A stretch of DNA of 64,000 bases from positions 679,501 through 743,500 of the forward strand of contig NZ_CP017259.1 of assembly GCF_001735715.1 (NCBI RefSeq), read 5' to 3'. The notes under the pieces were generated by a model. The model was not told where the DNA came from, searched no databases, and was given only the letters and a program-made list of their open reading frames with translations. A program made the translations under genes and the position numbers. Positions within the stretch are counted from its first letter, which is position 1, and each line of letters opens with the position of its first letter. This document shows positions 1 through 64,000 of the stretch, in pieces. Source of the stretch: Formosa sp. Hel3_A1_48. Lineage in GTDB: Bacteria; Bacteroidota; Bacteroidia; Flavobacteriales; Flavobacteriaceae.

Positions 1-1
1 T

Positions 2-175
2 TTTACTAGAAGTGAATTTATTTTTAAAGACGATACGCCCTATTTTTTAGAAATGAATACCGTCCCGGGATTGACTGAAGAAAGTATTCTACCTCAGCAA
101 GCGGCTTGTGCCGGAATTAGCTTATCAGAATTGTTTACAAATGCTATTGAAGAAGCACTAGCTAAAAATGTTTAA
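2..175 (+). CDS. ddl: D-alanine--D-alanine ligase, C-terminal end (partial)
   Basis: Only the last 57 codons are in the window; the gene enters from the left edge. Ddl joins two D-alanines with ATP in the cytoplasm, supplying the dipeptide for peptidoglycan precursors. The fragment contains the ATP-grasp ending with a [10 protein letters not shown] segment, where the Asn and Glu of the magnesium site and the substrate-binding loop lie, followed by the typical PQQA and a final helix. The frame is open from base 2 and stops at 173-175. It lies 9 bases before coaD, a pairing common in Flavobacteriaceae. The identification is firm for the family although the N-terminal part cannot be seen. Confidence 0.9.
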
Positions 176-180
176 CTTTG
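173..180 (+). promoter_or_regulatory. -7 box (TAACTTTG) before coaD
   Basis: Matches the Bacteroidota -7 consensus TAnnTTTG. It overlaps the ddl stop codon and ends exactly 4 bases before the coaD ATG, so a transcript from it would have almost no leader. Position and match are seen; activity is inferred. Confidence 0.5.
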
Positions 181-184
181 CCGT

Positions 185-640
185 ATGAAACGTGCAATTT
201 TTCCAGGATCATTTGACCCTATTACGCTAGGGCATTGTGATATTATCCATCGTGGGGTAACGCTTTTTGATGAAGTGATTGTTGCTATTGGCGAAAATTC
301 TGCAAAAGATTATATGTTTTCATTAGAAGAACGCAAATCCTTTATTGAAAATACATTTGAAGGGAATTCAAAAATAAGAGTCATGACCTATTCGGGTTTG
401 ACTACTGATTTTTGTAAAAAAATTAACGCCGATTTTATTCTAAGAGGCCTTCGAAATCCTGCCGATTTTGAATTTGAAAAAGCCATCGCCCATACCAATA
501 GAAACATTGGTGATATTGAAACTGTTTTCCTGCTGACTTCTGTAGAAACCTCCTTTATATCCTCTTCAATTGTACGTGAAATCATTCACTACCAGGGCGA
601 TTATAAAAAAATGGTGCCTGCTGCGGTTTACTCTAAATAA
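185..640 (+). CDS. coaD: phosphopantetheine adenylyltransferase
   Basis: CoaD transfers AMP from ATP to 4'-phosphopantetheine, giving dephospho-CoA, the fourth step of CoA synthesis, in the cytoplasm. The 151-residue protein has the normal family length. The nucleotidyltransferase motif TLGH is at residues 14-17 inside FPGSFDPITLGH, the RGLR substrate-binding segment is at 87-90, and the second nucleotide motif ISSSIVRE is at 125-132. The ATG start at 185 puts the conserved FPGSFDP six residues in, as usual. A -7 box lies 4 bases upstream, so it may have its own near-leaderless promoter as well as read-through from ddl. The stop is one base from the end of the convergent SulP gene. Confidence 0.97.
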   Translation: MKRAIFPGSFDPITLGHCDIIHRGVTLFDEVIVAIGENSAKDYMFSLEERKSFIENTFEGNSKIRVMTYSGLTTDFCKKINADFILRGLRNPADFEFEKAIAHTNRNIGDIETVFLLTSVETSFISSSIVREIIHYQGDYKKMVPAAVYSK

Positions 641-641
641 T

Positions 642-2264
642 TTACAGCGAATACTCTGAAAGTCCTTTGGTAAATGCTTCTGGATTTTCGACCAAATGAT
701 AACGTGGATCATCAATCGCCTCAATAATAACGTCTTTGAACAGAGGACTGGATTTGTACAAAAGTACTTTGCAATCTTGACTTAAATGCTTCAATTTGAT
801 TGTTTTCCCAGCACTATTGTACTTATTCACCAAATTGAAAATTGCTTCAATGGCAGAATGATCACTGACTCTAGATTCGACAAAATCAATCTCTATAGCA
901 TCGGGGTCGTTTTTGACATCAAATTTTTGATTAAAAGCTGAAATACTTCCAAAAAATAATGGCCCCCATATTTCATAAGTTTTGGTGCCGTCAGGTTTGA
1001 TCCGCTTTCGCGCTCGAATACGTTTTGCATTTTCCCAAGAAAAAACCAACGCACTAACGATAACACCAGAAACTACAGCAATAGCTAAATCGAAAAATAC
1101 AGTTACCGTTGAAACCAAAATAAGTACGACAACATCAGCGAATGGAATCTTATTCATAATTCTAAAACTAGACCAGGCAAATGTTCCAATAACAACCATG
1201 AACATAACGCCAACTAGCGCTGCTATTGGTACTTGCTCTATCAGATTGGACGCAAATAAAATAAACGCCAAAAGTGCTAATGCAGCAACAATTCCTGAGA
1301 GTCGACCTCTTCCACCCCCTTTAATGTTGATAATCGATTGTCCAATCATGGCGCAACCTCCCATACCGCCAAAAAGTCCAGTAATTACGTTGGCACTGCC
1401 CTGAGCTATACACTCTTTATTGGAGTTTCCTCGGCTTTCTGTAAGTTCATCAATAAGATTTAGCGTCATCAAAGATTCGATAAGGCCAATGGCTGCTAAA
1501 ATTACAGCATAAGGACCAATGAAGCGTAGAGTTTCAAAATTAAACGGAATAACTTCAAAAATAGCCCATTGCAATTCAGGAAGGCCACCTTTCAACCCTT
1601 CACCTCCTCCATCTCTAATGAAACTTCCGACTGTAGCAACATCTAAATTTCCAAAAATAACAAGACTAGAAACTACGAGAATAGCAACTAGGGCTTCAGG
1701 AAGTTTTTTGGTGAGTTTTGGCAATCCAAACATGATACCCATTGTAAGAATAACTAGCCCTATCATGGTCCAAAGTTCTTGTCCTTGCATCCAAACAAGT
1801 CCATCATTACCAGATGTTTTGAACATTCCTAATTGAGAAAGGAAAATCACAATGGCCAATCCATTAACAAAACCCATCATAACAGGATGAGGAATTAATC
1901 GAACAAACTTCCCCAGTTTCAATACACCAGCAAAAATTTGAATAAAACCCATCAATATGACGGTGATAAATAAATAATATAAGCCTAAATTTTCCGCAGG
2001 TTCGCCCATAGCATTGCCTTGAGCCACCAAGCTCACCATAACTACGGCCAATGCGCCTGTTGCACCACTAATCATTCCTGGTCGACCACCAAAAATTGAG
2101 GTAATCAAACCAATCATGAAAGCTGCATACAAGCCCACCAAAGGATCTACCCCAGCAACAAATGCAAAAGCAACAGCCTCGGGAACCAAAGCCAGCGCAA
2201 CCGTTAAACCACTTAAAATATCATTTTTTGCATTTGCCGAACGCTTACGAATAAATTCTCTCAT
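642..2264 (-). CDS. SulP-family anion transporter with STAS domain
   Basis: A 540-residue inner-membrane protein of the SulP/SLC26 family, which move sulfate, bicarbonate or other anions, often with sodium or protons. Seen: a long hydrophobic core of about 10-12 membrane segments (residues 15-420) including the N-terminal signature region around LVPEAVAFAFVAG and the GGxPGMISGATGA loop. A cytoplasmic STAS domain occupies roughly residues 425-525. The substrate cannot be told from sequence; a BicA-like bicarbonate role is possible in a marine bacterium, but there is no carbon-concentrating context. Two -7-like boxes lie just upstream of the start. The gene is convergent with coaD with no room for a terminator. 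Confidence 0.92.
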   Translation of the reverse strand: MREFIRKRSANAKNDILSGLTVALALVPEAVAFAFVAGVDPLVGLYAAFMIGLITSIFGGRPGMISGATGALAVVMVSLVAQGNAMGEPAENLGLYYLFITVILMGFIQIFAGVLKLGKFVRLIPHPVMMGFVNGLAIVIFLSQLGMFKTSGNDGLVWMQGQELWTMIGLVILTMGIMFGLPKLTKKLPEALVAILVVSSLVIFGNLDVATVGSFIRDGGGEGLKGGLPELQWAIFEVIPFNFETLRFIGPYAVILAAIGLIESLMTLNLIDELTESRGNSNKECIAQGSANVITGLFGGMGGCAMIGQSIINIKGGGRGRLSGIVAALALLAFILFASNLIEQVPIAALVGVMFMVVIGTFAWSSFRIMNKIPFADVVVLILVSTVTVFFDLAIAVVSGVIVSALVFSWENAKRIRARKRIKPDGTKTYEIWGPLFFGSISAFNQKFDVKNDPDAIEIDFVESRVSDHSAIEAIFNLVNKYNSAGKTIKLKHLSQDCKVLLYKSSPLFKDVIIEAIDDPRYHLVENPEAFTKGLSEYSL

Positions 2265-2271
2265 CTTGTTA

Positions 2272-2279
2272 CAAAATTA
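2272..2279 (-). promoter_or_regulatory. -7 box (TAATTTTG) before the SulP gene
   Basis: On the minus strand this reads TAATTTTG, matching TAnnTTTG, 7 bases before the SulP ATG. A second match (TATTTTTG) is at 2285-2292, so the true start of transcription is uncertain. Confidence 0.4.
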
Positions 2280-2335
2280 AGCGGCAAAAATAAGGGATTA
2301 AATAAGATTAAAAGAACTAATGAAGATTTTCTTTA

Positions 2336-2917
2336 CTAAATGAGCGCTTCGATGTTGGCATAAATATTTTTTCTAACTTTTATTAGTTTTTTTGGACTTA
2401 CCCATTTAACTTTTGTGATACCTTCATTTTTTTGAGGTTTTAAATCGCCAGTATAAGTTGAAAACATTTCAAACCAGTAGGTTTTTTTTATAAAATATTT
2501 ATCGTTTCTTTTAAAAATATGATACGTAATTTCAAGTGGCTTTGTGATTTTTAAATCTTCAACACCTGTTTCTTCTTCAACTTCTCTTAAAGCCGTTTGA
2601 TCGATAGTTTCTTTGTTTTCGGCTTTACCTTTTGGTAAATCCCATTTTCCATTACGAAAAATAAATAAAATACGACCCTCAGAATTAAGAACCTTACCCC
2701 CTCCAGCTACAACATTTGGTAACAATTCCAAAAACTTCTTAAGTAAAAGCTTTTCATTATCGCCTACAAGACGAATAGACTTGTATTTTTCTTTTTTTAA
2801 GTTGTGAAGTATTTTATGAATATCGACAGAATCGATCAGATAATTTTTGAAATCTGTCTCAGCTTCTACCTTTGTAGTGAGAATTATGGGCTTATTGCCA
2901 ACAAAAATTTTTTGCAT
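2336..2917 (-). CDS. Nudix hydrolase
   Basis: A 193-residue cytoplasmic Nudix protein. Nudix enzymes cleave nucleoside diphosphates linked to another moiety; the substrate here is unknown. The catalytic Nudix box is complete in the C-terminal half: a Gly of the GKAENKE segment, then REVEEETGV, matching GX5EX7REUXEEXGU. The first roughly 75 residues precede the Nudix fold and are not recognised; such an N-terminal extension is common in flavobacterial members of this group. It is divergent from pyrE across 59 bases, so the two could share a regulatory region, but the pairing alone does not show a role in pyrimidine metabolism. Confidence 0.9.
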   Translation of the reverse strand: MQKIFVGNKPIILTTKVEAETDFKNYLIDSVDIHKILHNLKKEKYKSIRLVGDNEKLLLKKFLELLPNVVAGGGKVLNSEGRILFIFRNGKWDLPKGKAENKETIDQTALREVEEETGVEDLKITKPLEITYHIFKRNDKYFIKKTYWFEMFSTYTGDLKPQKNEGITKVKWVSPKKLIKVRKNIYANIEALI

Positions 2918-2964
2918 TGTTAATTAAAAACAAATTAAACTGGAGTAAATGTAGTATTTTTTAA

Positions 2965-2972
2965 TAATTTTG
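2965..2972 (+). promoter_or_regulatory. -7 box (TAATTTTG) before pyrE
   Basis: Matches TAnnTTTG and ends 4 bases before the pyrE ATG, the same spacing as at coaD. No ribosome binding site could fit between, so the message would be leaderless if this is the promoter. Confidence 0.45.
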
Positions 2973-2976
2973 ACTC

Positions 2977-3618
2977 ATGATTTTTAACAAAAATACTGCA
3001 AAGAAAACCGCTGAGGTTTTACTTCAGATCAATGCCATTAAACTAAATCCAAAAGATCCTTTCAACTGGGCATCGGGATGGAAATCTCCAATTTATTGCG
3101 ACAACAGAATGGTCCTATCGTACCCTGTAATGCGAAATTATATTAAAAATGAGATGGCCAAAAATTTAGAAAGTATTTATGGAAAACCCGACGTCATTGC
3201 TGGCGTAGCAACAGGTGCCATAGGAATTGGCGCATTGGTTGCAGAAGCGCTAGGATTGCCTTTTGTATATGTGCGGCCAGAAGCCAAGAAACATGGTCGT
3301 AAAAACCAAATAGAAGGCCATTTGGATAAGGGACAGAATGTAGTTGTGATTGAAGACCTTATAAGTACAGGTAAGAGCAGTCTAGCCGCCGTAGATGCTC
3401 TTGAAAGCGCAGGCGCTAACGTAAAGGGTATGATTGCTATATTTAGCTATGGCTTTCAGGTGTCTAAAGACAATTTTTCAGAAAAAAAGGTAGATTTGTA
3501 CACCTTAAGTAATTATGAAAGCCTTCTAGAGCAAGCCCTCGATACAGGGTTTATCAACGATAAGGAAGTAGAAGTTCTATCCAAGTGGAATGCAAATCCT
3601 GCCCAATGGGCAATATAA
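2977..3618 (+). CDS. pyrE: orotate phosphoribosyltransferase
   Basis: PyrE condenses orotate with PRPP to give orotidine 5'-phosphate, the fifth step of pyrimidine synthesis. The protein is 213 residues, normal for the family. The PRPP-binding signature VVVIEDLISTGKS is near residues 121-133, with the acidic pair ED before the TGKS loop. The upstream KKHGRKNQIEG stretch corresponds to the flexible catalytic loop with its lysines. The ATG start gives the usual N-terminal helix leading into LLQINAIKLNP. It is followed 9 bases later by an SRPBCC gene on the same strand, probably co-transcribed. Confidence 0.97.
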   Translation: MIFNKNTAKKTAEVLLQINAIKLNPKDPFNWASGWKSPIYCDNRMVLSYPVMRNYIKNEMAKNLESIYGKPDVIAGVATGAIGIGALVAEALGLPFVYVRPEAKKHGRKNQIEGHLDKGQNVVVIEDLISTGKSSLAAVDALESAGANVKGMIAIFSYGFQVSKDNFSEKKVDLYTLSNYESLLEQALDTGFINDKEVEVLSKWNANPAQWAI

Positions 3619-3627
3619 TATTTTGAT

Positions 3628-4023
3628 ATGAATTTAGAATCTCCAAAAATCAATATTTCAAAATCAGCTGAAAAGGTTTTTAATTTCCTTTCAGATGTAA
3701 AAAACTTCCAGGCTTTAATGCCCGAAAACATCACTAAATTTGAGTTGATGGATAATGATAAATTTATTTTCGCCTTAAGCGGTATGCCTGAAATTATTTT
3801 ACAAAAAAAAGAAGAAAACCCGCCTAATACTATAAAACTTGGCGCTGCTGGCGGTAAATTGGATTTCTCTCTGAGTGCAAATATTACAGCATTGGCTGAA
3901 AATGAAAGTACTGTTCAGCTACAATTCACTGGAAATTTCAACCCCATGATGGGCATGATGATTAAAGGCCCAATCACAAAATTTATTGAAACTCTTGCTC
4001 TAAATATTCCACTATCAGTCTAG
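3628..4023 (+). CDS. SRPBCC (START-like) family protein
   Basis: A 131-residue protein of the SRPBCC fold, a helix-grip domain with a hydrophobic pocket. The N-terminal pattern (ISKSAEKVFNFLSDVKNF, then a conserved MPENITKF) fits the START-like proteins widely found next to pyrE in Flavobacteriaceae. There is no signal peptide, so it is cytoplasmic. Ligand and function are not known and there are no obvious catalytic residues. The stop overlaps the end of the convergent birA gene by 4 bases. Confidence 0.75.
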   Translation: MNLESPKINISKSAEKVFNFLSDVKNFQALMPENITKFELMDNDKFIFALSGMPEIILQKKEENPPNTIKLGAAGGKLDFSLSANITALAENESTVQLQFTGNFNPMMGMMIKGPITKFIETLALNIPLSV

Positions 4024-4739
4024 TACATCAATTGTATTGACTTTAAATCAAATTCTTGTAGTCCCTTTTCGGTATTAATTATCAATTTGCCATGTGTGGA
4101 GACCCCTTCAATTATGCCTGAAAATGACTCGTTTTGTGGATTCAAAAAAGTAGAGGGCTTCCCTTTTCTGAATAATAGAGTCGAATATAATTCTCGTTGT
4201 AAATTGTGGTCTTGTTGGTTGAAATAATACTTCAAATTATCAACTAAATAATGTAACAACTCATTAAGGTCGTAATTTATCCCTGTTATTTTTTTCAAAG
4301 AAGCTGCTTTGGGCAGTTGCTCAAATTCAATTTGATTTACATTGAGGCCAATTCCGATGATGGCATGGTCAATTTTATTTTTTTTGGTCACTAAATCAAT
4401 AAGAATCCCGCCAATTTTGTTTTGACGTGACAAAATGTCGTTTGGCCATTTGATGGAAAGATTGGGAATTTGAAGTGCTTTTAAGGTTTTGTGAACAGCA
4501 AGTGAAACAATAATATTAAGCATAAACTGATTTTCAAGTTTTAGCCTAATGTCTTTTTTTAAAATACTGATTATCAGGTTTTTACTCTTTTCCGATTCCC
4601 ATTTAGTCGCTCTTTGCCCTCGCCCATTTGATTGATATTCAGCAGTAACCACAGCGAAGTCCTCCAAAGGTATTTCGGACACCAAGCCACGTAAATATAC
4701 ATTTGTTGAATCAATGGCATTGAGTTTGATTATCTGCAT
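4020..4739 (-). CDS. birA: biotin--[acetyl-CoA-carboxylase] ligase (no DNA-binding domain)
   Basis: BirA makes biotinoyl-AMP and transfers biotin to the carrier domain of biotin carboxylases. The 239-residue protein begins directly with the catalytic fold (NAIDSTN, residues about 7-13) and carries the biotin-adenylate loop GRGQR (about 39-43) and the KWPNDIL motif. It lacks the N-terminal helix-turn-helix of the bifunctional E. coli BirA, so it is a group I, enzyme-only ligase that cannot repress transcription. It is divergent from rsfS and convergent with the SRPBCC gene. Confidence 0.95.
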   Translation of the reverse strand: MQIIKLNAIDSTNVYLRGLVSEIPLEDFAVVTAEYQSNGRGQRATKWESEKSKNLIISILKKDIRLKLENQFMLNIIVSLAVHKTLKALQIPNLSIKWPNDILSRQNKIGGILIDLVTKKNKIDHAIIGIGLNVNQIEFEQLPKAASLKKITGINYDLNELLHYLVDNLKYYFNQQDHNLQRELYSTLLFRKGKPSTFLNPQNESFSGIIEGVSTHGKLIINTEKGLQEFDLKSIQLMY

Positions 4740-4806
4740 GTGTAAATTTAAAATTAAATTATAATATTATTAAGATAATATAACGCAATTAGACCTAAAA
4801 AAACAA

Positions 4807-4814
4807 TAAATTTG
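4807..4814 (+). promoter_or_regulatory. -7 box (TAAATTTG) before rsfS-ftsH
   Basis: Matches TAnnTTTG, 17 bases before the rsfS ATG, in the AT-rich divergent region between birA and rsfS. It probably drives the rsfS-ftsH unit. Confidence 0.5.
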
Positions 4815-4831
4815 CATTGTAATACGAATTT

Positions 4832-5203
4832 ATGACAAAACACATTTCTGACCCTGATGAACTCATCACCTTAATTATAGCTGGGATTGAGGATATCAAA
4901 GGCCAAAACATAAGCATATTAGATTTAAGATCAATAGAAAATTCTGTTTGCGATTATTTTGTGATTTGCGACGGAAACTCTAATACTCAAGTAAATGCAA
5001 TTGTCAATTCTATACAAAAAAAAGTCAGTAAAAGCGCTCATGAAAAGCCCTATCAGATTGAGGGAGAAGATAATGCAGAATGGGTATTGATGGACTACAT
5101 TAACATCGTGGTTCATGTATTTCAAAAACACAAAAGAGAATACTATGCCATTGAGAATCTATGGGGAGATGCAAAAATTACTGAAATAGAAACAAGTTAC
5201 TAA
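4832..5203 (+). CDS. rsfS: ribosome silencing factor RsfS/YbeB
   Basis: RsfS binds ribosomal protein L14 (uL14) and blocks joining of the subunits, damping translation during nutrient limitation. The 123-residue protein has the full DUF143/Oligomerisation domain: the ENSVCDYFVICDGNS segment (about residues 36-50), EGEDNAEWVLMDY (about 81-93) and the VVHVF strand, followed by the typical YYAIENLWGDA ending. The start follows a good -7 box by 17 bases. It lies 10 bases upstream of ftsH, a conserved flavobacterial pairing and probable operon. Confidence 0.96.
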   Translation: MTKHISDPDELITLIIAGIEDIKGQNISILDLRSIENSVCDYFVICDGNSNTQVNAIVNSIQKKVSKSAHEKPYQIEGEDNAEWVLMDYINIVVHVFQKHKREYYAIENLWGDAKITEIETSY

Positions 5204-5213
5204 AACATATTTT

Positions 5214-7163
5214 ATGTCAAAAGATAAAAATCCTAAACCTTTTAAATTTAATGCCTATTGGGTCTATGGAATCGTTATTGGTTTATTTATAGTCTTTAAT
5301 TTTTTCTCAGGTGGTATAGGAGCCTCAAATGGCCAAATTACAACGCCTTCAAAATTTTTCAAGTTCTTGAAAGATGGGGATGTCGAAAAAGTTGAAATCG
5401 TAAACAAACGTGAAGCTTTGGTGTATCTTACAAATAACGCTTCCAAAAAAGAGATACACAGCAAAACACAAGGGCAACAATTTATTCCTCTAGGAACCTC
5501 ACCTAACTATAGATTTGAATTTGGTGATGTTCAATTATTCCAAAAACAACTAGAAGACACTATAGACGAACGCGATTTGAGCACAGAGCTCAATTTTAGA
5601 ACTGAAACTAATGCGTTTGGAGATATTTTATTATCCATCATCCCATTTGTTCTAATCATTGGAGTTTGGATATTCATAATGCGGAGAATGTCTGGCGGAG
5701 GCGGCCCAGGTGGTGGTGGCCAAATTTTTAATATTGGAAAATCAAAAGCAAAACTTTTTGATGAAAAACTTGAAACCAAAACTACTTTTGAGGACGTTGC
5801 AGGACTAGAGGGAGCTAAAGAAGAAGTACAAGAGATTGTTGATTTCTTAAAAAATCCTGAAAAATATACTGCCCTTGGAGGTAAAATTCCTAAAGGTGCA
5901 TTACTTGTTGGCCCTCCTGGCACTGGAAAAACCTTATTGGCAAAGGCCGTAGCAGGTGAAGCAAAAGCGCCATTCTTCTCATTATCGGGTTCAGATTTTG
6001 TTGAAATGTTTGTTGGGGTTGGTGCGTCAAGGGTACGGGACCTATTTAAACAAGCAAAAGAAAAATCTCCTTCAATAATCTTTATTGATGAAATTGATGC
6101 CATTGGGCGCGCCCGTGGGAAAAGTAATTTCTCTGGATCTAATGACGAGCGCGAAAATACACTAAACCAACTTTTGACAGAGATGGATGGGTTTGGATCT
6201 AATACTAATGTCATAGTTCTAGCTGCTACCAATAGGGCTGATGTTCTTGACAAGGCACTAATGCGTGCAGGGCGTTTTGATCGTCAGATTTACGTAGACT
6301 TACCCGATATAAGAGAGCGAAAAGAAATTTTTGATGTTCATTTAAAACCATTGAAAAAAGCAAAGGATTTAGATACCGATTTTCTTTCAAAACAAACCCC
6401 TGGATTTTCAGGTGCTGATATTGCAAATGTTTGTAACGAAGCAGCATTAATTGCAGCTAGAAATGACAAAAAAGCAGTTGATAAACAAGACTTCCTAGAT
6501 GCCGTAGACCGAATCATTGGAGGACTTGAGAAGAAAAATAAAATCATTACTCCTGAGGAGAAAAAAGCAGTTGCCTTTCACGAAGCAGGGCATGCCACAG
6601 TAAGTTGGATGTTGGAACACGCAGCGCCATTAGTAAAGGTGACCATCGTCCCAAGAGGGCGCTCATTAGGGGCAGCCTGGTATTTACCTGAAGAACGCCT
6701 CATTGTCCGCCCAGAACAAATGCTAGACGAAATGTGTGCGGCACTTGGTGGGAGAGCAGCAGAGAAGGTAATTTTCGATAAAATATCAACCGGAGCACTT
6801 AGTGATCTAGAAAAAGTGACCAAACAAGCAAGAGCCATGGTTACAGTTTATGGATTAAGCGATAAAATTGGAAACCTTACTTATTACGACTCCTCAGGTC
6901 AAAATGAATACGGTTTCACAAAACCATACAGCGAACAAACCGCAGAACTTATCGATAAAGAGATTTCTGATATTGTTGAGGAACAGTACCAACGCGCAAT
7001 TGCGTTGCTGGAAACTCATAAAGATAAACTGGTAGAGCTGGCTGAAGTACTACTTAAAGACGAAGTCATCTTCAAGGATAATTTGGAGGCTATTTTCGGA
7101 AGCCGCCCTTTTGATTCTAAGAACGAAGAGCAATCAACTACAGCTAAGGAAGAAGAGGAGTAA
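5214..7163 (+). CDS. ftsH: ATP-dependent zinc metalloprotease FtsH
   Basis: FtsH is a membrane-anchored AAA+ hexamer that extracts and degrades misfolded or regulated membrane and cytoplasmic proteins. The 649-residue protein has two N-terminal membrane segments (about 16-33 and 138-157) around a small periplasmic domain, and a Gly-rich linker (161-169). The AAA domain follows, with Walker A GPPGTGKT at 233-240, Walker B FIDEID, and the arginine-finger region RAGRFDRQ. The zinc protease motif HEAGH is at 456-460. The acidic, low-complexity tail is usual. It is placed after rsfS; the next gene (LUD) has its own -7 box. Confidence 0.98.
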
Positions 7164-7204
7164 AAAAATCATGAGATTTTAAACAAACCGCGGGTTTAAT
7201 TTTT

Positions 7205-7212
7205 TATATTTG
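7205..7212 (+). promoter_or_regulatory. -7 box (TATATTTG) before the LUD gene
   Basis: Matches TAnnTTTG, 35 bases before the LUD-protein ATG in the 84-base gap after ftsH. It probably drives LUD-cdsA-psd and the acyl-CoA-binding gene. Confidence 0.5.
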
Positions 7213-7247
7213 GTAGGCTGTTAATCAACATCATTTGGCTTGAAAAA

Positions 7248-7856
7248 ATGAGTGTGTTTCGTAAAATATTTGGTTCCATTTCAAAATCTGACAAGGGACA
7301 ACCAGAAAAAAAGGTTGACAACAAATTCCTACCCAAAAAAGACCTCCCAATCGATGAGTCTTTTACGGTAAAATTCAACGAAAATGGCGGTAAATTTCTG
7401 TACAGTGAAAACTTAAATGAAGCCCATCAATATCTTCAGCAGATTTTAAAAGAAAACAACTGGACCGACAAAATGGCCTTGATTTTAAACAAAAAACTCA
7501 AGGAAAAGTTTAAAGATTTTGATTGGAAAACTACAAGTAAAGTTGAAGATGGTCATTATTTATTTACAACGTGTGAATATCTAATAGCAAATGATGGCTC
7601 CCTTTTGATTTCATCAAACCAAATCGCTGAAAAAAAATTAAATGAGTTACCAAAGAATTTTGTTGTCTTTGCAACCACAAGCCAAATCGTTCAAACCATT
7701 GGAGAAGGGCTTCATGGTATAAAAGCCAAAAACAAAAAAAATATTCCTACAAATATCACAACAATAAAGCATTTTAAGGTTATTGAAGACGATAATTTTT
7801 TAAGCTATGGAAGCAGCTCAAAAAACTTATACCTGCTGCTTTTAGAAGATTTATAA
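7248..7856 (+). CDS. LUD-domain protein (LutC/YkgG-like)
   Basis: A 202-residue protein with the LUD domain seen in LutC and LutB of lactate utilisation. Recognisable parts are the central ISSNQIAEKKLNELPKNFVVFATTSQIV region, where the family binds a small ligand or partner, and a C-terminal strand-rich end. There is no signal peptide or iron-sulfur cysteine cluster, and no lutA or lutB nearby, so a role in lactate oxidation is not supported. This stand-alone form between ftsH and cdsA recurs in Flavobacteriaceae. Function is unknown. It lies 8 bases before cdsA. Confidence 0.75.
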   Translation: MSVFRKIFGSISKSDKGQPEKKVDNKFLPKKDLPIDESFTVKFNENGGKFLYSENLNEAHQYLQQILKENNWTDKMALILNKKLKEKFKDFDWKTTSKVEDGHYLFTTCEYLIANDGSLLISSNQIAEKKLNELPKNFVVFATTSQIVQTIGEGLHGIKAKNKKNIPTNITTIKHFKVIEDDNFLSYGSSSKNLYLLLLEDL

Positions 7857-7864
7857 CACTTATT

Positions 7865-8686
7865 TTGAAGGAACTTAGTAAAAGATTAATATTCGGGGCA
7901 TTATTTGTTATCATTCTGGTGGTGTCTGCACAACACCAATACGCACTTACAGCGCTCTTTTTTGTTTTTGGAATAATCTGTCTGAAAGAATTCAATCTAC
8001 TTATAGAGCAACGCAACAATATATCTTATGCAATGTTTTCCATATTGTATGGTGTTTTGGCTTTTTGGGACATCCTCACCGAAAATAACAATAGTTTAGA
8101 TGAAGCTACACAAATTCTTCATGTGGTCAGTGTTTTTGTATTACTTTTTTTAATTCGTGATTTATTTTCGAAGAAAAGCTTACCAAAACTTCTTACGAAT
8201 CGATATATTAATACTACATTTTATATAAGTACAGGGATTTTATTTTTACTACTCATCGCCATTAATTTTGGTCAATATAGCCCTGAAAATATAATTGGAA
8301 TATTTGCACTTATATGGATCAATGACAGTTTTGCATATTTGATTGGAAAAAACTTTGGAAGACAAAAATTATTTGAAAGTGTTTCGCCAAAAAAAACAGT
8401 TGAAGGATTTTTAGCTGGGGTATTCTTTTCCGCCATTGGTAGCTATATTATTTTCAAACTCACTGATAATCTCCTTTTTTCAAAATGGTTGATTCTAAGT
8501 GTAATCGTAAGTGTGTTTGGAACTATTGGAGATTTGATTGAATCAAAATACAAACGTCAAGCAGAAGTTAAAGACAGCGGAACACTAATACCCGGACATG
8601 GCGGTTTGTTAGACCGCCTTGACAGCGCTATATTTGTAGCACCATTTATCTATTTATTTTTAAGAATTTTAAATTATGTTTCATAA
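7865..8686 (+). CDS. cdsA: phosphatidate cytidylyltransferase
   Basis: CdsA makes CDP-diacylglycerol from phosphatidic acid and CTP in the inner membrane, feeding phospholipid synthesis. The 273-residue protein has about eight membrane segments. It carries the SPKKTVEG motif (about residues 175-182) and the C-terminal family signature: KRQAEVKDSG followed by the HGGLLDRLDS block with its metal-binding Asp residues. The start is TTG at 7865: no ATG or GTG lies sensibly placed, and this gives the usual short N-terminus before the first membrane segment. It overlaps psd by 11 bases, matching a joint phosphatidylserine/ethanolamine route. Confidence 0.96.
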   Translation: MKELSKRLIFGALFVIILVVSAQHQYALTALFFVFGIICLKEFNLLIEQRNNISYAMFSILYGVLAFWDILTENNNSLDEATQILHVVSVFVLLFLIRDLFSKKSLPKLLTNRYINTTFYISTGILFLLLIAINFGQYSPENIIGIFALIWINDSFAYLIGKNFGRQKLFESVSPKKTVEGFLAGVFFSAIGSYIIFKLTDNLLFSKWLILSVIVSVFGTIGDLIESKYKRQAEVKDSGTLIPGHGGLLDRLDSAIFVAPFIYLFLRILNYVS

Positions 8687-9323
8687 AGAAGGTCAAAAAA
8701 TTATTTTTATAAGCCTGATACTTGTAGGTGGGTTATTTTTATTAATTGATTTTATAGAAATACCCTGGTTAATCAAAACTCTACAGATTGGCTTACTGGT
8801 TTTCTTTATATTGATTCTTCAATTTTTCAGAAATCCGAAGCGGCATACACAGCACAACGATATACATGTTGTATCACCTGTTGATGGCAAAGTTGTGGTT
8901 ATCGAAGAGGTCGAAGAGCCTGAATACTTCAAAGATAAAAGACTGCAAGTGAGCATTTTTATGTCCCCTATAAATGTTCACGTAACCCGTTACCCGGTAG
9001 GCGGAAAAGTAGTGTTTAGCAAATATCATCCAGGCAAATATCTAGTCGCTTGGCACCCAAAGTCTAGTGAAGAAAATGAGCGCACCACAGTTGTGGTAGA
9101 GAACCAAAAGATTGGTAAAGTTCTTTACCGACAAATTGCTGGAGCACTGGCTCGAAGAATTGTGAATTACGCTAAAAAAGACATGAATGTAGTCCAGGGA
9201 AGTGATGCTGGGTTCATTAAATTTGGTTCGAGAGTAGATTTATTTTTACCTTTGGACACCAAACTAAAAGTAAAACTAGATCAAAAAGTAAGAGGCGGTG
9301 AGACTATCATTGCAGAACTTTAA
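8676..9323 (+). CDS. psd: phosphatidylserine decarboxylase proenzyme
   Basis: Psd converts phosphatidylserine to phosphatidylethanolamine using a pyruvoyl group made by self-cleavage. At 215 residues it is the short type common in Bacteroidota. Two N-terminal membrane segments (about 8-25 and 31-49) precede the catalytic part, which contains the VSPVDGKV motif, the INVHVTRYPV block, and the self-cleavage site Gly-Ser in the FGSRVDLFLP segment near residue 186. Cleavage would leave a small C-terminal chain bearing the pyruvoyl group. Its start lies inside the end of cdsA, so the two are translationally coupled. Confidence 0.96.
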   Translation: MFHKEGQKIIFISLILVGGLFLLIDFIEIPWLIKTLQIGLLVFFILILQFFRNPKRHTQHNDIHVVSPVDGKVVVIEEVEEPEYFKDKRLQVSIFMSPINVHVTRYPVGGKVVFSKYHPGKYLVAWHPKSSEENERTTVVVENQKIGKVLYRQIAGALARRIVNYAKKDMNVVQGSDAGFIKFGSRVDLFLPLDTKLKVKLDQKVRGGETIIAEL

Positions 9324-9324
9324 G

Positions 9325-9594
9325 ATGAATAAAAAAGACGCATTAGATAAAGAATTCAAAACCGCTGTGGAGAGTATAAGCAACCACAAGGAACCCTTTC
9401 CTGCTGACACACTTTTAAAACTATATGCATTTTACAAGAGGGCAACTAACGATTATTCGCGTCCTAATAGCAGTAAGGCCATCATCAATGCCTTCAAGAC
9501 TAACGCCCTTTTTCAAGTTGAAGACATAACTCAGGACGAAGCCAAAAAACGCTATATAGAATTGGCTAAAGAATATTTAATTTACAGGAAGTAA
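9325..9594 (+). CDS. acyl-CoA-binding protein
   Basis: An 89-residue protein of the ACBP fold, which binds long-chain acyl-CoA esters in the cytoplasm. Seen: the DKEFKTAVESISN opening helix, the LLKLYAFYKRAT motif with the Tyr/Lys that contact the acyl-CoA phosphates, and a closing AKKRYIELAKEYL helix. I chose ATG 9325, just after the psd stop; an upstream GTG at 9298 would overlap psd by 26 bases and adds residues that do not fit the family. Position after cdsA-psd suggests a link with lipid metabolism. ACBPs are scattered in bacteria, but common in this family. Confidence 0.93.
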   Translation: MNKKDALDKEFKTAVESISNHKEPFPADTLLKLYAFYKRATNDYSRPNSSKAIINAFKTNALFQVEDITQDEAKKRYIELAKEYLIYRK

Positions 9595-9599
9595 AACCC

Positions 9600-12230
9600 C
9601 TACCTTAGATTGCTTAAACTCGTTTCTAAAGTATCAATTTTGGCTAGAGCATCAGCCTCTTTTTTCTTTTCGCTTGCTACTACTTGTGAAGGTGCATTAT
9701 TTACAAATCGCTCGTTAGATAATTTTTTCTGAACAGAAAGTAAAAATCCTTTGGTGTACATTAACTCCTCTTCAAGTTTGGCTAACTCAGCATCAATATC
9801 AATCAGCATATCAGCTAGCATATAATATTCATTAGATTTTACACGGAAAGAAAAGGCTTTATCTACAGCAGATGATGTATAATAAATGTTGGATATATTT
9901 CCGAGTTTTGAAATTAAGCCATCAAAAGTTTTTGAGAAAGATGCCTTGTTAATGACGTGAAGCTCAACAGCTGTTTTAAAGGGAATTTGCTTTTGTTTGC
10001 GCAAATTTCTTATACCACTAACAACTTCTGCAGCAAAGTCAAAACTTTCTAAAATAGTAGAATCATAAGAAACTTTTTCTGGCCAAGTCGAGACAATTAA
10101 AGCTTCATTAGGGCTACGGTCTTTTAAAAAATGCCAGATTTCCTCTGTCAGGAAAGGCATAAATGGATGCAACACTTTTAGATTATGCTCCAATAAATCA
10201 ACTATACGTTGATGCGTTTGTTTATCAATTGGTGCTCCATAAGATGGCTTGATCATCTCCAATAACCAAGAACAAAAATCGTCCCACACCAACTTATAAA
10301 TAGCCATAAGAGCATCACTTAGACGGTATTTACTGAAATGATCTTCAATTTCCGCCAATACTTTTTGAAATTTTGACGTGTACCAATCTAAAGCAATTGA
10401 AGCATACTCAGGTTGTTCAATATCGGCAACTTCCCATCCGTTGATAAGTCGGAACGCGTTCCAAATTTTATTGCCAAAGCCTTTGCCTTGTTGACATAGA
10501 GCTTCATCAAACAGCAAATCATTCCCAGCTGCTGAACTCAACAACAGTCCAACGCGTACTCCATCGGCTCCAAATTGCTCAATAAGCCCAAGCGCATCAG
10601 GTGAATTACCTAAAGACTTACTCATTTTTCGGCGTTGTTTATCGCGAACTAACCCTGTCAAATATACATTTTCAAACGGTTTTTCTTCTTTAAACTCAAA
10701 GCCTGCAACTATCATTCGTGCGACCCAAAAAAATAAAATATCTGGCCCAGTAACAAGATCATTAGTAGGGTAGTAATAATTGAATTCAGCATTATCTGGA
10801 TTTCTAATACCATCAAAAACTGAAATTGGCCAAAGCCATGACGAAAACCAAGTATCTAAAACATCTGCATCTTGTCTTAAGTCTTTGACGCTAAGTGATG
10901 AGTTCTTTGATTTTTTTTGTGCCAATTTTAAAGCCTCCACTGCAGTAGAAGCAACTACAAAATCGTCTTTTCCATCGCCATAATAGTAGGCTGGAATTTG
11001 TTGACCCCAAAACAATTGGCGGGATATATTCCAATCACGGATGTTTTCCATCCAATGGCGATAGGTATTATTGAATTTTTTTGGAAATAATTTTACCGTA
11101 CTCTCCTTTAATACGGCGTCTAAGGCAGGTTTTGCCAAATCTTCCATTTTGAGAAACCATTGGTCAGAAAGACGAGGTTCAATAACAACTTTGGTACGTT
11201 CTGAAGTACCAACTTTGTGCATATGTGGTTCTATTTTTACTAAAAACCCTTTGTCTTTTAATTCTTCAACAATTTCTTTACGAACTACAAACCGATCTTT
11301 CCCTTCGTAGTGCAGTCCATAACTATTGAGTGTTGCATCTGCATTGAAAATATCAATAACCTCCAATTGGTGCTTGTCCCCCAATACCTTGTCATTTTCA
11401 TCATGTGCAGGGGTAACTTTTAAACAACCTGTTCCAAACTCCATATCAACATATTCATCCTCGATAATTGGAATGACTCTATTACACAAAGGAACAATTG
11501 CTTTTTTACCTTTTAAATGAGAAAAACGCTCATCGTTTGGATTGATACAAATTGCTGAATCACCCAAAATAGTTTCTGGTCTTGTTGTGGCTATAGTGAG
11601 GCGTTCATTGCTTCCTTCGATTGCATATTCCACGTAATATAAACTGCCTTGACGTTCTTCGTATATAACTTCCTCATCAGAAAGTGTTGTCTGTGCTTGA
11701 GGATCCCAATTCACCATTCTATAACCTCTGTAAATCAACCCTTTATTGAACAAATCAATAAACACAGAAATGACCGATTCGCTCATTTCATCATCCAAGG
11801 TGAATTTTGTACGGTCCCAATCGCATGAACAACCCAATTTCTTAAGCTGATTTAAAATTACACCACCATACTCATTGGTCCAGTCCCAAGCATGGCTCAT
11901 AAATTCTTCTCGTGTCAAATCGTTCTTATCAATACCTTTTTCCTTTAGCTTGGCCACCACTTTAGCCTCAGTTGCTATTGAGGCATGGTCAGTACCAGGG
12001 ACCCAACAAGCGTTTTTTCCCTGAAGGCGTGCACGTCTAATCAAAACATCCTGAATAGTATTGTTGAGCATATGCCCCATATGCAAAATACCAGTTACAT
12101 TTGGCGGAGGAATTACAATGGTATAAGGAGTTCTATTATCAGGCTTTGAATGAAAATATTGGTGCTTCATCCAATAGTCATACCACTTTTGCTCTACCTT
12201 TGTTGCATCATATTTTGATGGAATACTCAT
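9600..12230 (-). CDS. valS: valyl-tRNA synthetase
   Basis: ValS charges tRNA-Val and edits mischarged threonine. The 876-residue protein is normal for bacteria. The class I signature is HMGH (residues 50-53) and the second is KMSKS (about 535-539). Between them lies the editing domain, including the TIATTRPETILGDSA segment. The anticodon-binding domain and a C-terminal coiled coil (last about 65 residues) complete the protein. The ATG start leads straight into SKYDATKVEQKWYDYW, the usual beginning. Its stop is 5 bases from the end of the convergent ACBP gene. Confidence 0.98.
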   Translation of the reverse strand: MSIPSKYDATKVEQKWYDYWMKHQYFHSKPDNRTPYTIVIPPPNVTGILHMGHMLNNTIQDVLIRRARLQGKNACWVPGTDHASIATEAKVVAKLKEKGIDKNDLTREEFMSHAWDWTNEYGGVILNQLKKLGCSCDWDRTKFTLDDEMSESVISVFIDLFNKGLIYRGYRMVNWDPQAQTTLSDEEVIYEERQGSLYYVEYAIEGSNERLTIATTRPETILGDSAICINPNDERFSHLKGKKAIVPLCNRVIPIIEDEYVDMEFGTGCLKVTPAHDENDKVLGDKHQLEVIDIFNADATLNSYGLHYEGKDRFVVRKEIVEELKDKGFLVKIEPHMHKVGTSERTKVVIEPRLSDQWFLKMEDLAKPALDAVLKESTVKLFPKKFNNTYRHWMENIRDWNISRQLFWGQQIPAYYYGDGKDDFVVASTAVEALKLAQKKSKNSSLSVKDLRQDADVLDTWFSSWLWPISVFDGIRNPDNAEFNYYYPTNDLVTGPDILFFWVARMIVAGFEFKEEKPFENVYLTGLVRDKQRRKMSKSLGNSPDALGLIEQFGADGVRVGLLLSSAAGNDLLFDEALCQQGKGFGNKIWNAFRLINGWEVADIEQPEYASIALDWYTSKFQKVLAEIEDHFSKYRLSDALMAIYKLVWDDFCSWLLEMIKPSYGAPIDKQTHQRIVDLLEHNLKVLHPFMPFLTEEIWHFLKDRSPNEALIVSTWPEKVSYDSTILESFDFAAEVVSGIRNLRKQKQIPFKTAVELHVINKASFSKTFDGLISKLGNISNIYYTSSAVDKAFSFRVKSNEYYMLADMLIDIDAELAKLEEELMYTKGFLLSVQKKLSNERFVNNAPSQVVASEKKKEADALAKIDTLETSLSNLR

Positions 12231-12261
12231 ATTCTTGGAACGATTTTTGTCATAAAGTATA

Positions 12262-12269
12262 CAAAAGTA
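12262..12269 (-). promoter_or_regulatory. -7 box (TACTTTTG) before valS
   Basis: On the minus strand this reads TACTTTTG, matching TAnnTTTG, 31 bases before the valS ATG. Confidence 0.45.
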
Positions 12270-12377
12270 CTCATATTTTGGGTTCTTTAAAATTAAATAA
12301 ACCAGAATTATAGGTGTACAATTTTTGATTTTCTAAAAAAGTCGCTAAATTTACATATAAACTTAAATTACTCTGCC

Positions 12378-12803
12378 ATGAAAAAAATATTAACACTAAT
12401 GCTCCTTAGTTTATTTCTTCTAAATACTAACGCGCAAGAGCGTACTGCAAAAATTGAATTTGAATCTACTGTAATTGATTACGGGACTATTGAAAAAGGA
12501 TCTGATGGAGTTCGCGTTTTCAAATTTACTAATACTGGAAACGCACCACTTATTGTATCAAAGGTTAAATCTAGCTGTGGCTGTACAGTTCCAAAAAAGC
12601 CAGAAAAGCCTATTTTGCCTGGTGAAGAGGGTGAAATTCAAGTAAAGTATGACACCAACAGAGTCAATCCGATCCGAAAAACAATTACCGTTACTTCTAA
12701 TGCTGACACTCCTACTGTGGCACTTAAAATAAAAGGTACTGTTATCGACCCGGCCAAAACTAGCCCATTACAACCGACAAACAAAAGCGTTGTTGAAAAA
12801 TAA
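12378..12803 (+). CDS. secreted DUF1573 protein
   Basis: A 141-residue exported protein: an N-terminal signal peptide (MKKILTLMLLSLFLLNTNAQ) followed by a single Ig-like/ASH-type beta domain of the DUF1573 family. The family hallmark SSCGCTVP, with its paired cysteines, is in the middle, after the FKFTNTGNAPL strand. Such proteins are abundant in Bacteroidota and thought to sit in the periplasm or outer surface; the molecular role is unknown. It has a strong terminator 15 bases downstream and so is transcribed separately from the aminotransferase that follows. Confidence 0.88.
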   Translation: MKKILTLMLLSLFLLNTNAQERTAKIEFESTVIDYGTIEKGSDGVRVFKFTNTGNAPLIVSKVKSSCGCTVPKKPEKPILPGEEGEIQVKYDTNRVNPIRKTITVTSNADTPTVALKIKGTVIDPAKTSPLQPTNKSVVEK

Positions 12804-12817
12804 TACGATATTAAGCC

Positions 12818-12851
12818 AAAAAAAAGCATCTTTATAAGATGCTTTTTTTTT
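12818..12851 (+). terminator. intrinsic terminator after the DUF1573 gene
   Basis: A perfect stem AAAAGCATCTT/AAGATGCTTTT with a three-base loop and a following run of nine or more T. The stem is AT-rich but long. It could also work in the reverse direction because of the A run on its 5' side. Confidence 0.85.
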
Positions 12852-12876
12852 GATTCATTTACTAAAGATATAGAAT

Positions 12877-12884
12877 TATATTTG
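12877..12884 (+). promoter_or_regulatory. -7 box (TATATTTG) before the aminotransferase-murB pair
   Basis: Matches TAnnTTTG, 26 bases before the aminotransferase ATG and just after the terminator of the preceding gene. Confidence 0.5.
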
Positions 12885-12910
12885 TACTTTGAATTATAAT
12901 ATGAATTGAT

Positions 12911-14107
12911 ATGCCAAAAATTTCAATCAAAGGAATACAAATGCCGGAGTCACCAATACGCAAATTGGTCCCCTATGCAGAGCAGGCAAAAACTAAGGGC
13001 ACATTGGTGTATCACCTAAACATAGGACAACCTGATATTAACACCCCGCAAATAGCACTTGATGCTGTAAAAAATAACTGTCTTGAAGTAGTAGCGTACA
13101 GCCGCTCAGAAGGCTCAGAACAATACCGAGAAAAATTAGCGGGTTACTACAAAAAACACAACATTCAAGTTGAAGCCAAAGAGATTACAGTAACCACTGG
13201 TGGAAGTGAAGCACTGCTTTTTACCATGGGAAGTATTATGGATCCTGGTGACGAAGTGATTATCCCTGAACCCTTTTATGCTAATTATAACGGCTTTTCA
13301 GTAGCTCAAGGAGTTAATGTAATACCTGTTGTCTCTGATATTGATGCAAATTTTGCGCTCCCTGCTATTAAAGATTTTGAAAGCTTAATTACGCCTAAAA
13401 CCAAAGCTATTCTTATTTGTAATCCTGGAAATCCAACAGGCTATTTGTACAGCAGAGAAGAAATTAGTCAACTCAAGGAGTTAGTTATAAAACACGATTT
13501 GTTTTTGATCGCTGATGAAGTGTACAGAGAATTCACCTACGACGGCCTTCACCACCATTCTATTATGGAAATTGATGGGTTACAAGACCACGCCATAATG
13601 ATCGATTCTGTCTCTAAACGATACAGCATGTGCGGGGCTAGGATAGGATGTATTGTTACAAGAAACAAAAGAGTTACCGATGCAGCACTAAAGTTTGCTC
13701 AAGCACGCTTATCGCCTCCTACATTTGCGCTTTTGGCGAGCGAAGCAGCACTTGATACTCCCGATTCATATTTTGAAGAAGTCAAAAAAGAATATGCAGA
13801 ACGACGCAATATATTAATTCAAGAGCTCAAAAAAATTAATGGTGTAAAAGTAGCTAATCCCAAAGGAGCTTTTTACTGCATTGTAGAGCTTCCTGTAAAG
13901 GATTCGGACAAATTTGCACAATGGTTGTTAGAAGAATTTCGTGTTAATAATGAAACGATTATGATTGCACCTGCGGCAGGCTTTTACGCCACAGAAGGAC
14001 TGGGGCATAATCAGGTGCGCATAGCTTATGTCCTGAAAAAAGAAGATTTAATAGCCTCGGTAAATATTCTTAAAAAAGGACTAGAAGCTTATAAAACTAC
14101 AGAATGA
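12911..14107 (+). CDS. PLP-dependent class I/II aminotransferase
   Basis: A 398-residue cytoplasmic fold-type I aminotransferase resembling aspartate aminotransferases. The PLP pocket is visible: ICNPGNPTGYLYS with its Asn, the LIADEVYREF segment with the pyridine-binding Asp, and the Schiff-base lysine in DSVSKRYSMCGARIG (about residue 237). The conserved Arg for the substrate carboxylate is near the C-terminus in the NQVRIAYV segment. The amino donor is not evident. A second aminotransferase of the same class lies at 55385-56575. It overlaps murB by 4 bases (ATGA), so the two are coupled, though no shared pathway is obvious. Confidence 0.92.
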   Translation: MPKISIKGIQMPESPIRKLVPYAEQAKTKGTLVYHLNIGQPDINTPQIALDAVKNNCLEVVAYSRSEGSEQYREKLAGYYKKHNIQVEAKEITVTTGGSEALLFTMGSIMDPGDEVIIPEPFYANYNGFSVAQGVNVIPVVSDIDANFALPAIKDFESLITPKTKAILICNPGNPTGYLYSREEISQLKELVIKHDLFLIADEVYREFTYDGLHHHSIMEIDGLQDHAIMIDSVSKRYSMCGARIGCIVTRNKRVTDAALKFAQARLSPPTFALLASEAALDTPDSYFEEVKKEYAERRNILIQELKKINGVKVANPKGAFYCIVELPVKDSDKFAQWLLEEFRVNNETIMIAPAAGFYATEGLGHNQVRIAYVLKKEDLIASVNILKKGLEAYKTTE

Positions 14108-15111
14108 TTCAACAGAACGTTTCTTTAAAACCTTATAATACTTTTGGCATCAATGTCAACGCTGAAGCTTTTGCTTCTGTAAAAACGCTAGAAGATTTAA
14201 AGACCACACTAAAGAACAGACCCTCAAAAATATTAATCATCGGAGGGGGAAGTAATATTCTATTAACCGAAGATTTTGAAGGGCTAGTGCTTCATATAGA
14301 TCTTAAAGGCATAGAAGTTTGCAAAAAACAAAACGAAACCACTATCGTAAAAGTCTCTGCTGGCGAAAACTGGCACGACTTTGTCTTGTGGTCCTTAAAA
14401 CAAAACTTAGGTGGAATAGAGAATTTATCTCTAATTCCAGGAAATGTTGGTACAGCTCCGATTCAAAATATTGGAGCCTATGGAGTAGAACTGAAAGACA
14501 CTTTCGTTTGCTGCGAGGCATTAAATCTTAAGACTCTAGAGCTAGAAATATTTTCAAAAGAAGAATGTAATTTTGGGTACAGAAATTCTGTTTTTAAATC
14601 AGAACATAAAGGAAAATACATTATCACCTCAGTAACTTTTGAATTGACCCACACCAAGCACCAACTAAAAACAACTTATGGTGCTATTTCGAATGAATTG
14701 TTAGCAAATGGAGTAACTAGCCCAAGTATCCAAGACATTTCAAAAGCAGTGATTACTATTCGAAAATCTAAACTCCCAGATCCAAAAAAACTTGGAAATT
14801 GCGGTAGTTTTTTTAAAAATCCAATTGTACCAAAAGAACATTTTGAGCAATTATTAACACAGTTCCCAAATATGCCTCACTATCCTGTTTCATCAAATGA
14901 AGTAAAAATACCAGCAGCTTGGCTCATTGAAACTGCAGGTTTTAAAGGAAAAACCTTCAAAAATTATGGTGTTCACAAGCATCAGGCTCTAGTACTTGTC
15001 AATTATGGTGGCGCTTCTGGTCGAGATATCTTGAGTTTATCACAACTCATTCAAAAAACCATCAATTCTATTTTTGGGATAGCACTCGAAGCAGAGGTCA
15101 ATGTATTGTGA
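14104..15111 (+). CDS. murB: UDP-N-acetylenolpyruvoylglucosamine reductase
   Basis: MurB is an FAD enzyme that reduces UDP-GlcNAc-enolpyruvate to UDP-MurNAc with NADPH in peptidoglycan synthesis. The 335-residue protein is of type I length. Seen: the N-terminal LKPYNTFGINVNA, the FAD-binding ILIIGGGSNILLTEDF (about 43-58), the LSLIPGNVGTAPIQNIGAYGVEL core (about 110-132), a YRNSVFK substrate motif, and GNCGSFFKNP carrying the catalytic Ser near residue 236, with a C-terminal Glu-rich EAEVNVL. It is coupled to the upstream aminotransferase. Confidence 0.97.
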   Translation: MIQQNVSLKPYNTFGINVNAEAFASVKTLEDLKTTLKNRPSKILIIGGGSNILLTEDFEGLVLHIDLKGIEVCKKQNETTIVKVSAGENWHDFVLWSLKQNLGGIENLSLIPGNVGTAPIQNIGAYGVELKDTFVCCEALNLKTLELEIFSKEECNFGYRNSVFKSEHKGKYIITSVTFELTHTKHQLKTTYGAISNELLANGVTSPSIQDISKAVITIRKSKLPDPKKLGNCGSFFKNPIVPKEHFEQLLTQFPNMPHYPVSSNEVKIPAAWLIETAGFKGKTFKNYGVHKHQALVLVNYGGASGRDILSLSQLIQKTINSIFGIALEAEVNVL

Positions 15112-15142
15112 GGAGTAAAGATTATAATTGAAAAATAGCTCA

Positions 15143-15829
15143 CTAATCGCAGTTTTGACTGGCTTTACTCACTATACCTGCTGCAATAGCTCCAGCTATG
15201 GGTGCTAACCAAAATAGCCAAAGTTGTGCAGAAAAGTCAGCACCTGCAAAAATAGCTTGACCTGTAGAGCGCGCTGGATTAACCGAAGTGTTTGAGATCG
15301 GAATACTTATCAAGTGAATAAGGGTAAGAGCAAAACCAATGGCCATTGGCGCAAACTTCTGGTGAGCTTTTTCAGTTGTACTGCCTAAAATTATGATTAG
15401 AAAAAATGCTGTTAAAACAAATTCTGAAATTAAAACAGAACTCAAAGAGTAGCCCCCAGGAGACAAATCACCATAGCCATTAGCAGCAAAAGTCCCTATA
15501 GATTCAAAGTCAGATTTGCCCGTAAGTATTAAGAAGAGAACTGAAGCTGCAACAAGAGCGCCTAAGGTTTGGGATACAATATATCCAAAAAGGTTTTTAG
15601 GGTTAAAACGACCTGCAGCCCAAAGACCAAAAGAAACAGCAGGATTGAAATGTGCGCCTGAGATATGCCCCAGAGCGTATGCCATGGTAAGGACGGTCAT
15701 TCCGAAGGCAAATGAAACTCCTATAAAGCCAATACCCGATTCAGGGAATTTGGCCGCAAAAATAGCACTCCCACAACCACCAAAAACCAACCAAAATGTA
15801 CCAAAAAATTCTGCATAAAGCTTTTTCAT
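15143..15829 (-). CDS. aqpZ: aquaporin Z-type water channel
   Basis: A 228-residue inner-membrane major intrinsic protein with six membrane segments and two half-helices. Both NPA boxes are intact: HFNPAVSFG and SVNPARSTG, the latter followed by the usual pore Arg. A water-selective filter of the AqpZ type (Phe/His/Arg) is plausible from [13 protein letters not shown] and the second NPAR box. I chose the ATG at 15829 ([13 protein letters not shown]); a start 16 codons further upstream adds a hydrophilic stretch unlike the family. It is divergent from the small gene at 15948. Confidence 0.95.
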
Positions 15830-15919
15830 AAATATTGTGTTCAAGCACTCCACTGATTTAGACACAGATTTATACAAAAAGTCACCTTTTATTTTAAAAT
15901 TTTAATTTTATTTTAATTG

Positions 15920-15927
15920 TATCTTTG
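15920..15927 (+). promoter_or_regulatory. -7 box (TATCTTTG) before the 15948 gene run
   Basis: Strong match to TAnnTTTG, 20 bases before the ATG at 15948. It probably drives the run small protein - glycosyltransferase - sigma factor - Nramp-like protein, since no other promoter-like gap exists inside it. Confidence 0.6.
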
Positions 15928-15947
15928 TAAAAATCTATTGCTTTAAA

Positions 15948-16151
15948 ATGAAACTACTTTTAATTACACTATCACTTTTAGGCCTTGGGATTGCAGGGAT
16001 TTCCATTAAATTATGGGCCAAAAAAGACGGTAAATTTGCCGGTACTTGTGCTAGCCAAAATCCAATGCTAAACAACGAAGGTGAGGCTTGTGGGTTTTGT
16101 GGTAAAACCCCTGATGAATTTGGCGACTGCGATAACAGCGGAAAAAAATAA
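15948..16151 (+). CDS. small Cys-containing membrane-anchored or secreted protein
   Basis: A 67-residue protein of the kind often labelled 'membrane or secreted protein' in Flavobacteriia. The first about 22 residues form a hydrophobic anchor or signal (MKLLLITLSLLGLGIAGISI). A short soluble tail with four cysteines follows: FAGTCASQN, then EACGFCGKTP and FGDCDNS. The cysteines could bind a metal or form disulfides. No catalytic fold can be recognised and the function is unknown. It lies 9 bases before the glycosyltransferase. Confidence 0.75.
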   Translation: MKLLLITLSLLGLGIAGISIKLWAKKDGKFAGTCASQNPMLNNEGEACGFCGKTPDEFGDCDNSGKK

Positions 16152-16160
16152 CCCCAATAA

Positions 16161-17258
16161 ATGCCCTTGACCGTTCTTTTTTACATCTTCATGACGGTAA
16201 CTATTTTAGAAATTTCCTATTTCTGCTTTGCAGTATATAGCATACGCAATATGCCCTTGCAGCTAAAAAAATCAAATACTGCAATTTCCTTAATACTATA
16301 TACAAAGAATCAAGCTGAATTAATAAAAACACAACTGCCTGTTTTTCTAAAACAAAAACATAAAAATTTTGAAATTGTATTAATTAACGATGCCTCTTCA
16401 GATGATACACTAGAAATCATGAAACGTTTTCAAAACGAAAACTCAAAAATAAAGGTGATCGATGTCAAAAATATTGAAGCATTTTGGGGCAGTAAAAAAT
16501 ACGCACTGACTTTAGCCATAAAAGCTGCCTCACACGAACGCTTAGTTATAAGCTCCATTGATCATAAACCCAACTCTACGGCATGGCTTCAGCATATAGC
16601 TTCAGCGCTTAAAGAAAAATCTTTCATAATCGGATTGAGAAAATATACTTCTAAAAATACCTTATTTTACCGATTTTTTAATTTTAGGGAACTTGTTAAA
16701 AGCTGCACTCTGAGTAAAATGGGGATAGTTTACGGAGGAACTTCAGCAAATGTGAGTTATACTAAAACACTTTTTTACAGTGCTAGTGGATTTGCAAAAC
16801 ACATGCAACTTCCCTTTGGAGAAACCAAATTATTTGCCAATGAAGTCTCAAAATTATCGAATACCGCAATTTGTTTGCAACACGACAGCGGAGTGACGCA
16901 ATTACACAAACCCAAGTTTGGGACATGGTTGAAAGAACAAGTTGAAGAGGACTTAATTTTAAGGCAAAGCAGGAAACTTGTACTGCTAAGCAATAGGTTT
17001 CTTTTTTTATGTCGTCTAGTATTTTACATCCTAGCTGTAGTTTTGATGATTATTAGTGAGCCTGAGACAAAACCCTTAATTATAATATTGCTCAGTGGCC
17101 GTTTTGCAATTCAATACATTTGCTACGGAATCATAGCCAACAAATTAAAAGAATTAAAGTTAATCATAGCACTACCATTTCTTGATCTTTGGTCTCTTAT
17201 TTTACAATTTGTTATATTTATAACAGGATTTAAGTCAAAACAACCGCATTGGAATTAA
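16161..17258 (+). CDS. membrane-anchored family 2 glycosyltransferase
   Basis: A 365-residue GT2-type enzyme with an N-terminal membrane segment (about 3-25), a GT-A catalytic domain, and two or three C-terminal membrane segments (about 278-355). Seen: LILYTKNQAELI start of the fold, NDASSDDT (nucleotide-sugar Asp), VISSIDHKPNS in place of the usual DxD metal motif, and no clear QxxRW. The architecture fits inner-membrane glycosyltransferases for surface glycans or lipids; the sugar is unknown. The IDH variant of DxD is unusual and leaves metal dependence open. It overlaps the sigma factor gene by 10 bases. Confidence 0.85.
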   Translation: MPLTVLFYIFMTVTILEISYFCFAVYSIRNMPLQLKKSNTAISLILYTKNQAELIKTQLPVFLKQKHKNFEIVLINDASSDDTLEIMKRFQNENSKIKVIDVKNIEAFWGSKKYALTLAIKAASHERLVISSIDHKPNSTAWLQHIASALKEKSFIIGLRKYTSKNTLFYRFFNFRELVKSCTLSKMGIVYGGTSANVSYTKTLFYSASGFAKHMQLPFGETKLFANEVSKLSNTAICLQHDSGVTQLHKPKFGTWLKEQVEEDLILRQSRKLVLLSNRFLFLCRLVFYILAVVLMIISEPETKPLIIILLSGRFAIQYICYGIIANKLKELKLIIALPFLDLWSLILQFVIFITGFKSKQPHWN

Positions 17259-17803
17259 ACGAAGCGATTACAAAAGCCAAAGAAAATAATCAAATTGCTT
17301 TCAACTTTTTGTTGGAAACTTTTTGGAATGATGTTTTCGGCTTTTTAGTAAAGCGCACCCAAAACGAGAACGATGCAGAGGACATTACAATTGAAACATT
17401 TTTTAAAGCTTTCGATAAAATCAATTCTTTTGACTCTAAATTTAAATTCAAAACTTGGCTAATAACAATAGCTAAAAACACCCATTTAGATAGCATCCGA
17501 AAACAAAAAAACACGCTCAGTAACCAAACAACTGAGGAGGATGAAAAGCGCGTCTATTGGATTCGCGATCAAGCTCCATCTGTAGAGGATAAACTTATAA
17601 ATGAACAAAATTTGGCTGAACTGCTAAAGGACATCAAGAAATTAAAGCCTCATCACCAAGAAATTATTCAACTGCGGTATTTTCAAGAATTATCTTATCT
17701 AGAAATCGCAAAGAAAATTGATGCCCCTATAAATAATGTCAAAATAAAGCTTCTAAGAGCTAAAAAACTATTGGCTTGGATTATTCGCACAAAACATGAC
17801 TAA
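17249..17803 (+). CDS. ECF-type RNA polymerase sigma factor
   Basis: A 184-residue sigma-70 family protein with only regions 2 and 4, so an ECF sigma factor. Region 2 includes ENDAEDITIETFFKAFDKI and the FKTWLITIAKNTHLDSIR promoter-melting and -10-binding segment (about residues 35-90). Region 4 is a helix-turn-helix, LKPHHQEIIQLRYFQELSYLEIA onward (about 132-180). The start is TTG at 17249, overlapping the glycosyltransferase end; no ATG gives the family N-terminus. No anti-sigma factor gene is adjacent. The stop overlaps the Nramp-like gene by 8 bases. Targets cannot be predicted here. Confidence 0.93.
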   Translation: MELNEAITKAKENNQIAFNFLLETFWNDVFGFLVKRTQNENDAEDITIETFFKAFDKINSFDSKFKFKTWLITIAKNTHLDSIRKQKNTLSNQTTEEDEKRVYWIRDQAPSVEDKLINEQNLAELLKDIKKLKPHHQEIIQLRYFQELSYLEIAKKIDAPINNVKIKLLRAKKLLAWIIRTKHD

Positions 17804-19010
17804 ATTTTTACAAAATCTTGGCCCTGGATTATTGTTTGCTGGGGCTGCAATTGGAGTGTCACATCTTGTTCAGTCGACTAAAGCAGGTGCAAATTTTGGC
17901 TTCGGACTGTTGTGGGCGCTTTTGCTAATTAACCTCATCAAATATCCTTTTTTTCAGTTTGGCCCTCGTTATGCTGCAGCTACTGGAGAAAGTTTGCTCG
18001 AGGGCTATAATAAGCTGGGAAAAGGGGTGTTAAAGGCCTATGCCTTGTTGACCATTGCTACCATGTTTACCATACAAACAGCAGTGACTATTGTTACTGC
18101 TGGGATAGCTTCTACTCTATTTGGTTCTGAAATTAGTATGGAAATATGGTCTGTTATTATATTATCCGTTTGTTTTCTTCTTTTGCTAGTTGGTAAATAT
18201 TCCTTACTAGATAAAATGATGAAAGTCATCATTATCGTTTTGAGTTTGAGTACCCTATTTGCGGTAGCCGCAGCATTTATTAATTCCACAAATGAACCCG
18301 AATGGACACAAATAGTCCCATCAACAGATGTGGAACTAATTTTTCTTATAGCTTTCATGGGCTGGATGCCTGCGCCATTGGATGTTTCAATTTGGCACTC
18401 TATATGGGCGATTCAAAAGAAAAAACAAGAGCAAAACTTTAATTCAAAAACAGCAGCATTAGATTTCAATATAGGCTATCTCGGAACTATTGTATTGGGA
18501 ATAGGCTTTCTAATGCTTGGGGGGCTAGTAATGCACGGATCAGGAAAATCATTTAGTGCAAATGGGGGAGAATTTTCGCTACAACTGATTGAAATGTATA
18601 CACAAAATCTTGGAGAATGGTCTTATATTATCATAGTTGTCGCAGCACTAACCACCATGTTCAGCACCACACTAACAACTCTTGATGCTTCGCCTCGTGC
18701 CATGAACAAAACACTCGAACTAATCTTAGATAAACCACTAAACAATGGCTACAAAGTTTGGTTGATTGTTTTGATAATAGGTACCATTTCTATTTTCTTC
18801 TTCTTTTTATCGGAAATGGGCAGCTTGATAAAAATAGCCACAATATTATCGTTTTTAACAGCACCTTTTTATGCACTTATGAATTATATTCTCATATGCA
18901 GTAAGCATACACCTCAGTCGTTTCGACCGTCAAAAATGATGCATTTTTTAAGTATTTCAGGAATTCTCTTTTTAATTGGATTTAACATTTGGTATATCAG
19001 TATTTTGTGA
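17796..19010 (+). CDS. Nramp-related membrane transporter lacking the canonical metal motifs
   Basis: A 404-residue inner-membrane protein with about 11 membrane segments and the Nramp/SLC11 fold, including the family's opening GPGLLFAG (residues 9-16). In true Nramps the first helix has DPGN and the sixth MPH, which coordinate Mn2+/Fe2+. Here the DPGN position reads GVSH (20-23) and helix 6 reads WMPAPLD (190-196) with no MPH. So classical Mn/Fe transport should not be assumed; Nramp-related clades with other substrates are known. Read-through and overlap with the sigma factor gene suggest co-expression. Substrate unknown. Confidence 0.85.
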   Translation: MTKFLQNLGPGLLFAGAAIGVSHLVQSTKAGANFGFGLLWALLLINLIKYPFFQFGPRYAAATGESLLEGYNKLGKGVLKAYALLTIATMFTIQTAVTIVTAGIASTLFGSEISMEIWSVIILSVCFLLLLVGKYSLLDKMMKVIIIVLSLSTLFAVAAAFINSTNEPEWTQIVPSTDVELIFLIAFMGWMPAPLDVSIWHSIWAIQKKKQEQNFNSKTAALDFNIGYLGTIVLGIGFLMLGGLVMHGSGKSFSANGGEFSLQLIEMYTQNLGEWSYIIIVVAALTTMFSTTLTTLDASPRAMNKTLELILDKPLNNGYKVWLIVLIIGTISIFFFFLSEMGSLIKIATILSFLTAPFYALMNYILICSKHTPQSFRPSKMMHFLSISGILFLIGFNIWYISIL

Positions 19011-19030
19011 TTTTTTTAGGGAATACTTTG

Positions 19031-19038
19031 TATCTTTG
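19031..19038 (+). promoter_or_regulatory. -7 box (TATCTTTG) before lipA
   Basis: Strong match to TAnnTTTG, 17 bases before the lipA ATG, with a TTTTG about 23 bases upstream in the -33 position. Confidence 0.65.
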
Positions 19039-19055
19039 CAGCACAAATCATACGG

Positions 19056-19931
19056 ATGTCTACAGACGCACTTATAAAACCACAAGAACGACAAGCCAAA
19101 CCTAAATGGTTGCGTGTAAAATTACCAACAGGCAAAAAGTATACAGAACTTCGAGGGCTTGTTGATAAATACAATCTCAACACAATTTGTACGTCTGGGA
19201 GTTGCCCTAATATGGGCGAATGTTGGGGTGAAGGTACAGCTACATTTATGATCCTTGGTAACATATGTACGCGTTCCTGCGGCTTTTGCGGGGTGAAAAC
19301 CGGACGACCTGAATCAGTGGATTGGGATGAACCCGAAAAAGTAGCGCGGTCTATCAAAATCATGGGAATCAAACACGCCGTTCTGACTAGCGTTGACCGC
19401 GATGATTTAAAAGACATGGGCAGTATCATGTGGGCCGAAACGGTAAAAGCCGTTCGTCGTATGAACCCAAACACCACACTTGAGACACTAATACCTGACT
19501 TTCAAGGAATTGAAAAACATATCGACCGCATTATTAACGTAGCTCCCGAAGTTGTCTCGCACAATATGGAAACAGTAAGACGACTCACAAGAGCGGTACG
19601 CATACAAGCAAAATACGATCAAAGCTTAGAAGTTTTGAATTACCTAAAAAAGCAAGGGCAACGTCGTACCAAGACCGGTATCATGCTTGGACTAGGAGAA
19701 ACTCGCGAAGAAGTTATTGAAACGCTTCACGACCTTAAAAAGGCAAATGTTGATGTCGTTACCATTGGTCAATACCTACAACCAAGTAAAAAGCACCTCC
19801 CTGTGAAAGAGTTCATCACGCCAGATCAATTCAAAGAATATGAAGAAATTGGCTTGGATTTAGGATTCAGACACGTAGAAAGTAGCGCACTGGTCCGCTC
19901 TTCGTATAAAGCACAAAAACATATAAATTAA
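19056..19931 (+). CDS. lipA: lipoyl synthase
   Basis: LipA is a radical SAM enzyme that inserts two sulfurs into protein-bound octanoyl groups to make lipoyl cofactors of the 2-oxoacid dehydrogenases. The 291-residue protein has both clusters: the auxiliary one from C45, C50 and C56 ([12 protein letters not shown]), and the radical SAM CxxxCxxC at C71, C75 and C78. The RSSY motif near the C-terminus supplies the serine ligand of the auxiliary cluster. A strong -7 box precedes it. The gap gene begins on the base after the lipA stop, an unusual partner. Confidence 0.98.
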
Positions 19932-20921
19932 ATGGTTCGCGTTGGTATCAACGGGTTTGGACGCATCGGTAGGCGCGTCTTTCGCTTGATCCTCGAGCAA
20001 GAGGACATTCAAGTGGTTGCTGTAAATGATTTGGCAGACACCAAAACACTGACACATTTACTAAAATACGATAGTGTCCATGGAAAACTTAATGCTCGAA
20101 TTGACAAAAATGAAACCCATATTGAGGTCAATAACGCGTCTATACCTCTGACAAATCACAACCATCCAAAATACATCGACTGGGCAGCACATAAAGTAGA
20201 TGTTGTGGTCGAAGCTACTGGAAAATTTAAAACCAAAGACATCTTACAGTACCATATTAAAAATGGTGCTCGAAAAGTAATTTTGAGTGTTCCTCCTTTA
20301 GATAGTGACATTAAAACCATTGTGCTGGGCGTGAATGAACACACCATTACCAAAGAAGACCAGATACTATCTAATGCCTCTTGTACCACAAATAATGCTG
20401 CACCAATGCTCGCAATCATTAATGATTTATGTGGAATCGACCAAGCCTACATAACCACAGTGCATTCCTACACCACCGATCAAAGTCTGCACGATCAACC
20501 TCATCAAGATTTGAGAAGAGCTCGTGCAGCAGGTCAATCCATAGTCCCAACTACTACTGGAGCTGCCAAAGCATTAACTAAAATATTTCCTGAACTTGCT
20601 CATACCATAGGAGGTTGTGGAATTCGTGTCCCCGTCATCAATGGGTCTTTAACTGATATTACCTTTAATGTCAAAAAAGAAACTTCTGTTGAAGCAATTA
20701 ATGAGGCCTTCAAAAACGCAGCTCAAACAAAATTCAAAGGCTTTTTGGAATACACCACTGACCCTATTGTTTCGATTGACGTTATTGGCAATACACATTC
20801 TTGTGTTTTTGATGCACAAATGACTTCGGTATTGGGAAAAATGGTGAAAATCATCGGTTGGTACGACAACGAAACGGGATATTCCTCACGAATCATTGAC
20901 CTGATTAAAGCATTAAATTAG
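19932..20921 (+). CDS. gap: glyceraldehyde-3-phosphate dehydrogenase, type I
   Basis: GAPDH oxidises glyceraldehyde 3-phosphate with NAD(P)+ and phosphate in glycolysis or gluconeogenesis. The 329-residue protein has the N-terminal Rossmann start VRVGINGFGRIGR and the active-site SCTTN with catalytic C151. The HSYTTDQSLHDQPH loop and WYDNETGYSSR ending are typical. The ATG abuts the lipA stop with no gap, so they are probably co-transcribed. Its stop overlaps the end of the convergent lpxK by 4 bases. Other GAPDH paralogues may exist elsewhere; which direction this one serves is not clear. Confidence 0.97.
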   Translation: MVRVGINGFGRIGRRVFRLILEQEDIQVVAVNDLADTKTLTHLLKYDSVHGKLNARIDKNETHIEVNNASIPLTNHNHPKYIDWAAHKVDVVVEATGKFKTKDILQYHIKNGARKVILSVPPLDSDIKTIVLGVNEHTITKEDQILSNASCTTNNAAPMLAIINDLCGIDQAYITTVHSYTTDQSLHDQPHQDLRRARAAGQSIVPTTTGAAKALTKIFPELAHTIGGCGIRVPVINGSLTDITFNVKKETSVEAINEAFKNAAQTKFKGFLEYTTDPIVSIDVIGNTHSCVFDAQMTSVLGKMVKIIGWYDNETGYSSRIIDLIKALN

Positions 20922-21922
20922 GGCATGTCTATATACGCCTTTACCAAGTCTTCGAATCTGTCTTGGTCGTCAATTTTTGTAGTTATGGGTAAATAATACA
21001 AAGCATCATGATTGAGTATTTTTAATCTTGAAAAATCCTTTTCAGTTGTTAAAACCAAAGACTTAGAACTAATTTTATTCAGCTCTTGCGTTGAAAACTC
21101 ATGGTGATCCGCATATTCAAGATGTTCAAACTTATGACCTAAACTTTCCAAATATTGCACCAAAGGTACCGAATTGGCAATTCCAGTGACTAAAGTGTAT
21201 TTTTTATTTTTAATTGTCTGAAGAGCTAATTTCTCTGTTGAAGAGTATATATGTTCATCATAATCAATAGAACTAAAAAACAATTGTTGTCCACTTTGTA
21301 ATGCCAAACGCTTTTTGATGGTTTGCTTTTCTAAATGGCCCAAATTAGTGGGACTTTTGGTGACTATTACAATTTGTGCTCGCTGCGCCCCTGAACGCAA
21401 TTCACGAAGGTTTCCTGCAGGCAAAACAATATCGTCGCAATACAAATGATCGTAAGCGGTTAGTAAAATGGATAAGCCAGGAGAAACCTTTCGGTGCTGA
21501 AAAGCATCGTCGAGCAAAACCACTTCGGGCGGATTGTTGAGCGCTAATAAAGTTTCTATTCCACGCTGGCGGTTGGCATCGACAGCAACAGTGATTTTTG
21601 GAAATTTATGAGCAATTTGAAAGGGCTCGTCCCCTATAGATTTCGCTGATGATAAAGCATCTGCCAAAACAAACCCTTTTGATTGACGCCCATAACCACG
21701 GCTCAAAACAGCAACTTTATAATTGGACTGAAGTAGTGATATCAATAATTCTATGGTAGGGGTTTTTCCCGTGCCCCCCACAGACAAATTTCCTACACAG
21801 ATGATTGGCAACGGAAACGACTTGGATTTCAAAATACCTAAATCGTATCCCCTATTACGAAGATAAACAACGCTATAATAGAGTACATTGAATGGAAATA
21901 ATATTTTTCTTAAAAGCTTCAT
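20918..21922 (-). CDS. lpxK: tetraacyldisaccharide 4'-kinase
   Basis: LpxK phosphorylates the 4' position of the lipid A disaccharide precursor at the inner membrane. With ATG at 21922 the protein is 334 residues, the family norm, and starts MKLLRKILFPFNVLYYSVVYLR, an amphipathic/hydrophobic membrane anchor. The P-loop is SVGGTGKT (47-54), followed by the LSRGYGR motif and a DDAFQHR block with catalytic Asp and His. A longer in-frame start 46 codons upstream would run across the divergent Nif3 promoter and start and is rejected. It is divergent from the Nif3-like gene across 45 bases. Confidence 0.95.
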   Translation of the reverse strand: MKLLRKILFPFNVLYYSVVYLRNRGYDLGILKSKSFPLPIICVGNLSVGGTGKTPTIELLISLLQSNYKVAVLSRGYGRQSKGFVLADALSSAKSIGDEPFQIAHKFPKITVAVDANRQRGIETLLALNNPPEVVLLDDAFQHRKVSPGLSILLTAYDHLYCDDIVLPAGNLRELRSGAQRAQIVIVTKSPTNLGHLEKQTIKKRLALQSGQQLFFSSIDYDEHIYSSTEKLALQTIKNKKYTLVTGIANSVPLVQYLESLGHKFEHLEYADHHEFSTQELNKISSKSLVLTTEKDFSRLKILNHDALYYLPITTKIDDQDRFEDLVKAYIDMP

Positions 21923-21942
21923 CACAACGAAAGTAATTATTT

Positions 21943-21950
21943 TATCTTTG
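21943..21950 (+). promoter_or_regulatory. -7 box (TATCTTTG) before the Nif3-like gene
   Basis: Strong match to TAnnTTTG, 17 bases before the ATG at 21968, within the short lpxK/Nif3 divergent region. Confidence 0.6.
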
Positions 21951-21967
21951 AAGTTAAACAAAATCTT

Positions 21968-23062
21968 ATGATAGTTAAAGACATCATCAAGCAACTCGAG
22001 GACCTTGCCCCTTTGGCCTATGCCGAAGAATTTGACAATGTTGGTCTTTTGGTCGGACACAAGGATATGGAAATCTCAGGGGTTTTGATTACTCTAGATA
22101 CCCTTCCTGAAGTCGTGGATGAAGCCATTGCTACAAACTGCAATCTTATTGTGAGCTTTCATCCCATTATATTCAAAGGGTTAAAATCCATCACTGGAAA
22201 AACCTATGTAGAACGCGTGGTGCAAAAAGCCATAAAACACGATATTGCCATATTTGCTATACACACTGCATTGGATAATGCTTTTGAAGGGGTAAATGCT
22301 GAAATTTGCAACCGATTGAACTTAATAAATAAATCCATTTTGATGCCCCAATCGGGAACCGTCAAAAAGCTTACAACATTTGTACCACACACAGATGCCG
22401 AGATGGTACGAACTGCACTTTTTGAAGCTGGCGGTGGCGCTCTTGGAAATTACGAAAATTGCAGCTTTAACAGTCAAGGTATTGGGACTTTCGAAGGAAA
22501 TTCAGAGGCACAACCTGCCATCGGAAAACCAAATGAATTGAAAAGTGTAGAAGAAACAAGAATAGACATCGTATATGCAAAACATTTGGAATCTGGTATT
22601 TTGAATGCTTTGTTTCAAGCCCACCCCTACGAAGAAGTGGCCCATGAACTATTTACATTAGAAAACAAAAATCATCACATTGGGATGGGAATGATTGGAG
22701 AGCTAGAAGATCCCATGAGCGAAACCGATTTTCTGACTTTTGTAAAACAAACAATGAAATGTGAAATCATAAGACACTCCAAACAGCTTGAACATCCTAT
22801 AAAAAAAGTAGCCGTTTTGGGCGGATCTGGTAGTTTTGCTATTAGTGCAGCAAAAGCGGCAGGTGCAGATGCTTTTGTGACTTCAGATCTGAAATACCAC
22901 GACTTTTTTAGGGCTGAAAATCAAATCTTACTGATGGATATTGGGCATTATGAAAGCGAACAGTACACAAAAAACCTTTTAGCGAGCTATCTTAAGAAAA
23001 AAATTCCTAATTTTGCAGTCCTTTTATCAAAGATAAATACAAACCCGGTAAAGTATAAATAA
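21968..23062 (+). CDS. Nif3-like dinuclear metal-centre protein (YbgI/NIF3 family)
   Basis: A 364-residue cytoplasmic Nif3 family protein, the longer form with a PII-like insert between the two halves of the metal site. Seen: PLAYAEEFDNVGLLVG start, SFHPIIFKG (metal-binding His), FAIHTALDN with His and Asp, and the C-terminal GHYESEQY block with His and Glu. The insert covers about residues 130-235. Family members are often called 'GTP cyclohydrolase I type 2', but that activity is not established for most. It lies 2 bases before the coiled-coil gene, a conserved flavobacterial pair. Confidence 0.92.
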   Translation: MIVKDIIKQLEDLAPLAYAEEFDNVGLLVGHKDMEISGVLITLDTLPEVVDEAIATNCNLIVSFHPIIFKGLKSITGKTYVERVVQKAIKHDIAIFAIHTALDNAFEGVNAEICNRLNLINKSILMPQSGTVKKLTTFVPHTDAEMVRTALFEAGGGALGNYENCSFNSQGIGTFEGNSEAQPAIGKPNELKSVEETRIDIVYAKHLESGILNALFQAHPYEEVAHELFTLENKNHHIGMGMIGELEDPMSETDFLTFVKQTMKCEIIRHSKQLEHPIKKVAVLGGSGSFAISAAKAAGADAFVTSDLKYHDFFRAENQILLMDIGHYESEQYTKNLLASYLKKKIPNFAVLLSKINTNPVKYK

Positions 23063-23064
23063 AC

Positions 23065-23844
23065 ATGGCTAAAAAGAAAGAGCTAACTGTTGAAGAACGA
23101 TTAAGAGCATTGTACGATTTGCAACTTATTGACTCTAGAGTGGATGAAATACGTAATGTACGAGGAGAACTCCCTCTAGAAGTACGTGACTTGGAGGATG
23201 AAGTTGAAGGTTTCAAATTGAGACTTCAAAAACTAGAAGACAGCCTAACCGATATAGACAATCAAATCAAGGCGAAGAAAAACTTAATTGAAGAAGCAAA
23301 AGCACTCATCAAAAAATACAACGAACAACAAAAAAATGTTCGTAACAATAGAGAATTTAACTCCTTGGCAAAAGAAGTTGAGTTCCAAGAATTAGAAATT
23401 CAATTGGCCGAAAAACACATCAATGAATTCAAAGCACAAATTGAACAAAAAAAGGAAGTGATTGACGGCACCAAAGAACGCTTGAAAGAACGCGAAGACC
23501 ACCTCAAGCACAAAAAAGGTGATTTAGATGATATTCTTGCTGAAACCGAAAAAGAAGAAAAAGTTCTTCTTGGAAAATCGGAGGAATACAAAACCAAAAT
23601 TGAGGAGCGTTTGGCCAAGGCCTACACCAAAATTCGCACCAATGTAAAGAATGGATTAGCCGTTGTACCAATCGAAAGAGGTGCTTCTGGAGGATCGTAT
23701 TTTACCATCCCACCACAAGTGCAAGTCGAGATTGCTTCGCGCAAAAAAATAATTACAGACGAGCACAGCGGTCGTATATTGGTTGATGCCGAACTGGCCG
23801 AAGAGCAAAAAGTAAAAATGGAAAAGTTATTTTCTACTATGTAA
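23065..23844 (+). CDS. coiled-coil 'zinc ribbon' protein without its zinc cysteines
   Basis: A 259-residue cytoplasmic protein of the family annotated as C4-type zinc ribbon (zf-RING_7). A long coiled coil spans about residues 40-190. The C-terminal knob aligns with the zinc ribbon: the canonical CGGC is SGGS (208-211) and the second CxxC is DEHS (232-235), so all four zinc ligands are gone while surrounding residues (FTIPPQ, GRILVDAEL) are kept. It therefore keeps the fold but probably not the metal. Function is not established; binding of nucleic acid or a partner is possible. It is coupled to the Nif3-like gene and ends at a strong terminator. Confidence 0.88.
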   Translation: MAKKKELTVEERLRALYDLQLIDSRVDEIRNVRGELPLEVRDLEDEVEGFKLRLQKLEDSLTDIDNQIKAKKNLIEEAKALIKKYNEQQKNVRNNREFNSLAKEVEFQELEIQLAEKHINEFKAQIEQKKEVIDGTKERLKEREDHLKHKKGDLDDILAETEKEEKVLLGKSEEYKTKIEERLAKAYTKIRTNVKNGLAVVPIERGASGGSYFTIPPQVQVEIASRKKIITDEHSGRILVDAELAEEQKVKMEKLFSTM

Positions 23845-23863
23845 CAAATAACCCTACACATAC

Positions 23864-23897
23864 CAAAAACCCTCACCATGCGTGAGGGTTTTTTTTT
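23864..23897 (+). terminator. intrinsic terminator after the coiled-coil gene
   Basis: Stem CCCTCAC/GTGAGGG flanked by A5 and T9, with a short loop. This is a classic strong terminator closing the Nif3-like/coiled-coil unit. Confidence 0.9.
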
Positions 23898-23929
23898 GAT
23901 GTACTTCTTTTTTTGTATTAAAAAAATTT

Positions 23930-23937
23930 TAAATTTG
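23930..23937 (+). promoter_or_regulatory. possible -7 box (TAAATTTG) before the 35-codon ORF
   Basis: Matches TAnnTTTG, 32 bases before the ATG at 23970. The region is very AT-rich, so a chance match is possible. Confidence 0.3.
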
Positions 23938-23969
23938 AAGTGAATAGTACCCAAATCTATTCTACAACC

Positions 23970-24077
23970 ATGAAAAACCTGAAACACGTGCCTAATCTAT
24001 ATGCAATTCAGAACAAAGTAAAAACAGGCTTTGTGCTTGAGCATGCTGATTATTCAAAAAAATCTCTAGCAAAATAA
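23970..24077 (+). CDS. possible 35-residue small protein
   Basis: A short open frame, ATG to TAA, encoding 35 residues beginning MKNLKHVPNLYAIQ and ending KKSLAK. It has no signal peptide, membrane segment or cysteine. A candidate -7 box lies 32 bases upstream and no other gene covers this stretch. It may be a real small protein, the remnant of a decayed gene, or chance. I do not recognise it. Confidence 0.25.
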   Translation: MKNLKHVPNLYAIQNKVKTGFVLEHADYSKKSLAK

Positions 24078-24240
24078 AGAGACCATTAGATGCTATTATT
24101 GATAGATAAAGTATTGATAATAAAAGTGTTAAGAGAAAACAAATAAACGGAACAGTGCGTCTATGAACAAATTGTAAACAATACCCAAACGAGACTCAAA
24201 ATGAGTATTATAAATAAATGTTTAATTAAAATTAAAAAGA
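24078..24240. other. intergenic stretch before the Bor-like lipoprotein
   Basis: AT-rich sequence with repeated GATAA/TATTGATA-like words and no coding frame I can support. It presumably holds the promoter of the lipoprotein gene, but no clean TAnnTTTG is placed near its start. Together with the small ORF before it, this fills the longest gene-poor gap in the window (23898-24240). Confidence 0.4.
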
Positions 24241-24537
24241 ATGATTAAAAAATCAATGAAAATGATGTCAGTTGTATTTGCTGCATCAATGTTATTAACT
24301 TCTTGCTATTCATACACAAGTGTTGTGGGAAGCGGAGCTCAAGGAAGCAATGAATCTACTAGTTGGAATCATTATGTAATTTTTGGTTTAGCACCTGTTG
24401 GTGTTTCTAGTTCAAAACAAATGGCTGGTGAAGCAGAAAATTATACTGTACAGACAAGACTGACTTTTGTTAATGGATTAGTTTCTGCGATAACTTTTGG
24501 TATTTATACGCCAACAACGACAACGGTAACTAAATAA
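24241..24537 (+). CDS. Bor-like small lipoprotein
   Basis: A 98-residue lipoprotein: signal peptide ending in the lipobox LLTSC (Cys at about 22), then a short domain. The C-terminal half, TRLTFVNGLVSAITFGIYTP, closely resembles the end of phage lambda Bor and E. coli Iss-type lipoproteins (TFVNGL..ITLGIYTP), and a preceding HYVIFGLAPVG resembles their HHFFVSGIG. Bor is an outer-membrane lipoprotein linked to serum resistance in E. coli; the role in a flavobacterium is unknown. It sits in a gene-poor patch between two terminators, which would fit later acquisition, but there are no phage genes nearby. Confidence 0.7.
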   Translation: MIKKSMKMMSVVFAASMLLTSCYSYTSVVGSGAQGSNESTSWNHYVIFGLAPVGVSSSKQMAGEAENYTVQTRLTFVNGLVSAITFGIYTPTTTTVTK

Positions 24538-24544
24538 CCAAAAA

Positions 24545-24580
24545 AAAGAAAGGTTTGGTATAAACACCTAACCTTTCTTT
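24545..24580 (+). terminator. hairpin after the Bor-like gene
   Basis: Stem AAAGAAAGGTT/AACCTTTCTTT, extended inside by GGT/ACC. The 3' T tract is short and broken, so termination may be less complete than at the other hairpins here. Confidence 0.65.
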
Positions 24581-24596
24581 AATTATTTCAGACTAT

Positions 24597-24797
24597 ATGA
24601 AAAAAATAATATTTTATTTTTCAATTATTATTTCAATTATTTTACTGAAAGATATTGCAAAAATTTTGAGAACCGATTTTGCAAGATTATCTGTATATGG
24701 TTTTGGTTATTTGTCAGGGAAAATAATCTTATTTATAGTCTTTGTTTTAATTAGTTTTATGACAAGAAAAGCCATTTTCACTAAAAAGATTGAATAA
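24597..24797 (+). CDS. small two-helix membrane protein, unrecognised
   Basis: A 66-residue protein with two hydrophobic segments (about 3-20 and 38-56) joined by a short basic loop (KILRTDFARLS) and ending in a basic tail. It would sit in the inner membrane. I do not recognise the family. It starts 16 bases after the hairpin following the Bor-like lipoprotein, so it may be read through from it. Real but obscure, or part of the same accessory patch. Confidence 0.5.
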   Translation: MKKIIFYFSIIISIILLKDIAKILRTDFARLSVYGFGYLSGKIILFIVFVLISFMTRKAIFTKKIE

Positions 24798-24942
24798 TAG
24801 AAAAGTACTGTTTACAACAACCTAATTAAAAAATAGATTTCTATGCGAACACGAATAATTTATCCTAGGAGTATTCCATTTTAACCAAAATTTCACAGAA
24901 TACCACAAATGGTTGCTTAATTTTACACCAAATATACGCACC

Positions 24943-25605
24943 ATGAAAAATACCTTAATCTTCCTACCCCTATTGTTTTGCGCCTCCATAAGTTGCCAAA
25001 ATACCAATACACAAAACGCCAAACAACAAGCGGTCATCAACGCTACACCTATTGAAGTCTTACAAGAAAATGGCATTGCAAAGGCGTATTTTGCAAGTGG
25101 ATGTTTTTGGTGTGTCGAGGCCGTTTATGAAAGCGTACACGGCGTAGAAGAAGCCATTAGTGGTTATTCTGGTGGATTTACAAACAACCCCACCTACGAA
25201 CTCAGCAACACTGGCCGCACCGGCCATGCCGAAGCTGTGGAAGTACTGTACGATCCGACTGTGGTCTCGTTTTCAACTTTGGTAGATGTGTATTTTGGTT
25301 CTCAAAATGTAGCGCAAGTCAACGGTCAAGGTCCGGATAGAGGAGTGCAATACCGCTCTATTATTTTTTATCAAAACGAGGAACAAAAAACTGTAATAAA
25401 GAAAAAGATAGCCGCCATCGCAAAAACTCAAAAAGTGACTGTTGCCGCAGAAGTGTATCCCTTTCAAAAATTTTGGAAAGCAGAAGACTACCACCAAAAT
25501 TATGAACGGTTACACCCCAACAATCCTTATGTACGTAATGTATCCATCCCTAGACTAAAGCGTTTTCAAGCTAAATTCCCTCAGCTTTTAAAACAAAACC
25601 ACTAG
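24943..25605 (+). CDS. msrA: peptide-methionine (S)-S-oxide reductase, lipoprotein form
   Basis: MsrA repairs methionine S-sulfoxide in oxidised proteins using thioredoxin-type reductants. The 220-residue protein starts with a signal peptide and a likely lipidated Cys (CASISCQ, about residue 19), so this copy acts in the cell envelope. The catalytic motif SGCFWC is near residues 50-55, and the GGFTNNPTYE, GHAEAVEVLYDP and PFYPAEDYHQ-like (PFQKFWKAEDYHQNY) blocks are all present. I chose ATG 24943, since it begins the signal peptide; a start 10 codons earlier adds a hydrophilic lead. Convenient neighbour of kynU but not evidently part of that operon. Confidence 0.94.
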   Translation: MKNTLIFLPLLFCASISCQNTNTQNAKQQAVINATPIEVLQENGIAKAYFASGCFWCVEAVYESVHGVEEAISGYSGGFTNNPTYELSNTGRTGHAEAVEVLYDPTVVSFSTLVDVYFGSQNVAQVNGQGPDRGVQYRSIIFYQNEEQKTVIKKKIAAIAKTQKVTVAAEVYPFQKFWKAEDYHQNYERLHPNNPYVRNVSIPRLKRFQAKFPQLLKQNH

Positions 25606-25647
25606 TATTCACAAGAGGAGTGAATTTTATAATCGGCGAAAAATAGC

Positions 25648-25655
25648 TACATTTG
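25648..25655 (+). promoter_or_regulatory. possible -7 box (TACATTTG) at the start of the kynurenine operon
   Basis: Matches TAnnTTTG but overlaps the first candidate kynU start codon (TTG at 25653). If it is the promoter, translation would have to begin further in, for example at TTG 25677. Confidence 0.35.
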
Positions 25656-26945
25656 AGTACATCCAAAAAGATACACTTGATTGCATTTGAACCACATCTT
25701 GAATTTGCGTTAAACTTAGACCGGAACGATCCACTCGCTAAGTACAGAACTGCATTCCACATCCCAAAAGATGAGCAAGGCAACGACTGGTTGTATTTTA
25801 CAGGGAATTCTCTGGGACTTCAACCCAAGACCACCAAATCGGCCATTGAGCAAGAGCTGAATGATTGGGCCAATTTGGGTGTCGAAGGCCATTTTGAAGC
25901 CAAAAATCCATGGATGCCCTACCACGAATTTCTCACCGAAAGTATGGCCAAAATCATGGGCGCAAAACCCATTGAAATTGTGGTCATGAATACCCTCACT
26001 ACAAACCTCCATCTTTTGATGGTTTCTTTCTATAATCCTACAAAAAAAAGACATAAAATTCTTATAGAAAGTGATGCTTTCCCATCGGATCGCTATGCGG
26101 TACAAACACAATTGGAATTTCATGGATATGATACCAATGAATGCCTAATAGAGTGGACACCTCGCACAGATGAAAAATTATTACGCACAGAAGATCTCGA
26201 ACAAATTCTTGAAACTCAAGGCGAAGAAATTGCACTTTTGCTTATTGGCGGAGTAAATTATTACACAGGGCAATATTTGGATTTAAAAAAAATTGCAGCT
26301 CTCGGTCATGCCAAAGGATGTAAAGTAGGTATTGATTTGGCGCATGGTGCCGGTAATATCCAACCCGAATTGCATGATTCTGGTATCGATTTTGCGGCTT
26401 GGTGCACCTACAAATATTTAAATGCTGGTCCGGGTAGTCTGGGTGGTGTATTTGTTCATGAACGCTATGCCCACGACAAGACTTTAAAACGTTTTGCAGG
26501 GTGGTGGAGTCAAAATAAAGCCACGCGCTTCAATATGCGTCAGCCACTCGATATTACCCCTGGTGCAGAAGGATGGCAACTTAGCAATCCACCCATTTTA
26601 TCGATGGCCGCCATCAAAGCTGCCTTGGATTTATTCAATGAAGTGGGGATGAACAAATTGAGGGAAAAATCAATCAAACTTACGGGTTATTTGGAATTCC
26701 TTATCAAAGGATTGAATCATGCACAAATAGAAATCATAACGCCTAGCGACTCCAACCAACGTGGGTGTCAATTGTCGATTCAAGTGAAAAATGCTAATAA
26801 AGATTTACACAAAAAACTAACTGAACAGCACGTCATTACCGATTGGAGAGAACCAGATGTGATCCGCTGCGCACCAGTCCCATTTTACAACTCTTTTGAA
26901 GATGTGTTTCGGATGGTAAAAATTTTAAAAACTCTTTTGCCATGA
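25653..26945 (+). CDS. kynU: kynureninase
   Basis: KynU is a PLP enzyme that splits kynurenine or 3-hydroxykynurenine into alanine plus anthranilate or 3-hydroxyanthranilate. The 430-residue protein has the YFTGNSLGLQPK start block, the GVNYYTGQYLDLK segment, IDLAHGAGN with the pyridine-binding Asp, and the Schiff-base lysine in CTYKYLNAGPGS (about residue 253). The first start after an in-frame stop is TTG 25653; TTG 25677 is an equally plausible alternative because a -7 box overlaps the first. Followed by kmo with a 4-base overlap, it most likely works on 3-hydroxykynurenine here. Confidence 0.95.
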   Translation: MSTSKKIHLIAFEPHLEFALNLDRNDPLAKYRTAFHIPKDEQGNDWLYFTGNSLGLQPKTTKSAIEQELNDWANLGVEGHFEAKNPWMPYHEFLTESMAKIMGAKPIEIVVMNTLTTNLHLLMVSFYNPTKKRHKILIESDAFPSDRYAVQTQLEFHGYDTNECLIEWTPRTDEKLLRTEDLEQILETQGEEIALLLIGGVNYYTGQYLDLKKIAALGHAKGCKVGIDLAHGAGNIQPELHDSGIDFAAWCTYKYLNAGPGSLGGVFVHERYAHDKTLKRFAGWWSQNKATRFNMRQPLDITPGAEGWQLSNPPILSMAAIKAALDLFNEVGMNKLREKSIKLTGYLEFLIKGLNHAQIEIITPSDSNQRGCQLSIQVKNANKDLHKKLTEQHVITDWREPDVIRCAPVPFYNSFEDVFRMVKILKTLLP

Positions 26946-28345
26946 ACAACAAAGAAAATATACTCATCATAGGAGCTGGTCTTTGCGGTTCGCTTTTGGC
27001 CTTACGACTGGGGCAACGGGGCTACAATGTCCGTGTGATGGAATTGCGCCCAGACCTTCGAAAAGTAGACCTCAGCGCTGGACGTTCGATAAATTTAGCA
27101 TTTTCAAATCGTGGGCTAAAAGCCATAAAAATGGTGGGGTTGGAAGACAAAGTGAATAAACTCTGTATACCCATGCACGGCCGTATGCTACACGATAAAA
27201 AAGGTAGTACAAAACTTTCTCATTACAGTGGTCGAAAAGATGAATATATCAATTCAATTTCTAGAGAATTACTCACCGCTTTACTTATTGATGAAGCAGA
27301 AGCATTGGATAATGTCAGCATTGAATTTGATGTCAAATGCAATGAAGTTAATTTTGAGCAAAATGTAGCTAATTTCACAAACACAATCAACAAGAGGACC
27401 TTTGAGTGTAGCGCTGACCTCATATTTGGAACAGATGGTGCAGGTTCAGCGCTTAGAAAAAGTTACTTCTCAGAACGTAAATTTTTATTCAGCTTTTCTC
27501 AAAATTATCTCACCCACGGATATAAAGAACTGACAATACCATCAACTAAAGATGGCGGATTCAAAACGTTTGAAAATGCACTTCACATTTGGCCAAGAGG
27601 TGAATTTATGATCATTGCTCTACCAAATTTAGATGGGAGTTTTACAGTCACTTTATTTTTGGCTTACGATACGGGAACTTATAATTTCAATAATTTAACG
27701 ACTAAAGAAAAAGTTGTTGAGTTTTTTAATAAAGAATTTCCTGATGCCGTAGAACTAATGCCCAATTTGGCTACAGAATTTTTTGAGAACCCAACAGCGC
27801 CGCTAGGAACAATCAAATGTTACCCATGGCAATACAAAGGAAAAAATATGCTGTTAGGTGATGCCGCACACGCCATTGTGCCCTTTTATGGCCAAGGCAT
27901 GAACGCGTCTTTTGAAGATGTTGTAGAGTTTGATGCATTTTTGGACGCACACACTGGAGATTGGGAAAAAACCTTCAATGCATTTCAACAAAAAAGAAAA
28001 ACCGATACAGATGGTATAGCCGATTTGGCTATTGATAATTTTCACGAAATGAAAGACCATGTAGCCAATCCTCTTTTTCAGAAAAAACGAGCATTAGAAA
28101 TGGCTTTAGAAACAGAATTACCAAATGATTATTTTTCAAAATATTCGTTAGTAACATTTTGCGAACACATTGGTTATCATGAAGCTATGACTCGTGGCCG
28201 TGCACAAGATAAAGCCATTTTAAACATGTTAGATGACAAAGAAATTGATCAAAACATCCCAATTGATGAACTTCATAAGAAAATAAAAAAAGAAACCAAT
28301 TCCATTTTGGAAGACGATAAAGTTGCAAAAACTTTACACCATTAA
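26942..28345 (+). CDS. kmo: kynurenine 3-monooxygenase
   Basis: Kmo uses FAD, NADPH and O2 to hydroxylate kynurenine to 3-hydroxykynurenine. The 467-residue flavoprotein has the N-terminal dinucleotide fold GAGLCG (11-16) followed by a Glu about 20 residues on, the [17 protein letters not shown] segment that lines the substrate pocket, and the second FAD motif [23 protein letters not shown] hydrophobic/amphipathic C-terminal part is present, as in other KMOs, though no clear membrane anchor. The ATG overlaps the kynU stop (ATGA), so the two are coupled. Substrate and order in the operon agree. Confidence 0.96.
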
Positions 28346-28359
28346 ATACAACTTTGATT

Positions 28360-28764
28360 ATGAGTAAAACAGTCACACCAAGAGGCGCATACCCACACAC
28401 AAAACGTGTAGGTGATTTTATTTTTGTTTCGGGAACAAGTTCAAGACGAGCAGACAACTCGATTGCAGGAGTAGAAATCATAGACGCCATGGGAACCAAA
28501 AAATTAGATGCTAAAGTACAAACACAAGAAGTGCTTCAAAACATAGATAAAAATTTAGCAAAGGAAGGCGCTTCATTGGCCGATGTGGTTGATGTCACCT
28601 CATTTTTGGTCAATATGAATGATTTTGCAGATTACAACAAAGCCTATGCAGAATTTTTTAATCCTGAAAATGGCCCTACACGTACTACGGTAGCGGTACA
28701 CCAACTTCCCCACCCCGATTTGGTGGTAGAGATAAAAGTAGTAGCGTATAAAAAACAAGAATAA
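28360..28764 (+). CDS. RidA-family protein, probable 2-aminomuconate deaminase
   Basis: A 134-residue YjgF/YER057c/UK114 (RidA) family protein. In bacterial 3-hydroxyanthranilate and nitrobenzoate pathways, a RidA-type enzyme (NbaF/AmnD-like) deaminates 2-aminomuconate to 4-oxalocrotonate. Seen: [10 protein letters not shown], the [15 protein letters not shown] segment, and [27 protein letters not shown] ending with the conserved Arg and Glu. General enamine/imine deaminase activity is the alternative. ATG 28360 is chosen over an upstream TTG. The gene sits between kmo and the semialdehyde dehydrogenase, one base overlapping the latter, which supports the pathway role. Confidence 0.85.
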
Positions 28765-30206
28765 TGACCATAAAAAATTACATCAATGGAGCTTATTGCA
28801 TGCCGTCAAGTCAAGATTGGCTCGATGTAATTAACCCCAGTGTAGGTGAAATTTATGGTAAACTTCCAAACTCTAACCGTGAAGATGTTCAACTTGCATA
28901 TGAAGCGGCCAAAAAAGCATTTCCAGAGTGGTCCAAAACAAGTGTGGAAAAACGAAGTGCGATTTTAGCCAAAATTGCAGATTTAATTGAAGACAATTTA
29001 GAGGTTCTTGCCAAAGCTGAAAGCATGGATAATGGTAAGCCACTTTCGCTAGCTAAAGCTGTAGATATTCCCAGAGCTGCAACTAATTTTAGATTTTTTA
29101 GTCAAGCAATTACTCAATTTTATAGTGAAAGCCATGAACAAATTGCAGCAAAATCAATCAATTTCACGCTTAGGCAACCAATTGGGGTTGTGGGTTGTAT
29201 ATCCCCTTGGAATTTACCTCTCTATTTATTCACTTGGAAAATAGCACCTGCCTTGGCTGCTGGAAATTGTGTACTAGCCAAACCTAGTGAAGTTACACCC
29301 TACACAGCATTTTTATTAGCAGAACTCTGTAGTAAAGCTGGACTCCCAAAGGGTGTACTAAACATCGTAAATGGACTAGGTTCAAGTACCGGACAAGCAA
29401 TTGTGGAACATCCCAATATCAAAGCTATTTCGTTTACGGGTGGAACCAAAACCGGAGCACATATAGCACGAACGGCCGCACCATTATTTAAAAAATTATC
29501 TTTAGAATTAGGGGGGAAAAACCCTAACATTATTTTCGCTGATTGTGACTACGATAAGATGCTCACCACAACTGTAAAATCAGCTTTTGCCAACCAAGGA
29601 CAAATCTGTCTCTGTGGAAGTCGAATATTTGTAGAAGCAAGTATGTATGAGCAATTCAAAACCGATTTCGTTAAAAAAGTTAAACAACTAAAAGTTGGCC
29701 TACCTTCCAAAAAAGATAGTGATTTAGGCGCTTTAGTTTCCGAAGATCATCTTGAAAAAGTATTGAGTTACGTTGAAAAAGCAAAACAGGAAAAAATGAA
29801 TATTTTGTGTGGAGGCGAAAAGCTTACTACAGAAAATGGCAAAAACGGTTATTATATGCAACCCACCATAATAGAGGTATCTTCCAACGATTGCATATTG
29901 AATCAAGAAGAAATTTTTGGTCCGATAGTTACACTAATGGCCTTTGAAAATGATAAAGAAGCATTGGCGCTAGCTAACACTACCTCTTATGGGCTATCGG
30001 CAACAGTATGGACCAATAATTTGAAGCGAAGCTTGCACTTTTCTGAGCATTTAGAAACTGGTATTGTTTGGGTCAATACATGGATGCAACGCGATTTGCG
30101 CACTCCATTTGGTGGTCAAAAAAATTCTGGTGTAGGTCGTGAAGGCGGTTTTGAGGTGTTGCGCTTTTTTACCGAAGCCAAAAATATATGTATTAACTAT
30201 GAATAA
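28764..30206 (+). CDS. 2-aminomuconate-6-semialdehyde dehydrogenase
   Basis: An NAD-dependent aldehyde dehydrogenase of 480 residues in the 2-hydroxymuconic/2-aminomuconic semialdehyde group. It oxidises 2-aminomuconate 6-semialdehyde to 2-aminomuconate, outpacing the spontaneous ring closure to picolinate. The oxyanion Asn lies in CISPWNLPLYLFTWKIAPA, a signature shared with ALDH8A1-type enzymes. The general base is E248 (LELGGKNPN) and the nucleophile C282 (GQICLCGS), with EEIFGPIV and the PFGGQKNSGVGREGG ending. Start overlaps the RidA stop by one base. The operon position makes the substrate assignment strong. Confidence 0.92.
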   Translation: MTIKNYINGAYCMPSSQDWLDVINPSVGEIYGKLPNSNREDVQLAYEAAKKAFPEWSKTSVEKRSAILAKIADLIEDNLEVLAKAESMDNGKPLSLAKAVDIPRAATNFRFFSQAITQFYSESHEQIAAKSINFTLRQPIGVVGCISPWNLPLYLFTWKIAPALAAGNCVLAKPSEVTPYTAFLLAELCSKAGLPKGVLNIVNGLGSSTGQAIVEHPNIKAISFTGGTKTGAHIARTAAPLFKKLSLELGGKNPNIIFADCDYDKMLTTTVKSAFANQGQICLCGSRIFVEASMYEQFKTDFVKKVKQLKVGLPSKKDSDLGALVSEDHLEKVLSYVEKAKQEKMNILCGGEKLTTENGKNGYYMQPTIIEVSSNDCILNQEEIFGPIVTLMAFENDKEALALANTTSYGLSATVWTNNLKRSLHFSEHLETGIVWVNTWMQRDLRTPFGGQKNSGVGREGGFEVLRFFTEAKNICINYE

Positions 30207-30212
30207 GGTTTT

Positions 30213-30995
30213 ATGGAATTAAATTTAAAAAATAAATCAGCACTTGTATGTGGAAGCACCCAAGGTATAGGACGAGCTGCGGCTATGGCCTTAGCGAGTG
30301 AAGGAACAAGAATTACACTTGTGGCTAGAAATGAAGAAAGACTTAAAAAAGTACTATCTGAGTTGCCAAAATCTGCTAAGCATGATTATATAGTAGCTGA
30401 TTTTTCGAACCCCCAACAACTTAAATCAAAGGTATTGGAATATTTAGCTTCAAATTCAGGATTCCACATCTTGATAAATAACACTGGAGGGCCGAGAAGT
30501 GGCGCTATCATAGAAGCTAATTTAGAGGAATTTGAATCGGCTTTTACTCAACACCTCAAATGCAATCACGTCTTGGCGCAACTGCTGGTGCCTTTTATGA
30601 AATCTGAGCAATACGGCCGTATCATCAATATAATTTCAACTTCTGTAAAAGAACCCATTGAAGGCCTTGGCGTGAGCAATACAATCAGAAATGCCGTTGG
30701 GAACTGGAGTAAAACTTTGTCTTTTGAATTGGGTGCATTTGGTATAACTGTGAATAATGTTTTGCCTGGATTTACGGAAACGGAACGTTTGAACGAAATT
30801 ATTAATATCAAGGCCAATAAAGCAGGGGTTTCATTTGAAGAAATGGAAGAAGTCATGAAAACATACACGCCAGCAAAACGCTTTGCAAAACCGGAAGAAA
30901 CAGCCAATACCGTAGTGTTTTTGGCTAGTGAGGCTGCAAGCTATGTTAATGGTGTTAATATTCCTGTTGATGGTGGACGAACAAAATCTTTGTAA
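30213..30995 (+). CDS. SDR-family protein with an atypical active site
   Basis: A 260-residue short-chain dehydrogenase/reductase-fold protein in the middle of the kynurenine operon. The NAD(P) motif is GSTQGIG (14-20) and the NNTGG strand end is present (89-93). The serine region is ISTSV (141-145), but where YxxxK should be, the sequence reads SNTIR (155-159), so the catalytic Tyr and Lys are both missing. It belongs to the divergent FabG-like SDR group with SNxxR. It may bind nucleotide without classical catalysis or use another mechanism. No step of the known pathway needs it, so its role is open. Confidence 0.88.
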   Translation: MELNLKNKSALVCGSTQGIGRAAAMALASEGTRITLVARNEERLKKVLSELPKSAKHDYIVADFSNPQQLKSKVLEYLASNSGFHILINNTGGPRSGAIIEANLEEFESAFTQHLKCNHVLAQLLVPFMKSEQYGRIINIISTSVKEPIEGLGVSNTIRNAVGNWSKTLSFELGAFGITVNNVLPGFTETERLNEIINIKANKAGVSFEEMEEVMKTYTPAKRFAKPEETANTVVFLASEAASYVNGVNIPVDGGRTKSL

Positions 30996-31023
30996 CTTTA
31001 GAAAAATAAAACACCACATAATA

Positions 31024-31548
31024 ATGAGTAAAATTGTATCACCACTTAATTTTAAAGCTTGGATTGAAGAAAACCGAGCTCTACTAGAACCACCTGTCGG
31101 CAATAAATGTATCTGGAAAGATGGCGAATTTATTGTCATGGTTGTTGGAGGTCCAAACAACAGAAAAGATTATCATTACAACGAAACACCTGAGTTTTTC
31201 TATCAAGTTGAAGGCGACATAATTTTAAAAATAATAGATAAAGGTATAGCTAAAGATGTACATATTAAGGAAGGGGATATTTATTTGTTACCTGCAAAAG
31301 TTCCGCACTCTCCACAACGCGGAGCCAATACTGTTGGTCTTGTGATTGAATACCCCAGAGCCAAAGACATGGAAGACGCTTTGGAATGGTACTGCACGTC
31401 TTGTCATCATCAATTGTATAGAGAACCTTTTACACTAAAAAATATTGAAACTGATATGCCAGCTATTTTTAAGCGGTTTTATTCGGATGAAGAAAAATGT
31501 ACTTGTGAAAAGTGCGGTACAAAAATGGAAGCACCAAATAACGTATAA
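31024..31548 (+). CDS. 3-hydroxyanthranilate 3,4-dioxygenase
   Basis: HAAO opens the ring of 3-hydroxyanthranilate with O2, giving 2-amino-3-carboxymuconate 6-semialdehyde (ACMS). The 174-residue cupin has iron ligands H51, E57 and H95 and substrate arginines R47 and R99, at the same numbers as the Cupriavidus metallidurans enzyme. A second rubredoxin-like iron site is formed by C124, C127, C161 and C164, the bacterial type. The ATG at 31024 follows the SDR stop by 28 bases; an earlier in-frame start would overlap the SDR gene and is not needed. Symbol nbaC/haao is used for this enzyme in other organisms. Confidence 0.97.
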   Translation: MSKIVSPLNFKAWIEENRALLEPPVGNKCIWKDGEFIVMVVGGPNNRKDYHYNETPEFFYQVEGDIILKIIDKGIAKDVHIKEGDIYLLPAKVPHSPQRGANTVGLVIEYPRAKDMEDALEWYCTSCHHQLYREPFTLKNIETDMPAIFKRFYSDEEKCTCEKCGTKMEAPNNV

Positions 31549-31557
31549 ACTATAAAC

Positions 31558-32640
31558 ATGAAACGAAAACTGCGCATCAACGGCCATTCACATCTTCTTC
31601 CTTATCCGGAAGAAATCCCTCAGTTTATGAAAGACAAGGAGATATTTTGGGTAGATGATGAACGTAGATATATGCTTCAAAAAGGATGGAGCCGACCTGT
31701 AACACATTCTAGTTTTTTTCTTGACGAAAAACTAGAATGGATGGAAGACAATAAAATTGATCATGCCGTAGTGTTGAATCTTTCTCAGTTGTATGGCAAT
31801 GGTTTGCGTCTTGAAATGATGAAAAAAGCCTTGCGGTTTCAAAATGATTTTAATGCGAAAATTCAACAAAATCACGCCTCAAAATTCACTTGTGGCTTTG
31901 TTATTCACCCTGGATTTATTCAAGGTGCGCTATGGGAAATCGAACGCTGTGTTGAAGAGCTGGGCCTTAATGTTTTGTGTTTACCCACTCACTTCATGGA
32001 TAGTATTGGGCAATGGCGAAGTGTTTTTGATCGAGAAAACGATGCTATTTTTGAATTGGCAAATAAATACAATTTAGCCATTGAAATTCATCCCTATGAC
32101 GGAGACAAAATGATCAAACTCGAAAATACCTCCTGGCGGTTTCATTTGATTTGGATGTTGGCACAATGTGGAGATGCCTATCATTTCTACACCCTCAATG
32201 GTATGCAAGAACGCTTTCCAAACATAAGAACATGTTTTGCTCACGGTGGTCAAATGGCGCAAATGAATCTTGGGAGACGTATTCAAGGGTTTGATGGACG
32301 CCCTGACTTGTTTGACGGAAAGACGCATCCTCGTAAAGCTGTTGGTCATCCAAATATATATTTTGACACCCTTGTACACGATACCGATTCTTTTAATTTG
32401 ATGTTGAAACGACAGGGCAGCAATCAAATTATTATGGGACTGGATGATCCATATCCACTTGGCGAAATGGAAAGCGAGGCACAGTCATCGTACCCAGGAA
32501 AACTATTAGATTTAGCCAAAGAACGCGATATTATTGATCAAAATCAATATGACGATATATGGGAGGATAATGTATTGCGCTGGCTATTTGGAAATGACCA
32601 AAAGAAAATAAACGATTTAACACAAAAAATTTTAGGCTAA
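31558..32640 (+). CDS. 2-amino-3-carboxymuconate-6-semialdehyde decarboxylase
   Basis: ACMSD decarboxylates ACMS to 2-aminomuconate 6-semialdehyde, drawing flux away from quinolinate and NAD synthesis. The 360-residue protein is an amidohydrolase-fold, zinc-dependent, non-oxidative decarboxylase. Metal ligands visible are H10 and H12 (NGHSH), H178 (EIHPYDG) and D296 (MGLDDPYP); the catalytic base is H229 (CFAHGGQMA). Nearby arginines (NLGRR, about 239-241) fit substrate carboxylate binding. It overlaps the following methyltransferase by one base. The symbol in other systems is acmsd/nbaD. Confidence 0.96.
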   Translation: MKRKLRINGHSHLLPYPEEIPQFMKDKEIFWVDDERRYMLQKGWSRPVTHSSFFLDEKLEWMEDNKIDHAVVLNLSQLYGNGLRLEMMKKALRFQNDFNAKIQQNHASKFTCGFVIHPGFIQGALWEIERCVEELGLNVLCLPTHFMDSIGQWRSVFDRENDAIFELANKYNLAIEIHPYDGDKMIKLENTSWRFHLIWMLAQCGDAYHFYTLNGMQERFPNIRTCFAHGGQMAQMNLGRRIQGFDGRPDLFDGKTHPRKAVGHPNIYFDTLVHDTDSFNLMLKRQGSNQIIMGLDDPYPLGEMESEAQSSYPGKLLDLAKERDIIDQNQYDDIWEDNVLRWLFGNDQKKINDLTQKILG

Positions 32641-33281
32641 TGCACTTCATTCCCGAAGCGCTGGACCAGTATGTTGTTCAGCATTCTGAAGACGAACCAA
32701 AACTTCTTCAAGCACTCACTAGAGAAACCTATCAAAAGATCTTGCAACCACGTATGCTCAGCGGGCATTATCAAGGACGTGTATTAAGTACGCTTTCTAA
32801 GTTAATCAAACCCAAAACAATTTTAGAATTAGGAACGTTTACCGGATATTCTGCATTGTGTCTGGCTGAAGGATTGCAGAAAAATGGAGTATTGCATACA
32901 ATTGATGTCAATGAAGAATTAGTAAACTTCCAAAGAAAATATTTTGATTTGTCTAAATATGGAAGTCAAATCCATCAACACCTAGGCCCTGCTTTAGAAA
33001 TAATTCCAAATTTAAACACTAAGTTTGATTTGGTCTTTTTAGATGCGGATAAACCAAATTACATCAACTATTTTCATGAAATCATAGAAAAATTAAATCC
33101 AGGAGGAGTGCTCCTTTCGGACAATGTGCTGTGGAGTGGAAAAGTTATCGAGCCTTTAAATGAAAATGATCAGTCTACAAAAATTGTTCTCGAATACAAC
33201 CAGCTTCTTAAGGACGATGATCGCTTAGAAACAGTACTGCTGCCTATCCGCGATGGGCTCACTGTGAGCATAAAAAAATAA
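32640..33281 (+). CDS. class I SAM-dependent O-methyltransferase (caffeoyl-CoA/catechol type)
   Basis: A 213-residue methyltransferase of the cation-dependent OMT family that methylates catechol-like hydroxyls. Motif I is ILELGTFTGYSALCLAEG (about 61-78), followed by the IDVNEE acidic residue and a metal-binding DADK motif (DLVFLDADKPNY, about 130-141) with a second Asp-Asn pair in LLSDNVLWSGKV. It starts on the last base of the ACMSD stop, so it belongs to the transcript. No methylation step is known in this catabolic route; possible substrates are 3-hydroxyanthranilate or 3-hydroxykynurenine, or the gene is a bystander common to this position in Flavobacteriaceae. Confidence 0.92.
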   Translation: MHFIPEALDQYVVQHSEDEPKLLQALTRETYQKILQPRMLSGHYQGRVLSTLSKLIKPKTILELGTFTGYSALCLAEGLQKNGVLHTIDVNEELVNFQRKYFDLSKYGSQIHQHLGPALEIIPNLNTKFDLVFLDADKPNYINYFHEIIEKLNPGGVLLSDNVLWSGKVIEPLNENDQSTKIVLEYNQLLKDDDRLETVLLPIRDGLTVSIKK

Positions 33282-33282
33282 A

Positions 33283-33567
33283 TTATAACTTTCGACGGAC
33301 AGAGCCTGTCAAGTCTTCAATCTCGTCTTTTACCTTATTGATTTCGTCATTGACTTCTTTAGTAAGGCTGGCATCCAAGCCTTGCTTTTCAGCACTGCGT
33401 TGTATTTCACCCTTAATGTCGTTAGTAGCGTTTTTTAACGTACGCATCCCCTTACCCATACCCTTTGCTACATCGGGAATTTTATCAGCACCAAAAACCA
33501 TAATCACTATAAAAAGGATGAAAACAATTTCGGTACTGCTTATAAAAAGTGGTAAAGAATAAATCAT
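33283..33567 (-). CDS. tatA: Sec-independent translocase TatA/TatE-type subunit
   Basis: A 94-residue TatA-family protein of the twin-arginine export system. The N-terminal membrane helix (about 9-27, STEIVFILFIVIMVFGADKIPDV) carries the FGxxKxP hinge motif, followed by an amphipathic helix KGMGKGMRTLKNA and a charged tail. Only one Tat component is in the window. The -7 box ends 4 bases before the ATG. It converges with the OMT gene, the stops being one base apart. Confidence 0.93.
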   Translation of the reverse strand: MIYSLPLFISSTEIVFILFIVIMVFGADKIPDVAKGMGKGMRTLKNATNDIKGEIQRSAEKQGLDASLTKEVNDEINKVKDEIEDLTGSVRRKL

Positions 33568-33571
33568 ACGA

Positions 33572-33579
33572 CAAATATA
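33572..33579 (-). promoter_or_regulatory. -7 box (TATATTTG) before tatA
   Basis: Minus-strand TATATTTG matches TAnnTTTG and ends 4 bases before the tatA ATG, the same spacing as at coaD and pyrE. Confidence 0.5.
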
Positions 33580-33591
33580 TAAAGTATTCCT

Positions 33592-34386
33592 CTAATTATC
33601 AGCTAAATTATTGGCCTTAAATTCGATTAACTTTTCTTGTAAATACTGAAGAATTTCTACATCACTTCTGTTAGTACAACGCAATTGGAAGTTCTCGTCA
33701 TCTGAGCAAAAGAAATAAAATTCTGCGTGTAATTCTTCTGCTAGATCTTCTTGTTTAAAAAGTTTGGGGCCCACAACTTCTTTTATGTAGGTCAAAATAT
33801 TCTTTTCCTTTTCGAACTTTGCAACGCGTTTGAGTTTTTTGGTACGCCCAGTGACTTTGTTCAAAAATTTATTAAAATTAAACATGACAAATGGAAAGCC
33901 CAAATACACCATTTTACCGTTATCAGCTTCATAAACACGGCTTTCTGCTTGTGTTTTTCTAACACCTGTATAACCTGGGATTCCCAAATCATAGAAATCC
34001 AAAGGGCGTTCTGCGTCAGAGTTCCCTATATCAGAGTTTAAATCACCTGTAAGAATTTTTCCAATGGTAACCTCATCGAGCTCCGTTACAGAATCATCTA
34101 AATAAACTTTTATAAAATTTTGATCGATCATTGATGCACTTACGACTATGAATTTTGGGGTATATTGTATGGACGAAAAATACAATGAATCTGAAGCTTT
34201 AGCCTCAATGACAAACTCCCCTTTCGTATTGGTTGTGGCATAACGATAGGCCGATTTGTTAATTACATGAATCCCTTCAACGTTACCGTCAGCAACAACA
34301 ATGCCTGATAAATCATGCGTTTGCCCCCAATTTAGAATTGAAAAAAATAAAAATGATATTATAATTACTATGCGGTAAAATGTCAA
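33592..34386 (-). CDS. exported carboxypeptidase-regulatory-like domain protein
   Basis: An exported protein of about 264 residues. After a signal peptide (LTFYRIVIIISFLFFSILNWGQ) comes a carboxypeptidase D regulatory-like beta-sandwich (LSGIVVADGNVEGIHVINK, then a TNTKGEFVIEA strand). A C-terminal region of unknown fold with many Lys and Phe follows. Such proteins are common in flavobacteria and usually periplasmic; function unknown. The start is not certain: the frame is open up to an ATG at 34491, but that lies inside pepE on the other strand. I prefer TTG at 34386, which begins the signal peptide directly. Confidence 0.7.
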   Translation of the reverse strand: MTFYRIVIIISFLFFSILNWGQTHDLSGIVVADGNVEGIHVINKSAYRYATTNTKGEFVIEAKASDSLYFSSIQYTPKFIVVSASMIDQNFIKVYLDDSVTELDEVTIGKILTGDLNSDIGNSDAERPLDFYDLGIPGYTGVRKTQAESRVYEADNGKMVYLGFPFVMFNFNKFLNKVTGRTKKLKRVAKFEKEKNILTYIKEVVGPKLFKQEDLAEELHAEFYFFCSDDENFQLRCTNRSDVEILQYLQEKLIEFKANNLADN

Positions 34387-34452
34387 ACCAATTCTTATTA
34401 TTTTGTATAAATTTACAAAAGATAAAAATGTTGAGCCAATAAAATCATTTAA

Positions 34453-35160
34453 ATGAAAAAACTTCTCATTGCCAGTACATCCACAGTCCATGGAAGTGGG
34501 TATTTAGACTATCTTTTAGATGAGTTGATTCATTTCTTTAAATCTACAAAGACTATCGTTTTTATTCCTTATGCCCGCCCAGGTGGATTAAGTCACGAAG
34601 AGTACACTAAAATTGTTCAAAAAGCATTCCGGAAAATACAAAAAAATGTAATTGGTCTTCACGAATTTGAAGATCCGAAACAGGCTATTAACCAAGCTGA
34701 GGGTATTTTTGTCGGAGGTGGAAATAGTTATGTGTTGGTTGATCAACTCTATAAAAATGATCTGCTCGTTTCTCTAAAAGTGGCCTTAGATTCCGGAACT
34801 CCGTATCTGGGAACAAGCGCGGGAAGTAATATTTGCGGTATCTCCATGGGCACTTCCAACGATATGCCTATTGTTCATCCACAAAGCTTCGAAACTTTGG
34901 GCGTGCTTCCTTTTAATATTAATCCACACTACTTAGATCCAAATCCCGATAGTAAACATATGGGCGAAACAAGAGAAACTAGGATTAAAGAATTTCATTG
35001 CTACAATAAACAAGCTGTGATTGGGCTAAGAGAAGGAAGCTTTTTAAGTGTTCAAGGAAAGCAAATTACTCTGAAAGGTGCTTTAAATGCTCGTATTTTT
35101 GAACAAAACAAAACTCCATACGAAATTGAACCCGATTCTGATCTTAGCGATTTACGATAA
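34453..35160 (+). CDS. pepE: dipeptidase E (alpha-aspartyl dipeptidase)
   Basis: PepE is a serine peptidase of family S51 that cleaves dipeptides with N-terminal aspartate in the cytoplasm. The 235-residue protein has the nucleophile elbow LGTSAGSN (Ser about residue 120), the GIFVGGGNSYVL segment (about 86-97) that shapes the oxyanion hole, and the NPHYLDPNP block with the catalytic His. The start ATG at 34453 begins MKKLLIASTSTVHGSGYL, as in the family. It converges with the GNAT gene, 3 bases apart. A possible role in recycling aspartyl dipeptides is general, not specific to this neighbourhood. Confidence 0.94.
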   Translation: MKKLLIASTSTVHGSGYLDYLLDELIHFFKSTKTIVFIPYARPGGLSHEEYTKIVQKAFRKIQKNVIGLHEFEDPKQAINQAEGIFVGGGNSYVLVDQLYKNDLLVSLKVALDSGTPYLGTSAGSNICGISMGTSNDMPIVHPQSFETLGVLPFNINPHYLDPNPDSKHMGETRETRIKEFHCYNKQAVIGLREGSFLSVQGKQITLKGALNARIFEQNKTPYEIEPDSDLSDLR

Positions 35161-35163
35161 GCA

Positions 35164-35583
35164 TTAAATAGATTTTAAATAGTGGAACCCCAACTTTTTG
35201 AAACCTTGTCTTGAATAAAAATCCTGTGATAAACTATTTTCAATATAGGTATTAAGCTCAATTGTTTCGCACCCCTTTTTCTTTACATAGGTTTGAATCC
35301 ACTCCATCAGCTTTGTTCCAATTCCTTGATTTCTTATTGCGTTATCAACACAGACATGATCCACTTCAACACTCCTGCCAGAATAATGACGGGTGCAAAA
35401 CCACATTCCTGCTACAGCAATCAGCTGCTGATCAACATAAACCCCTACACACTCATAATTTTGAGTAGTCATTTCTTTAAAGCGCTGCAAAAGTACCGCG
35501 TCTGAAAAAATGTCTTTAGCCATTATTTTGACCAAAGGAATAACTGTAGCTATTTGATCGGCAGGTATAATTTTAAATTCCAT
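35164..35583 (-). CDS. GNAT-family N-acetyltransferase
   Basis: A 139-residue acetyltransferase of the GCN5-related fold. The acetyl-CoA-binding motif A is visible as VDHVCVDNAIRNQGIGTKLMEWIQ (with the Q/RxxGxG/A pattern near residues 88-94). A final YSRQGFKKLGFHYLK segment completes the fold. Substrate unknown. It is a single gene between pepE and gpmI. Confidence 0.9.
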   Translation of the reverse strand: MEFKIIPADQIATVIPLVKIMAKDIFSDAVLLQRFKEMTTQNYECVGVYVDQQLIAVAGMWFCTRHYSGRSVEVDHVCVDNAIRNQGIGTKLMEWIQTYVKKKGCETIELNTYIENSLSQDFYSRQGFKKLGFHYLKSI

Positions 35584-35689
35584 TTTTAATATTTTACAGC
35601 TCTAAAATACAACATAATTATTTGAATTATGAAGCTAAATAAAGGACGATATAATCCAAAAAACAGCTTTTTAAAAAATGAAATCTTCT

Positions 35690-35697
35690 TATCTTTG
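35690..35697 (+). promoter_or_regulatory. -7 box (TATCTTTG) before gpmI
   Basis: Strong match to TAnnTTTG, 17 bases before the gpmI ATG. Confidence 0.6.
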
Positions 35698-35714
35698 CGG
35701 CATAACCAACAGAC

Positions 35715-37232
35715 ATGAATAAAAAAGTAATTTTAATGATTTTGGATGGTTGGGGAACTTCACCCGACCCAAAAGTATCCGCTATTGATCACGCAAAAAC
35801 ACCATTTATTGATGGGCTATACACTAATTATGCACATGCTAGTCTTAGAACTGACGGCCTTCATGTTGGACTCCCAGAAGGACAAATGGGCAATAGTGAA
35901 GTTGGGCATATGAATCTTGGAGCAGGTCGTATCGTATATCAAGATTTAGCTAAAATCAATTTAGCTGTATCCAACAAAACTTTAGGCGAGGAAAGTGTAC
36001 TAAAGCAAGCCATCGCTTATGCAAAAACCAAAAACAAACCCATTCATTTGCTCGGACTCTTGAGCGATGGGGGTGTGCATTCGCATATAAATCACTTATT
36101 TGGACTACTTGACACTTTAGAGGAAAATGATATTGACAAAGCGTACGTACATGCTTTTACAGATGGAAGAGATGTAGATCCAAAATCAGGATTTGGTTTT
36201 GTTACCGAATTAGAATCACGACTGGAAGGTTCTCCTATTCAACTTGCCTCAGTAACGGGACGATACTACGCGATGGATCGAGACAAGCGTTGGGAGCGTA
36301 CAAAATTGGCTTTCGATGCTTTGGTCCATGGTAATGGAGAATTCTCAAAAGATTTGACAAAAAGCATTAAGAACAGTTATGAAGAAGATATTACTGATGA
36401 GTTTCTAAAACCAATAATCGCAACAAACCAGAACAATGAAGCAGTTGCGAAAATAGAAGAGGGTGATGTTGTATTGTTTTTTAATTTTAGAACAGATCGA
36501 GGACGGCAGCTGACAGAGGCGTTGAGCCAGAAAGACTTCCATGAATATAATATGCATGCTTTAGATTTGAAGTATGTTACCATGACAAATTATGATGATA
36601 ACTTCAAAAATATTGATGTTATTTTTAATAAAGAAAATCTAAATAACACTTTAGGTGAAGTCCTTGAGGCTCATGGAAAAACACAATTACGTATAGCCGA
36701 AACAGAAAAATATCCACATGTTACTTTTTTCTTCTCTGGGGGAAGAGAAACACCTTTTAATGGCGAGCAGCGCATATTAAAAAACTCACCAAAAGTACCT
36801 ACTTACGACCTCAAACCAGAAATGAGTGCCTTTGAATTACGCGATGCACTCATACCTGTCTTAGAAAAAGAAGAAACAGATTTTATCTGCCTTAACTTTG
36901 CCAATGGAGATATGGTTGGACACACCGGTGTGATGGACGCTGCTGTAAAGGCTTGTGAAGCGGTAGATCAATGCGTAAAAGATGTTGTAAATAGCGCTTT
37001 GGAACACAATTATACAACACTTTTAATTGCTGATCACGGTAATTGTGAAACCATGATAAATCCCGATGGCTCTCCTAATACAGCACATACAACAAACCCA
37101 GTCCCTATCATCCTTATTGATAAAGATTTAAAACAAATTGAGGATGGAATTCTGGGGGATATGGCCCCAACAATATTAAAGCTAATTGGCATTAGCCCTC
37201 CCGCTGTAATGACTCAAAAATCTCTGGTTTAA
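35715..37232 (+). CDS. gpmI: 2,3-bisphosphoglycerate-independent phosphoglycerate mutase
   Basis: GpmI interconverts 3- and 2-phosphoglycerate in glycolysis and gluconeogenesis through a phosphoserine intermediate and two Mn2+. The 505-residue protein has the alkaline phosphatase-type metal site LMILDGWG (about 6-13), the phosphorylated serine in GQMGNSEVGHMNLGAGR (Ser about 61), the RDVDPKSG loop and the C-terminal ADHGNCE metal site. The normal length and all motifs support an active enzyme. It has its own strong -7 box. The map gene follows but has a separate promoter. Confidence 0.97.
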   Translation: MNKKVILMILDGWGTSPDPKVSAIDHAKTPFIDGLYTNYAHASLRTDGLHVGLPEGQMGNSEVGHMNLGAGRIVYQDLAKINLAVSNKTLGEESVLKQAIAYAKTKNKPIHLLGLLSDGGVHSHINHLFGLLDTLEENDIDKAYVHAFTDGRDVDPKSGFGFVTELESRLEGSPIQLASVTGRYYAMDRDKRWERTKLAFDALVHGNGEFSKDLTKSIKNSYEEDITDEFLKPIIATNQNNEAVAKIEEGDVVLFFNFRTDRGRQLTEALSQKDFHEYNMHALDLKYVTMTNYDDNFKNIDVIFNKENLNNTLGEVLEAHGKTQLRIAETEKYPHVTFFFSGGRETPFNGEQRILKNSPKVPTYDLKPEMSAFELRDALIPVLEKEETDFICLNFANGDMVGHTGVMDAAVKACEAVDQCVKDVVNSALEHNYTTLLIADHGNCETMINPDGSPNTAHTTNPVPIILIDKDLKQIEDGILGDMAPTILKLIGISPPAVMTQKSLV

Positions 37233-37270
37233 ATCTAGCTAAATTTAAGAATCAAACTAAAGTTTTTGAG

Positions 37271-37278
37271 TATCTTTG
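37271..37278 (+). promoter_or_regulatory. -7 box (TATCTTTG) before map
   Basis: Strong match to TAnnTTTG, 9 bases before the ATG at 37288. A TTG inside this box could be read as a start in frame with map, but the box itself argues against it. Confidence 0.6.
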
Positions 37279-37287
37279 TGCTTTGAA

Positions 37288-38097
37288 ATGAAGACGCTTA
37301 ATTTAAAAACTGCTGAAGAAATTGAACTCATTCGCGAGAGTGCGCTTATCGTGTCAAAAACCCTCGGGATGCTTGCTAAAGAAGTTCAACCTGGTGTTAC
37401 TACACTTCAACTCGATAGTCTAGCAGAAACATTTATAAGAGACCATGGAGCCACCCCTGGTTTTTTAGGTCTTTATGATTTTCCAAATACATTATGTGTA
37501 AGCCCTAACGAACAAGTAGTCCACGGAATTCCAAATGACACACCTCTAAAAGAAGGTGACATTATTTCTATAGATTGTGGCGCCCTAAAAAATGATTTTT
37601 ATGGTGATCATGCCTACACTTTTCCCGTTGGTGAAATAGCAGCAGAAACACAAAAACTTTTAGAAGTCACAAAAGCATCACTTTATGAAGGCATTAAGGC
37701 CTTCAAAAAAAATAACCGCGTTGGTGATGTGGGTTACGCGATCCAAAATTATTGTGAGTCATACGGATATGGAGTTGTCAGAGAATTGGTAGGCCATGGA
37801 TTGGGGCGCGTAATGCACGAGGAGCCTGAAATGCCTAATTACGGTAAACGTGGGCGCGGAAAAAAATTTGCTAACGGAATGGTTGTTGCTATCGAACCAA
37901 TGATCAATATGGGGACTCAACGCATCAAACACCACAGCGACGGTTGGACCATCACTACTCGAGACAATAGACCTAGCGCACATTTCGAACACAATATAGC
38001 CATGGTAGATGGAAAACCAGAACTACTGTCCACATTTGCTTATATTAATGAAGCCCTTGGAATAGAAACTGATGAAGAACTGGAATATACAAGATAA
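37288..38097 (+). CDS. map: methionine aminopeptidase, type I
   Basis: Map removes N-terminal methionine from new proteins. The 269-residue protein has the pita-bread fold with five metal ligands: Asp in DIISIDCG and GDHAYTFPVG, His in the ELVGHGLGRVMHE block, and the two Glu in VAIEPM and AHFEHNIA. The substrate-binding His is in PNEQVVHGIPND. ATG 37288 gives MKTLNLKTAEEIELIRES, the usual start. A -7 box lies 9 bases upstream. The DUF3050 gene follows after 18 bases and is probably co-transcribed. Confidence 0.96.
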   Translation: MKTLNLKTAEEIELIRESALIVSKTLGMLAKEVQPGVTTLQLDSLAETFIRDHGATPGFLGLYDFPNTLCVSPNEQVVHGIPNDTPLKEGDIISIDCGALKNDFYGDHAYTFPVGEIAAETQKLLEVTKASLYEGIKAFKKNNRVGDVGYAIQNYCESYGYGVVRELVGHGLGRVMHEEPEMPNYGKRGRGKKFANGMVVAIEPMINMGTQRIKHHSDGWTITTRDNRPSAHFEHNIAMVDGKPELLSTFAYINEALGIETDEELEYTR

Positions 38098-38115
38098 TTT
38101 TTAATTAAATATTTT

Positions 38116-38910
38116 ATGACACCTATTCAAAAAATAGAACATGAACTTATAGATTTGAAAACACAGATTAATAAGCACCCACTCTACAAAACGCTCGAAA
38201 CTATTGAGGATGTAAAAATATTTATGGGAATTCATGTATTTGCTGTTTGGGATTTTATGTCTTTGTTAAAAGCACTTCAAAATTTATTGACCAACAGTAA
38301 TATACCATGGACACCAAAGGGCCACGGGGAAGCAGCGCGATTTATCAATGAAATTGTAATGGGGGAAGAAAGTGATGTAAATGAATCAGGTGAGGTAAAA
38401 AGCCATTACGAAATGTACATCGATGCTATGGATCAGATTCAGGTTAATACTTCAAAAATAAAAGCCTTTATAACCTCCATAGAAAATGGCGATTCAATTG
38501 AAATAGCACTAGAAAAGCACAAAATTGATAGAGCAATAGCTGACTTTATAAAATTTACTTTTGAAGTTATTAATAGCGGAAAAGCACACCGTATAGCTTC
38601 GGCCTTTACTTTTGGTCGTGAGGATGTAATTCCTGATATGTTTTTTGAAATTATTCAACAATCAAAAACAGATAAAGAGGATAATCGCTACAGTAAGTTG
38701 TTGTATTATTTGAATCGTCATATAGAAATCGACGGAGATGAACATGGTCCTATTTCACTAAAAATGGTTGAAACTCTTTGTGGAAATGATGAGCAAAAAT
38801 GGAGTGAAGCACTTGAAGTGGCAAAGACGGCCCTTCAACAACGCATATCGCTTTGGGACTTCATCCAGAAAACTATTTTGCCTACAAAACAAATGGCGGT
38901 AATGCAATAG
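38116..38910 (+). CDS. DUF3050 protein (heme-oxygenase-like fold)
   Basis: A 264-residue protein of the DUF3050 family, mostly helical. The conserved features are near the start: HPLYKTLETIEDVKIFMGIHVFAVWDFMSLLKAL (residues about 19-53), and a His- and Glu-rich pattern including EAARFINEIVMGEESD, HYEMYIDAM, and ...NRHIEIDGDEHGP. The pattern of His/Glu/Asp on helices resembles heme-oxygenase-like di-iron proteins, so metal-dependent oxidation is a reasonable inference, but no activity is established here. It follows map by 18 bases and ends 2 bases from apbE (convergent). Confidence 0.85.
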   Translation: MTPIQKIEHELIDLKTQINKHPLYKTLETIEDVKIFMGIHVFAVWDFMSLLKALQNLLTNSNIPWTPKGHGEAARFINEIVMGEESDVNESGEVKSHYEMYIDAMDQIQVNTSKIKAFITSIENGDSIEIALEKHKIDRAIADFIKFTFEVINSGKAHRIASAFTFGREDVIPDMFFEIIQQSKTDKEDNRYSKLLYYLNRHIEIDGDEHGPISLKMVETLCGNDEQKWSEALEVAKTALQQRISLWDFIQKTILPTKQMAVMQ

Positions 38911-38912
38911 TT

Positions 38913-39875
38913 TTAAAATCCATTAAAAGATTTAAAAGCTAATTCTTTGTTTTCATCCTCGAAGATTATATAAACTCTTAATTCGGGATGCACACTCAAA
39001 AATCCTGAAAAGTCTTCAACTTTCATGGTTTGAAGAGCAGTAGCATACGCATCGGCAATAATACAGCTTTTGGCTACAACAGAGACACTCAGGATATTGG
39101 TTCGGCTTGGATAACCTGATTCTGTATCAATTATATGCGTGTACTTCCGTCCATTTTCATCAATTTTATATTTGCGGTATGTACCCGATGTTGCCATGGC
39201 CTCATTGTTAAGGACAACAGTATCAATATAGGGAACCTCACTTTCTAAATTTGGATTTTGAACACCTATTTTCCATGGTGCTGTTTTGATGGAATTTATA
39301 CCACCACATATGATTTCGCCTCCAATTTCCACCAAAAAATTATCAACACCACTGCGTTTTAAAAAATTGGCTATTCGATCTACCCCGTACCCCTTAGCAA
39401 TAGCATTAAAATCAATTTTAGTAGCTTCGGGCTTATTGATATTTAAACCATTAATTGACACTTTATCTAAACCAACAGATTGCATCAATGCTTTTATTTT
39501 CAAACTATCGAGTTGTTCTACTTTACCTTCAGGACCAAAATCCCATGCATTTACTACGGCTCCAATAGTGGGGTCAAATCGGCCGTTTGTTGTCTTATGA
39601 ATAAGCTTAGAGGTTTGGAATACGGTTTTAAACTGAGAATCAATTTTTGTCGTTTCATTACTATTAACTTTTGAAATAATTGAATTCGGAATATAGGTTG
39701 ACATTGATTGATTGATGTCCCTAAAAATTAAATCAAACTCAGATTGATAATTACGTGTACTGTCATAAATAATACTGTATGTAGTGCCAAAGATAGCACC
39801 AGAGTTACGCTGCTGTTTGACTTTGTCTTGGCAAGAGACTAAAACTATTAGAAATAAAAAAACTGCGTTTCTCAT
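38913..39875 (-). CDS. apbE: FAD:protein FMN transferase (lipoprotein)
   Basis: ApbE takes FMN from FAD and attaches it through phosphate to a threonine of target proteins, in the periplasm. The 320-residue protein has a lipoprotein signal (MRNAVFLFLIVLVSC, Cys 15). It then carries FGTTYSI, the FDPTIGAVVNAWDFG block, the DFNAIAKGYGVDRIA signature (Lys/Gly around FAD), the NFLVEIGGEI strand, ATSGTYRKY and THIIDTESGYP for Mg2+ binding. Its natural substrates are likely NqrB and NqrC of the operon just upstream on the same strand. It starts 10 bases after the small conserved gene and probably shares its transcript. Confidence 0.95.
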   Translation of the reverse strand: MRNAVFLFLIVLVSCQDKVKQQRNSGAIFGTTYSIIYDSTRNYQSEFDLIFRDINQSMSTYIPNSIISKVNSNETTKIDSQFKTVFQTSKLIHKTTNGRFDPTIGAVVNAWDFGPEGKVEQLDSLKIKALMQSVGLDKVSINGLNINKPEATKIDFNAIAKGYGVDRIANFLKRSGVDNFLVEIGGEIICGGINSIKTAPWKIGVQNPNLESEVPYIDTVVLNNEAMATSGTYRKYKIDENGRKYTHIIDTESGYPSRTNILSVSVVAKSCIIADAYATALQTMKVEDFSGFLSVHPELRVYIIFEDENKELAFKSFNGF

Positions 39876-39885
39876 TGATTTAAAA

Positions 39886-40263
39886 TTAATTCATATGCGC
39901 CTCTATAACCTGAATCCCGTTGTACTCAATCAAGTATTCTTTGTCTAAATAGACAGGTAAATCTTCGCCTTCAGGATTACCAACAGCTACCCCGGCATAC
40001 AAAACTTTCGCATCTTTATCAAAAGCATGCTTTTTAAAGGTCTCCATCCAAACTACGTCGTAATTATTTGGATTTTGCGGCAATTTAACAACCCGAACAA
40101 TGACAAAGAAATACTGATTATTTTTATCAATACAGACAAACTGTGGATGCTTTTTTAGTTTACTATTAATCGCAACAAATTCAAAACCTCTAGATTCTAA
40201 ATCTTTGCCAACATGGTTCATACCCAAGTTGTGTAATTCTTGCTTAGAAAGTGCTTTTGACAT
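39886..40263 (-). CDS. small conserved protein between nqr and apbE
   Basis: A 125-residue soluble protein without signal peptide, with recognisable but functionally unassigned conserved blocks: LSKQELHNLGMNHVGKDLESRGFEF, HPQFVCIDK, VRVVKLPQNPNNYD and YAGVAVGNPEGEDLPVYLDKEYLIEYNG. From memory such proteins recur in flavobacteria and are sometimes loosely labelled as an NqrF-related protein, but no ferredoxin or FAD motifs are present. The fold suggests a small alpha/beta domain of restriction-endonuclease-like or DUF type. ATG 40263 is chosen; a start 9 codons earlier lies in the promoter/terminator region. A -7 box ends 4 bases before it. Confidence 0.7.
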   Translation of the reverse strand: MSKALSKQELHNLGMNHVGKDLESRGFEFVAINSKLKKHPQFVCIDKNNQYFFVIVRVVKLPQNPNNYDVVWMETFKKHAFDKDAKVLYAGVAVGNPEGEDLPVYLDKEYLIEYNGIQVIEAHMN

Positions 40264-40267
40264 GGTA

Positions 40268-40275
40268 CAAAAATA
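40268..40275 (-). promoter_or_regulatory. -7 box (TATTTTTG) before the 40263-apbE pair
   Basis: Minus-strand TATTTTTG matches TAnnTTTG and ends 4 bases before the ATG at 40263. It lies directly after the nqr terminator, so the pair could be expressed independently of nqr. Confidence 0.45.
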
Positions 40276-40276
40276 C

Positions 40277-40307
40277 AAAAAGCTCAACATAAGTGTTGAG
40301 CTTTTTT
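40277..40307 (-). terminator. terminator after the nqr operon
   Basis: Stem AAAAAGCTCAACA/TGTTGAGCTTTTT with a 4-base loop. In the nqr direction it is followed by T5, 22 bases beyond the nqrF stop. The symmetric A and T runs would let it act in both directions. Confidence 0.8.
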
Positions 40308-40328
40308 AGTTAATAGAACGATAAAATT

Positions 40329-41639
40329 TTATCCTCCAAAATCATCAAATCGGATGTGCTCATCTGGAATTCCGAAATCTTCACCCATTTTTTGAACAGC
40401 TTTATTCATTAATGGGGGACCACAGAAGTAGAGTTCGATATCTTCTGGAGTTTCATGATGATTCAAGTAGTTATCAATTACACAGTTGTGAATAAATCCA
40501 ACAAAACCGTCACCAGGTGCATCGATATTTTCTTTTACTTTCCAATTGTCCTCTTCCATCGGTTCAGAAAGAGCAAGGTAGAATTTGAAATTAGAAAATT
40601 CGTTTTCTAATTGTTGGAAATGATCTAAGTAAAACAATTCTCTTTTAGATCTACCACCATACCAATATGTTACTTTACGACCGGTTTTTAACGTTTTGAA
40701 TAAGTGGTAAAGGTGAGAGCGCATTGGTGCCATTCCTGCTCCACCACCAACATACAGCATTTCTGACTCACTCTCATTGATGAAGAATTCACCATAAGGT
40801 CCGGAGATGGTAACTTTATCACCAGGTTTTTGAGCAAAAATATAAGACGATGCAACTCCAGGATTAACATCCATCCATCCATTTTTAGAACGATCCCATG
40901 GCGGGGTAGCAATACGAACATTCAGCATTATTTCTCGACCTTCTGCTGGGTAAGAAGCCATAGAATATGCACGCTCTACAGTTTCGCTATTTTTCATTTT
41001 TAGGGGCCATAATCCGAACTTATCCCATTCGGTTTGGAATTTTTTGGGATCGTCGTGTTCTTCTGGATGCGCAGTTATATCCATTCCTTCAAAATCGATC
41101 TCGCATGGTGGAATTTCAATTTGAATATACCCTCCAGCCTTGTACCCCATATCTTCTGGGATTTCAACAACAAACTCCTTAATAAAAGAGGCTACATTGT
41201 AGTTTCGTACTACAGTGGCTTCCCATTTCTTTATTCCAAAAACCTCTTCTGGTATGGTGATTTCCATATCTTGCTTCACCTTAACCTGACAAGACAAACG
41301 TGCGCCGTGTTTCAACTCTTTTCTAGAAAAGTGAGGCGTTTCTGTAGGTAATGCTTCTCCACCACCAGACAAAACATGGCATTCGCACTGTATACAAGTA
41401 CCACCACCTCCACAAGCAGATGGTAAAAATATTTTTTGGTTTCCGAGTGTAGACAATAAAGTCCCCCCTGAAGATACTTCAATTTCTCTTTCACCATTAA
41501 TTAGAATCTTAACAGGTCCCGAGGGAGATAGCTTTTGTTTTACAAAAAGAAGCACACTAATGAGAAGTAAAGAAATCACTAAGAATGCTACGACAGTAGC
41601 GATAACGGTTCCGGATGTTCCAGCAGCTAAAATAATCAT
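40329..41639 (-). CDS. nqrF: Na+-translocating NADH:quinone reductase subunit F
   Basis: NqrF is the electron-entry subunit: NADH reduces its FAD, which passes electrons to a 2Fe-2S cluster. With ATG 41639 (MIILAAGTSGTVIATVVAF) it has 436 residues. An N-terminal membrane helix is followed by a ferredoxin domain with cysteines in SACGGGGTCIQCECH and a later LSCQVKV (about 69-111). The flavin reductase domain has the RAYSMASYP flavin motif and the GGGAGMAPMRSHLYH NAD site. A C-terminal YFCGPPLMNKAV completes it. An upstream ATG at 41675 would overlap nqrE and is rejected. Last gene of the operon. Confidence 0.97.
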   Translation of the reverse strand: MIILAAGTSGTVIATVVAFLVISLLLISVLLFVKQKLSPSGPVKILINGEREIEVSSGGTLLSTLGNQKIFLPSACGGGGTCIQCECHVLSGGGEALPTETPHFSRKELKHGARLSCQVKVKQDMEITIPEEVFGIKKWEATVVRNYNVASFIKEFVVEIPEDMGYKAGGYIQIEIPPCEIDFEGMDITAHPEEHDDPKKFQTEWDKFGLWPLKMKNSETVERAYSMASYPAEGREIMLNVRIATPPWDRSKNGWMDVNPGVASSYIFAQKPGDKVTISGPYGEFFINESESEMLYVGGGAGMAPMRSHLYHLFKTLKTGRKVTYWYGGRSKRELFYLDHFQQLENEFSNFKFYLALSEPMEEDNWKVKENIDAPGDGFVGFIHNCVIDNYLNHHETPEDIELYFCGPPLMNKAVQKMGEDFGIPDEHIRFDDFGG

Positions 41640-41640
41640 T

Positions 41641-42366
41641 TTAATTTTCGGATTTAGTATTGTTAACAATTTCATTTTCCTGTTCTAAAATAGGTTTTAC
41701 TTCGACTTTCTCTACCTTTTCGGCTGACTCAGCTGGAGCTTCATCACCACCAGTCAACATGCCGCCAAAACTAAGAAAACCAATACCCATCAAACCAGTT
41801 ACAATAAAGGTAATTCCCAAACCTCTCAAAGGGGCAGGAACATTTGAATATCTAATTTTTTCACGTATTGAAGCTATGGCCAAAATAGCTAAAAACCAAC
41901 CAATACCTGATGATATACCATAATTGACAGCTAACCCAAATGTTTCGATTTCACGCGATTGCATAAATAGTGATCCGCCCAAAATAGCACAGTTTACTGC
42001 AATAAGTGGTAAAAATATTCCTAAAGAGTTATACAATGAAGGTGAAAATTTCTCAACAATAATCTCAACCAATTGAACCATTGTAGCAATAGTAGCAATA
42101 AACATAATGAAGGATAAGAACCCTAAATCGTAGTCTGCGAATTCTTCCCCTAACCAAGATAGTGCTCCAGGCTGCAATAAATACTGATCAAGCAACCAGT
42201 TTAGTGGAACAGTTATAGCGAGTACAAAAATAACTGCAGCTCCTAATCCCACAGCTGTAGCTACCTTTTTTGAAACAGCTAAATAAGAGCACATGCCCAA
42301 GAAAACTGCAAACACCATATTATCAATAAAAATTGATTTAAAAAATAATTCGATGTGTTCTATCAT
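41641..42366 (-). CDS. nqrE: Na+-translocating NADH:quinone reductase subunit E
   Basis: NqrE is a six-helix integral membrane subunit of the NQR pump that, with NqrD, holds an iron site in the membrane. The 241-residue protein covers the family core in the first about 200 residues (MVFAVFLGMCSYLAVSKKV, then NCAILGGSLF with the key Cys). It also has a hydrophilic Glu/Lys/Val-rich C-terminal tail of about 35 residues from the GGDEAPAESAE point onward that E. coli/Vibrio-type NqrE lacks. Its core supports a normal subunit role. It is followed by nqrF after one base and preceded by nqrD. Confidence 0.96.
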   Translation of the reverse strand: MIEHIELFFKSIFIDNMVFAVFLGMCSYLAVSKKVATAVGLGAAVIFVLAITVPLNWLLDQYLLQPGALSWLGEEFADYDLGFLSFIMFIATIATMVQLVEIIVEKFSPSLYNSLGIFLPLIAVNCAILGGSLFMQSREIETFGLAVNYGISSGIGWFLAILAIASIREKIRYSNVPAPLRGLGITFIVTGLMGIGFLSFGGMLTGGDEAPAESAEKVEKVEVKPILEQENEIVNNTKSEN

Positions 42367-42394
42367 TGTAGTTTAGTTTAAATTCTATTAAAAA

Positions 42395-43039
42395 TTAATC
42401 TTCAATTAATGCTTCATTTCTACTGCGCTGTACCCAAATTATAAGGCCGACGATGATAAGGGCCATCGGAGGCATCAGCATAAAACCATTATTTTCATAT
42501 CCTGTAGAATATAGTCCTGTTTTTTCAATAGGATCACCCAAAACTGGAACTCCAAATAAAGTTCCGGAGCCTAAAAGCTCTCTAAAAAACCCAACAATCA
42601 AAAGAATAACAGCATATCCAAAAGCATTACCGATGCCATCTAAAAAAGCTTTCCAGGGACCATTTCCCAGTGCAAAAGCCTCAAATCGACCCATGATAAT
42701 ACAATTAGTGATGATTAACCCTACAAATACAGATAATGTTTTGCTAAGCTCATATGCAAACGCTTTAAGAACCTGGTCCACAATAATTACCAATGAAGCT
42801 ACAACAATAAGTTGAACAATAATTCTGATTTTAGAAGGGATAATATTTCGAATTAATGAGATTACAACATTACCAATACCTAACACAAACAAAACGGCTA
42901 TTCCCATCACTAATGATGCTTTTAGCTCTGCGGTAATAGCTAAAGCTGAGCAAATACCTAATACTTGAATAGTAATCGGGTTGTTGTCCGTTAAAGGATC
43001 CGTGATCAACTTAGCATCTTTTTTAGAAAGTAGTCCCAT
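42395..43039 (-). CDS. nqrD: Na+-translocating NADH:quinone reductase subunit D
   Basis: NqrD is the six-helix membrane subunit paired with NqrE in an inverted arrangement. The 214-residue protein has the QVLGICSALAITAELKASLVMG start block with its conserved Cys, TNCIIMGRFEAFALGNGPWKAFLDG, and a GLIIWVQRSRNE ending. Spacing to nqrC is 3 bases and to nqrE 28 bases, the only sizable gap in the operon. There is no promoter-like signal in that gap that I can support. Confidence 0.97.
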   Translation of the reverse strand: MGLLSKKDAKLITDPLTDNNPITIQVLGICSALAITAELKASLVMGIAVLFVLGIGNVVISLIRNIIPSKIRIIVQLIVVASLVIIVDQVLKAFAYELSKTLSVFVGLIITNCIIMGRFEAFALGNGPWKAFLDGIGNAFGYAVILLIVGFFRELLGSGTLFGVPVLGDPIEKTGLYSTGYENNGFMLMPPMALIIVGLIIWVQRSRNEALIED

Positions 43040-43042
43040 GGT

Positions 43043-43801
43043 TTAGTTGTATTGATTTTTTAAGTTCTTGAAAAAAGGTAAATATAATTTCAAATCTGAC
43101 TTGATCATTGCTGAAACACCGTCCCCTGTAATGGTTGCTCCAGCGAGTGCATCAACCTCGTAATCGTCTTTGATAAGATTTTTGGGGTCATTATTGCCTT
43201 TAGCAACTGTAATTCCTTTGAATTCTCCAGATGCAGTAAGTAATTTCTCCCCATTAAAATCATCCATAAAATAGCGTTGCTTAATGTTTGCTCCAAGTCC
43301 AGGAGTTTCCCCCTTGTGGTCAAAATAAGCACCTTGGATAACCATGTTCTCATCCATAGCCACATACCCCCATATTGCGTCCCAAAGGCCTTTCCCTCGG
43401 ATTGGTGCTATGTAATATGTTTGTCCTGCTTTTTGTCCAACAAATAAAGGTAAATCTCTTTTTTGCCCATTTTTTGCTTTTGCTTGTTCTTTTTTTACAT
43501 CGATAAGATAAGCCTCATTGTTTTCTACAGCGTTTCCGCTTGCATCGACAATAAGTTGTTTTGCAATGTATTTAGAAAATTCATCGGCAACTTTATCAGT
43601 TCCAACAAAAACAATATCGGTCGCACCATTTTCATTGACACCCATTGCATAGAGTATGTTTTGCTGCTTTTCCATGCGCTCATTCTCTACAATATTAGGT
43701 TTCAACGACGATGCTGTAAAAGCGAGCAGAGATCCAACAACAACTACCATTCCAATGGCAAAAAGGATCGTATATTTATTACTATCTGTATTATTACTCA
43801 T
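43043..43801 (-). CDS. nqrC: Na+-translocating NADH:quinone reductase subunit C
   Basis: NqrC is a single-pass, mostly periplasmic subunit that carries one covalent FMN. The 252-residue protein has an N-terminal membrane helix (about 11-30), an FMN-binding domain, and the flavinylation motif DALAGATITGDG near residues 217-228. The acceptor threonine is at about 223, fitting the Dxx(S/A)GAT rule for ApbE. The GLWDAIWGYVAMD segment is typical. A matching apbE gene lies downstream on the same strand. Confidence 0.97.
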   Translation of the reverse strand: MSNNTDSNKYTILFAIGMVVVVGSLLAFTASSLKPNIVENERMEKQQNILYAMGVNENGATDIVFVGTDKVADEFSKYIAKQLIVDASGNAVENNEAYLIDVKKEQAKAKNGQKRDLPLFVGQKAGQTYYIAPIRGKGLWDAIWGYVAMDENMVIQGAYFDHKGETPGLGANIKQRYFMDDFNGEKLLTASGEFKGITVAKGNNDPKNLIKDDYEVDALAGATITGDGVSAMIKSDLKLYLPFFKNLKNQYN

Positions 43802-43803
43802 AA

Positions 43804-45009
43804 TTATGCTGTTTTGACTTTAACTCGTTTCAAACGTTTCTTGACATTTCCTTGGACTACATAATGGTCAATTGTAGGCGCAAAAACATTCATTAATAAA
43901 ATGGCTAAAAATACGCCTTCAGGATAAGCTGGATTGAAAACACGGATCATAATCGATATAAAACCGATTAAAAAACCATAAATCCATTTCCCTTTGTTGG
44001 TTTGTGCCGCGGTTACGGGGTCCGTAGCCATGTAAACGGCACCAAAAAGGATACTTCCAATGATAAGATGCTGCCAAAAAGGAACACTCATTAATCCATA
44101 GAATTTGCTAGTTGAAGTTATGATTCCAGCATCAACTACACCATTGAAAATTAGACCCATAACAAGAGCACCAATAATAGTACTTAGAATAATTCGCCAA
44201 CTTCCTACTTTGGTAAAAATTAGAAAAAGAGCACCAAAAATGATTAATAATTTTGAAGTTTCTCCAATAGAACCAGGTATAAGACCAAAAAACATATCAG
44301 CGTAATTGTATACTACATCCTGGCTTTGAGCATAACTCCCTAAAATTGTTTCACCAGAAATAGCGTCGGCAGTGCCAGCACGTTCAACAGCACCATGAAC
44401 CCAAACTTTATCCCCACTCATCCAGGTCGGATAAGCAAAAAATAAGAAAGCACGAATGGTTAGGGCAGGATTCAAAATGTTCATCCCTGTACCACCAAAA
44501 ACTTCCTTTCCTATAACAACGCCAAATGCTACAGCTACAGCCAACATCCACAGTGGGAGATCAACCGGAACGATCAGTGGTACAAGCATACCTGTTACCA
44601 AATAACCCTCTTCAACTTCGTGTCCTTTGATGACAGCAAATATGAATTCTATGAGCAGACCGACGCCGTAAGAAACAACTACCAATGGCAATACTTTCCA
44701 AATCCCAATGACCAAATTGTCCCAAGTCCAAAAGGTTGAGCCTAAAAACCCATGCGCAGCATCTATAGCTCCCAAGGCCAGATAATGTTGATAGCCAGCG
44801 TTGAACATACCAAAGATGAGGCAAGGCACCATGGCCATGATCACCGTATTCATTGTACGCTTCAAATCATCGGCAGCTTTAATATGTGTACCGTTGTGCG
44901 TGGTTTCATTGGGGAGATACAAAAACGTATGAATGGCATTAAAAGCGGGTGCCATTTTTGTCCCTTTATATTTTTCTTTAAGATTGTGTAAGTTTGATTT
45001 TAAACCCAT
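43804..45009 (-). CDS. nqrB: Na+-translocating NADH:quinone reductase subunit B
   Basis: NqrB is the main membrane subunit, about 10 helices, carrying riboflavin and a covalent FMN and forming part of the sodium path. The 401-residue protein has the GGTGMNILNPALTIRAFLFFAYP block and the FMN attachment region DAISGETILG (about residues 215-224) with Thr 221; here the usual SGAT reads SGET. LWMLAVAVAFGVVIGKEVFGG and the MATDPVTA loop are typical. It starts 37 bases after nqrA and is followed by nqrC after 2 bases. Confidence 0.97.
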   Translation of the reverse strand: MGLKSNLHNLKEKYKGTKMAPAFNAIHTFLYLPNETTHNGTHIKAADDLKRTMNTVIMAMVPCLIFGMFNAGYQHYLALGAIDAAHGFLGSTFWTWDNLVIGIWKVLPLVVVSYGVGLLIEFIFAVIKGHEVEEGYLVTGMLVPLIVPVDLPLWMLAVAVAFGVVIGKEVFGGTGMNILNPALTIRAFLFFAYPTWMSGDKVWVHGAVERAGTADAISGETILGSYAQSQDVVYNYADMFFGLIPGSIGETSKLLIIFGALFLIFTKVGSWRIILSTIIGALVMGLIFNGVVDAGIITSTSKFYGLMSVPFWQHLIIGSILFGAVYMATDPVTAAQTNKGKWIYGFLIGFISIMIRVFNPAYPEGVFLAILLMNVFAPTIDHYVVQGNVKKRLKRVKVKTA

Positions 45010-45046
45010 TTAATTTGTGTTTTTCATTTTACTTTGAAATGAATAG

Positions 45047-46402
45047 TTATCCAATTTCTTTAATCATTAAATCTAATCCTTCTCTTATTATCTTTTGGTG
45101 TGGTTGCTTAGATACACAAACAAACTCAGTAAGTGCAAAATCTTCAGGTGCAACTTCATACATTCCTAAGGCCTCCATCTCATCAAGATCTTTGTACATA
45201 CATGCTTTTAGAATTTGCATTGGAAATATGTCCAAAGGAAACACCTCTTCATAAGAACCTGTCAATACAAAAGCTCTATGTTCACCATTAGTGTTAGTGG
45301 TGAGGTCGTATTTTTTATTGGGAGTTAACCATGAAAAAGTCAACGCGCGAGAGGTAGAAACTTTATCAAATACTGGTTTGTTCCATCCAAAAAATTCATA
45401 GTCATCTCCTTCCGGTATTACCGAAATTACATCACTGTAGTAATCTAAATAACCATCGGGTTTAATCTCTTTCCCAGACAATACATTCCCAGAAATAATT
45501 CGTGCGTGTGCATCTTTTGGTATTCCTCGATCATAAATCATAGTTGCTATCTCACTTCCTATTCTAGTTGTCAAATAGCGTGGCTGTTCAATTTGTGAGC
45601 CTACCAAAGCCACTAGGCGTTCGGCGTTAAATTTACCTGTCAATAAAAGCTCACCAATAATAACTAAATCTTGCGGGGTAACGGTCCAAACCGTTTCGCC
45701 CTTGTTTATTGGATCAATTTTATTGATAAGCGTTCCGACATTTCCTGAGGGATGCGGTCCAGAAATTCTATGTATTGCTATGTCCTCTAAATTGGTGAAA
45801 GGTGAGTGTGCATCTTTTGAAACCCCTACGTGTACTTTCCCTTTTGTCAATTTTGACAAGGCAGTTACCGCAACCTGCAATTCAGCTTCCTTACCTTTAA
45901 GCGTAAAATTATAATCTGCAGCTAGTGGTGCTGTTGCGTGAGCGGAAACAAAAATGGCTTTTGGTTCTCGGTTAGGGTCTGCAATTATAGCGTATGGACG
46001 CTGTTTGATAAATGGCCAACAGCCCGAGGCGAGCAAAGTAGCCTTAATTTGTTCGGCTTTAACACTGCTTAACTTTAATTTATCGTGTTCTTGAAAAACC
46101 AATGTTTTGTCAGCTTTGATTTTAACTTCCAAAATACGGCGTTTTTCACCACGTGAAATTTCAATAATCTCACCAGAAACAGGAGAGACGAATTTGATAT
46201 CTTCGTTGGATTTATCAAAAAATAAAGCTTCACCAGCTTTAATCTTTTGTCCCATTTTGACTAATAATTTTGGTGTTACACCGTGGAAGTCTTCAGGTCG
46301 AATCGTGTAGAAGTTGCTTTTGATAGCGCTCGTTTTACTTAGCGCCGCTGCTCCCACTAATTTGATATCGAGACCTTTTTTAATTCGAATGTCGTTTGAC
46401 AT
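45047..46402 (-). CDS. nqrA: Na+-translocating NADH:quinone reductase subunit A
   Basis: NqrA is the peripheral cytoplasmic subunit of NQR, near the quinone site. The 451-residue protein begins IRIKKGLDIKLVGAA, has the PRDFHGVTPK-like block (PEDFHGVTPKLLVKMGQKIKAGE), barrel-sandwich hybrid region, the ISGPHPSGNVGTLI motif (about residues 218-231), and the MYDRGIPKDAHARIISGN segment. It is first in the operon; a -7 box lies 38 bases upstream of the ATG. It lacks the RnfC iron-sulfur motifs, which separates it from Rnf complexes. Confidence 0.97.
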   Translation of the reverse strand: MSNDIRIKKGLDIKLVGAAALSKTSAIKSNFYTIRPEDFHGVTPKLLVKMGQKIKAGEALFFDKSNEDIKFVSPVSGEIIEISRGEKRRILEVKIKADKTLVFQEHDKLKLSSVKAEQIKATLLASGCWPFIKQRPYAIIADPNREPKAIFVSAHATAPLAADYNFTLKGKEAELQVAVTALSKLTKGKVHVGVSKDAHSPFTNLEDIAIHRISGPHPSGNVGTLINKIDPINKGETVWTVTPQDLVIIGELLLTGKFNAERLVALVGSQIEQPRYLTTRIGSEIATMIYDRGIPKDAHARIISGNVLSGKEIKPDGYLDYYSDVISVIPEGDDYEFFGWNKPVFDKVSTSRALTFSWLTPNKKYDLTTNTNGEHRAFVLTGSYEEVFPLDIFPMQILKACMYKDLDEMEALGMYEVAPEDFALTEFVCVSKQPHQKIIREGLDLMIKEIG

Positions 46403-46439
46403 ATGTTTTTGGTATTGAAATTTGTATCTAAAAATCGAG

Positions 46440-46447
46440 CAAATTTA
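46440..46447 (-). promoter_or_regulatory. -7 box (TAAATTTG) before the nqr operon
   Basis: Minus-strand TAAATTTG matches TAnnTTTG, 37 bases before the nqrA ATG, in the region divergent from the plug-protein gene. Confidence 0.5.
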
Positions 46448-46554
46448 CAAATTAAAACTGCATTTGTCACAACAATTAAATGGATTTTTTTGTTAAAATT
46501 AGTATTTTATATAAGCGGCAATTTTTACTTATATTTACTATCAAAATTTTGTTT

Positions 46555-47808
46555 ATGCTCAAATCACATCAAACACTTTTACTTTGTAGTTTTTTGATAA
46601 ATTTATCGACTTTGTCTTTTGGGCAAATCAAAGAAGTAGATCCGCCACAAGACATTAAAACCATAACATTTGGCGGACAAAAAGATTATGCGATGCTTCC
46701 AATCATAAATCTAAATGAACGCATCTTTTTGGAGTTTGATGTACTCAACAATTTGGAGGAAGATTTTTATTATGTCATTGAACACTTCGATTACGATTGG
46801 ACACCATCACCTTTGATGAAGGCTGAATACCTCAGCGGAATGGACAATCTCAGAATAATTGATTACGAAAATTCTTTTAATACCTATCAAATTTATTCGC
46901 ATTACAGACTACAAATTCCAAACCCACAAACGCGTCTAAAAGTTTCAGGCAATTACCTAATAAAAATTTTTGACGAAAATGATACTTTAGTTTTTAATCG
47001 AAAATTTATGGTTAAAGAAGAACAAGTTGGTGTTGGGGTTCAAGTCAAAAGATCCAGAAATGTAGCGATGATAAATGAAGCTCAATCAATAGATTTTAGC
47101 ATAAAAGCAAATACAATAAACTTAAATAACCCTGCGCAAACCGTTAAGACTGTTGTTGTGCAAAACAATAATCTAAAAACTGCTATTTACGACTTAAAAC
47201 CCCAATACGTACTAGGTAACGAATTGGTCTACAGGTATAACGAGGCCTCTTTATTTTGGGGTGGCAATGAGTATCTTTTTTTTGAAAACAAAGAGGTTCG
47301 AAGTGCTAACTTAGGGGTGCAATATATTGATTTGCAAGATCTGTACCACAGTTATCTCTACACAGATATTGACAGAAGCAGACGAAAATACACCTTCAAT
47401 CCGGACATCAATGGAGGATTTAAAATCACTGTATTAGATCGTGACGACCCAAGTATTGAAGCCGATTACACTTATGTACATTTCTCTTTGTTAACTAACG
47501 AATTCACCAATGAGTCAGTGTATGTTTATGGAGGCTTCAACAACTTCAGCATTAGCGATGAAAACAAAATGGTTTACAATACCAAAAAAAATGTTTACGA
47601 ACTGTCCATGCTCATGAAACAAGGCTTTTACAATTACAAATATGTTGTTGTAGACCAAAACGACACTCTTAGCGAGGGGAGGATTAGTGGCAATTTTGAT
47701 GAAACAGAAAACAATTATAAAGTGATCGTTTATTACAGAGATTTAGGCGCACGCTACGACAAAATTATAGGGCTAGGCGAAGCCAACTCTGTTCAAATCA
47801 CAAATTAA
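46555..47808 (+). CDS. DUF5103 protein, type IX secretion plug type
   Basis: A 417-residue exported protein with signal peptide (MLKSHQTLLLCSFLINLSTLSFGQ) and the DUF5103 architecture: an Ig-like N-terminal domain (KTITFGGQKDYAMLPIINLNE onward) and a C-terminal carbohydrate-binding-like domain (TNESVYVYGGFNNFSISDENK). Members of this family include the 'plug' that seals the SprA pore of the T9SS in Flavobacterium johnsoniae. So a periplasmic/outer-membrane role in T9SS gating is likely but not proved. ATG 46555 is preferred over 46480, since it starts the signal peptide. It lies 14 bases before apaG. Confidence 0.82.
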   Translation: MLKSHQTLLLCSFLINLSTLSFGQIKEVDPPQDIKTITFGGQKDYAMLPIINLNERIFLEFDVLNNLEEDFYYVIEHFDYDWTPSPLMKAEYLSGMDNLRIIDYENSFNTYQIYSHYRLQIPNPQTRLKVSGNYLIKIFDENDTLVFNRKFMVKEEQVGVGVQVKRSRNVAMINEAQSIDFSIKANTINLNNPAQTVKTVVVQNNNLKTAIYDLKPQYVLGNELVYRYNEASLFWGGNEYLFFENKEVRSANLGVQYIDLQDLYHSYLYTDIDRSRRKYTFNPDINGGFKITVLDRDDPSIEADYTYVHFSLLTNEFTNESVYVYGGFNNFSISDENKMVYNTKKNVYELSMLMKQGFYNYKYVVVDQNDTLSEGRISGNFDETENNYKVIVYYRDLGARYDKIIGLGEANSVQITN

Positions 47809-47822
47809 AAACAACCCCTGAT

Positions 47823-48209
47823 ATGGTACAACAAATCTCCAATGGTATAAAAATTTCGGTTCGAACACAATTTGAAGGCACTTTTTACAAAGAAGAGATT
47901 ATTCATTTTGCTTTTAGCTACGAAGTGAGCATTAGTAATGAACGTCAAAGCCCAGTACAATTGCTATCACGTGTTTGGTACATAAACGATGCCCTAAATT
48001 TCAGAGAAAGTATTGAAGGAGATGGAGTGGTTGGAGAACAACCAATCATTCAACCCAGCGAATCTTACAACTACAGTTCGGGTTGTACTCTAAAATCGCC
48101 TTTTGGGTCAATGAAAGGACTGTATTCTATGATCGACCTCATGGATCAAAAAAAATTCAAAGCAAAGATTCCAACCTTTAAACTTTGTACGGAATTCGCG
48201 CAAAATTAA
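47823..48209 (+). CDS. apaG: ApaG-domain protein
   Basis: A 128-residue ApaG/DUF525 protein with a fibronectin III-like beta sandwich. Seen: ISVRTQFEGTF start, SRVWYINDALNFRESIEGDGVVGEQPIIQPSESYNYSSGC core with the GDGVVGEQP motif, and a closing GSMKGLYSMID. ApaG has been linked to Co2+ resistance and Mg2+ efflux in Salmonella, but the molecular role is still unclear and the gene's symbol names the family only. It probably forms an operon with the plug-type gene before it. Confidence 0.94.
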   Translation: MVQQISNGIKISVRTQFEGTFYKEEIIHFAFSYEVSISNERQSPVQLLSRVWYINDALNFRESIEGDGVVGEQPIIQPSESYNYSSGCTLKSPFGSMKGLYSMIDLMDQKKFKAKIPTFKLCTEFAQN

Positions 48210-48282
48210 TTAATAATTGTACGTAAAATTCAACCATTAATTGTAATTTTAATGTCTAATTTTTTTACAAAAACACAATACC

Positions 48283-49908
48283 ATGGGAAAAGGATTTTTT
48301 AAGGTACCTGTTGCCAAAAACGAAGCTGTTTTATCATATGCACCCGGCTCCACAGAACGCAAAAACGTTTTGAGCGCATATAAGACAATGTACCAATCAA
48401 AGATTGAAGTACCGCTATATATTAATGGCAAACACATAAAGACAGGGGCAACGCAAACGATGAGTCCGCCGCACGACCACCAGCATATTGTTGGCTCATA
48501 CCACACGGCAAATCAAACTCATGTCGAGCAAGCCATTGCTACAGCTTTAGAAGCACGGAAAACATGGGCTAATTTGCCTTGGGAGCACCGCGCTGGAATT
48601 TTTCTTCGCGCTGCTGAACTCATTGCTGGACCGTACAGAGCAAAGATCAATGCTGCGACTATGATGGCGCAATCCAAAACAGCACACCAAGCTGAAATTG
48701 ATGCTGCTTGTGAATTTATAGATTTTTTAAGGTTCAATGTGCAGTTTATGACAGAAATTTATGCAGATCAACCCCAAAGTACAAACGATGCTTGGAACCG
48801 TATAGAATACCGCCCTTTGGAAGGGTTCACATATGCTGTAACACCATTTAACTTTACTGCCATAGCCGGAAACCTTCCAGCTTGCATGGCACTCATGGGC
48901 AATGTAGTGGTTTGGAAACCTAGCGATAGTCAAGTCTATTCAGCCAAGGTTATCATGGATGTTTTCAATGAAGCTGGTGTGCCTCCAGGAGTCATCAATG
49001 TTGTTTTTGGCGACCCTGTGATGATTACAAATACAGTTTTGTCCAGTCCAGATTTTTCAGGCTTACACTTTACGGGATCTACATTTGTATTTAAAGAGCT
49101 GTGGAAACAAATTGGAACCAATATTCACAATTACAAAACTTACCCAAGAATTGTAGGTGAGACTGGGGGTAAAGATTTTATTATCGCCCACCAATCCGCC
49201 AATCCAAAACAAGTTGCAACAGGAATTGTTAGAGGAGCATTTGAATTTCAAGGTCAGAAATGCAGTGCAGCATCTCGGGCATACATTCCTGAAAGTATTT
49301 GGGCTAAAGTAAAATCTCATCTTTTAGAAGACATCGCTTCAATTCAAATGGGTAGTCCAGAAGATTTATCCAACTTTGTTACGGCAGTTATTCATGAGGG
49401 CTCTTTTGATAAAATCGCCAGTTATATTGATGCCGCAAAAGAGAGTTCCGAGGCAGACATAATTGCCGGTGGTGGATACGATAAAAGCAAAGGATATTTT
49501 ATTGAACCAACAGTCATTTTGACAACCAACCCAGATTATGAAACGATGAGTTTGGAACTATTCGGCCCAGTTATTACAATTTATATTTATAAAGACGAAA
49601 ACTATAGTCAAACGCTAAAACTTATTGATAACACAAGCGAATACGCCCTAACTGGTGCTATTTTTTCAACTGATCGCTATGCTGCAAACCATGCTACCGA
49701 AGCTTTAGTAAATGCTGCAGGAAATTTTTATATCAATGATAAACCTACCGGTGCTGTAGTTGGTCAGCAACCTTTTGGTGGTGCCAGAGCGTCTGGAACC
49801 AATGACAAAGCGGGCTCTGCGCAAAACCTATTGCGCTGGGTTTCTCCACGGATGATAAAAGAAACTTTTGTCTCCCCAAAAGATTACAGATATCCTTTTT
49901 TGGACTAA
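48283..49908 (+). CDS. pruA: L-glutamate gamma-semialdehyde dehydrogenase (P5C dehydrogenase)
   Basis: PruA oxidises glutamate semialdehyde, in equilibrium with pyrroline-5-carboxylate, to glutamate with NAD+, completing proline breakdown. The 541-residue protein is the stand-alone eukaryote-like class without the proline dehydrogenase domain. Seen: VTPFNFTAIAGNLPA with the oxyanion Asn, the base region VGETGGKDFI, the nucleophile in GQKCSAASRAYIP, and the PFGGARASGTNDKAG ending. Spacing to apaG is 73 bases. A terminator follows at 49926. A proline dehydrogenase gene is not in the window. Confidence 0.97.
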   Translation: MGKGFFKVPVAKNEAVLSYAPGSTERKNVLSAYKTMYQSKIEVPLYINGKHIKTGATQTMSPPHDHQHIVGSYHTANQTHVEQAIATALEARKTWANLPWEHRAGIFLRAAELIAGPYRAKINAATMMAQSKTAHQAEIDAACEFIDFLRFNVQFMTEIYADQPQSTNDAWNRIEYRPLEGFTYAVTPFNFTAIAGNLPACMALMGNVVVWKPSDSQVYSAKVIMDVFNEAGVPPGVINVVFGDPVMITNTVLSSPDFSGLHFTGSTFVFKELWKQIGTNIHNYKTYPRIVGETGGKDFIIAHQSANPKQVATGIVRGAFEFQGQKCSAASRAYIPESIWAKVKSHLLEDIASIQMGSPEDLSNFVTAVIHEGSFDKIASYIDAAKESSEADIIAGGGYDKSKGYFIEPTVILTTNPDYETMSLELFGPVITIYIYKDENYSQTLKLIDNTSEYALTGAIFSTDRYAANHATEALVNAAGNFYINDKPTGAVVGQQPFGGARASGTNDKAGSAQNLLRWVSPRMIKETFVSPKDYRYPFLD

Positions 49909-49925
49909 AAAACTTTACTACAAAA

Positions 49926-49953
49926 AAAACCACTCTTTTCAGAGTGGTTTTTT
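49926..49953 (+). terminator. intrinsic terminator after pruA
   Basis: Stem AAAACCACTCT/AGAGTGGTTTT with loop TTTC and a T tract. A-run on the other side would let it also act on the reverse gene ending at 49977. Confidence 0.85.
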
Positions 49954-49976
49954 ATTACTAATATTAATAAGTATCT

Positions 49977-51281
49977 CTATAGCTCTTCGAATGTTTGGGT
50001 ATCACCAAAGTCAGCTCCTCTGACGTTGATAGCTGCATTGCTACTGCCATTAATCACAACGGCTACAACAGACATTTTATCAGTACTTGAGACATTTGAA
50101 GGAACTGCAACATTAAAATTCACTTGATAAACATTATCTGCAGAATACTCTGATGATGGGATTTGATCGCCTAACAAGCTAGTTAGCGAAGCTCTCAAAA
50201 CATGATTGTGTTCAAAGTTGGCGATAACATTTCCACCGCCATAATAGCTGGTATAATTTGTTTGATTAAATTCTAAACCATCTTCCAAAACATAAACAAC
50301 AAGTTTTGCGTTAGAAGCTGAAAATTGCCCTCCAAATTTAACGCTTACATCTATGTTCATTGTGTTAGCATTCAAAGTGGGATTAAGCGCTAAGCCAACA
50401 TCCGACTGACTAGTAGTTAAATTTAAAACCTGTGAAATATAATTTGGCTCAGGAGAATTCCACTCTGTTGTACGGTTTAGCATGCCTGTGGGATAACCTC
50501 CAAGCCCAATTAAATTCTCTAAAGTACCAGCCGAAAAATTGTAAGGGTCATAGGAAGAATTTCCAGGGTCTGTACTTCCTCTGTGGATAGCTACCACTAC
50601 TGCATTTGAGGTTTGTTCTTTTACCAAATCAATGGCATACGAAATACGAGGACAATATCCACACCACGTTCCTGTGTAATCCTCAATTAAAACATTTTGT
50701 TCAAATTTTGTTGGTGCTGGTAAAACAGTAATTTCATATTCAGGAGATGTAAAACTATCATAAGTGGCAGTAAAACTGAATACCCCTTCAGCTGTAGTTG
50801 TGTATTGATTTCCTGATAAATCGCTACTTCCGATCATAGAAATTGTAGCTTGGTTCGTTAGATTTTCGCCATTGTTTCCAGTTACCTGAAACTCAACTAT
50901 ATCTCCAAGAAAATAGGAATTAGAGTTTGAACTTAAAGTGATACTCGAAAGCGGTACTGACACATTTATTGTTATTGTATTGCTAATTATGTTTTCATAA
51001 GAAGCAGTAATGCTAAAAAGTCCTTCTTCTTGAAATGTATGAGAATTTCCTGAGATAGGGTTACCATCAACAGAAAATGTAACATCATTTGTAATATCAA
51101 CACCTGAGTTAGATACTGCGGAAAAAGTGGTTGTATCTGCTATCTCTATTTGAGATAAATCTGCACTTATAAAAATAGAGGCAATATTTGTTACATTGCT
51201 TGATGAGCCAGTTGATTCATCACCACCACAAGAAGCTAAAGCAAATAGAGTAAAGAAAGAAAAAAACAAATAATTTTTCAT
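49977..51281 (-). CDS. Omp28-related lipoprotein with Ig-like repeats
   Basis: A 434-residue lipoprotein: signal with lipobox LFALASC (Cys about 19), then two Ig-like repeats of about 80 residues each (starting near SIFISADL and SSITLSSN, both ending in ITV/EITV strands). A thioredoxin-like Omp28 domain starts at about 190, with the EDYTGTWCGYCPR CxxC motif. Omp28 proteins are outer-membrane proteins of Porphyromonas and flavobacteria; the CGYC pair suggests disulfide chemistry at the surface or a structural remnant. It is divergent from the TlpA-like gene, another thioredoxin-fold protein. Confidence 0.9.
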   Translation of the reverse strand: MKNYLFFSFFTLFALASCGGDESTGSSSNVTNIASIFISADLSQIEIADTTTFSAVSNSGVDITNDVTFSVDGNPISGNSHTFQEEGLFSITASYENIISNTITINVSVPLSSITLSSNSNSYFLGDIVEFQVTGNNGENLTNQATISMIGSSDLSGNQYTTTAEGVFSFTATYDSFTSPEYEITVLPAPTKFEQNVLIEDYTGTWCGYCPRISYAIDLVKEQTSNAVVVAIHRGSTDPGNSSYDPYNFSAGTLENLIGLGGYPTGMLNRTTEWNSPEPNYISQVLNLTTSQSDVGLALNPTLNANTMNIDVSVKFGGQFSASNAKLVVYVLEDGLEFNQTNYTSYYGGGNVIANFEHNHVLRASLTSLLGDQIPSSEYSADNVYQVNFNVAVPSNVSSTDKMSVVAVVINGSSNAAINVRGADFGDTQTFEEL

Positions 51282-51304
51282 TTGATATAATTTTAAACTG
51301 GAAG

Positions 51305-51312
51305 CAAAAATA
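51305..51312 (-). promoter_or_regulatory. -7 box (TATTTTTG) before the Omp28-like gene
   Basis: Minus-strand TATTTTTG matches TAnnTTTG, 23 bases before the Omp28-like ATG. Confidence 0.45.
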
Positions 51313-51360
51313 GTATATTAGTGACTAAATTTTTTAAAAAAACTAAATATTTTCTAAATT

Positions 51361-51837
51361 ATGCTTAACAAACTTATAATTTTTCTAGTTACAATTGGCT
51401 TTTTTTCAGGCGCTCAAGAACTTCCATCTGCAAGCCTAAGAGATTTAGATGGGTCTGTAGTTAAACTAAATAAAATTAGCGAAAAGAATATAACCGTTCT
51501 TAGTTTTTGGGCAACATGGTGTGTTCCATGCATCAACGAACTTGATGCTATTGCTGAAGTATACGACGAATGGAAGGACGAAACCGGAGTCAACTTGATA
51601 GCAATTGCAACGGATGACACAAGAACAAAAAAACGAATTCGCCCTCTAGTAAATGGAAAAGGTTGGGAATATTTAGTACTTTATGATGATAATCAAAACT
51701 TAAAACGTGCGCTCAACATTACAACACTACCCCACACTTTGGTCCTAAAAAACAATAAAATCATTCATCGTCGAACAGGGTATACCCCGGGGATTGAAGA
51801 TGAACTTTTTGAAATTATTAAAGAAAATTCCAATTAA
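51361..51837 (+). CDS. TlpA-like thiol-disulfide oxidoreductase
   Basis: A 158-residue periplasmic thioredoxin-fold protein: signal peptide (MLNKLIIFLVTIGFFSGAQ), a short LRDLDGSVVKLNKI beta start, then the active site FWATWCVPCINELD (CVPC, about residues 58-61) and a cis-Pro region (NITTLPHTLVLKN). It is likely to reduce or isomerise disulfides in the envelope, or serve cytochrome c maturation-type functions; its partner is unknown. It lies 15 bases before the DUF6029 gene, with which it is regularly paired in Flavobacteriaceae. Confidence 0.92.
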   Translation: MLNKLIIFLVTIGFFSGAQELPSASLRDLDGSVVKLNKISEKNITVLSFWATWCVPCINELDAIAEVYDEWKDETGVNLIAIATDDTRTKKRIRPLVNGKGWEYLVLYDDNQNLKRALNITTLPHTLVLKNNKIIHRRTGYTPGIEDELFEIIKENSN

Positions 51838-51852
51838 CTTAAATTATTCCTT

Positions 51853-53532
51853 TTGAAAAAAATTATACTATTTTTTATTCTAGCATTAACCTCATCAACA
51901 ATTCACAGTCAAATCTTCGATGGTCTGAGCATCGGACTTGAAAGCAATTCTGCCTGGTACAATGATGATAAAAAAACTGGAGCATTCAATGACGAAATCA
52001 ACAATGATAAAGACAAGCATTTAAGGCTAAACAATTACCTTAAATTTGATTACAATTTTCTTTCAAAATTTACAGCTTCAGTCCAAATTGAGTCATATGA
52101 ACCTTTTGCATTATTAAACTACTCCCCAAACTTAAAGGGTACAAATTTAGGTACATACTCGCTAACATATAGAACCGCAAAACTAAACGCTACTGTTGGC
52201 CATTTTTATGAACAGTTTGGAAGTGGGATGATTTTACGAAATTGGGAAGATCGACAACTGGGTATAAATAACGCTTTGTTTGGTGGCAAAATAAACTACA
52301 GACTCTTAGATGTTGCTGATTTGACTGCTCTTTACGGGAAACAACGCGTCGGTTTTGAAACTTCCGATGGTGTAATATTTGGTTTTAATTCTGAATTTGA
52401 ATTAGAATCTATTTTTGAATGGAATAATACAGCATTGAGCATAGGACTTAGTTATGTAGGGAGAGAACAAAAAGTAAATTTGGATGCACCCAATTTCAAA
52501 GCTTTAACAAATGCTTATTCTGGAAGATTGGATTTTAGCTACAGAAAATTTTACTCTAGTGCGGAGTATGTTTCAAAAAGTAATGACGCAATTGTACAAG
52601 CAAATCAAATATCTAACCAATTCATTAAGCCGGGAAGTGGTTTTTTATTTAATGCTGGTTATTCTCAAAAAGGACTTGGGATAGATGCAACGTTCAGGCG
52701 TTTGGAAAACATGAGTTTTTATTCAGATAGAGAAACCTCAGGAAATGTTTTCTTTGAAAATGTCATCAACTACACACCAGGACTTACAAAACAACACGAT
52801 TATCTTTTGACAAATATTTTTGTTTATCAAGCGCAGTCATCTGTATCCTTTTTAGACCCAGGATTGTTGAAGGCAGGTGAGATTGGAGGTCAACTAGACT
52901 TGTTTTACAATATTGCAAAAGAAACCGTATTAGGTGGGAAATATGGTGCTAAAATTGCTTTTAATGCTTCATATTGGGCTGGTTTAAAAGGAGATTTTGA
53001 TTATGCAAATCAAGATTATAATACAGAAGCGTTCGGATTTGGCGATAAATATTTTTCAGATATAAGTTTAGAGGTCAGAAAAAAATGGAGTTCAAAATGG
53101 CGGTCAATCTTTTACTTTGTGAATCAATATTATAATAAAAAATACATTGAAGGTAATTTTGGGGCAAAACCCATCGTGACAAACATTGGTGTTATTGAGT
53201 CAACGCACAAACTAAGGAATGGAAAATCTATTAGAATAGAAGCACAGAAATTATGGTCAGACTCAAAAGATCATAATTGGGTTGGAGGAACATTTGAGTT
53301 TAATTTTAATTCAAAATTCTCTTTATACATCAACGACATATACAACGGTGGAGATGATTCCTCAACAGACAAAACCCATTATTACAATGCGGGCGGAAGT
53401 TTCACCAAGGGAGCTACAAGGGTCGGTCTAAACTATGGAAGACAGCGTGCAGGTTTGCTATGTGTTGGTGGGGTGTGTCGATTTGTGCCAGAAGCTACTG
53501 GGCTAACTGCAAGTGTAACCATGGCGTTTTAA
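51853..53532 (+). CDS. DUF6029 outer-membrane beta-barrel-like protein
   Basis: A 559-residue exported protein. A signal peptide (MKKIILFFILALTSSTIHSQ) is followed by many alternating aromatic/hydrophilic strands typical of an outer-membrane barrel. It has repeated Gly/Tyr/Phe-rich segments and ends in TASVTMAF, with the terminal Phe characteristic of barrel proteins. A Cys pair sits near the C-terminus (LLCVGGVCRF). It starts with TTG at 51853. It is co-transcribed with the TlpA-like gene, so a thiol redox role for the terminal CVGGVC pair is conceivable but is inference. Function unknown. Confidence 0.82.
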   Translation: MKKIILFFILALTSSTIHSQIFDGLSIGLESNSAWYNDDKKTGAFNDEINNDKDKHLRLNNYLKFDYNFLSKFTASVQIESYEPFALLNYSPNLKGTNLGTYSLTYRTAKLNATVGHFYEQFGSGMILRNWEDRQLGINNALFGGKINYRLLDVADLTALYGKQRVGFETSDGVIFGFNSEFELESIFEWNNTALSIGLSYVGREQKVNLDAPNFKALTNAYSGRLDFSYRKFYSSAEYVSKSNDAIVQANQISNQFIKPGSGFLFNAGYSQKGLGIDATFRRLENMSFYSDRETSGNVFFENVINYTPGLTKQHDYLLTNIFVYQAQSSVSFLDPGLLKAGEIGGQLDLFYNIAKETVLGGKYGAKIAFNASYWAGLKGDFDYANQDYNTEAFGFGDKYFSDISLEVRKKWSSKWRSIFYFVNQYYNKKYIEGNFGAKPIVTNIGVIESTHKLRNGKSIRIEAQKLWSDSKDHNWVGGTFEFNFNSKFSLYINDIYNGGDDSSTDKTHYYNAGGSFTKGATRVGLNYGRQRAGLLCVGGVCRFVPEATGLTASVTMAF

Positions 53533-53550
53533 GTTAATGTGAATTGTAAA

Positions 53551-54168
53551 CTAAAGGGGTAAATAAACCACCTTTTTAGTATCAAAAAATTCTTCTTCAA
53601 AAAATGAACTAATCGGATGAATTGTAGCCTTGGGATAAGTGGACAGCTCTTCAATAAGATCCCCGCCCTTCAAATATAAAATACCGTTTGGAAGCGGATG
53701 GTTGTACTTCTTTTTTAGCTTATTTTTCACCCATGGCACAAAACTGGGCATTGTAGTTACAGCACGGCTTACAACAAAATCAAAACGACCATTTACCTGC
53801 TCAGCCCGAAGATGCTCAGCCATGATATTTTTTAATTTAAGTGTTTCAGTGACAGCCTTAACAACTTTTATTTTCTTTTGAATACTATCGACCAAATGAA
53901 ACTGTACTTTAGGGAATAAAATAGCCAAAGGTATACCTGGAAAACCACCGCCTGTACCCACATCAAGAATTTTTGCATTAGGCTTAAATTTTACCACATT
54001 TGCTATGGCTAATGAATGCAAAACATGCTTTAAATAAAGTGATTCAATATCTTTTCTAGAAATAACATTTATTTTTGAGTTCCAATCTTCATATATTTCT
54101 TGTAATGCTTCAAATTGTTGCATTTGAACATCCGATAATTGGGGAAAATATTTGATAATTAAATCCAT
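53551..54168 (-). CDS. rsmG: 16S rRNA (guanine527-N7)-methyltransferase
   Basis: RsmG methylates N7 of G527 in 16S rRNA; its loss gives low-level streptomycin resistance in other bacteria. The 205-residue SAM-dependent methyltransferase has motif I ILDVGTGGGFPGIPLAIL (about 70-87), LVDSIQKKIKVVKAV, the MAEHLRAEQV and FVVSRAVTTMPSFVPW segments. The normal length and motif spacing support an active enzyme. It stands alone here, not beside gidA/mnmG as in many bacteria. Divergent from the desaturase gene. Confidence 0.96.
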   Translation of the reverse strand: MDLIIKYFPQLSDVQMQQFEALQEIYEDWNSKINVISRKDIESLYLKHVLHSLAIANVVKFKPNAKILDVGTGGGFPGIPLAILFPKVQFHLVDSIQKKIKVVKAVTETLKLKNIMAEHLRAEQVNGRFDFVVSRAVTTMPSFVPWVKNKLKKKYNHPLPNGILYLKGGDLIEELSTYPKATIHPISSFFEEEFFDTKKVVYLPL

Positions 54169-54246
54169 AAAAAAATAAATTTGGGCTAAAATAGTTATAA
54201 ATCTCTTAAATGTTCAAATCTCATCTTTTGAAATTAATTTATTAGC

Positions 54247-54254
54247 TATCTTTG
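54247..54254 (+). promoter_or_regulatory. -7 box (TATCTTTG) before the desaturase
   Basis: Strong match to TAnnTTTG, 20 bases before the desaturase ATG. Confidence 0.6.
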
Positions 54255-54274
54255 ATTTATTTTAAATAACTAAT

Positions 54275-55375
54275 ATGAAAAGTACTGTTTTAAAGTTTTC
54301 AAGAAAAGATCCCAAAAAATTTTTCAAAACACTCAACTCTAGAGTGAACTCTTACTTCAAGGAGAATAATTTAAAACGTACGGGCAACTGGCAATTGTGG
54401 CTTAAAACCATTGTTATGTTTTGCATCTTTTTAGTGCCCTATTTCCTTATTTTAACTATCCACATGCCAGGCTGGCTTCAAATCCTTTTTACGGTTATTA
54501 TGGGCGTAGGTATGGCTGGGGTTGGTATGAATGTAATGCACGATGGAAATCATGGCTCATTCTCAAATAAGTCTTGGATAAACAACCTGATGGGGAGTAG
54601 TATTTATATTCTTGCTGGAAATGTTTACAACTGGAAAGTACAACACAACGTACTGCACCACACCTATACCAACGTTCACGGTCATGATGAAGACCTAGAT
54701 GCTGGACGCATCCTTAGGTTCACCAAACACGATGAATGGAAATGGCATCACAAGTTTCAACAATATTACTCTATTTTGTTGTACGGCCTTTTAACAATTA
54801 ATTGGGCTATCACTACTGACTTCATTCAAATGAAACGGTATATGAAAAGAAAACTTGCCTACGGGAAATTGCCAAATCCGTTTGTAAATTGGGGAACATT
54901 GGTTGTTTCAAAATTCATCTATTTGACGATGTGGATTATTTTACCCATGGTAATTTTAGATTTGGCTTGGTGGAAAATTTTGATTGGTTTTTTTGTAATG
55001 CACTATACCGCTGGACTAATTCTTAGTGTTGTCTTTCAACTAGCCCACGTGATGGAGGATGCTGAAATGCCTCTACCAGAAAAAGACGGAAGCATGAAAA
55101 ATACTTGGGCTATTCACCAGCTAAAAACTACGGTCAATTTCTCCCCTAAAAATAGAATAATAAACTGGTTTACTGGGGGGTTGAATCACCAAGTTGAACA
55201 TCATATATTTCCGAATATCTCACACATACATTACGGCAAAATAGCAGAGATTGTCAAAAAAACAGCTCAAGAATTTAATTTACCATACAACGAATACAAA
55301 ACAACTAGAAAAGCAATTATTGCACATTTCAATTACTTAAGGTTGATGGGCAAAAATCCAGAATTACAAGCATAA
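54275..55375 (+). CDS. acyl-lipid fatty acid desaturase (membrane type)
   Basis: A 366-residue integral membrane di-iron desaturase introducing a double bond into fatty acyl chains with O2 and reductant. Three histidine boxes are intact: HDGNH (89-93), HNVLHH (124-129) and NHQVEHH (304-310). The QVEHH form places it with the front-end/acyl-lipid group. About four membrane segments lie between them. There is no fused cytochrome b5 domain. It may adjust membrane fluidity in the cold; regiospecificity cannot be read from sequence. It lies 9 bases before an aminotransferase gene. Confidence 0.94.
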   Translation: MKSTVLKFSRKDPKKFFKTLNSRVNSYFKENNLKRTGNWQLWLKTIVMFCIFLVPYFLILTIHMPGWLQILFTVIMGVGMAGVGMNVMHDGNHGSFSNKSWINNLMGSSIYILAGNVYNWKVQHNVLHHTYTNVHGHDEDLDAGRILRFTKHDEWKWHHKFQQYYSILLYGLLTINWAITTDFIQMKRYMKRKLAYGKLPNPFVNWGTLVVSKFIYLTMWIILPMVILDLAWWKILIGFFVMHYTAGLILSVVFQLAHVMEDAEMPLPEKDGSMKNTWAIHQLKTTVNFSPKNRIINWFTGGLNHQVEHHIFPNISHIHYGKIAEIVKKTAQEFNLPYNEYKTTRKAIIAHFNYLRLMGKNPELQA

Positions 55376-55384
55376 ATAAACACA

Positions 55385-56575
55385 ATGAACCAATTACTTT
55401 CAGAAAGAATTTTGAATATGGCCACTTCAGCTACTCTCGCCATGGCCGCCAAAGCACGGGAACTAAAGAGTGAAGGAAAAGACATCATCGGTCTCAGTTT
55501 AGGAGAACCGGACTTTAACACACCTGATTTTATAAAAGATGCTGCAAAGCAAGCAATTGATGATAACTTTAATTCGTACACACCAGTGGATGGGTATGCA
55601 GAGTTAAAACAAGCCATCATTACAAAGTTCAAACGCGATAACAATTTATCGTACACACCAAGTCAAATTGTAGTATCAACGGGAGCAAAACAGTGCCTTG
55701 CTAATGTAGCTTTAGTTTTACTGAACAAAGGGGACGAAGTTATTTTACCATGCCCGTACTGGGTCAGTTATTCAGATATAGTGAAGCTATCTGAAGGCAT
55801 TCCTGTTGAAGTAAAGACTTCAATTGAAACTGATTTCAAAATGACAGCTGCTCAACTTGAAGCTGCAATTACGCCCAAAACAAAAATGATTTGGTTCAGT
55901 TCGCCATGCAACCCAAGCGGTTCCTTGTACAGTAGAGAGGAATTGAGAGCACTAGCAGATGTACTGAAAAAATATCCTGAAATTTACATTGTCTCAGATG
56001 AAATTTACGAGCATATTAATTTTGGAAGTGGTCACGCTAGTATAGCTGAATTTGAAGACATGTACGATAGAACGATTACCGTTAATGGAGTGTCAAAAGC
56101 ATTTGCGATGACTGGGTGGCGGATTGGTTTCTTAGGAGCCCCAGAAAAAATTGCACGTGCATGCAACAAAATGCAAGGCCAGATTACTAGTGGGGCAAAT
56201 TGTATTGCACAAAGAGCCGTCATTACTGCTTTGGAAGCTTCGCCATCTAAAGTACAGTATATGATCGACGAATTCAAGGTGCGTCGAGATCTTATACTGA
56301 ATTTACTTAAGGACATCAATGGTTTTTCATGTAATACTCCCGAAGGTGCATTTTATGTGTTCCCGGATGTTTCGGCATTATTTGGGAAGACCTTCAAAGG
56401 CAAGCAAATAAACAACGCAACCGATTTATCTCTTTTCTTACTTGAAGAGGCTCTTGTAGCTACCGTAACCGGAGATGCTTTTGGAAACCCAAATTGTATT
56501 AGAATATCTTACGCGGCCTCACAAGAACAAATTGTTGAAGCAATAGAACGAATCAAAAAAGCATTAACAAACTAA
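55385..56575 (+). CDS. aspartate aminotransferase-type PLP enzyme
   Basis: A 396-residue class I aminotransferase, the AspC/AspB type widely found in Bacteroidota. Seen: GEPDFNTPDFI near the start, ATP-like STGAKQ motif (PLP phosphate), FSSPCNPSGSLYS with the Asn, IVSDEIYEHI with the pyridine Asp, and the Schiff-base Lys in VNGVSKAFAMTGWRIG (about residue 235). The C-terminal CIRISYA carries the carboxylate-binding Arg. It probably converts aspartate and 2-oxoglutarate. It is co-transcribed with the desaturase by position; the link is not functional in any obvious way. Confidence 0.94.
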   Translation: MNQLLSERILNMATSATLAMAAKARELKSEGKDIIGLSLGEPDFNTPDFIKDAAKQAIDDNFNSYTPVDGYAELKQAIITKFKRDNNLSYTPSQIVVSTGAKQCLANVALVLLNKGDEVILPCPYWVSYSDIVKLSEGIPVEVKTSIETDFKMTAAQLEAAITPKTKMIWFSSPCNPSGSLYSREELRALADVLKKYPEIYIVSDEIYEHINFGSGHASIAEFEDMYDRTITVNGVSKAFAMTGWRIGFLGAPEKIARACNKMQGQITSGANCIAQRAVITALEASPSKVQYMIDEFKVRRDLILNLLKDINGFSCNTPEGAFYVFPDVSALFGKTFKGKQINNATDLSLFLLEEALVATVTGDAFGNPNCIRISYAASQEQIVEAIERIKKALTN

Positions 56576-56591
56576 ACATTCTTGGTATTGC

Positions 56592-58088
56592 TTAAGACTT
56601 TCTCCAGAAAAAAGGAGTCAGTAATATAAGAACCGTAAAAAGTTCCAATCGGCCAATCAACATCAGAAATGAACCCCACCATTTGCCCATTAAAGGCATC
56701 TGATGAAAATTCTGTGCTGGACCAAATTCGCCTAGCGCTGGACCAACGTTGCCCAAGCTAGAAGCTGCTACACCTATTGCAGATTCAAAATCTAACCCTA
56801 TGAAGGAAAATCCCAGTGCTCCTACAATAAAAGAAAGCATGTAGAGCATAAAAAAACCAAGTACATTGAAAACAATCTCACCAGAAATAGACTTTGCGTT
56901 GTATCGAACAGGTAATACCGCATTGGGGTGAAGCGCTCTTTTAAATTCCAAAAATCCATTTCGAATAAGCACAAGGTGACGTACAACTTTCACACCACCA
57001 GATGTACTTCCTGAAGATCCCCCAAGAAACATCAAGCCAAAGAAAAAGACAACTAAAAAATGAGGCCAAATTGTAAAATCGGCACTAACAAACCCCGTTG
57101 TAGTTACTATGGCGACCACTTGAAAAAGCCCATGTCTAAAAGCAGCTTCAACAGCTCCAAAAACCATGGGATGATCAAATGAAGAAGACATTGAAAATGC
57201 TGAATTATAATAGACTACAAATGCAGAAATTACGCTAAAAACAATTATGAATTTGGCATAAAGTTTAAATTCTTCATCTTTAAAAATTTTAGAAAAATTA
57301 CCCTTAAATCCAAAATAACTGAGAACGAAATTTGTCCCAGCTAGAAACATAAAAAACACAACAATATATTGTATCATTGGCGAATCGTTCCAATGAGCTA
57401 AACTGTCATTTTTTGTTGAAAACCCACCTGTTGAAAGCGTACTCATAGAATGATTTAGCGCATCAAAAAAGGACATTCCAGCAAGCTTCAAAAATAGCGT
57501 TTCTGCAGCAGTGTAACCGACATAGATAAGCCATAACCGCTTTGCCGTATCTGTGATTCTAGGATGTAGTTTATCTGTACTCGGGCCAGGGGCTTCAGCA
57601 GCAAACAACTGCATACCTCCAATGCCTAATAATGGTAAGATAGCAATCGCCAAAACAATAATCCCCATACCCCCTATCCAATGGGTCAGACTTCGCCAAA
57701 ACAGAACACCTTTTGGAAGTACTTCAATATCGGTGAGTATACTTGCGCCAGTAGTTGTATAGCCTGAAATAGTCTCAAAAAAAGCATTTGTAAAATTCGT
57801 AATAGAACCTGTCAAAATATAAGGCAGCGTACCGGAAAGAGCCATTACTACCCAACCAAAAGCAACTACTATATACCCTTGTCTTTTGGTCATTTCCTTA
57901 GAATGGTTTTTAGTAAAAATCATAGCTAAAAATCCAATTACTAAAACAGATATTCCGGAGAGCACTAATTGATTTGTAGCTCCATCGCTATACATAAAAC
58001 TCAACAATGCCGCCAATAGCATAAACCCGCCATTAAACAGCAACAAGAGCCCAAAAAAATGAATTATAATTTTATTGTTTTGTTTCAT
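56592..58088 (-). CDS. trkH: Trk-type K+ transport membrane subunit TrkH
   Basis: TrkH is the potassium-conducting membrane subunit. The 498-residue protein has the four pore-loop repeats, each with the filter glycine: ETISGYTTTGASIL, TLSTGGFSTKND, AIVTTTGFVSADF and SLGNVGPALG. About ten membrane segments, a Lys/Arg-containing middle-loop region and the usual start LLFNGGFMLLAAL are seen. It follows trkA in the same transcript (8-base gap), the classical pair. The gene stops 16 bases from the end of the aminotransferase on the opposite strand. Confidence 0.96.
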   Translation of the reverse strand: MKQNNKIIIHFFGLLLLFNGGFMLLAALLSFMYSDGATNQLVLSGISVLVIGFLAMIFTKNHSKEMTKRQGYIVVAFGWVVMALSGTLPYILTGSITNFTNAFFETISGYTTTGASILTDIEVLPKGVLFWRSLTHWIGGMGIIVLAIAILPLLGIGGMQLFAAEAPGPSTDKLHPRITDTAKRLWLIYVGYTAAETLFLKLAGMSFFDALNHSMSTLSTGGFSTKNDSLAHWNDSPMIQYIVVFFMFLAGTNFVLSYFGFKGNFSKIFKDEEFKLYAKFIIVFSVISAFVVYYNSAFSMSSSFDHPMVFGAVEAAFRHGLFQVVAIVTTTGFVSADFTIWPHFLVVFFFGLMFLGGSSGSTSGGVKVVRHLVLIRNGFLEFKRALHPNAVLPVRYNAKSISGEIVFNVLGFFMLYMLSFIVGALGFSFIGLDFESAIGVAASSLGNVGPALGEFGPAQNFHQMPLMGKWWGSFLMLIGRLELFTVLILLTPFFWRKS

Positions 58089-58096
58089 TACAATAC

Positions 58097-59446
58097 TTAG
58101 AAGAAAAGACGCTCGACCTTGCTAATTGCCTCAGGCAGACAACAGACTACGACACGGTCTCCAGGTTCAATTTTAAAATCTCCTAAAGCAATGATCCCTG
58201 ATTCATTCCTTATTACCCCGCCAATGATTGCTGCTCTAGGAAAGTCAACTTCTTTGATGAATTGATAACATATTCTTGATGTTGGCTTCACAACGAATTC
58301 CAATAATTCGGCTTTCATATTAGCAAGCTTAGTCATTGCTACTACCTCACCTTTTCGTACATATCTAAAAATGCTGTTGGCTGCAAGCAATTTTTTATTT
58401 ATTAGAGTATCTACTCCAATGGAATGCGAAAGCGCAAAATAATCCATATTTTCGACCAAAGCTATAGTCTTTTTGACTCCTTTTGATTTCGCTACTAAAC
58501 AAGACATGATATTTGTCTCTGAATTTCCAGTAACTGAAATAAAGGCATCCATTGCATTAATATTTTCTTCCTCTAAGAGTTCAACGTTTCTTCCATCTCC
58601 ATTGATTACGAGTGCATTACTGAGTTGATCGGCCAATTCAAGGGCACGTTCTTTAGATTTTTCAACAATTTTTATATTGAAATCAGTTTTTGAGAGTTCT
58701 TTGGCGGTGATAGCCCCAATTTGCCCACCTCCCAAAATCATTATATCTTTAATTTGAGTTTTTCGTTTACCTGTGAGTTTGCATAATTCCTCATCTCCTC
58801 CTTCAGATGTAATAAAAACAACACGGTCTCCTTCCTTAAAAACAGTATCTCCTCTTGGGATAAGCGTGAGATGAGAACCGTATCTTTGGATTGCTATGGG
58901 GATAAAATGAATATCCGAAAGTAATTGAGCCGCTACTTTTACTTGTTTGTCAATGATTTTTGCATCCGCGGAAAGGGTTAAGCCCAGCATTGTAAGGGCT
59001 CCATCTTCAAAGGCATATGTGTCATTAAAAACAGATTGATTGAGAAGCAATTCTATTTCTGAAGAAGCCAAGGATTCAGGCGAAATAAGCTCATCAATAC
59101 CTAAAGTCTCAAAGCCAACTTCGTCTTTATGCTCAATGAACTCGGTATTGGAAATCCGGGCAATAGTGCGCTTGGCGCCTAATTGTTTGGCCAAGACGCA
59201 AGAGGTGATATTTGCTGTTTGAGATGAAGTTACTGAAACAAATAAATCTGCATTTGCTATATTCGATTCTTTCAATACAGATACTGAAGTGATATCGCCT
59301 TTAACAACTTTTATATCCAAATGTGTTTCTGCATAGGCTAGCCGTTCTTTGTCCAAATCAATAAGTATGATTTCCTGAGATTCGTAGGACAAAAGCTTTG
59401 CCAAGTGAAATCCGACTTCTCCAGCGCCGGCAATAATAATTTTCAT
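58097..59446 (-). CDS. trkA: Trk K+ uptake regulatory subunit TrkA
   Basis: TrkA is the cytoplasmic NAD(H)/ATP-binding regulator of TrkH. The 449-residue protein contains two tandem RCK units, each an N domain with a Rossmann motif (IIIAGAGEVGFHLAKLL near residue 2, and MILGGGQIGAITAKEL near 234), followed by a C domain. The second Rossmann domain also has the acidic residue following the motif. ATG 59446 gives MKIIIAGAGEVG; a TTG one codon earlier is possible but unnecessary. A -7 box lies upstream in the divergent region with ubiE. Confidence 0.96.
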   Translation of the reverse strand: MKIIIAGAGEVGFHLAKLLSYESQEIILIDLDKERLAYAETHLDIKVVKGDITSVSVLKESNIANADLFVSVTSSQTANITSCVLAKQLGAKRTIARISNTEFIEHKDEVGFETLGIDELISPESLASSEIELLLNQSVFNDTYAFEDGALTMLGLTLSADAKIIDKQVKVAAQLLSDIHFIPIAIQRYGSHLTLIPRGDTVFKEGDRVVFITSEGGDEELCKLTGKRKTQIKDIMILGGGQIGAITAKELSKTDFNIKIVEKSKERALELADQLSNALVINGDGRNVELLEEENINAMDAFISVTGNSETNIMSCLVAKSKGVKKTIALVENMDYFALSHSIGVDTLINKKLLAANSIFRYVRKGEVVAMTKLANMKAELLEFVVKPTSRICYQFIKEVDFPRAAIIGGVIRNESGIIALGDFKIEPGDRVVVCCLPEAISKVERLFF

Positions 59447-59469
59447 CAATTATCAGTTAAAGAGATGCG

Positions 59470-59477
59470 CAAATATA
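59470..59477 (-). promoter_or_regulatory. -7 box (TATATTTG) before trkA
   Basis: Minus-strand TATATTTG matches TAnnTTTG, 23 bases before the trkA ATG. Confidence 0.45.
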
Positions 59478-59551
59478 CGTTATTTTTAGGGATTTGTCTG
59501 CGAATTGTATTTCTTTGCACTGCAAAAATATTTCAATTTCAATTTGACTAT

Positions 59552-60283
59552 ATGTCCAAAAAGATAACGCCCTACAAAGACAGTTCACTCTCCAAAAAGG
59601 AACAAATTGCTAAAATGTTTGATACTATTTCAAACGAGTATGATGGTTTGAATCGTGTTATATCATTTGGAATAGATATAAAATGGCGTAAAAAAGTCGT
59701 TAAAATTGTAGCTAATAAAAATCCCGAATCCGTTCTAGATATTGCCACTGGAACAGGAGATTTGGCTATTAATCTAACCCAAACCAATGCCAAAAAAATA
59801 ATTGGCTTGGACATCAGTGAAGGGATGTTAGAAGTTGGACGAAAAAAAATAGATCAAAAAAAATTAAATGATACTATTAATATGGTTGTGGGAGATTCGG
59901 AAAATTTACCTTTCGACGACAATAGCTTTGATGCTATAACCGTAGCCTTTGGGGTTCGTAATTTTGAGCACTTGGAGGTTGGTCTATCAGAAATATTAAG
60001 GGTACTAAAACCCAATGGAGTATTTGTGGTTCTGGAAACTTCAGTACCGACAAAATTTCCATTTAGACAAGGCTATTTTTTGTACACAAAAATCTTACTG
60101 CCCATCATTGGAAAATTGTTCTCTAAGGACAAAGATGCTTACAGTTATTTAAGCTCATCTGCGGCAAAATTTCCCTATGGTAAAGCCTTCAACAATATTT
60201 TGACAAAAACAGGGTTTATATCAACACAATCCTTTGCACAAACATTTGGCGTGGCAACAATTTATACTGCATCGAAACAATGA
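59552..60283 (+). CDS. ubiE: demethylmenaquinone methyltransferase
   Basis: UbiE/MenG transfers a methyl group to demethylmenaquinone, the last step of menaquinone synthesis; Bacteroidota use menaquinone. The 243-residue protein has VLDIATGTGDLAINL (motif I, about 61-75), the GLDISEGMLEVG acidic loop, GDSENLPFDDNSFDAITVAFGVRNF (motifs II-III) and the LEPNGVFVVLE-like LKPNGVFVVLETS. ATG 59552 starts just before the KEQIAKMFDTI helix; longer in-frame starts upstream overlap trkA's regulatory region. It overlaps porT by 4 bases (ATGA). Confidence 0.96.
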   Translation: MSKKITPYKDSSLSKKEQIAKMFDTISNEYDGLNRVISFGIDIKWRKKVVKIVANKNPESVLDIATGTGDLAINLTQTNAKKIIGLDISEGMLEVGRKKIDQKKLNDTINMVVGDSENLPFDDNSFDAITVAFGVRNFEHLEVGLSEILRVLKPNGVFVVLETSVPTKFPFRQGYFLYTKILLPIIGKLFSKDKDAYSYLSSSAAKFPYGKAFNNILTKTGFISTQSFAQTFGVATIYTASKQ

Positions 60284-60999
60284 GAACAAAAATTCTAATT
60301 AGTTTTCTTTTTTTTAGCATATCAATATTTGAGAGTGAAGCTCAGCTCTTTACAAAAGAACGCTTGTTGAATAATGAAAATTTTGACAAAGCTCCACTAT
60401 CTTACGGATATTATTTAGGTTTTAATAGTTATGATTTTAATATCGACTACAAAACTAATGTTAAAGATATACAGGTCTTAAAAGCTGTAGGTTTTAATGT
60501 TGGGCTAATTGGTAATGTTAGAATCAACGATTATTTTGATATTCGTTTGGAACCAGGACTCGTGATGTCAAACAGGACCTTAAGCTACAGCAATACTTAC
60601 TTTGATGGTCTTACTTATGAGGAAAAAGACCTAGAACGTGAAATACGATCTACTTACATTCATATTCCACTACTAATTAAAATTTCAACAAAGCGAATCA
60701 ACAACATCAAACCATTTATCGTTGGTGGAATATCTACTGCACTAAACCTGTCCAGCAATCAAGACAATCCGGATGATAACAGCAATGGTAATTTTAGAAT
60801 GATAAAAAATAATGTATTCTACGAATTAGGAGTTGGCATAGATATTTATCTTACTTGGTTTAAATTTACCCCATCGCTGAGAGGGGTATTTTCGTTGAAT
60901 GATGAGCATGTTCCGGATTTTGATGCCAACAGCCCTTGGACCAGCAACATCGATCAAATGCAAACCCGTGGCCTTTTTATAAATTTCACGTTTCAGTAG
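60280..60999 (+). CDS. porT: type IX secretion/gliding protein PorT
   Basis: PorT (SprT) is an outer-membrane beta-barrel protein required for the type IX secretion system. The 239-residue protein has a signal peptide (residues 1-21, ending SEA), then strands rich in Tyr/Asn, with LEPGLVMSNRTLSYSN, STYIHIPLLIKIS, PFIVGGISTALNL and GVGIDIYLTWFKFTPSLRG, the usual PorT-family blocks, ending in TFQ. The pair ubiE-porT is a well-known flavobacterial arrangement. Its coding end overlaps the convergent RNA methyltransferase gene by 14 bases. Confidence 0.93.
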   Translation: MRTKILISFLFFSISIFESEAQLFTKERLLNNENFDKAPLSYGYYLGFNSYDFNIDYKTNVKDIQVLKAVGFNVGLIGNVRINDYFDIRLEPGLVMSNRTLSYSNTYFDGLTYEEKDLEREIRSTYIHIPLLIKISTKRINNIKPFIVGGISTALNLSSNQDNPDDNSNGNFRMIKNNVFYELGVGIDIYLTWFKFTPSLRGVFSLNDEHVPDFDANSPWTSNIDQMQTRGLFINFTFQ

Positions 61000-61717
61000 A
61001 ACGTCTTCTATATTCGCTTAAAAAAATTGACACAGCATTGGCAACGTTAAGACTTTCTGTTTTTTTGAAAGCACCAAACCTAGGAATAGAAAGTTTTTCC
61101 GTAAGCAAGGAAGATATATTTTCCGAAATACCATTGGCTTCATTTCCAAACACCAATATACCTGAGTTCGGAAAATTTGAAGCATAAACAGAAGTTCCTT
61201 CCATAAAAGTTCCCATGGCATTATCGGCAGATTTAATAAGAGGCGCCAAAGCGGTGTAATTAATATTTACTCTTGTATGTGAACCCATTGCGGCTTGGAT
61301 AACTTTTGAGTTATAACAATCAACAGTTGCTGGACTACATACCAAATCGCGTATACCAAACCAATCGCAAAGTCGAATAATTGTTCCTAAATTTCCAGGA
61401 TTATTTAAATCATCAAGAGCTAAGATCAGAGCAGAATCGTCAATAGGTTTGGGTTTGGGAATGCAAAAAATAGCTAAAACTTTATTGGGTGTTTTTAGGC
61501 TACTTATCTTGGAAAGCTCTTGAGTACTGATATGAACAAAAGCATTGGAATACTGCGCATAAAACGAATCTGTTGAAAAAATCTCAATAGGTTCATACTG
61601 GGCATCTAAAAACTCTTGGGTAACCTTAACTCCTTCAGAAACAAACATTTGCTCTTGAGAACGCTGCTTTTTTTTACTTAAACTAAGTATTCGCTTTGTT
61701 TGGTTTTTAGTTAACAT
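60986..61717 (-). CDS. SpoU/TrmH-family RNA 2'-O-methyltransferase
   Basis: A 243-residue SPOUT methyltransferase. An N-terminal substrate-binding domain (KRILSLSKKKQRSQEQMFVSEGVKV onward) is followed by the knotted catalytic domain with the three motifs: LNNPGNLGTIIRLCDWFG (about 107-124), VFGNEANGIS (about 188-197) and ESLNVANAVSIFLSEY (about 219-234). It resembles RlmB/YsgA-type rRNA methyltransferases; the target nucleotide cannot be told. It overlaps porT by 14 bases and is divergent from tamL. Confidence 0.93.
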   Translation of the reverse strand: MLTKNQTKRILSLSKKKQRSQEQMFVSEGVKVTQEFLDAQYEPIEIFSTDSFYAQYSNAFVHISTQELSKISSLKTPNKVLAIFCIPKPKPIDDSALILALDDLNNPGNLGTIIRLCDWFGIRDLVCSPATVDCYNSKVIQAAMGSHTRVNINYTALAPLIKSADNAMGTFMEGTSVYASNFPNSGILVFGNEANGISENISSLLTEKLSIPRFGAFKKTESLNVANAVSIFLSEYRRRSTET

Positions 61718-61781
61718 CTAAAAAATGTACATTTGATTTAAATTTATTTAGACTATAAATCTAAATTTTATTTATGTCTTG

Positions 61782-64000
61782 TTGAAGGATTCGCTAAAAA
61801 AAATATTTTTTATTTATTCAGTTGCTTACATCTGCACCGCTTGCGACGCCGTCAAAAGAGTTGGAAGCGAGGACCGTTTGTTAGTAAAAAACTCCTTCAC
61901 AGTCAATGGAAAAAACACAAAATCTGAAACACTATCCAAACTTTCATTTCAACAAGTTAATAGTACAATACTAGGAATACCTGTTCGACTTCATATATAC
62001 AATCTGGCACGCCCCAATAAAGATTCAATATTTGAAAAATGGCTGAATAAACACCCCAAACGAAAGCAACGCCTAATTAATAAATTTTCTAAAAAACAGC
62101 TGGATCAACTCAAAAAATCATCTTTGGGCTTCAACAGTTGGTTGAAAAAAACTGGTGAAGTACCAAGTATTTTAGATAGTTTAAAAATCAAAAAAACAAA
62201 ACTAAATCTCGAACGTTATTATTTTTCAAAAGGTTGGTTTGATAGAAAAATTGAATATGAAATCGACACTTTAGGTAATAAACGAGCAACATTAGCTTAT
62301 AAAATTCAAACAGGTACAGCTTACAACATTGGAGCTATTAAAACTAATATAGAAACGCCAGTTTTAGAATTATTATTCGAGAAAAGTAAAGAAAATTCAT
62401 TCATTAAAAAAGGGAAACAATTTGATATATCAGATTTTGAAAATGAACGAAACCGATTAACAACACACTTTAGGAACTCTGGAGTTTATCACTTTTCACA
62501 AGACTATATAAGTTTTGAAAACGATACGATCGGAACCAAACATAATGTAGACCTTGAAATCAATATTCCTAATAGAATATTGAGAACCCAAGACAGTACA
62601 ATTCAGGAACCCTTTAAAACATACCGCATCAAAGAGGTGAATATTTTTACAGATGCATCTTTCAAAAACAGGAATGAGTCTGAGCCTAAAAAAACCGCAA
62701 CACACGATGGCTTTAACTTTTATAATTATGGCGCATTAAAATACAAACCAAAAGCCATAACGAATGCTGTTTTAGTAAATAAAGGTGACTTATATAGTGA
62801 TTTGGATAGGAAGCGAACTTATGGATATTTAAGTCAGTTAAACTCGTTTAAATACCCCAATATTGAATATATCGAAAATAGCATTGATTCAACATTAACC
62901 GCAAACATTTACCTTAACCCAAGAAAAAAATATGGTTTGGGATTTGACTTTGACATTTCTCAAAGTAATATTCAAAAAATTGGATTTTCGTTCAGTTCTG
63001 GGGTTTTGATACGAAATATTTTAAGGGGTGCTGAAACCTTAGAAATCTCTGCTTTGGGAGCTATTGGGGCCTCAAAAGACGGAGCTAAATCTGAAGATCA
63101 GTTTTTTGATATTAATGAGCTTGGCGCAGATATAAAACTTAATATTCCTAGACTATTTTTCCCATTCAATACTGAGAAAATCATTCCAAAATATATGTCC
63201 CCAACATCACAGCTAAGCATGGGCTTCACTAGTCAAAAAAATATAGGTTTGGATAAACGTACACTAAACGGGCGATTGAGCTACAATTGGAATCCCAAAC
63301 AAAGCAAGACAAACAACCTAGATCTAATTAATTTACAATATGTTAGAAATCTAAACCCTGGAAATTACTTTAGTGTATACCAAAACTCTTTCAATAGACT
63401 TGAAAACATTGCATTAAACAGCTACCCAACTCCAAATGATTATTTAGTTTCAAATCCAGATGGATCAAATGCATTAGACTTATCGAGAGCTGATGATTTC
63501 ATAGGGCTTGTAAGTTCAGATGCAACTTTCCAAAACACAAATCCTAATGATTTTCGAAGTGTTAGGAACATCAAGGAACGTAAAAATAGATTAACCCAAA
63601 ACAACTTTATCCTTGCAAGTAATTTCAGCCTAATAAATGACAATAGGGAAAATAATTACGATACAGATTTTTCAATCTTTCGTTTTAAGCTAGAGCTGGC
63701 CGGAAATATTCTAAACGGAGCAGCAGATTTATTGAATTTGAAAAAAAATGACAATGGGGAGTTCGAAATAAATAATGTGGCTTTTTCCCAATATGCCAAA
63801 ACAGAAATCGATTACATCAAGCTCTGGGATTTGGGTCGAAATAATGTTCTTGCACTTAGAACTTTTTTAGGTATTGCTGTTCCGCTTGGAAACTCTAATA
63901 ACATTCCTTTTTCCAAAAGTTTTTTCGCTGGAGGATCAAATGACAACCGCGCTTGGACAGCCTACAACCTAGGACCAGGTCGTTCCGATAATAATAATGA
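61782..64000 (+). CDS. tamL: translocation/assembly module lipoprotein TamL (BamA/TamA-like), 5' part
   Basis: The frame is open from 61782 to the window end, about 739 codons, and continues beyond it. A signal peptide with lipobox (VAYICTAC, Cys about 21) is followed by DAVKRVG, a familiar beginning of the flavobacterial TamL lipoproteins. POTRA-like repeats follow (to about residue 370), and then the start of an outer-membrane barrel with the AGGSNDNRAW block near the right edge (about residue 718), typical of the BamA/TamA family. Start is TTG 61782 or 61779, since no ATG is in frame upstream. The protein would sit in the outer membrane and help insert or export proteins. Confidence 0.88.
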   Translation, partial: MKDSLKKIFFIYSVAYICTACDAVKRVGSEDRLLVKNSFTVNGKNTKSETLSKLSFQQVNSTILGIPVRLHIYNLARPNKDSIFEKWLNKHPKRKQRLINKFSKKQLDQLKKSSLGFNSWLKKTGEVPSILDSLKIKKTKLNLERYYFSKGWFDRKIEYEIDTLGNKRATLAYKIQTGTAYNIGAIKTNIETPVLELLFEKSKENSFIKKGKQFDISDFENERNRLTTHFRNSGVYHFSQDYISFENDTIGTKHNVDLEINIPNRILRTQDSTIQEPFKTYRIKEVNIFTDASFKNRNESEPKKTATHDGFNFYNYGALKYKPKAITNAVLVNKGDLYSDLDRKRTYGYLSQLNSFKYPNIEYIENSIDSTLTANIYLNPRKKYGLGFDFDISQSNIQKIGFSFSSGVLIRNILRGAETLEISALGAIGASKDGAKSEDQFFDINELGADIKLNIPRLFFPFNTEKIIPKYMSPTSQLSMGFTSQKNIGLDKRTLNGRLSYNWNPKQSKTNNLDLINLQYVRNLNPGNYFSVYQNSFNRLENIALNSYPTPNDYLVSNPDGSNALDLSRADDFIGLVSSDATFQNTNPNDFRSVRNIKERKNRLTQNNFILASNFSLINDNRENNYDTDFSIFRFKLELAGNILNGAADLLNLKKNDNGEFEINNVAFSQYAKTEIDYIKLWDLGRNNVLALRTFLGIAVPLGNSNNIPFSKSFFAGGSNDNRAWTAYNLGPGRSDNNN

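Follow-up and report, generated by a model that had tools for sequence, protein, structure and literature searches.

A kynurenine-degradation operon of Formosa sp. Hel3_A1_48 raises the question as to what two of its eight genes, encoding an SDR and a class I O-methyltransferase (OMT), contribute to a pathway to which the other six can be assigned. The operon occupies 25653..33281 of the 64,000-nt stretch of DNA analysed here (the window), with all genes on the + strand. It starts with kynU (25653..26945), encoding a 430-aa kynureninase that scores 453.7 bits against TIGR01814 (cut-off 246.4), and kmo (26942..28345), for a 467-aa kynurenine 3-monooxygenase-type FAD monooxygenase (PF01494, FAD_binding_3) that takes its name from its operon position and has VioC as top NCBIfam match, far under the cut-off of that model. 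These are followed by a RidA family protein, likely a 2-aminomuconate deaminase (28354..28764; 136 aa; PF01042, Ribonuc_L-PSP), and by an aldehyde dehydrogenase of the 2-aminomuconate-6-semialdehyde dehydrogenase type (AMSDH; 28764..30206; 480 aa; PF00171, Aldedh), for which the top NCBIfam model, TIGR03216 (2-hydroxymuconic semialdehyde dehydrogenase), gives 540 bits and stays under its cut-off. The SDR (30213..30995; 260 aa; PF13561), a candidate 4-oxalocrotonate/2-aminomuconate C=C reductase, precedes 3-hydroxyanthranilate 3,4-dioxygenase (HAAO; TIGR03037 and NF009763 over cut-off). The listed HAAO reading frame opens at 30928, and the likely start is the ATG of MSKIVSPLNF at 31024 (gene 31024..31548), so that the SDR-HAAO gap is about 28 bp. 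An ACMSD-type amidohydrolase (31558..32640; 360 aa; PF04909, Amidohydro_2), which adjoins HAAO, has no NCBIfam match in the profile search and is named by context, and the OMT (32640..33281; 213 aa; PF01596, Methyltransf_3) complete the set. From kynU to the OMT, the junctions measure -4, 8, -1, 6, 16, 9 and -1 bp (HAAO counted from 31012), bearing out the first-pass annotation, which had described eight same-direction genes with overlaps or tiny gaps and had fitted six of them to the kynurenine route; the families agree with that fit, by profile scores over cut-off for KynU and HAAO and by family or context for KMO, ACMSD, AMSDH and RidA. The eight-gene operon is real, and its arrangement is not due to chance, since gene order is conserved: in a survey of 85 HAAO loci, 23 of the 28 that hold the SDR have it within 300 bp of HAAO.

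HAAO, ACMSD, AMSDH and a deaminase, together leading to 4-oxalocrotonate, are common to the window and to the bacterial 3-hydroxyanthranilate meta pathway, the last three being named here by family and context. This pathway is reportedly encoded by the nba genes of Pseudomonas fluorescens KU-7, and a Burkholderia 3-hydroxyanthranilate pathway is said to have been described by Colabroy and Begley in 2005. Tryptophan dioxygenase (TDO) and the lower meta decarboxylase and hydratase are not in the window, as had been noted at the outset, together with the suggestion that they might be encoded elsewhere. In the 2.0 Mb host genome (99.8% complete), this turned out to be right for TDO (at 1488742 of the chromosome) and for a candidate KynB-type cyclase (at 929757), but not for the decarboxylase and hydratase, neither of which was found in a search of the complete genome. 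The host FAA_hydrolase family has just two members, a generic protein of 203 aa and a fumarylacetoacetase of 424 aa, and TIGR03218 has no match in the host genome. Unlike the bacterial meta pathway, the host has the SDR in the place of these two enzymes.

Across 279 Flavobacteriaceae genomes, 139 have the SDR (E<=1e-90). Six of the 279 carry both decarboxylase- and hydratase-type genes (in one of them, G470, the second gene consists of two contig-end pieces), and the SDR is missing from all six, so that the SDR and the enzymes of the lower meta branch substitute for one another. The G470 locus (L350) reads kynU-kmo-DmpH-ridA-AMSDH-HAAO-ACMSD-OMT, with no trace of the SDR by tblastn, and a locus of G643 (L348) resembles it, so that both have nearly the gene order of the window. 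Further lower meta loci are L278-L280 (G367), L346 (G497) and L349 (G650). Matches over cut-off to the aldolase model TIGR03217 and the acetaldehyde dehydrogenase model TIGR03215 occur in L280, and also in L281 from a different family (G128, without an SDR ortholog); both enzymes are labelled by BLAST in L346 and L349, and neither occurs in the stretches of G643 examined. RidA is kept in SDR loci and lower meta loci alike. As a separate observation, the SDR also occurs alongside a lone decarboxylase-type gene, these exceptions being one genus and one Mesonia. An SDR and a lone DmpH-type gene share one operon in G444 and G653, and lie about 3.4 kb apart in L209.

In a set of 395 Bacteroidota genomes, an SDR ortholog (E<=1e-93; the next value, 5e-88, was left out) is present in 50 of 86 genomes with HAAO and in 14 of the 309 others. 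Five weaker SDR matches served as outgroups, three other hits near 27% identity were removed from the SDR set, and 25 genomes with weak HAAO matches (best E 3.4e-7) were left out of the HAAO count. The association is sharper for AMSDH, for which 66 of the 86 HAAO genomes were tested: the SDR occurs in 47/50 genomes with AMSDH vs 3/16 without, a comparison that omits 20 HAAO genomes lacking the SDR and thereby thins the non-AMSDH set of family f1. Within f1, the SDR is found in 9/10 genomes with AMSDH and 0/8 without, and within f8 in 4/4 and 0/4, respectively; given that the genomes are related, Fisher p-values for this association are indicative only. There are departures in both directions. 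Three f48 genomes have the SDR and HAAO and no AMSDH at 1e-140, and loci L161, L173, L177 and L180 combine SDR, HAAO and ACMSD with no AMSDH in the stretch; G085 and G293 have AMSDH, HAAO, ACMSD, RidA and KynU, yet neither an SDR ortholog nor DmpE/H. TDO lies immediately ahead of SDR-AMSDH-RidA in L042, and TDO, SDR and AMSDH are on the same strand within 5 kb in L248. Very likely, then, the SDR is a pathway gene.

In our view, the operon likely encodes a bacterial counterpart of the glutarate route by which mammals break down kynurenine, with the SDR giving 2-oxoadipate. KynU and KMO would yield 3-hydroxyanthranilate, which HAAO, ACMSD and AMSDH would convert to 2-aminomuconate, and RidA would deaminate the latter to 4-oxalocrotonate (2-oxo-3-hexenedioate). 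The SDR would then place a hydride from NAD(P)H onto the C=C bond conjugated with the 2-oxo group, forming 2-oxoadipate, and would so stand in for the decarboxylase-hydratase-aldolase-acetaldehyde dehydrogenase branch. The 2-oxoglutarate dehydrogenase complex is assumed to turn 2-oxoadipate into glutaryl-CoA, which glutaryl-CoA dehydrogenase (GCDH), encoded elsewhere in the genome, would channel towards acetyl-CoA. We infer several elements of this chemistry: the substrate, the reduction of C=C and not C=O, the order relative to RidA and the use of the 2-oxoglutarate dehydrogenase complex. The proposed reaction sequence parallels the mammalian branch, and host GCDH matches glutaryl-CoA dehydrogenase 1sir, which we take to be the human protein, at 4e-124. 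The SDR and GCDH genes are three genes apart in L236 and six in L088. Host GCDH alone proves nothing for the route, because 293 of the 395 Bacteroidota genomes carry GCDH, and its presence was dropped as support. The mammalian branch comprises an "oxalocrotonate reductase" (so called in the Fig. 4 legend), 2-oxoadipate dehydrogenase and GCDH (PMC12899273), so that the initial view that no known step requires the SDR was too strong. The mammalian reductase is given without a named gene in the relevant part of that source, whereas here a candidate lies in the operon, and the SDR is probably the enzyme for the step to 2-oxoadipate that animals also perform. An Aspergillus 3-hydroxyanthranilate cluster likewise combines HAAO-ACMSD-AMSDH with a RidA-type gene and has an SDR among its syntenic genes, and its authors suggest either reduction to 2-oxoadipate or decarboxylation; it differs in being fungal, and in the part of the report concerned, by whose description the two are likened, its SDR is not assigned this step (PMC7842363).

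The SDR protein has a Rossmann fold and a Gly-rich cofactor motif (CGSTQGIG), and its predicted model (pLDDT 89.1) superposes on SDR structures with Z 32-34. Compared with four canonical SDRs, the classical catalytic N-S-Y-K has become H114-S142-S155-R159, with only Ser142 kept. The replacement of Tyr and Lys by S155 and R159 holds in 73/73 core rows of an active-site alignment; this table and the tree cover about a quarter of 80 contig loci, taken as every fourth locus together with L214 and L229, and two further rows below 43% identity were set aside. The fold search gives a plateau of SDR chains without functional discrimination. Its top but tied match is AerF (6jhb; Z 33.9, rmsd 2.0, 259 aligned), reportedly a ketoreductase; the structures closest to the SDR in sequence (1o5i, 2z1n and 5va8) have no citable function. 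BacG/YwfH (PDB 3u49) and AerF (6jh7) show full-length homology to the SDR (6e-35 and 9e-41) and, like it, have no Tyr-x3-Lys, but they share 31-36% identity with it in structural alignments, act on other substrates and belong to natural-product biosynthesis. BacG is described as converting (epoxy-)3E-H2HPP, an unsaturated 2-oxo acid, to 4S-H4HPP (PMC9147277). In mint SDRs, a Tyr-to-Glu change is reported to divide ene- from ketoreductases, and isopiperitenone reductase is an SDR that has lost its catalytic Tyr and reduces a C=C bond, although this plant terpene enzyme has Glu where the window SDR has Ser (PMC4988501).

Could the SDR act in another way? It might act before RidA, reducing 2-aminomuconate to a product that loses ammonia to give 2-oxoadipate. 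This variant of our main reading, which is compatible with it, would fit seven f8/f9 loci (L081, L082, L084, L085, L089, L090 and L098) with the SDR near HAAO and no RidA in the stretch; however, RidA could be elsewhere in those genomes, and its retention in both operon types fits a shared deamination ahead of the split, leaving this order rather unlikely. Most SDRs are ketoreductases, and AerF 6jhb binds 4-hydroxyphenylpyruvate, both of which would suit a shunt in which reduction of the 2-oxo (or imine) group of an intermediate yields a hydroxy or amino acid and protects the cell from reactive intermediates. Such a shunt would strand the carbon, given that the SDR replaces a lower catabolic branch, and the Tyr and Lys are gone, so we regard it as improbable. 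That the SDR hitchhikes with the operon, or is a general gene with no fixed pathway role, is very unlikely: 14 genomes do have it without HAAO or AMSDH (nine with the core motif and five, from f33, without), but the AMSDH association speaks against this, as does the tight clustering of the SDR with AMSDH or HAAO across distant families and in Planctomycetota (L214).

To our knowledge, no gene is known for the 2-oxoadipate-forming step, which schemes of mammalian tryptophan catabolism have included for decades. Among the matches listed in the open-access literature, with most subscription journals outside it, there was no gene for the reductive step to 2-oxoadipate, nor any bacterial 2-oxoadipate formation from tryptophan. 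Returning to C=C reduction by the SDR, we lean slightly towards the broader proposal that this is the first identified gene for a 4-oxalocrotonate/2-aminomuconate reductase yielding 2-oxoadipate, and that much of the Bacteroidota, and some Planctomycetota (perhaps through transfer), use a mammal-like route for tryptophan degradation, exchanged for the lower meta-cleavage pathway on several occasions. A candidate gene with a clear genomic logic makes the 2-oxoadipate step testable in vitro and provides a query for animal reductases; if the proposal is true, the pathway annotation of many Bacteroidota would be corrected.

The OMT behaves differently. It overlaps ACMSD by 1 bp in the window, ACMSD is within 1.5 kb of it in 24 of the best 30 of 79 OMT loci (a biased figure, because the 30 are the most similar of the 79), and the OMT is present in 63 of the 76 contig loci that have ACMSD. 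These neighbourhoods would agree with methylation of 3-hydroxyanthranilate or 3-hydroxykynurenine as an alternative fate, which we nevertheless hold to be highly improbable: the OMT is found in 79 of 80 Flavobacteriaceae, 42/42 with the SDR and 37/38 without (a hand-counted split, the 80 taken as a subset of the 279), and in just 4 of 85 HAAO loci of the other set. Because it is present regardless of the SDR, the OMT was rejected as a pathway enzyme and is probably a bystander, an ordinary neighbour outside the pathway. The first-pass annotation had proposed, as one of two options, that both extra genes provide an alternative fate for an intermediate and had looked to neighbour conservation to decide; this likely holds for the SDR, which displaces the lower meta genes and stays close to HAAO, but not for the OMT, which is present irrespective of the SDR.

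The eight genes at 25653-33281 lie on one strand, either overlapping or separated by no more than about 28 bp, and the coordinates bear out the tight packing described in the first-pass annotation. Their order is kynU, kmo, ridA, an aldehyde dehydrogenase of the aminomuconate-semialdehyde dehydrogenase (AMSDH) type, an SDR, HAAO, an ACMSD-type amidohydrolase and a class I O-methyltransferase (OMT); family and context underlie the names KMO, AMSDH and ACMSD as well as the assignment of RidA as a deaminase. The convergent gene downstream reads like tatA, judging from its translation. The suggestion that pathway genes missing from the window might be elsewhere in the genome (one contig, C1, of 2,016,454 bases, 99.8% complete, containing the window) proved right for tryptophan 2,3-dioxygenase (C1:1488742), close to what seems to be the terminal part of a 4-hydroxyphenylpyruvate dioxygenase ORF, and for a KynB candidate, the single PF04199 cyclase (C1:929757), but not for the decarboxylase and hydratase. 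Of PF01557, to which 4-oxalocrotonate decarboxylase and 2-oxopent-4-enoate hydratase belong, this genome encodes two members, a generic protein of 203 aa and one of 424 aa that resembles fumarylacetoacetase, and TIGR03218, the profile for the decarboxylase/hydratase type, has no match in it.

Among 395 Bacteroidota genomes, a true HAAO (E<=3e-47) is present in 86, with weak matches only in 25 more, and an SDR ortholog (E<=1e-93, followed by a gap to 5e-88) in 64, namely in 50/86 genomes with HAAO versus 14/309 without. The coupling of both extra genes to the operon, as first annotated, extends to other genomes for the SDR, which is in the stretch at 28 of the 85 HAAO loci besides the window's and within 300 bp of HAAO in 23 of those 28; the OMT is found at only 4 of the 85. 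A test set of 80 genomes comprised 66 of the 86 with HAAO and the 14 that have the SDR but no HAAO; the other 20 HAAO genomes, SDR-less members of the same family, lie outside it. AMSDH (E<=1e-140) occurs in 50 of the 80, all of them HAAO genomes. The SDR is present in 47 of these 50 versus 3/16 HAAO genomes without AMSDH; the corresponding figures are 9/10 versus 0/8 within family f1 and 4/4 versus 0/4 within f8. Since HAAO presumably serves NAD synthesis where AMSDH and ACMSD are absent, the SDR tracks the catabolic branch, not HAAO itself. The f1 loci L091-L121, except L094 and L098, have HAAO without kynU nearby, and most have an aldehyde dehydrogenase near HAAO that is only 27-30% identical to AMSDH.

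The OMT is often part of the operon, yet its presence is independent of it. It occurs in 79/80 Flavobacteriaceae, 42/42 with the SDR and 37/38 without (counted by hand), and among the best 30 of the 79 OMT loci, ACMSD lies within 1.5 kb in 24 and tatA in 16.

The simplest reading is that the product of AMSDH and RidA has two interchangeable fates, the SDR or the lower meta enzymes. TIGR03218 matches occur in three of the 80 tested genomes: G128, which has two decarboxylase/hydratase-type genes (one adjoining HAAO) and lacks both an SDR ortholog and, at 1e-140, AMSDH; G367, with two such genes, AMSDH (71%) and no SDR; and G030, which has the SDR and whose match, at 56 bits, is unconvincing. Such matches are found in 8/279 Flavobacteriaceae, and six of these (G367, G415, G470, G497, G643 and G650) have both a decarboxylase-type and a hydratase-type gene, assigned by NCBIfam in G367 and by best BLAST match to its genes in the other five; in G470 the second gene is split into two pieces at contig ends. 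The SDR (E<=1e-90), present in 139/279 overall, is missing from all six, and AMSDH lies within the fetched loci of five, not being seen for G415. The G470 locus (L350), from an assembly that is 81% complete and 4% contaminated, keeps the gene order of the window except that DmpH and one further ORF separate kmo from ridA, and that AMSDH is followed by HAAO without an intervening SDR; tblastn finds no trace of one. L348 of G643 resembles it, with no HAAO within the stretch, and neither aldolase nor acetaldehyde dehydrogenase is seen within that genome's fetched stretches. Loci L346 and L349 cluster kynU, kmo, ACMSD, AMSDH, RidA, DmpH, DmpE, DmpF and DmpG, and the pathway genes of G367 are spread over three places (L278-L280). 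In L280 and L281, aldolase and acetaldehyde dehydrogenase models match over cut-off, and decarboxylase and hydratase models below it. An IclR-type regulator, recognised by Pfam in L346 and by a similar sequence start in L349, adjoins DmpH in two complete lower-meta clusters (L346:6776-7552, L349:11520-12302); the window's eight-gene operon includes no such regulator.

The SDR is proposed to reduce 4-oxalocrotonate (or 2-aminomuconate) to 2-oxoadipate. Compared with four canonical SDRs encoded at the same loci, it has His114-Ser142-Ser155-Arg159 at the Asn-Ser-Tyr-Lys tetrad; S142, S155 and R159 are kept in 73/73 core SDR rows, with H114 in 66 and Leu in 7. In alignments, Tyr-x3-Lys is also missing from BacG and 1o5i. 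BacG reportedly adds hydride at C4 of a 2-oxo-3-ene, and the proposed substrate 4-oxalocrotonate is likewise a 2-oxo-3-enoate. A review section has BacG converting (epoxy-)3E-H2HPP to 4S-H4HPP (PMC9147277), and an excerpt on mint SDRs describes replacement of the catalytic Tyr as separating C=C from C=O reduction (PMC4988501). With Tyr-x3-Lys lost and these precedents, C=C reduction by the SDR is therefore plausible. Structure prediction yields a confident model (pLDDT 89.1); AerF in complex with 4-hydroxyphenylpyruvate and SDRs from Burkholderia head its structural matches, but Z is flat across SDRs.

2-Oxoadipate would then yield glutaryl-CoA via a 2-oxo acid dehydrogenase complex. An acyl-CoA dehydrogenase of the same genome (L007:790-1968) matches the glutaryl-CoA dehydrogenase (GCDH) PDB 1sir (4e-124, residues 8-391). 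Because GCDH occurs in 293/395 Bacteroidota genomes, only its linkages in L236 and L088 count, where it is the third and sixth gene from the SDR, respectively. In L236 it lies two genes beyond SDR-kynU; the gene separating KynU/KMO from GCDH (267 aa) resembles pyrF, and the gene after GCDH appears shikimate-kinase-like from its sequence. Neither the bacterial meta route nor the mammalian glutarate route is new; a figure legend in a 2026 review names an 'oxalocrotonate reductase' and gives no gene there (PMC12899273), and in a study of a fungus a passage proposes that 2-oxoadipate arises by reduction, the enzyme going unnamed in it (PMC7842363). New here are a candidate gene for this reduction, the link of the SDR to AMSDH, and the replacement of SDR and lower meta enzymes by one another.

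There are exceptions to this pattern. G085 and G293 have AMSDH and neither solution. Two genomes of one Flavobacteriaceae genus (L342, L343) carry the SDR and one DmpH-type gene in a single operon, and in Mesonia aestuariivivens the SDR shares a locus with a lone DmpH-type gene (L209:4826-5581); hydratase, aldolase and acetaldehyde dehydrogenase were not found in these three loci, which represent a mixed or transitional state. AMSDH is absent at 1e-140 from three f48 genomes that carry both HAAO and SDR, and four Mariniflexile/Algibacter loci (L161, L173, L177, L180) hold SDR, HAAO, ACMSD, kynU, kmo and OMT together, with no AMSDH or RidA within the stretch of about 18.8 kb. Fourteen genomes have the SDR without HAAO or AMSDH. 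Five of these SDRs, all from f33, branch apart from the rest and have Ile in place of T143; the other nine retain S142, T143, S155 and R159, and most fall among pathway-linked sequences in a tree with several unresolved forks. In four of the nine (L235, L236, L237, L239) the SDR adjoins kynU with no HAAO or AMSDH, which looks like partial pathway loss. Two Planctomycetota contigs (L214, L229) have an SDR that shares 63% identity with that of the window, L214 also having RidA (62%), AMSDH (63%) and ACMSD (74%); this module reflects either horizontal transfer or assembly contamination.
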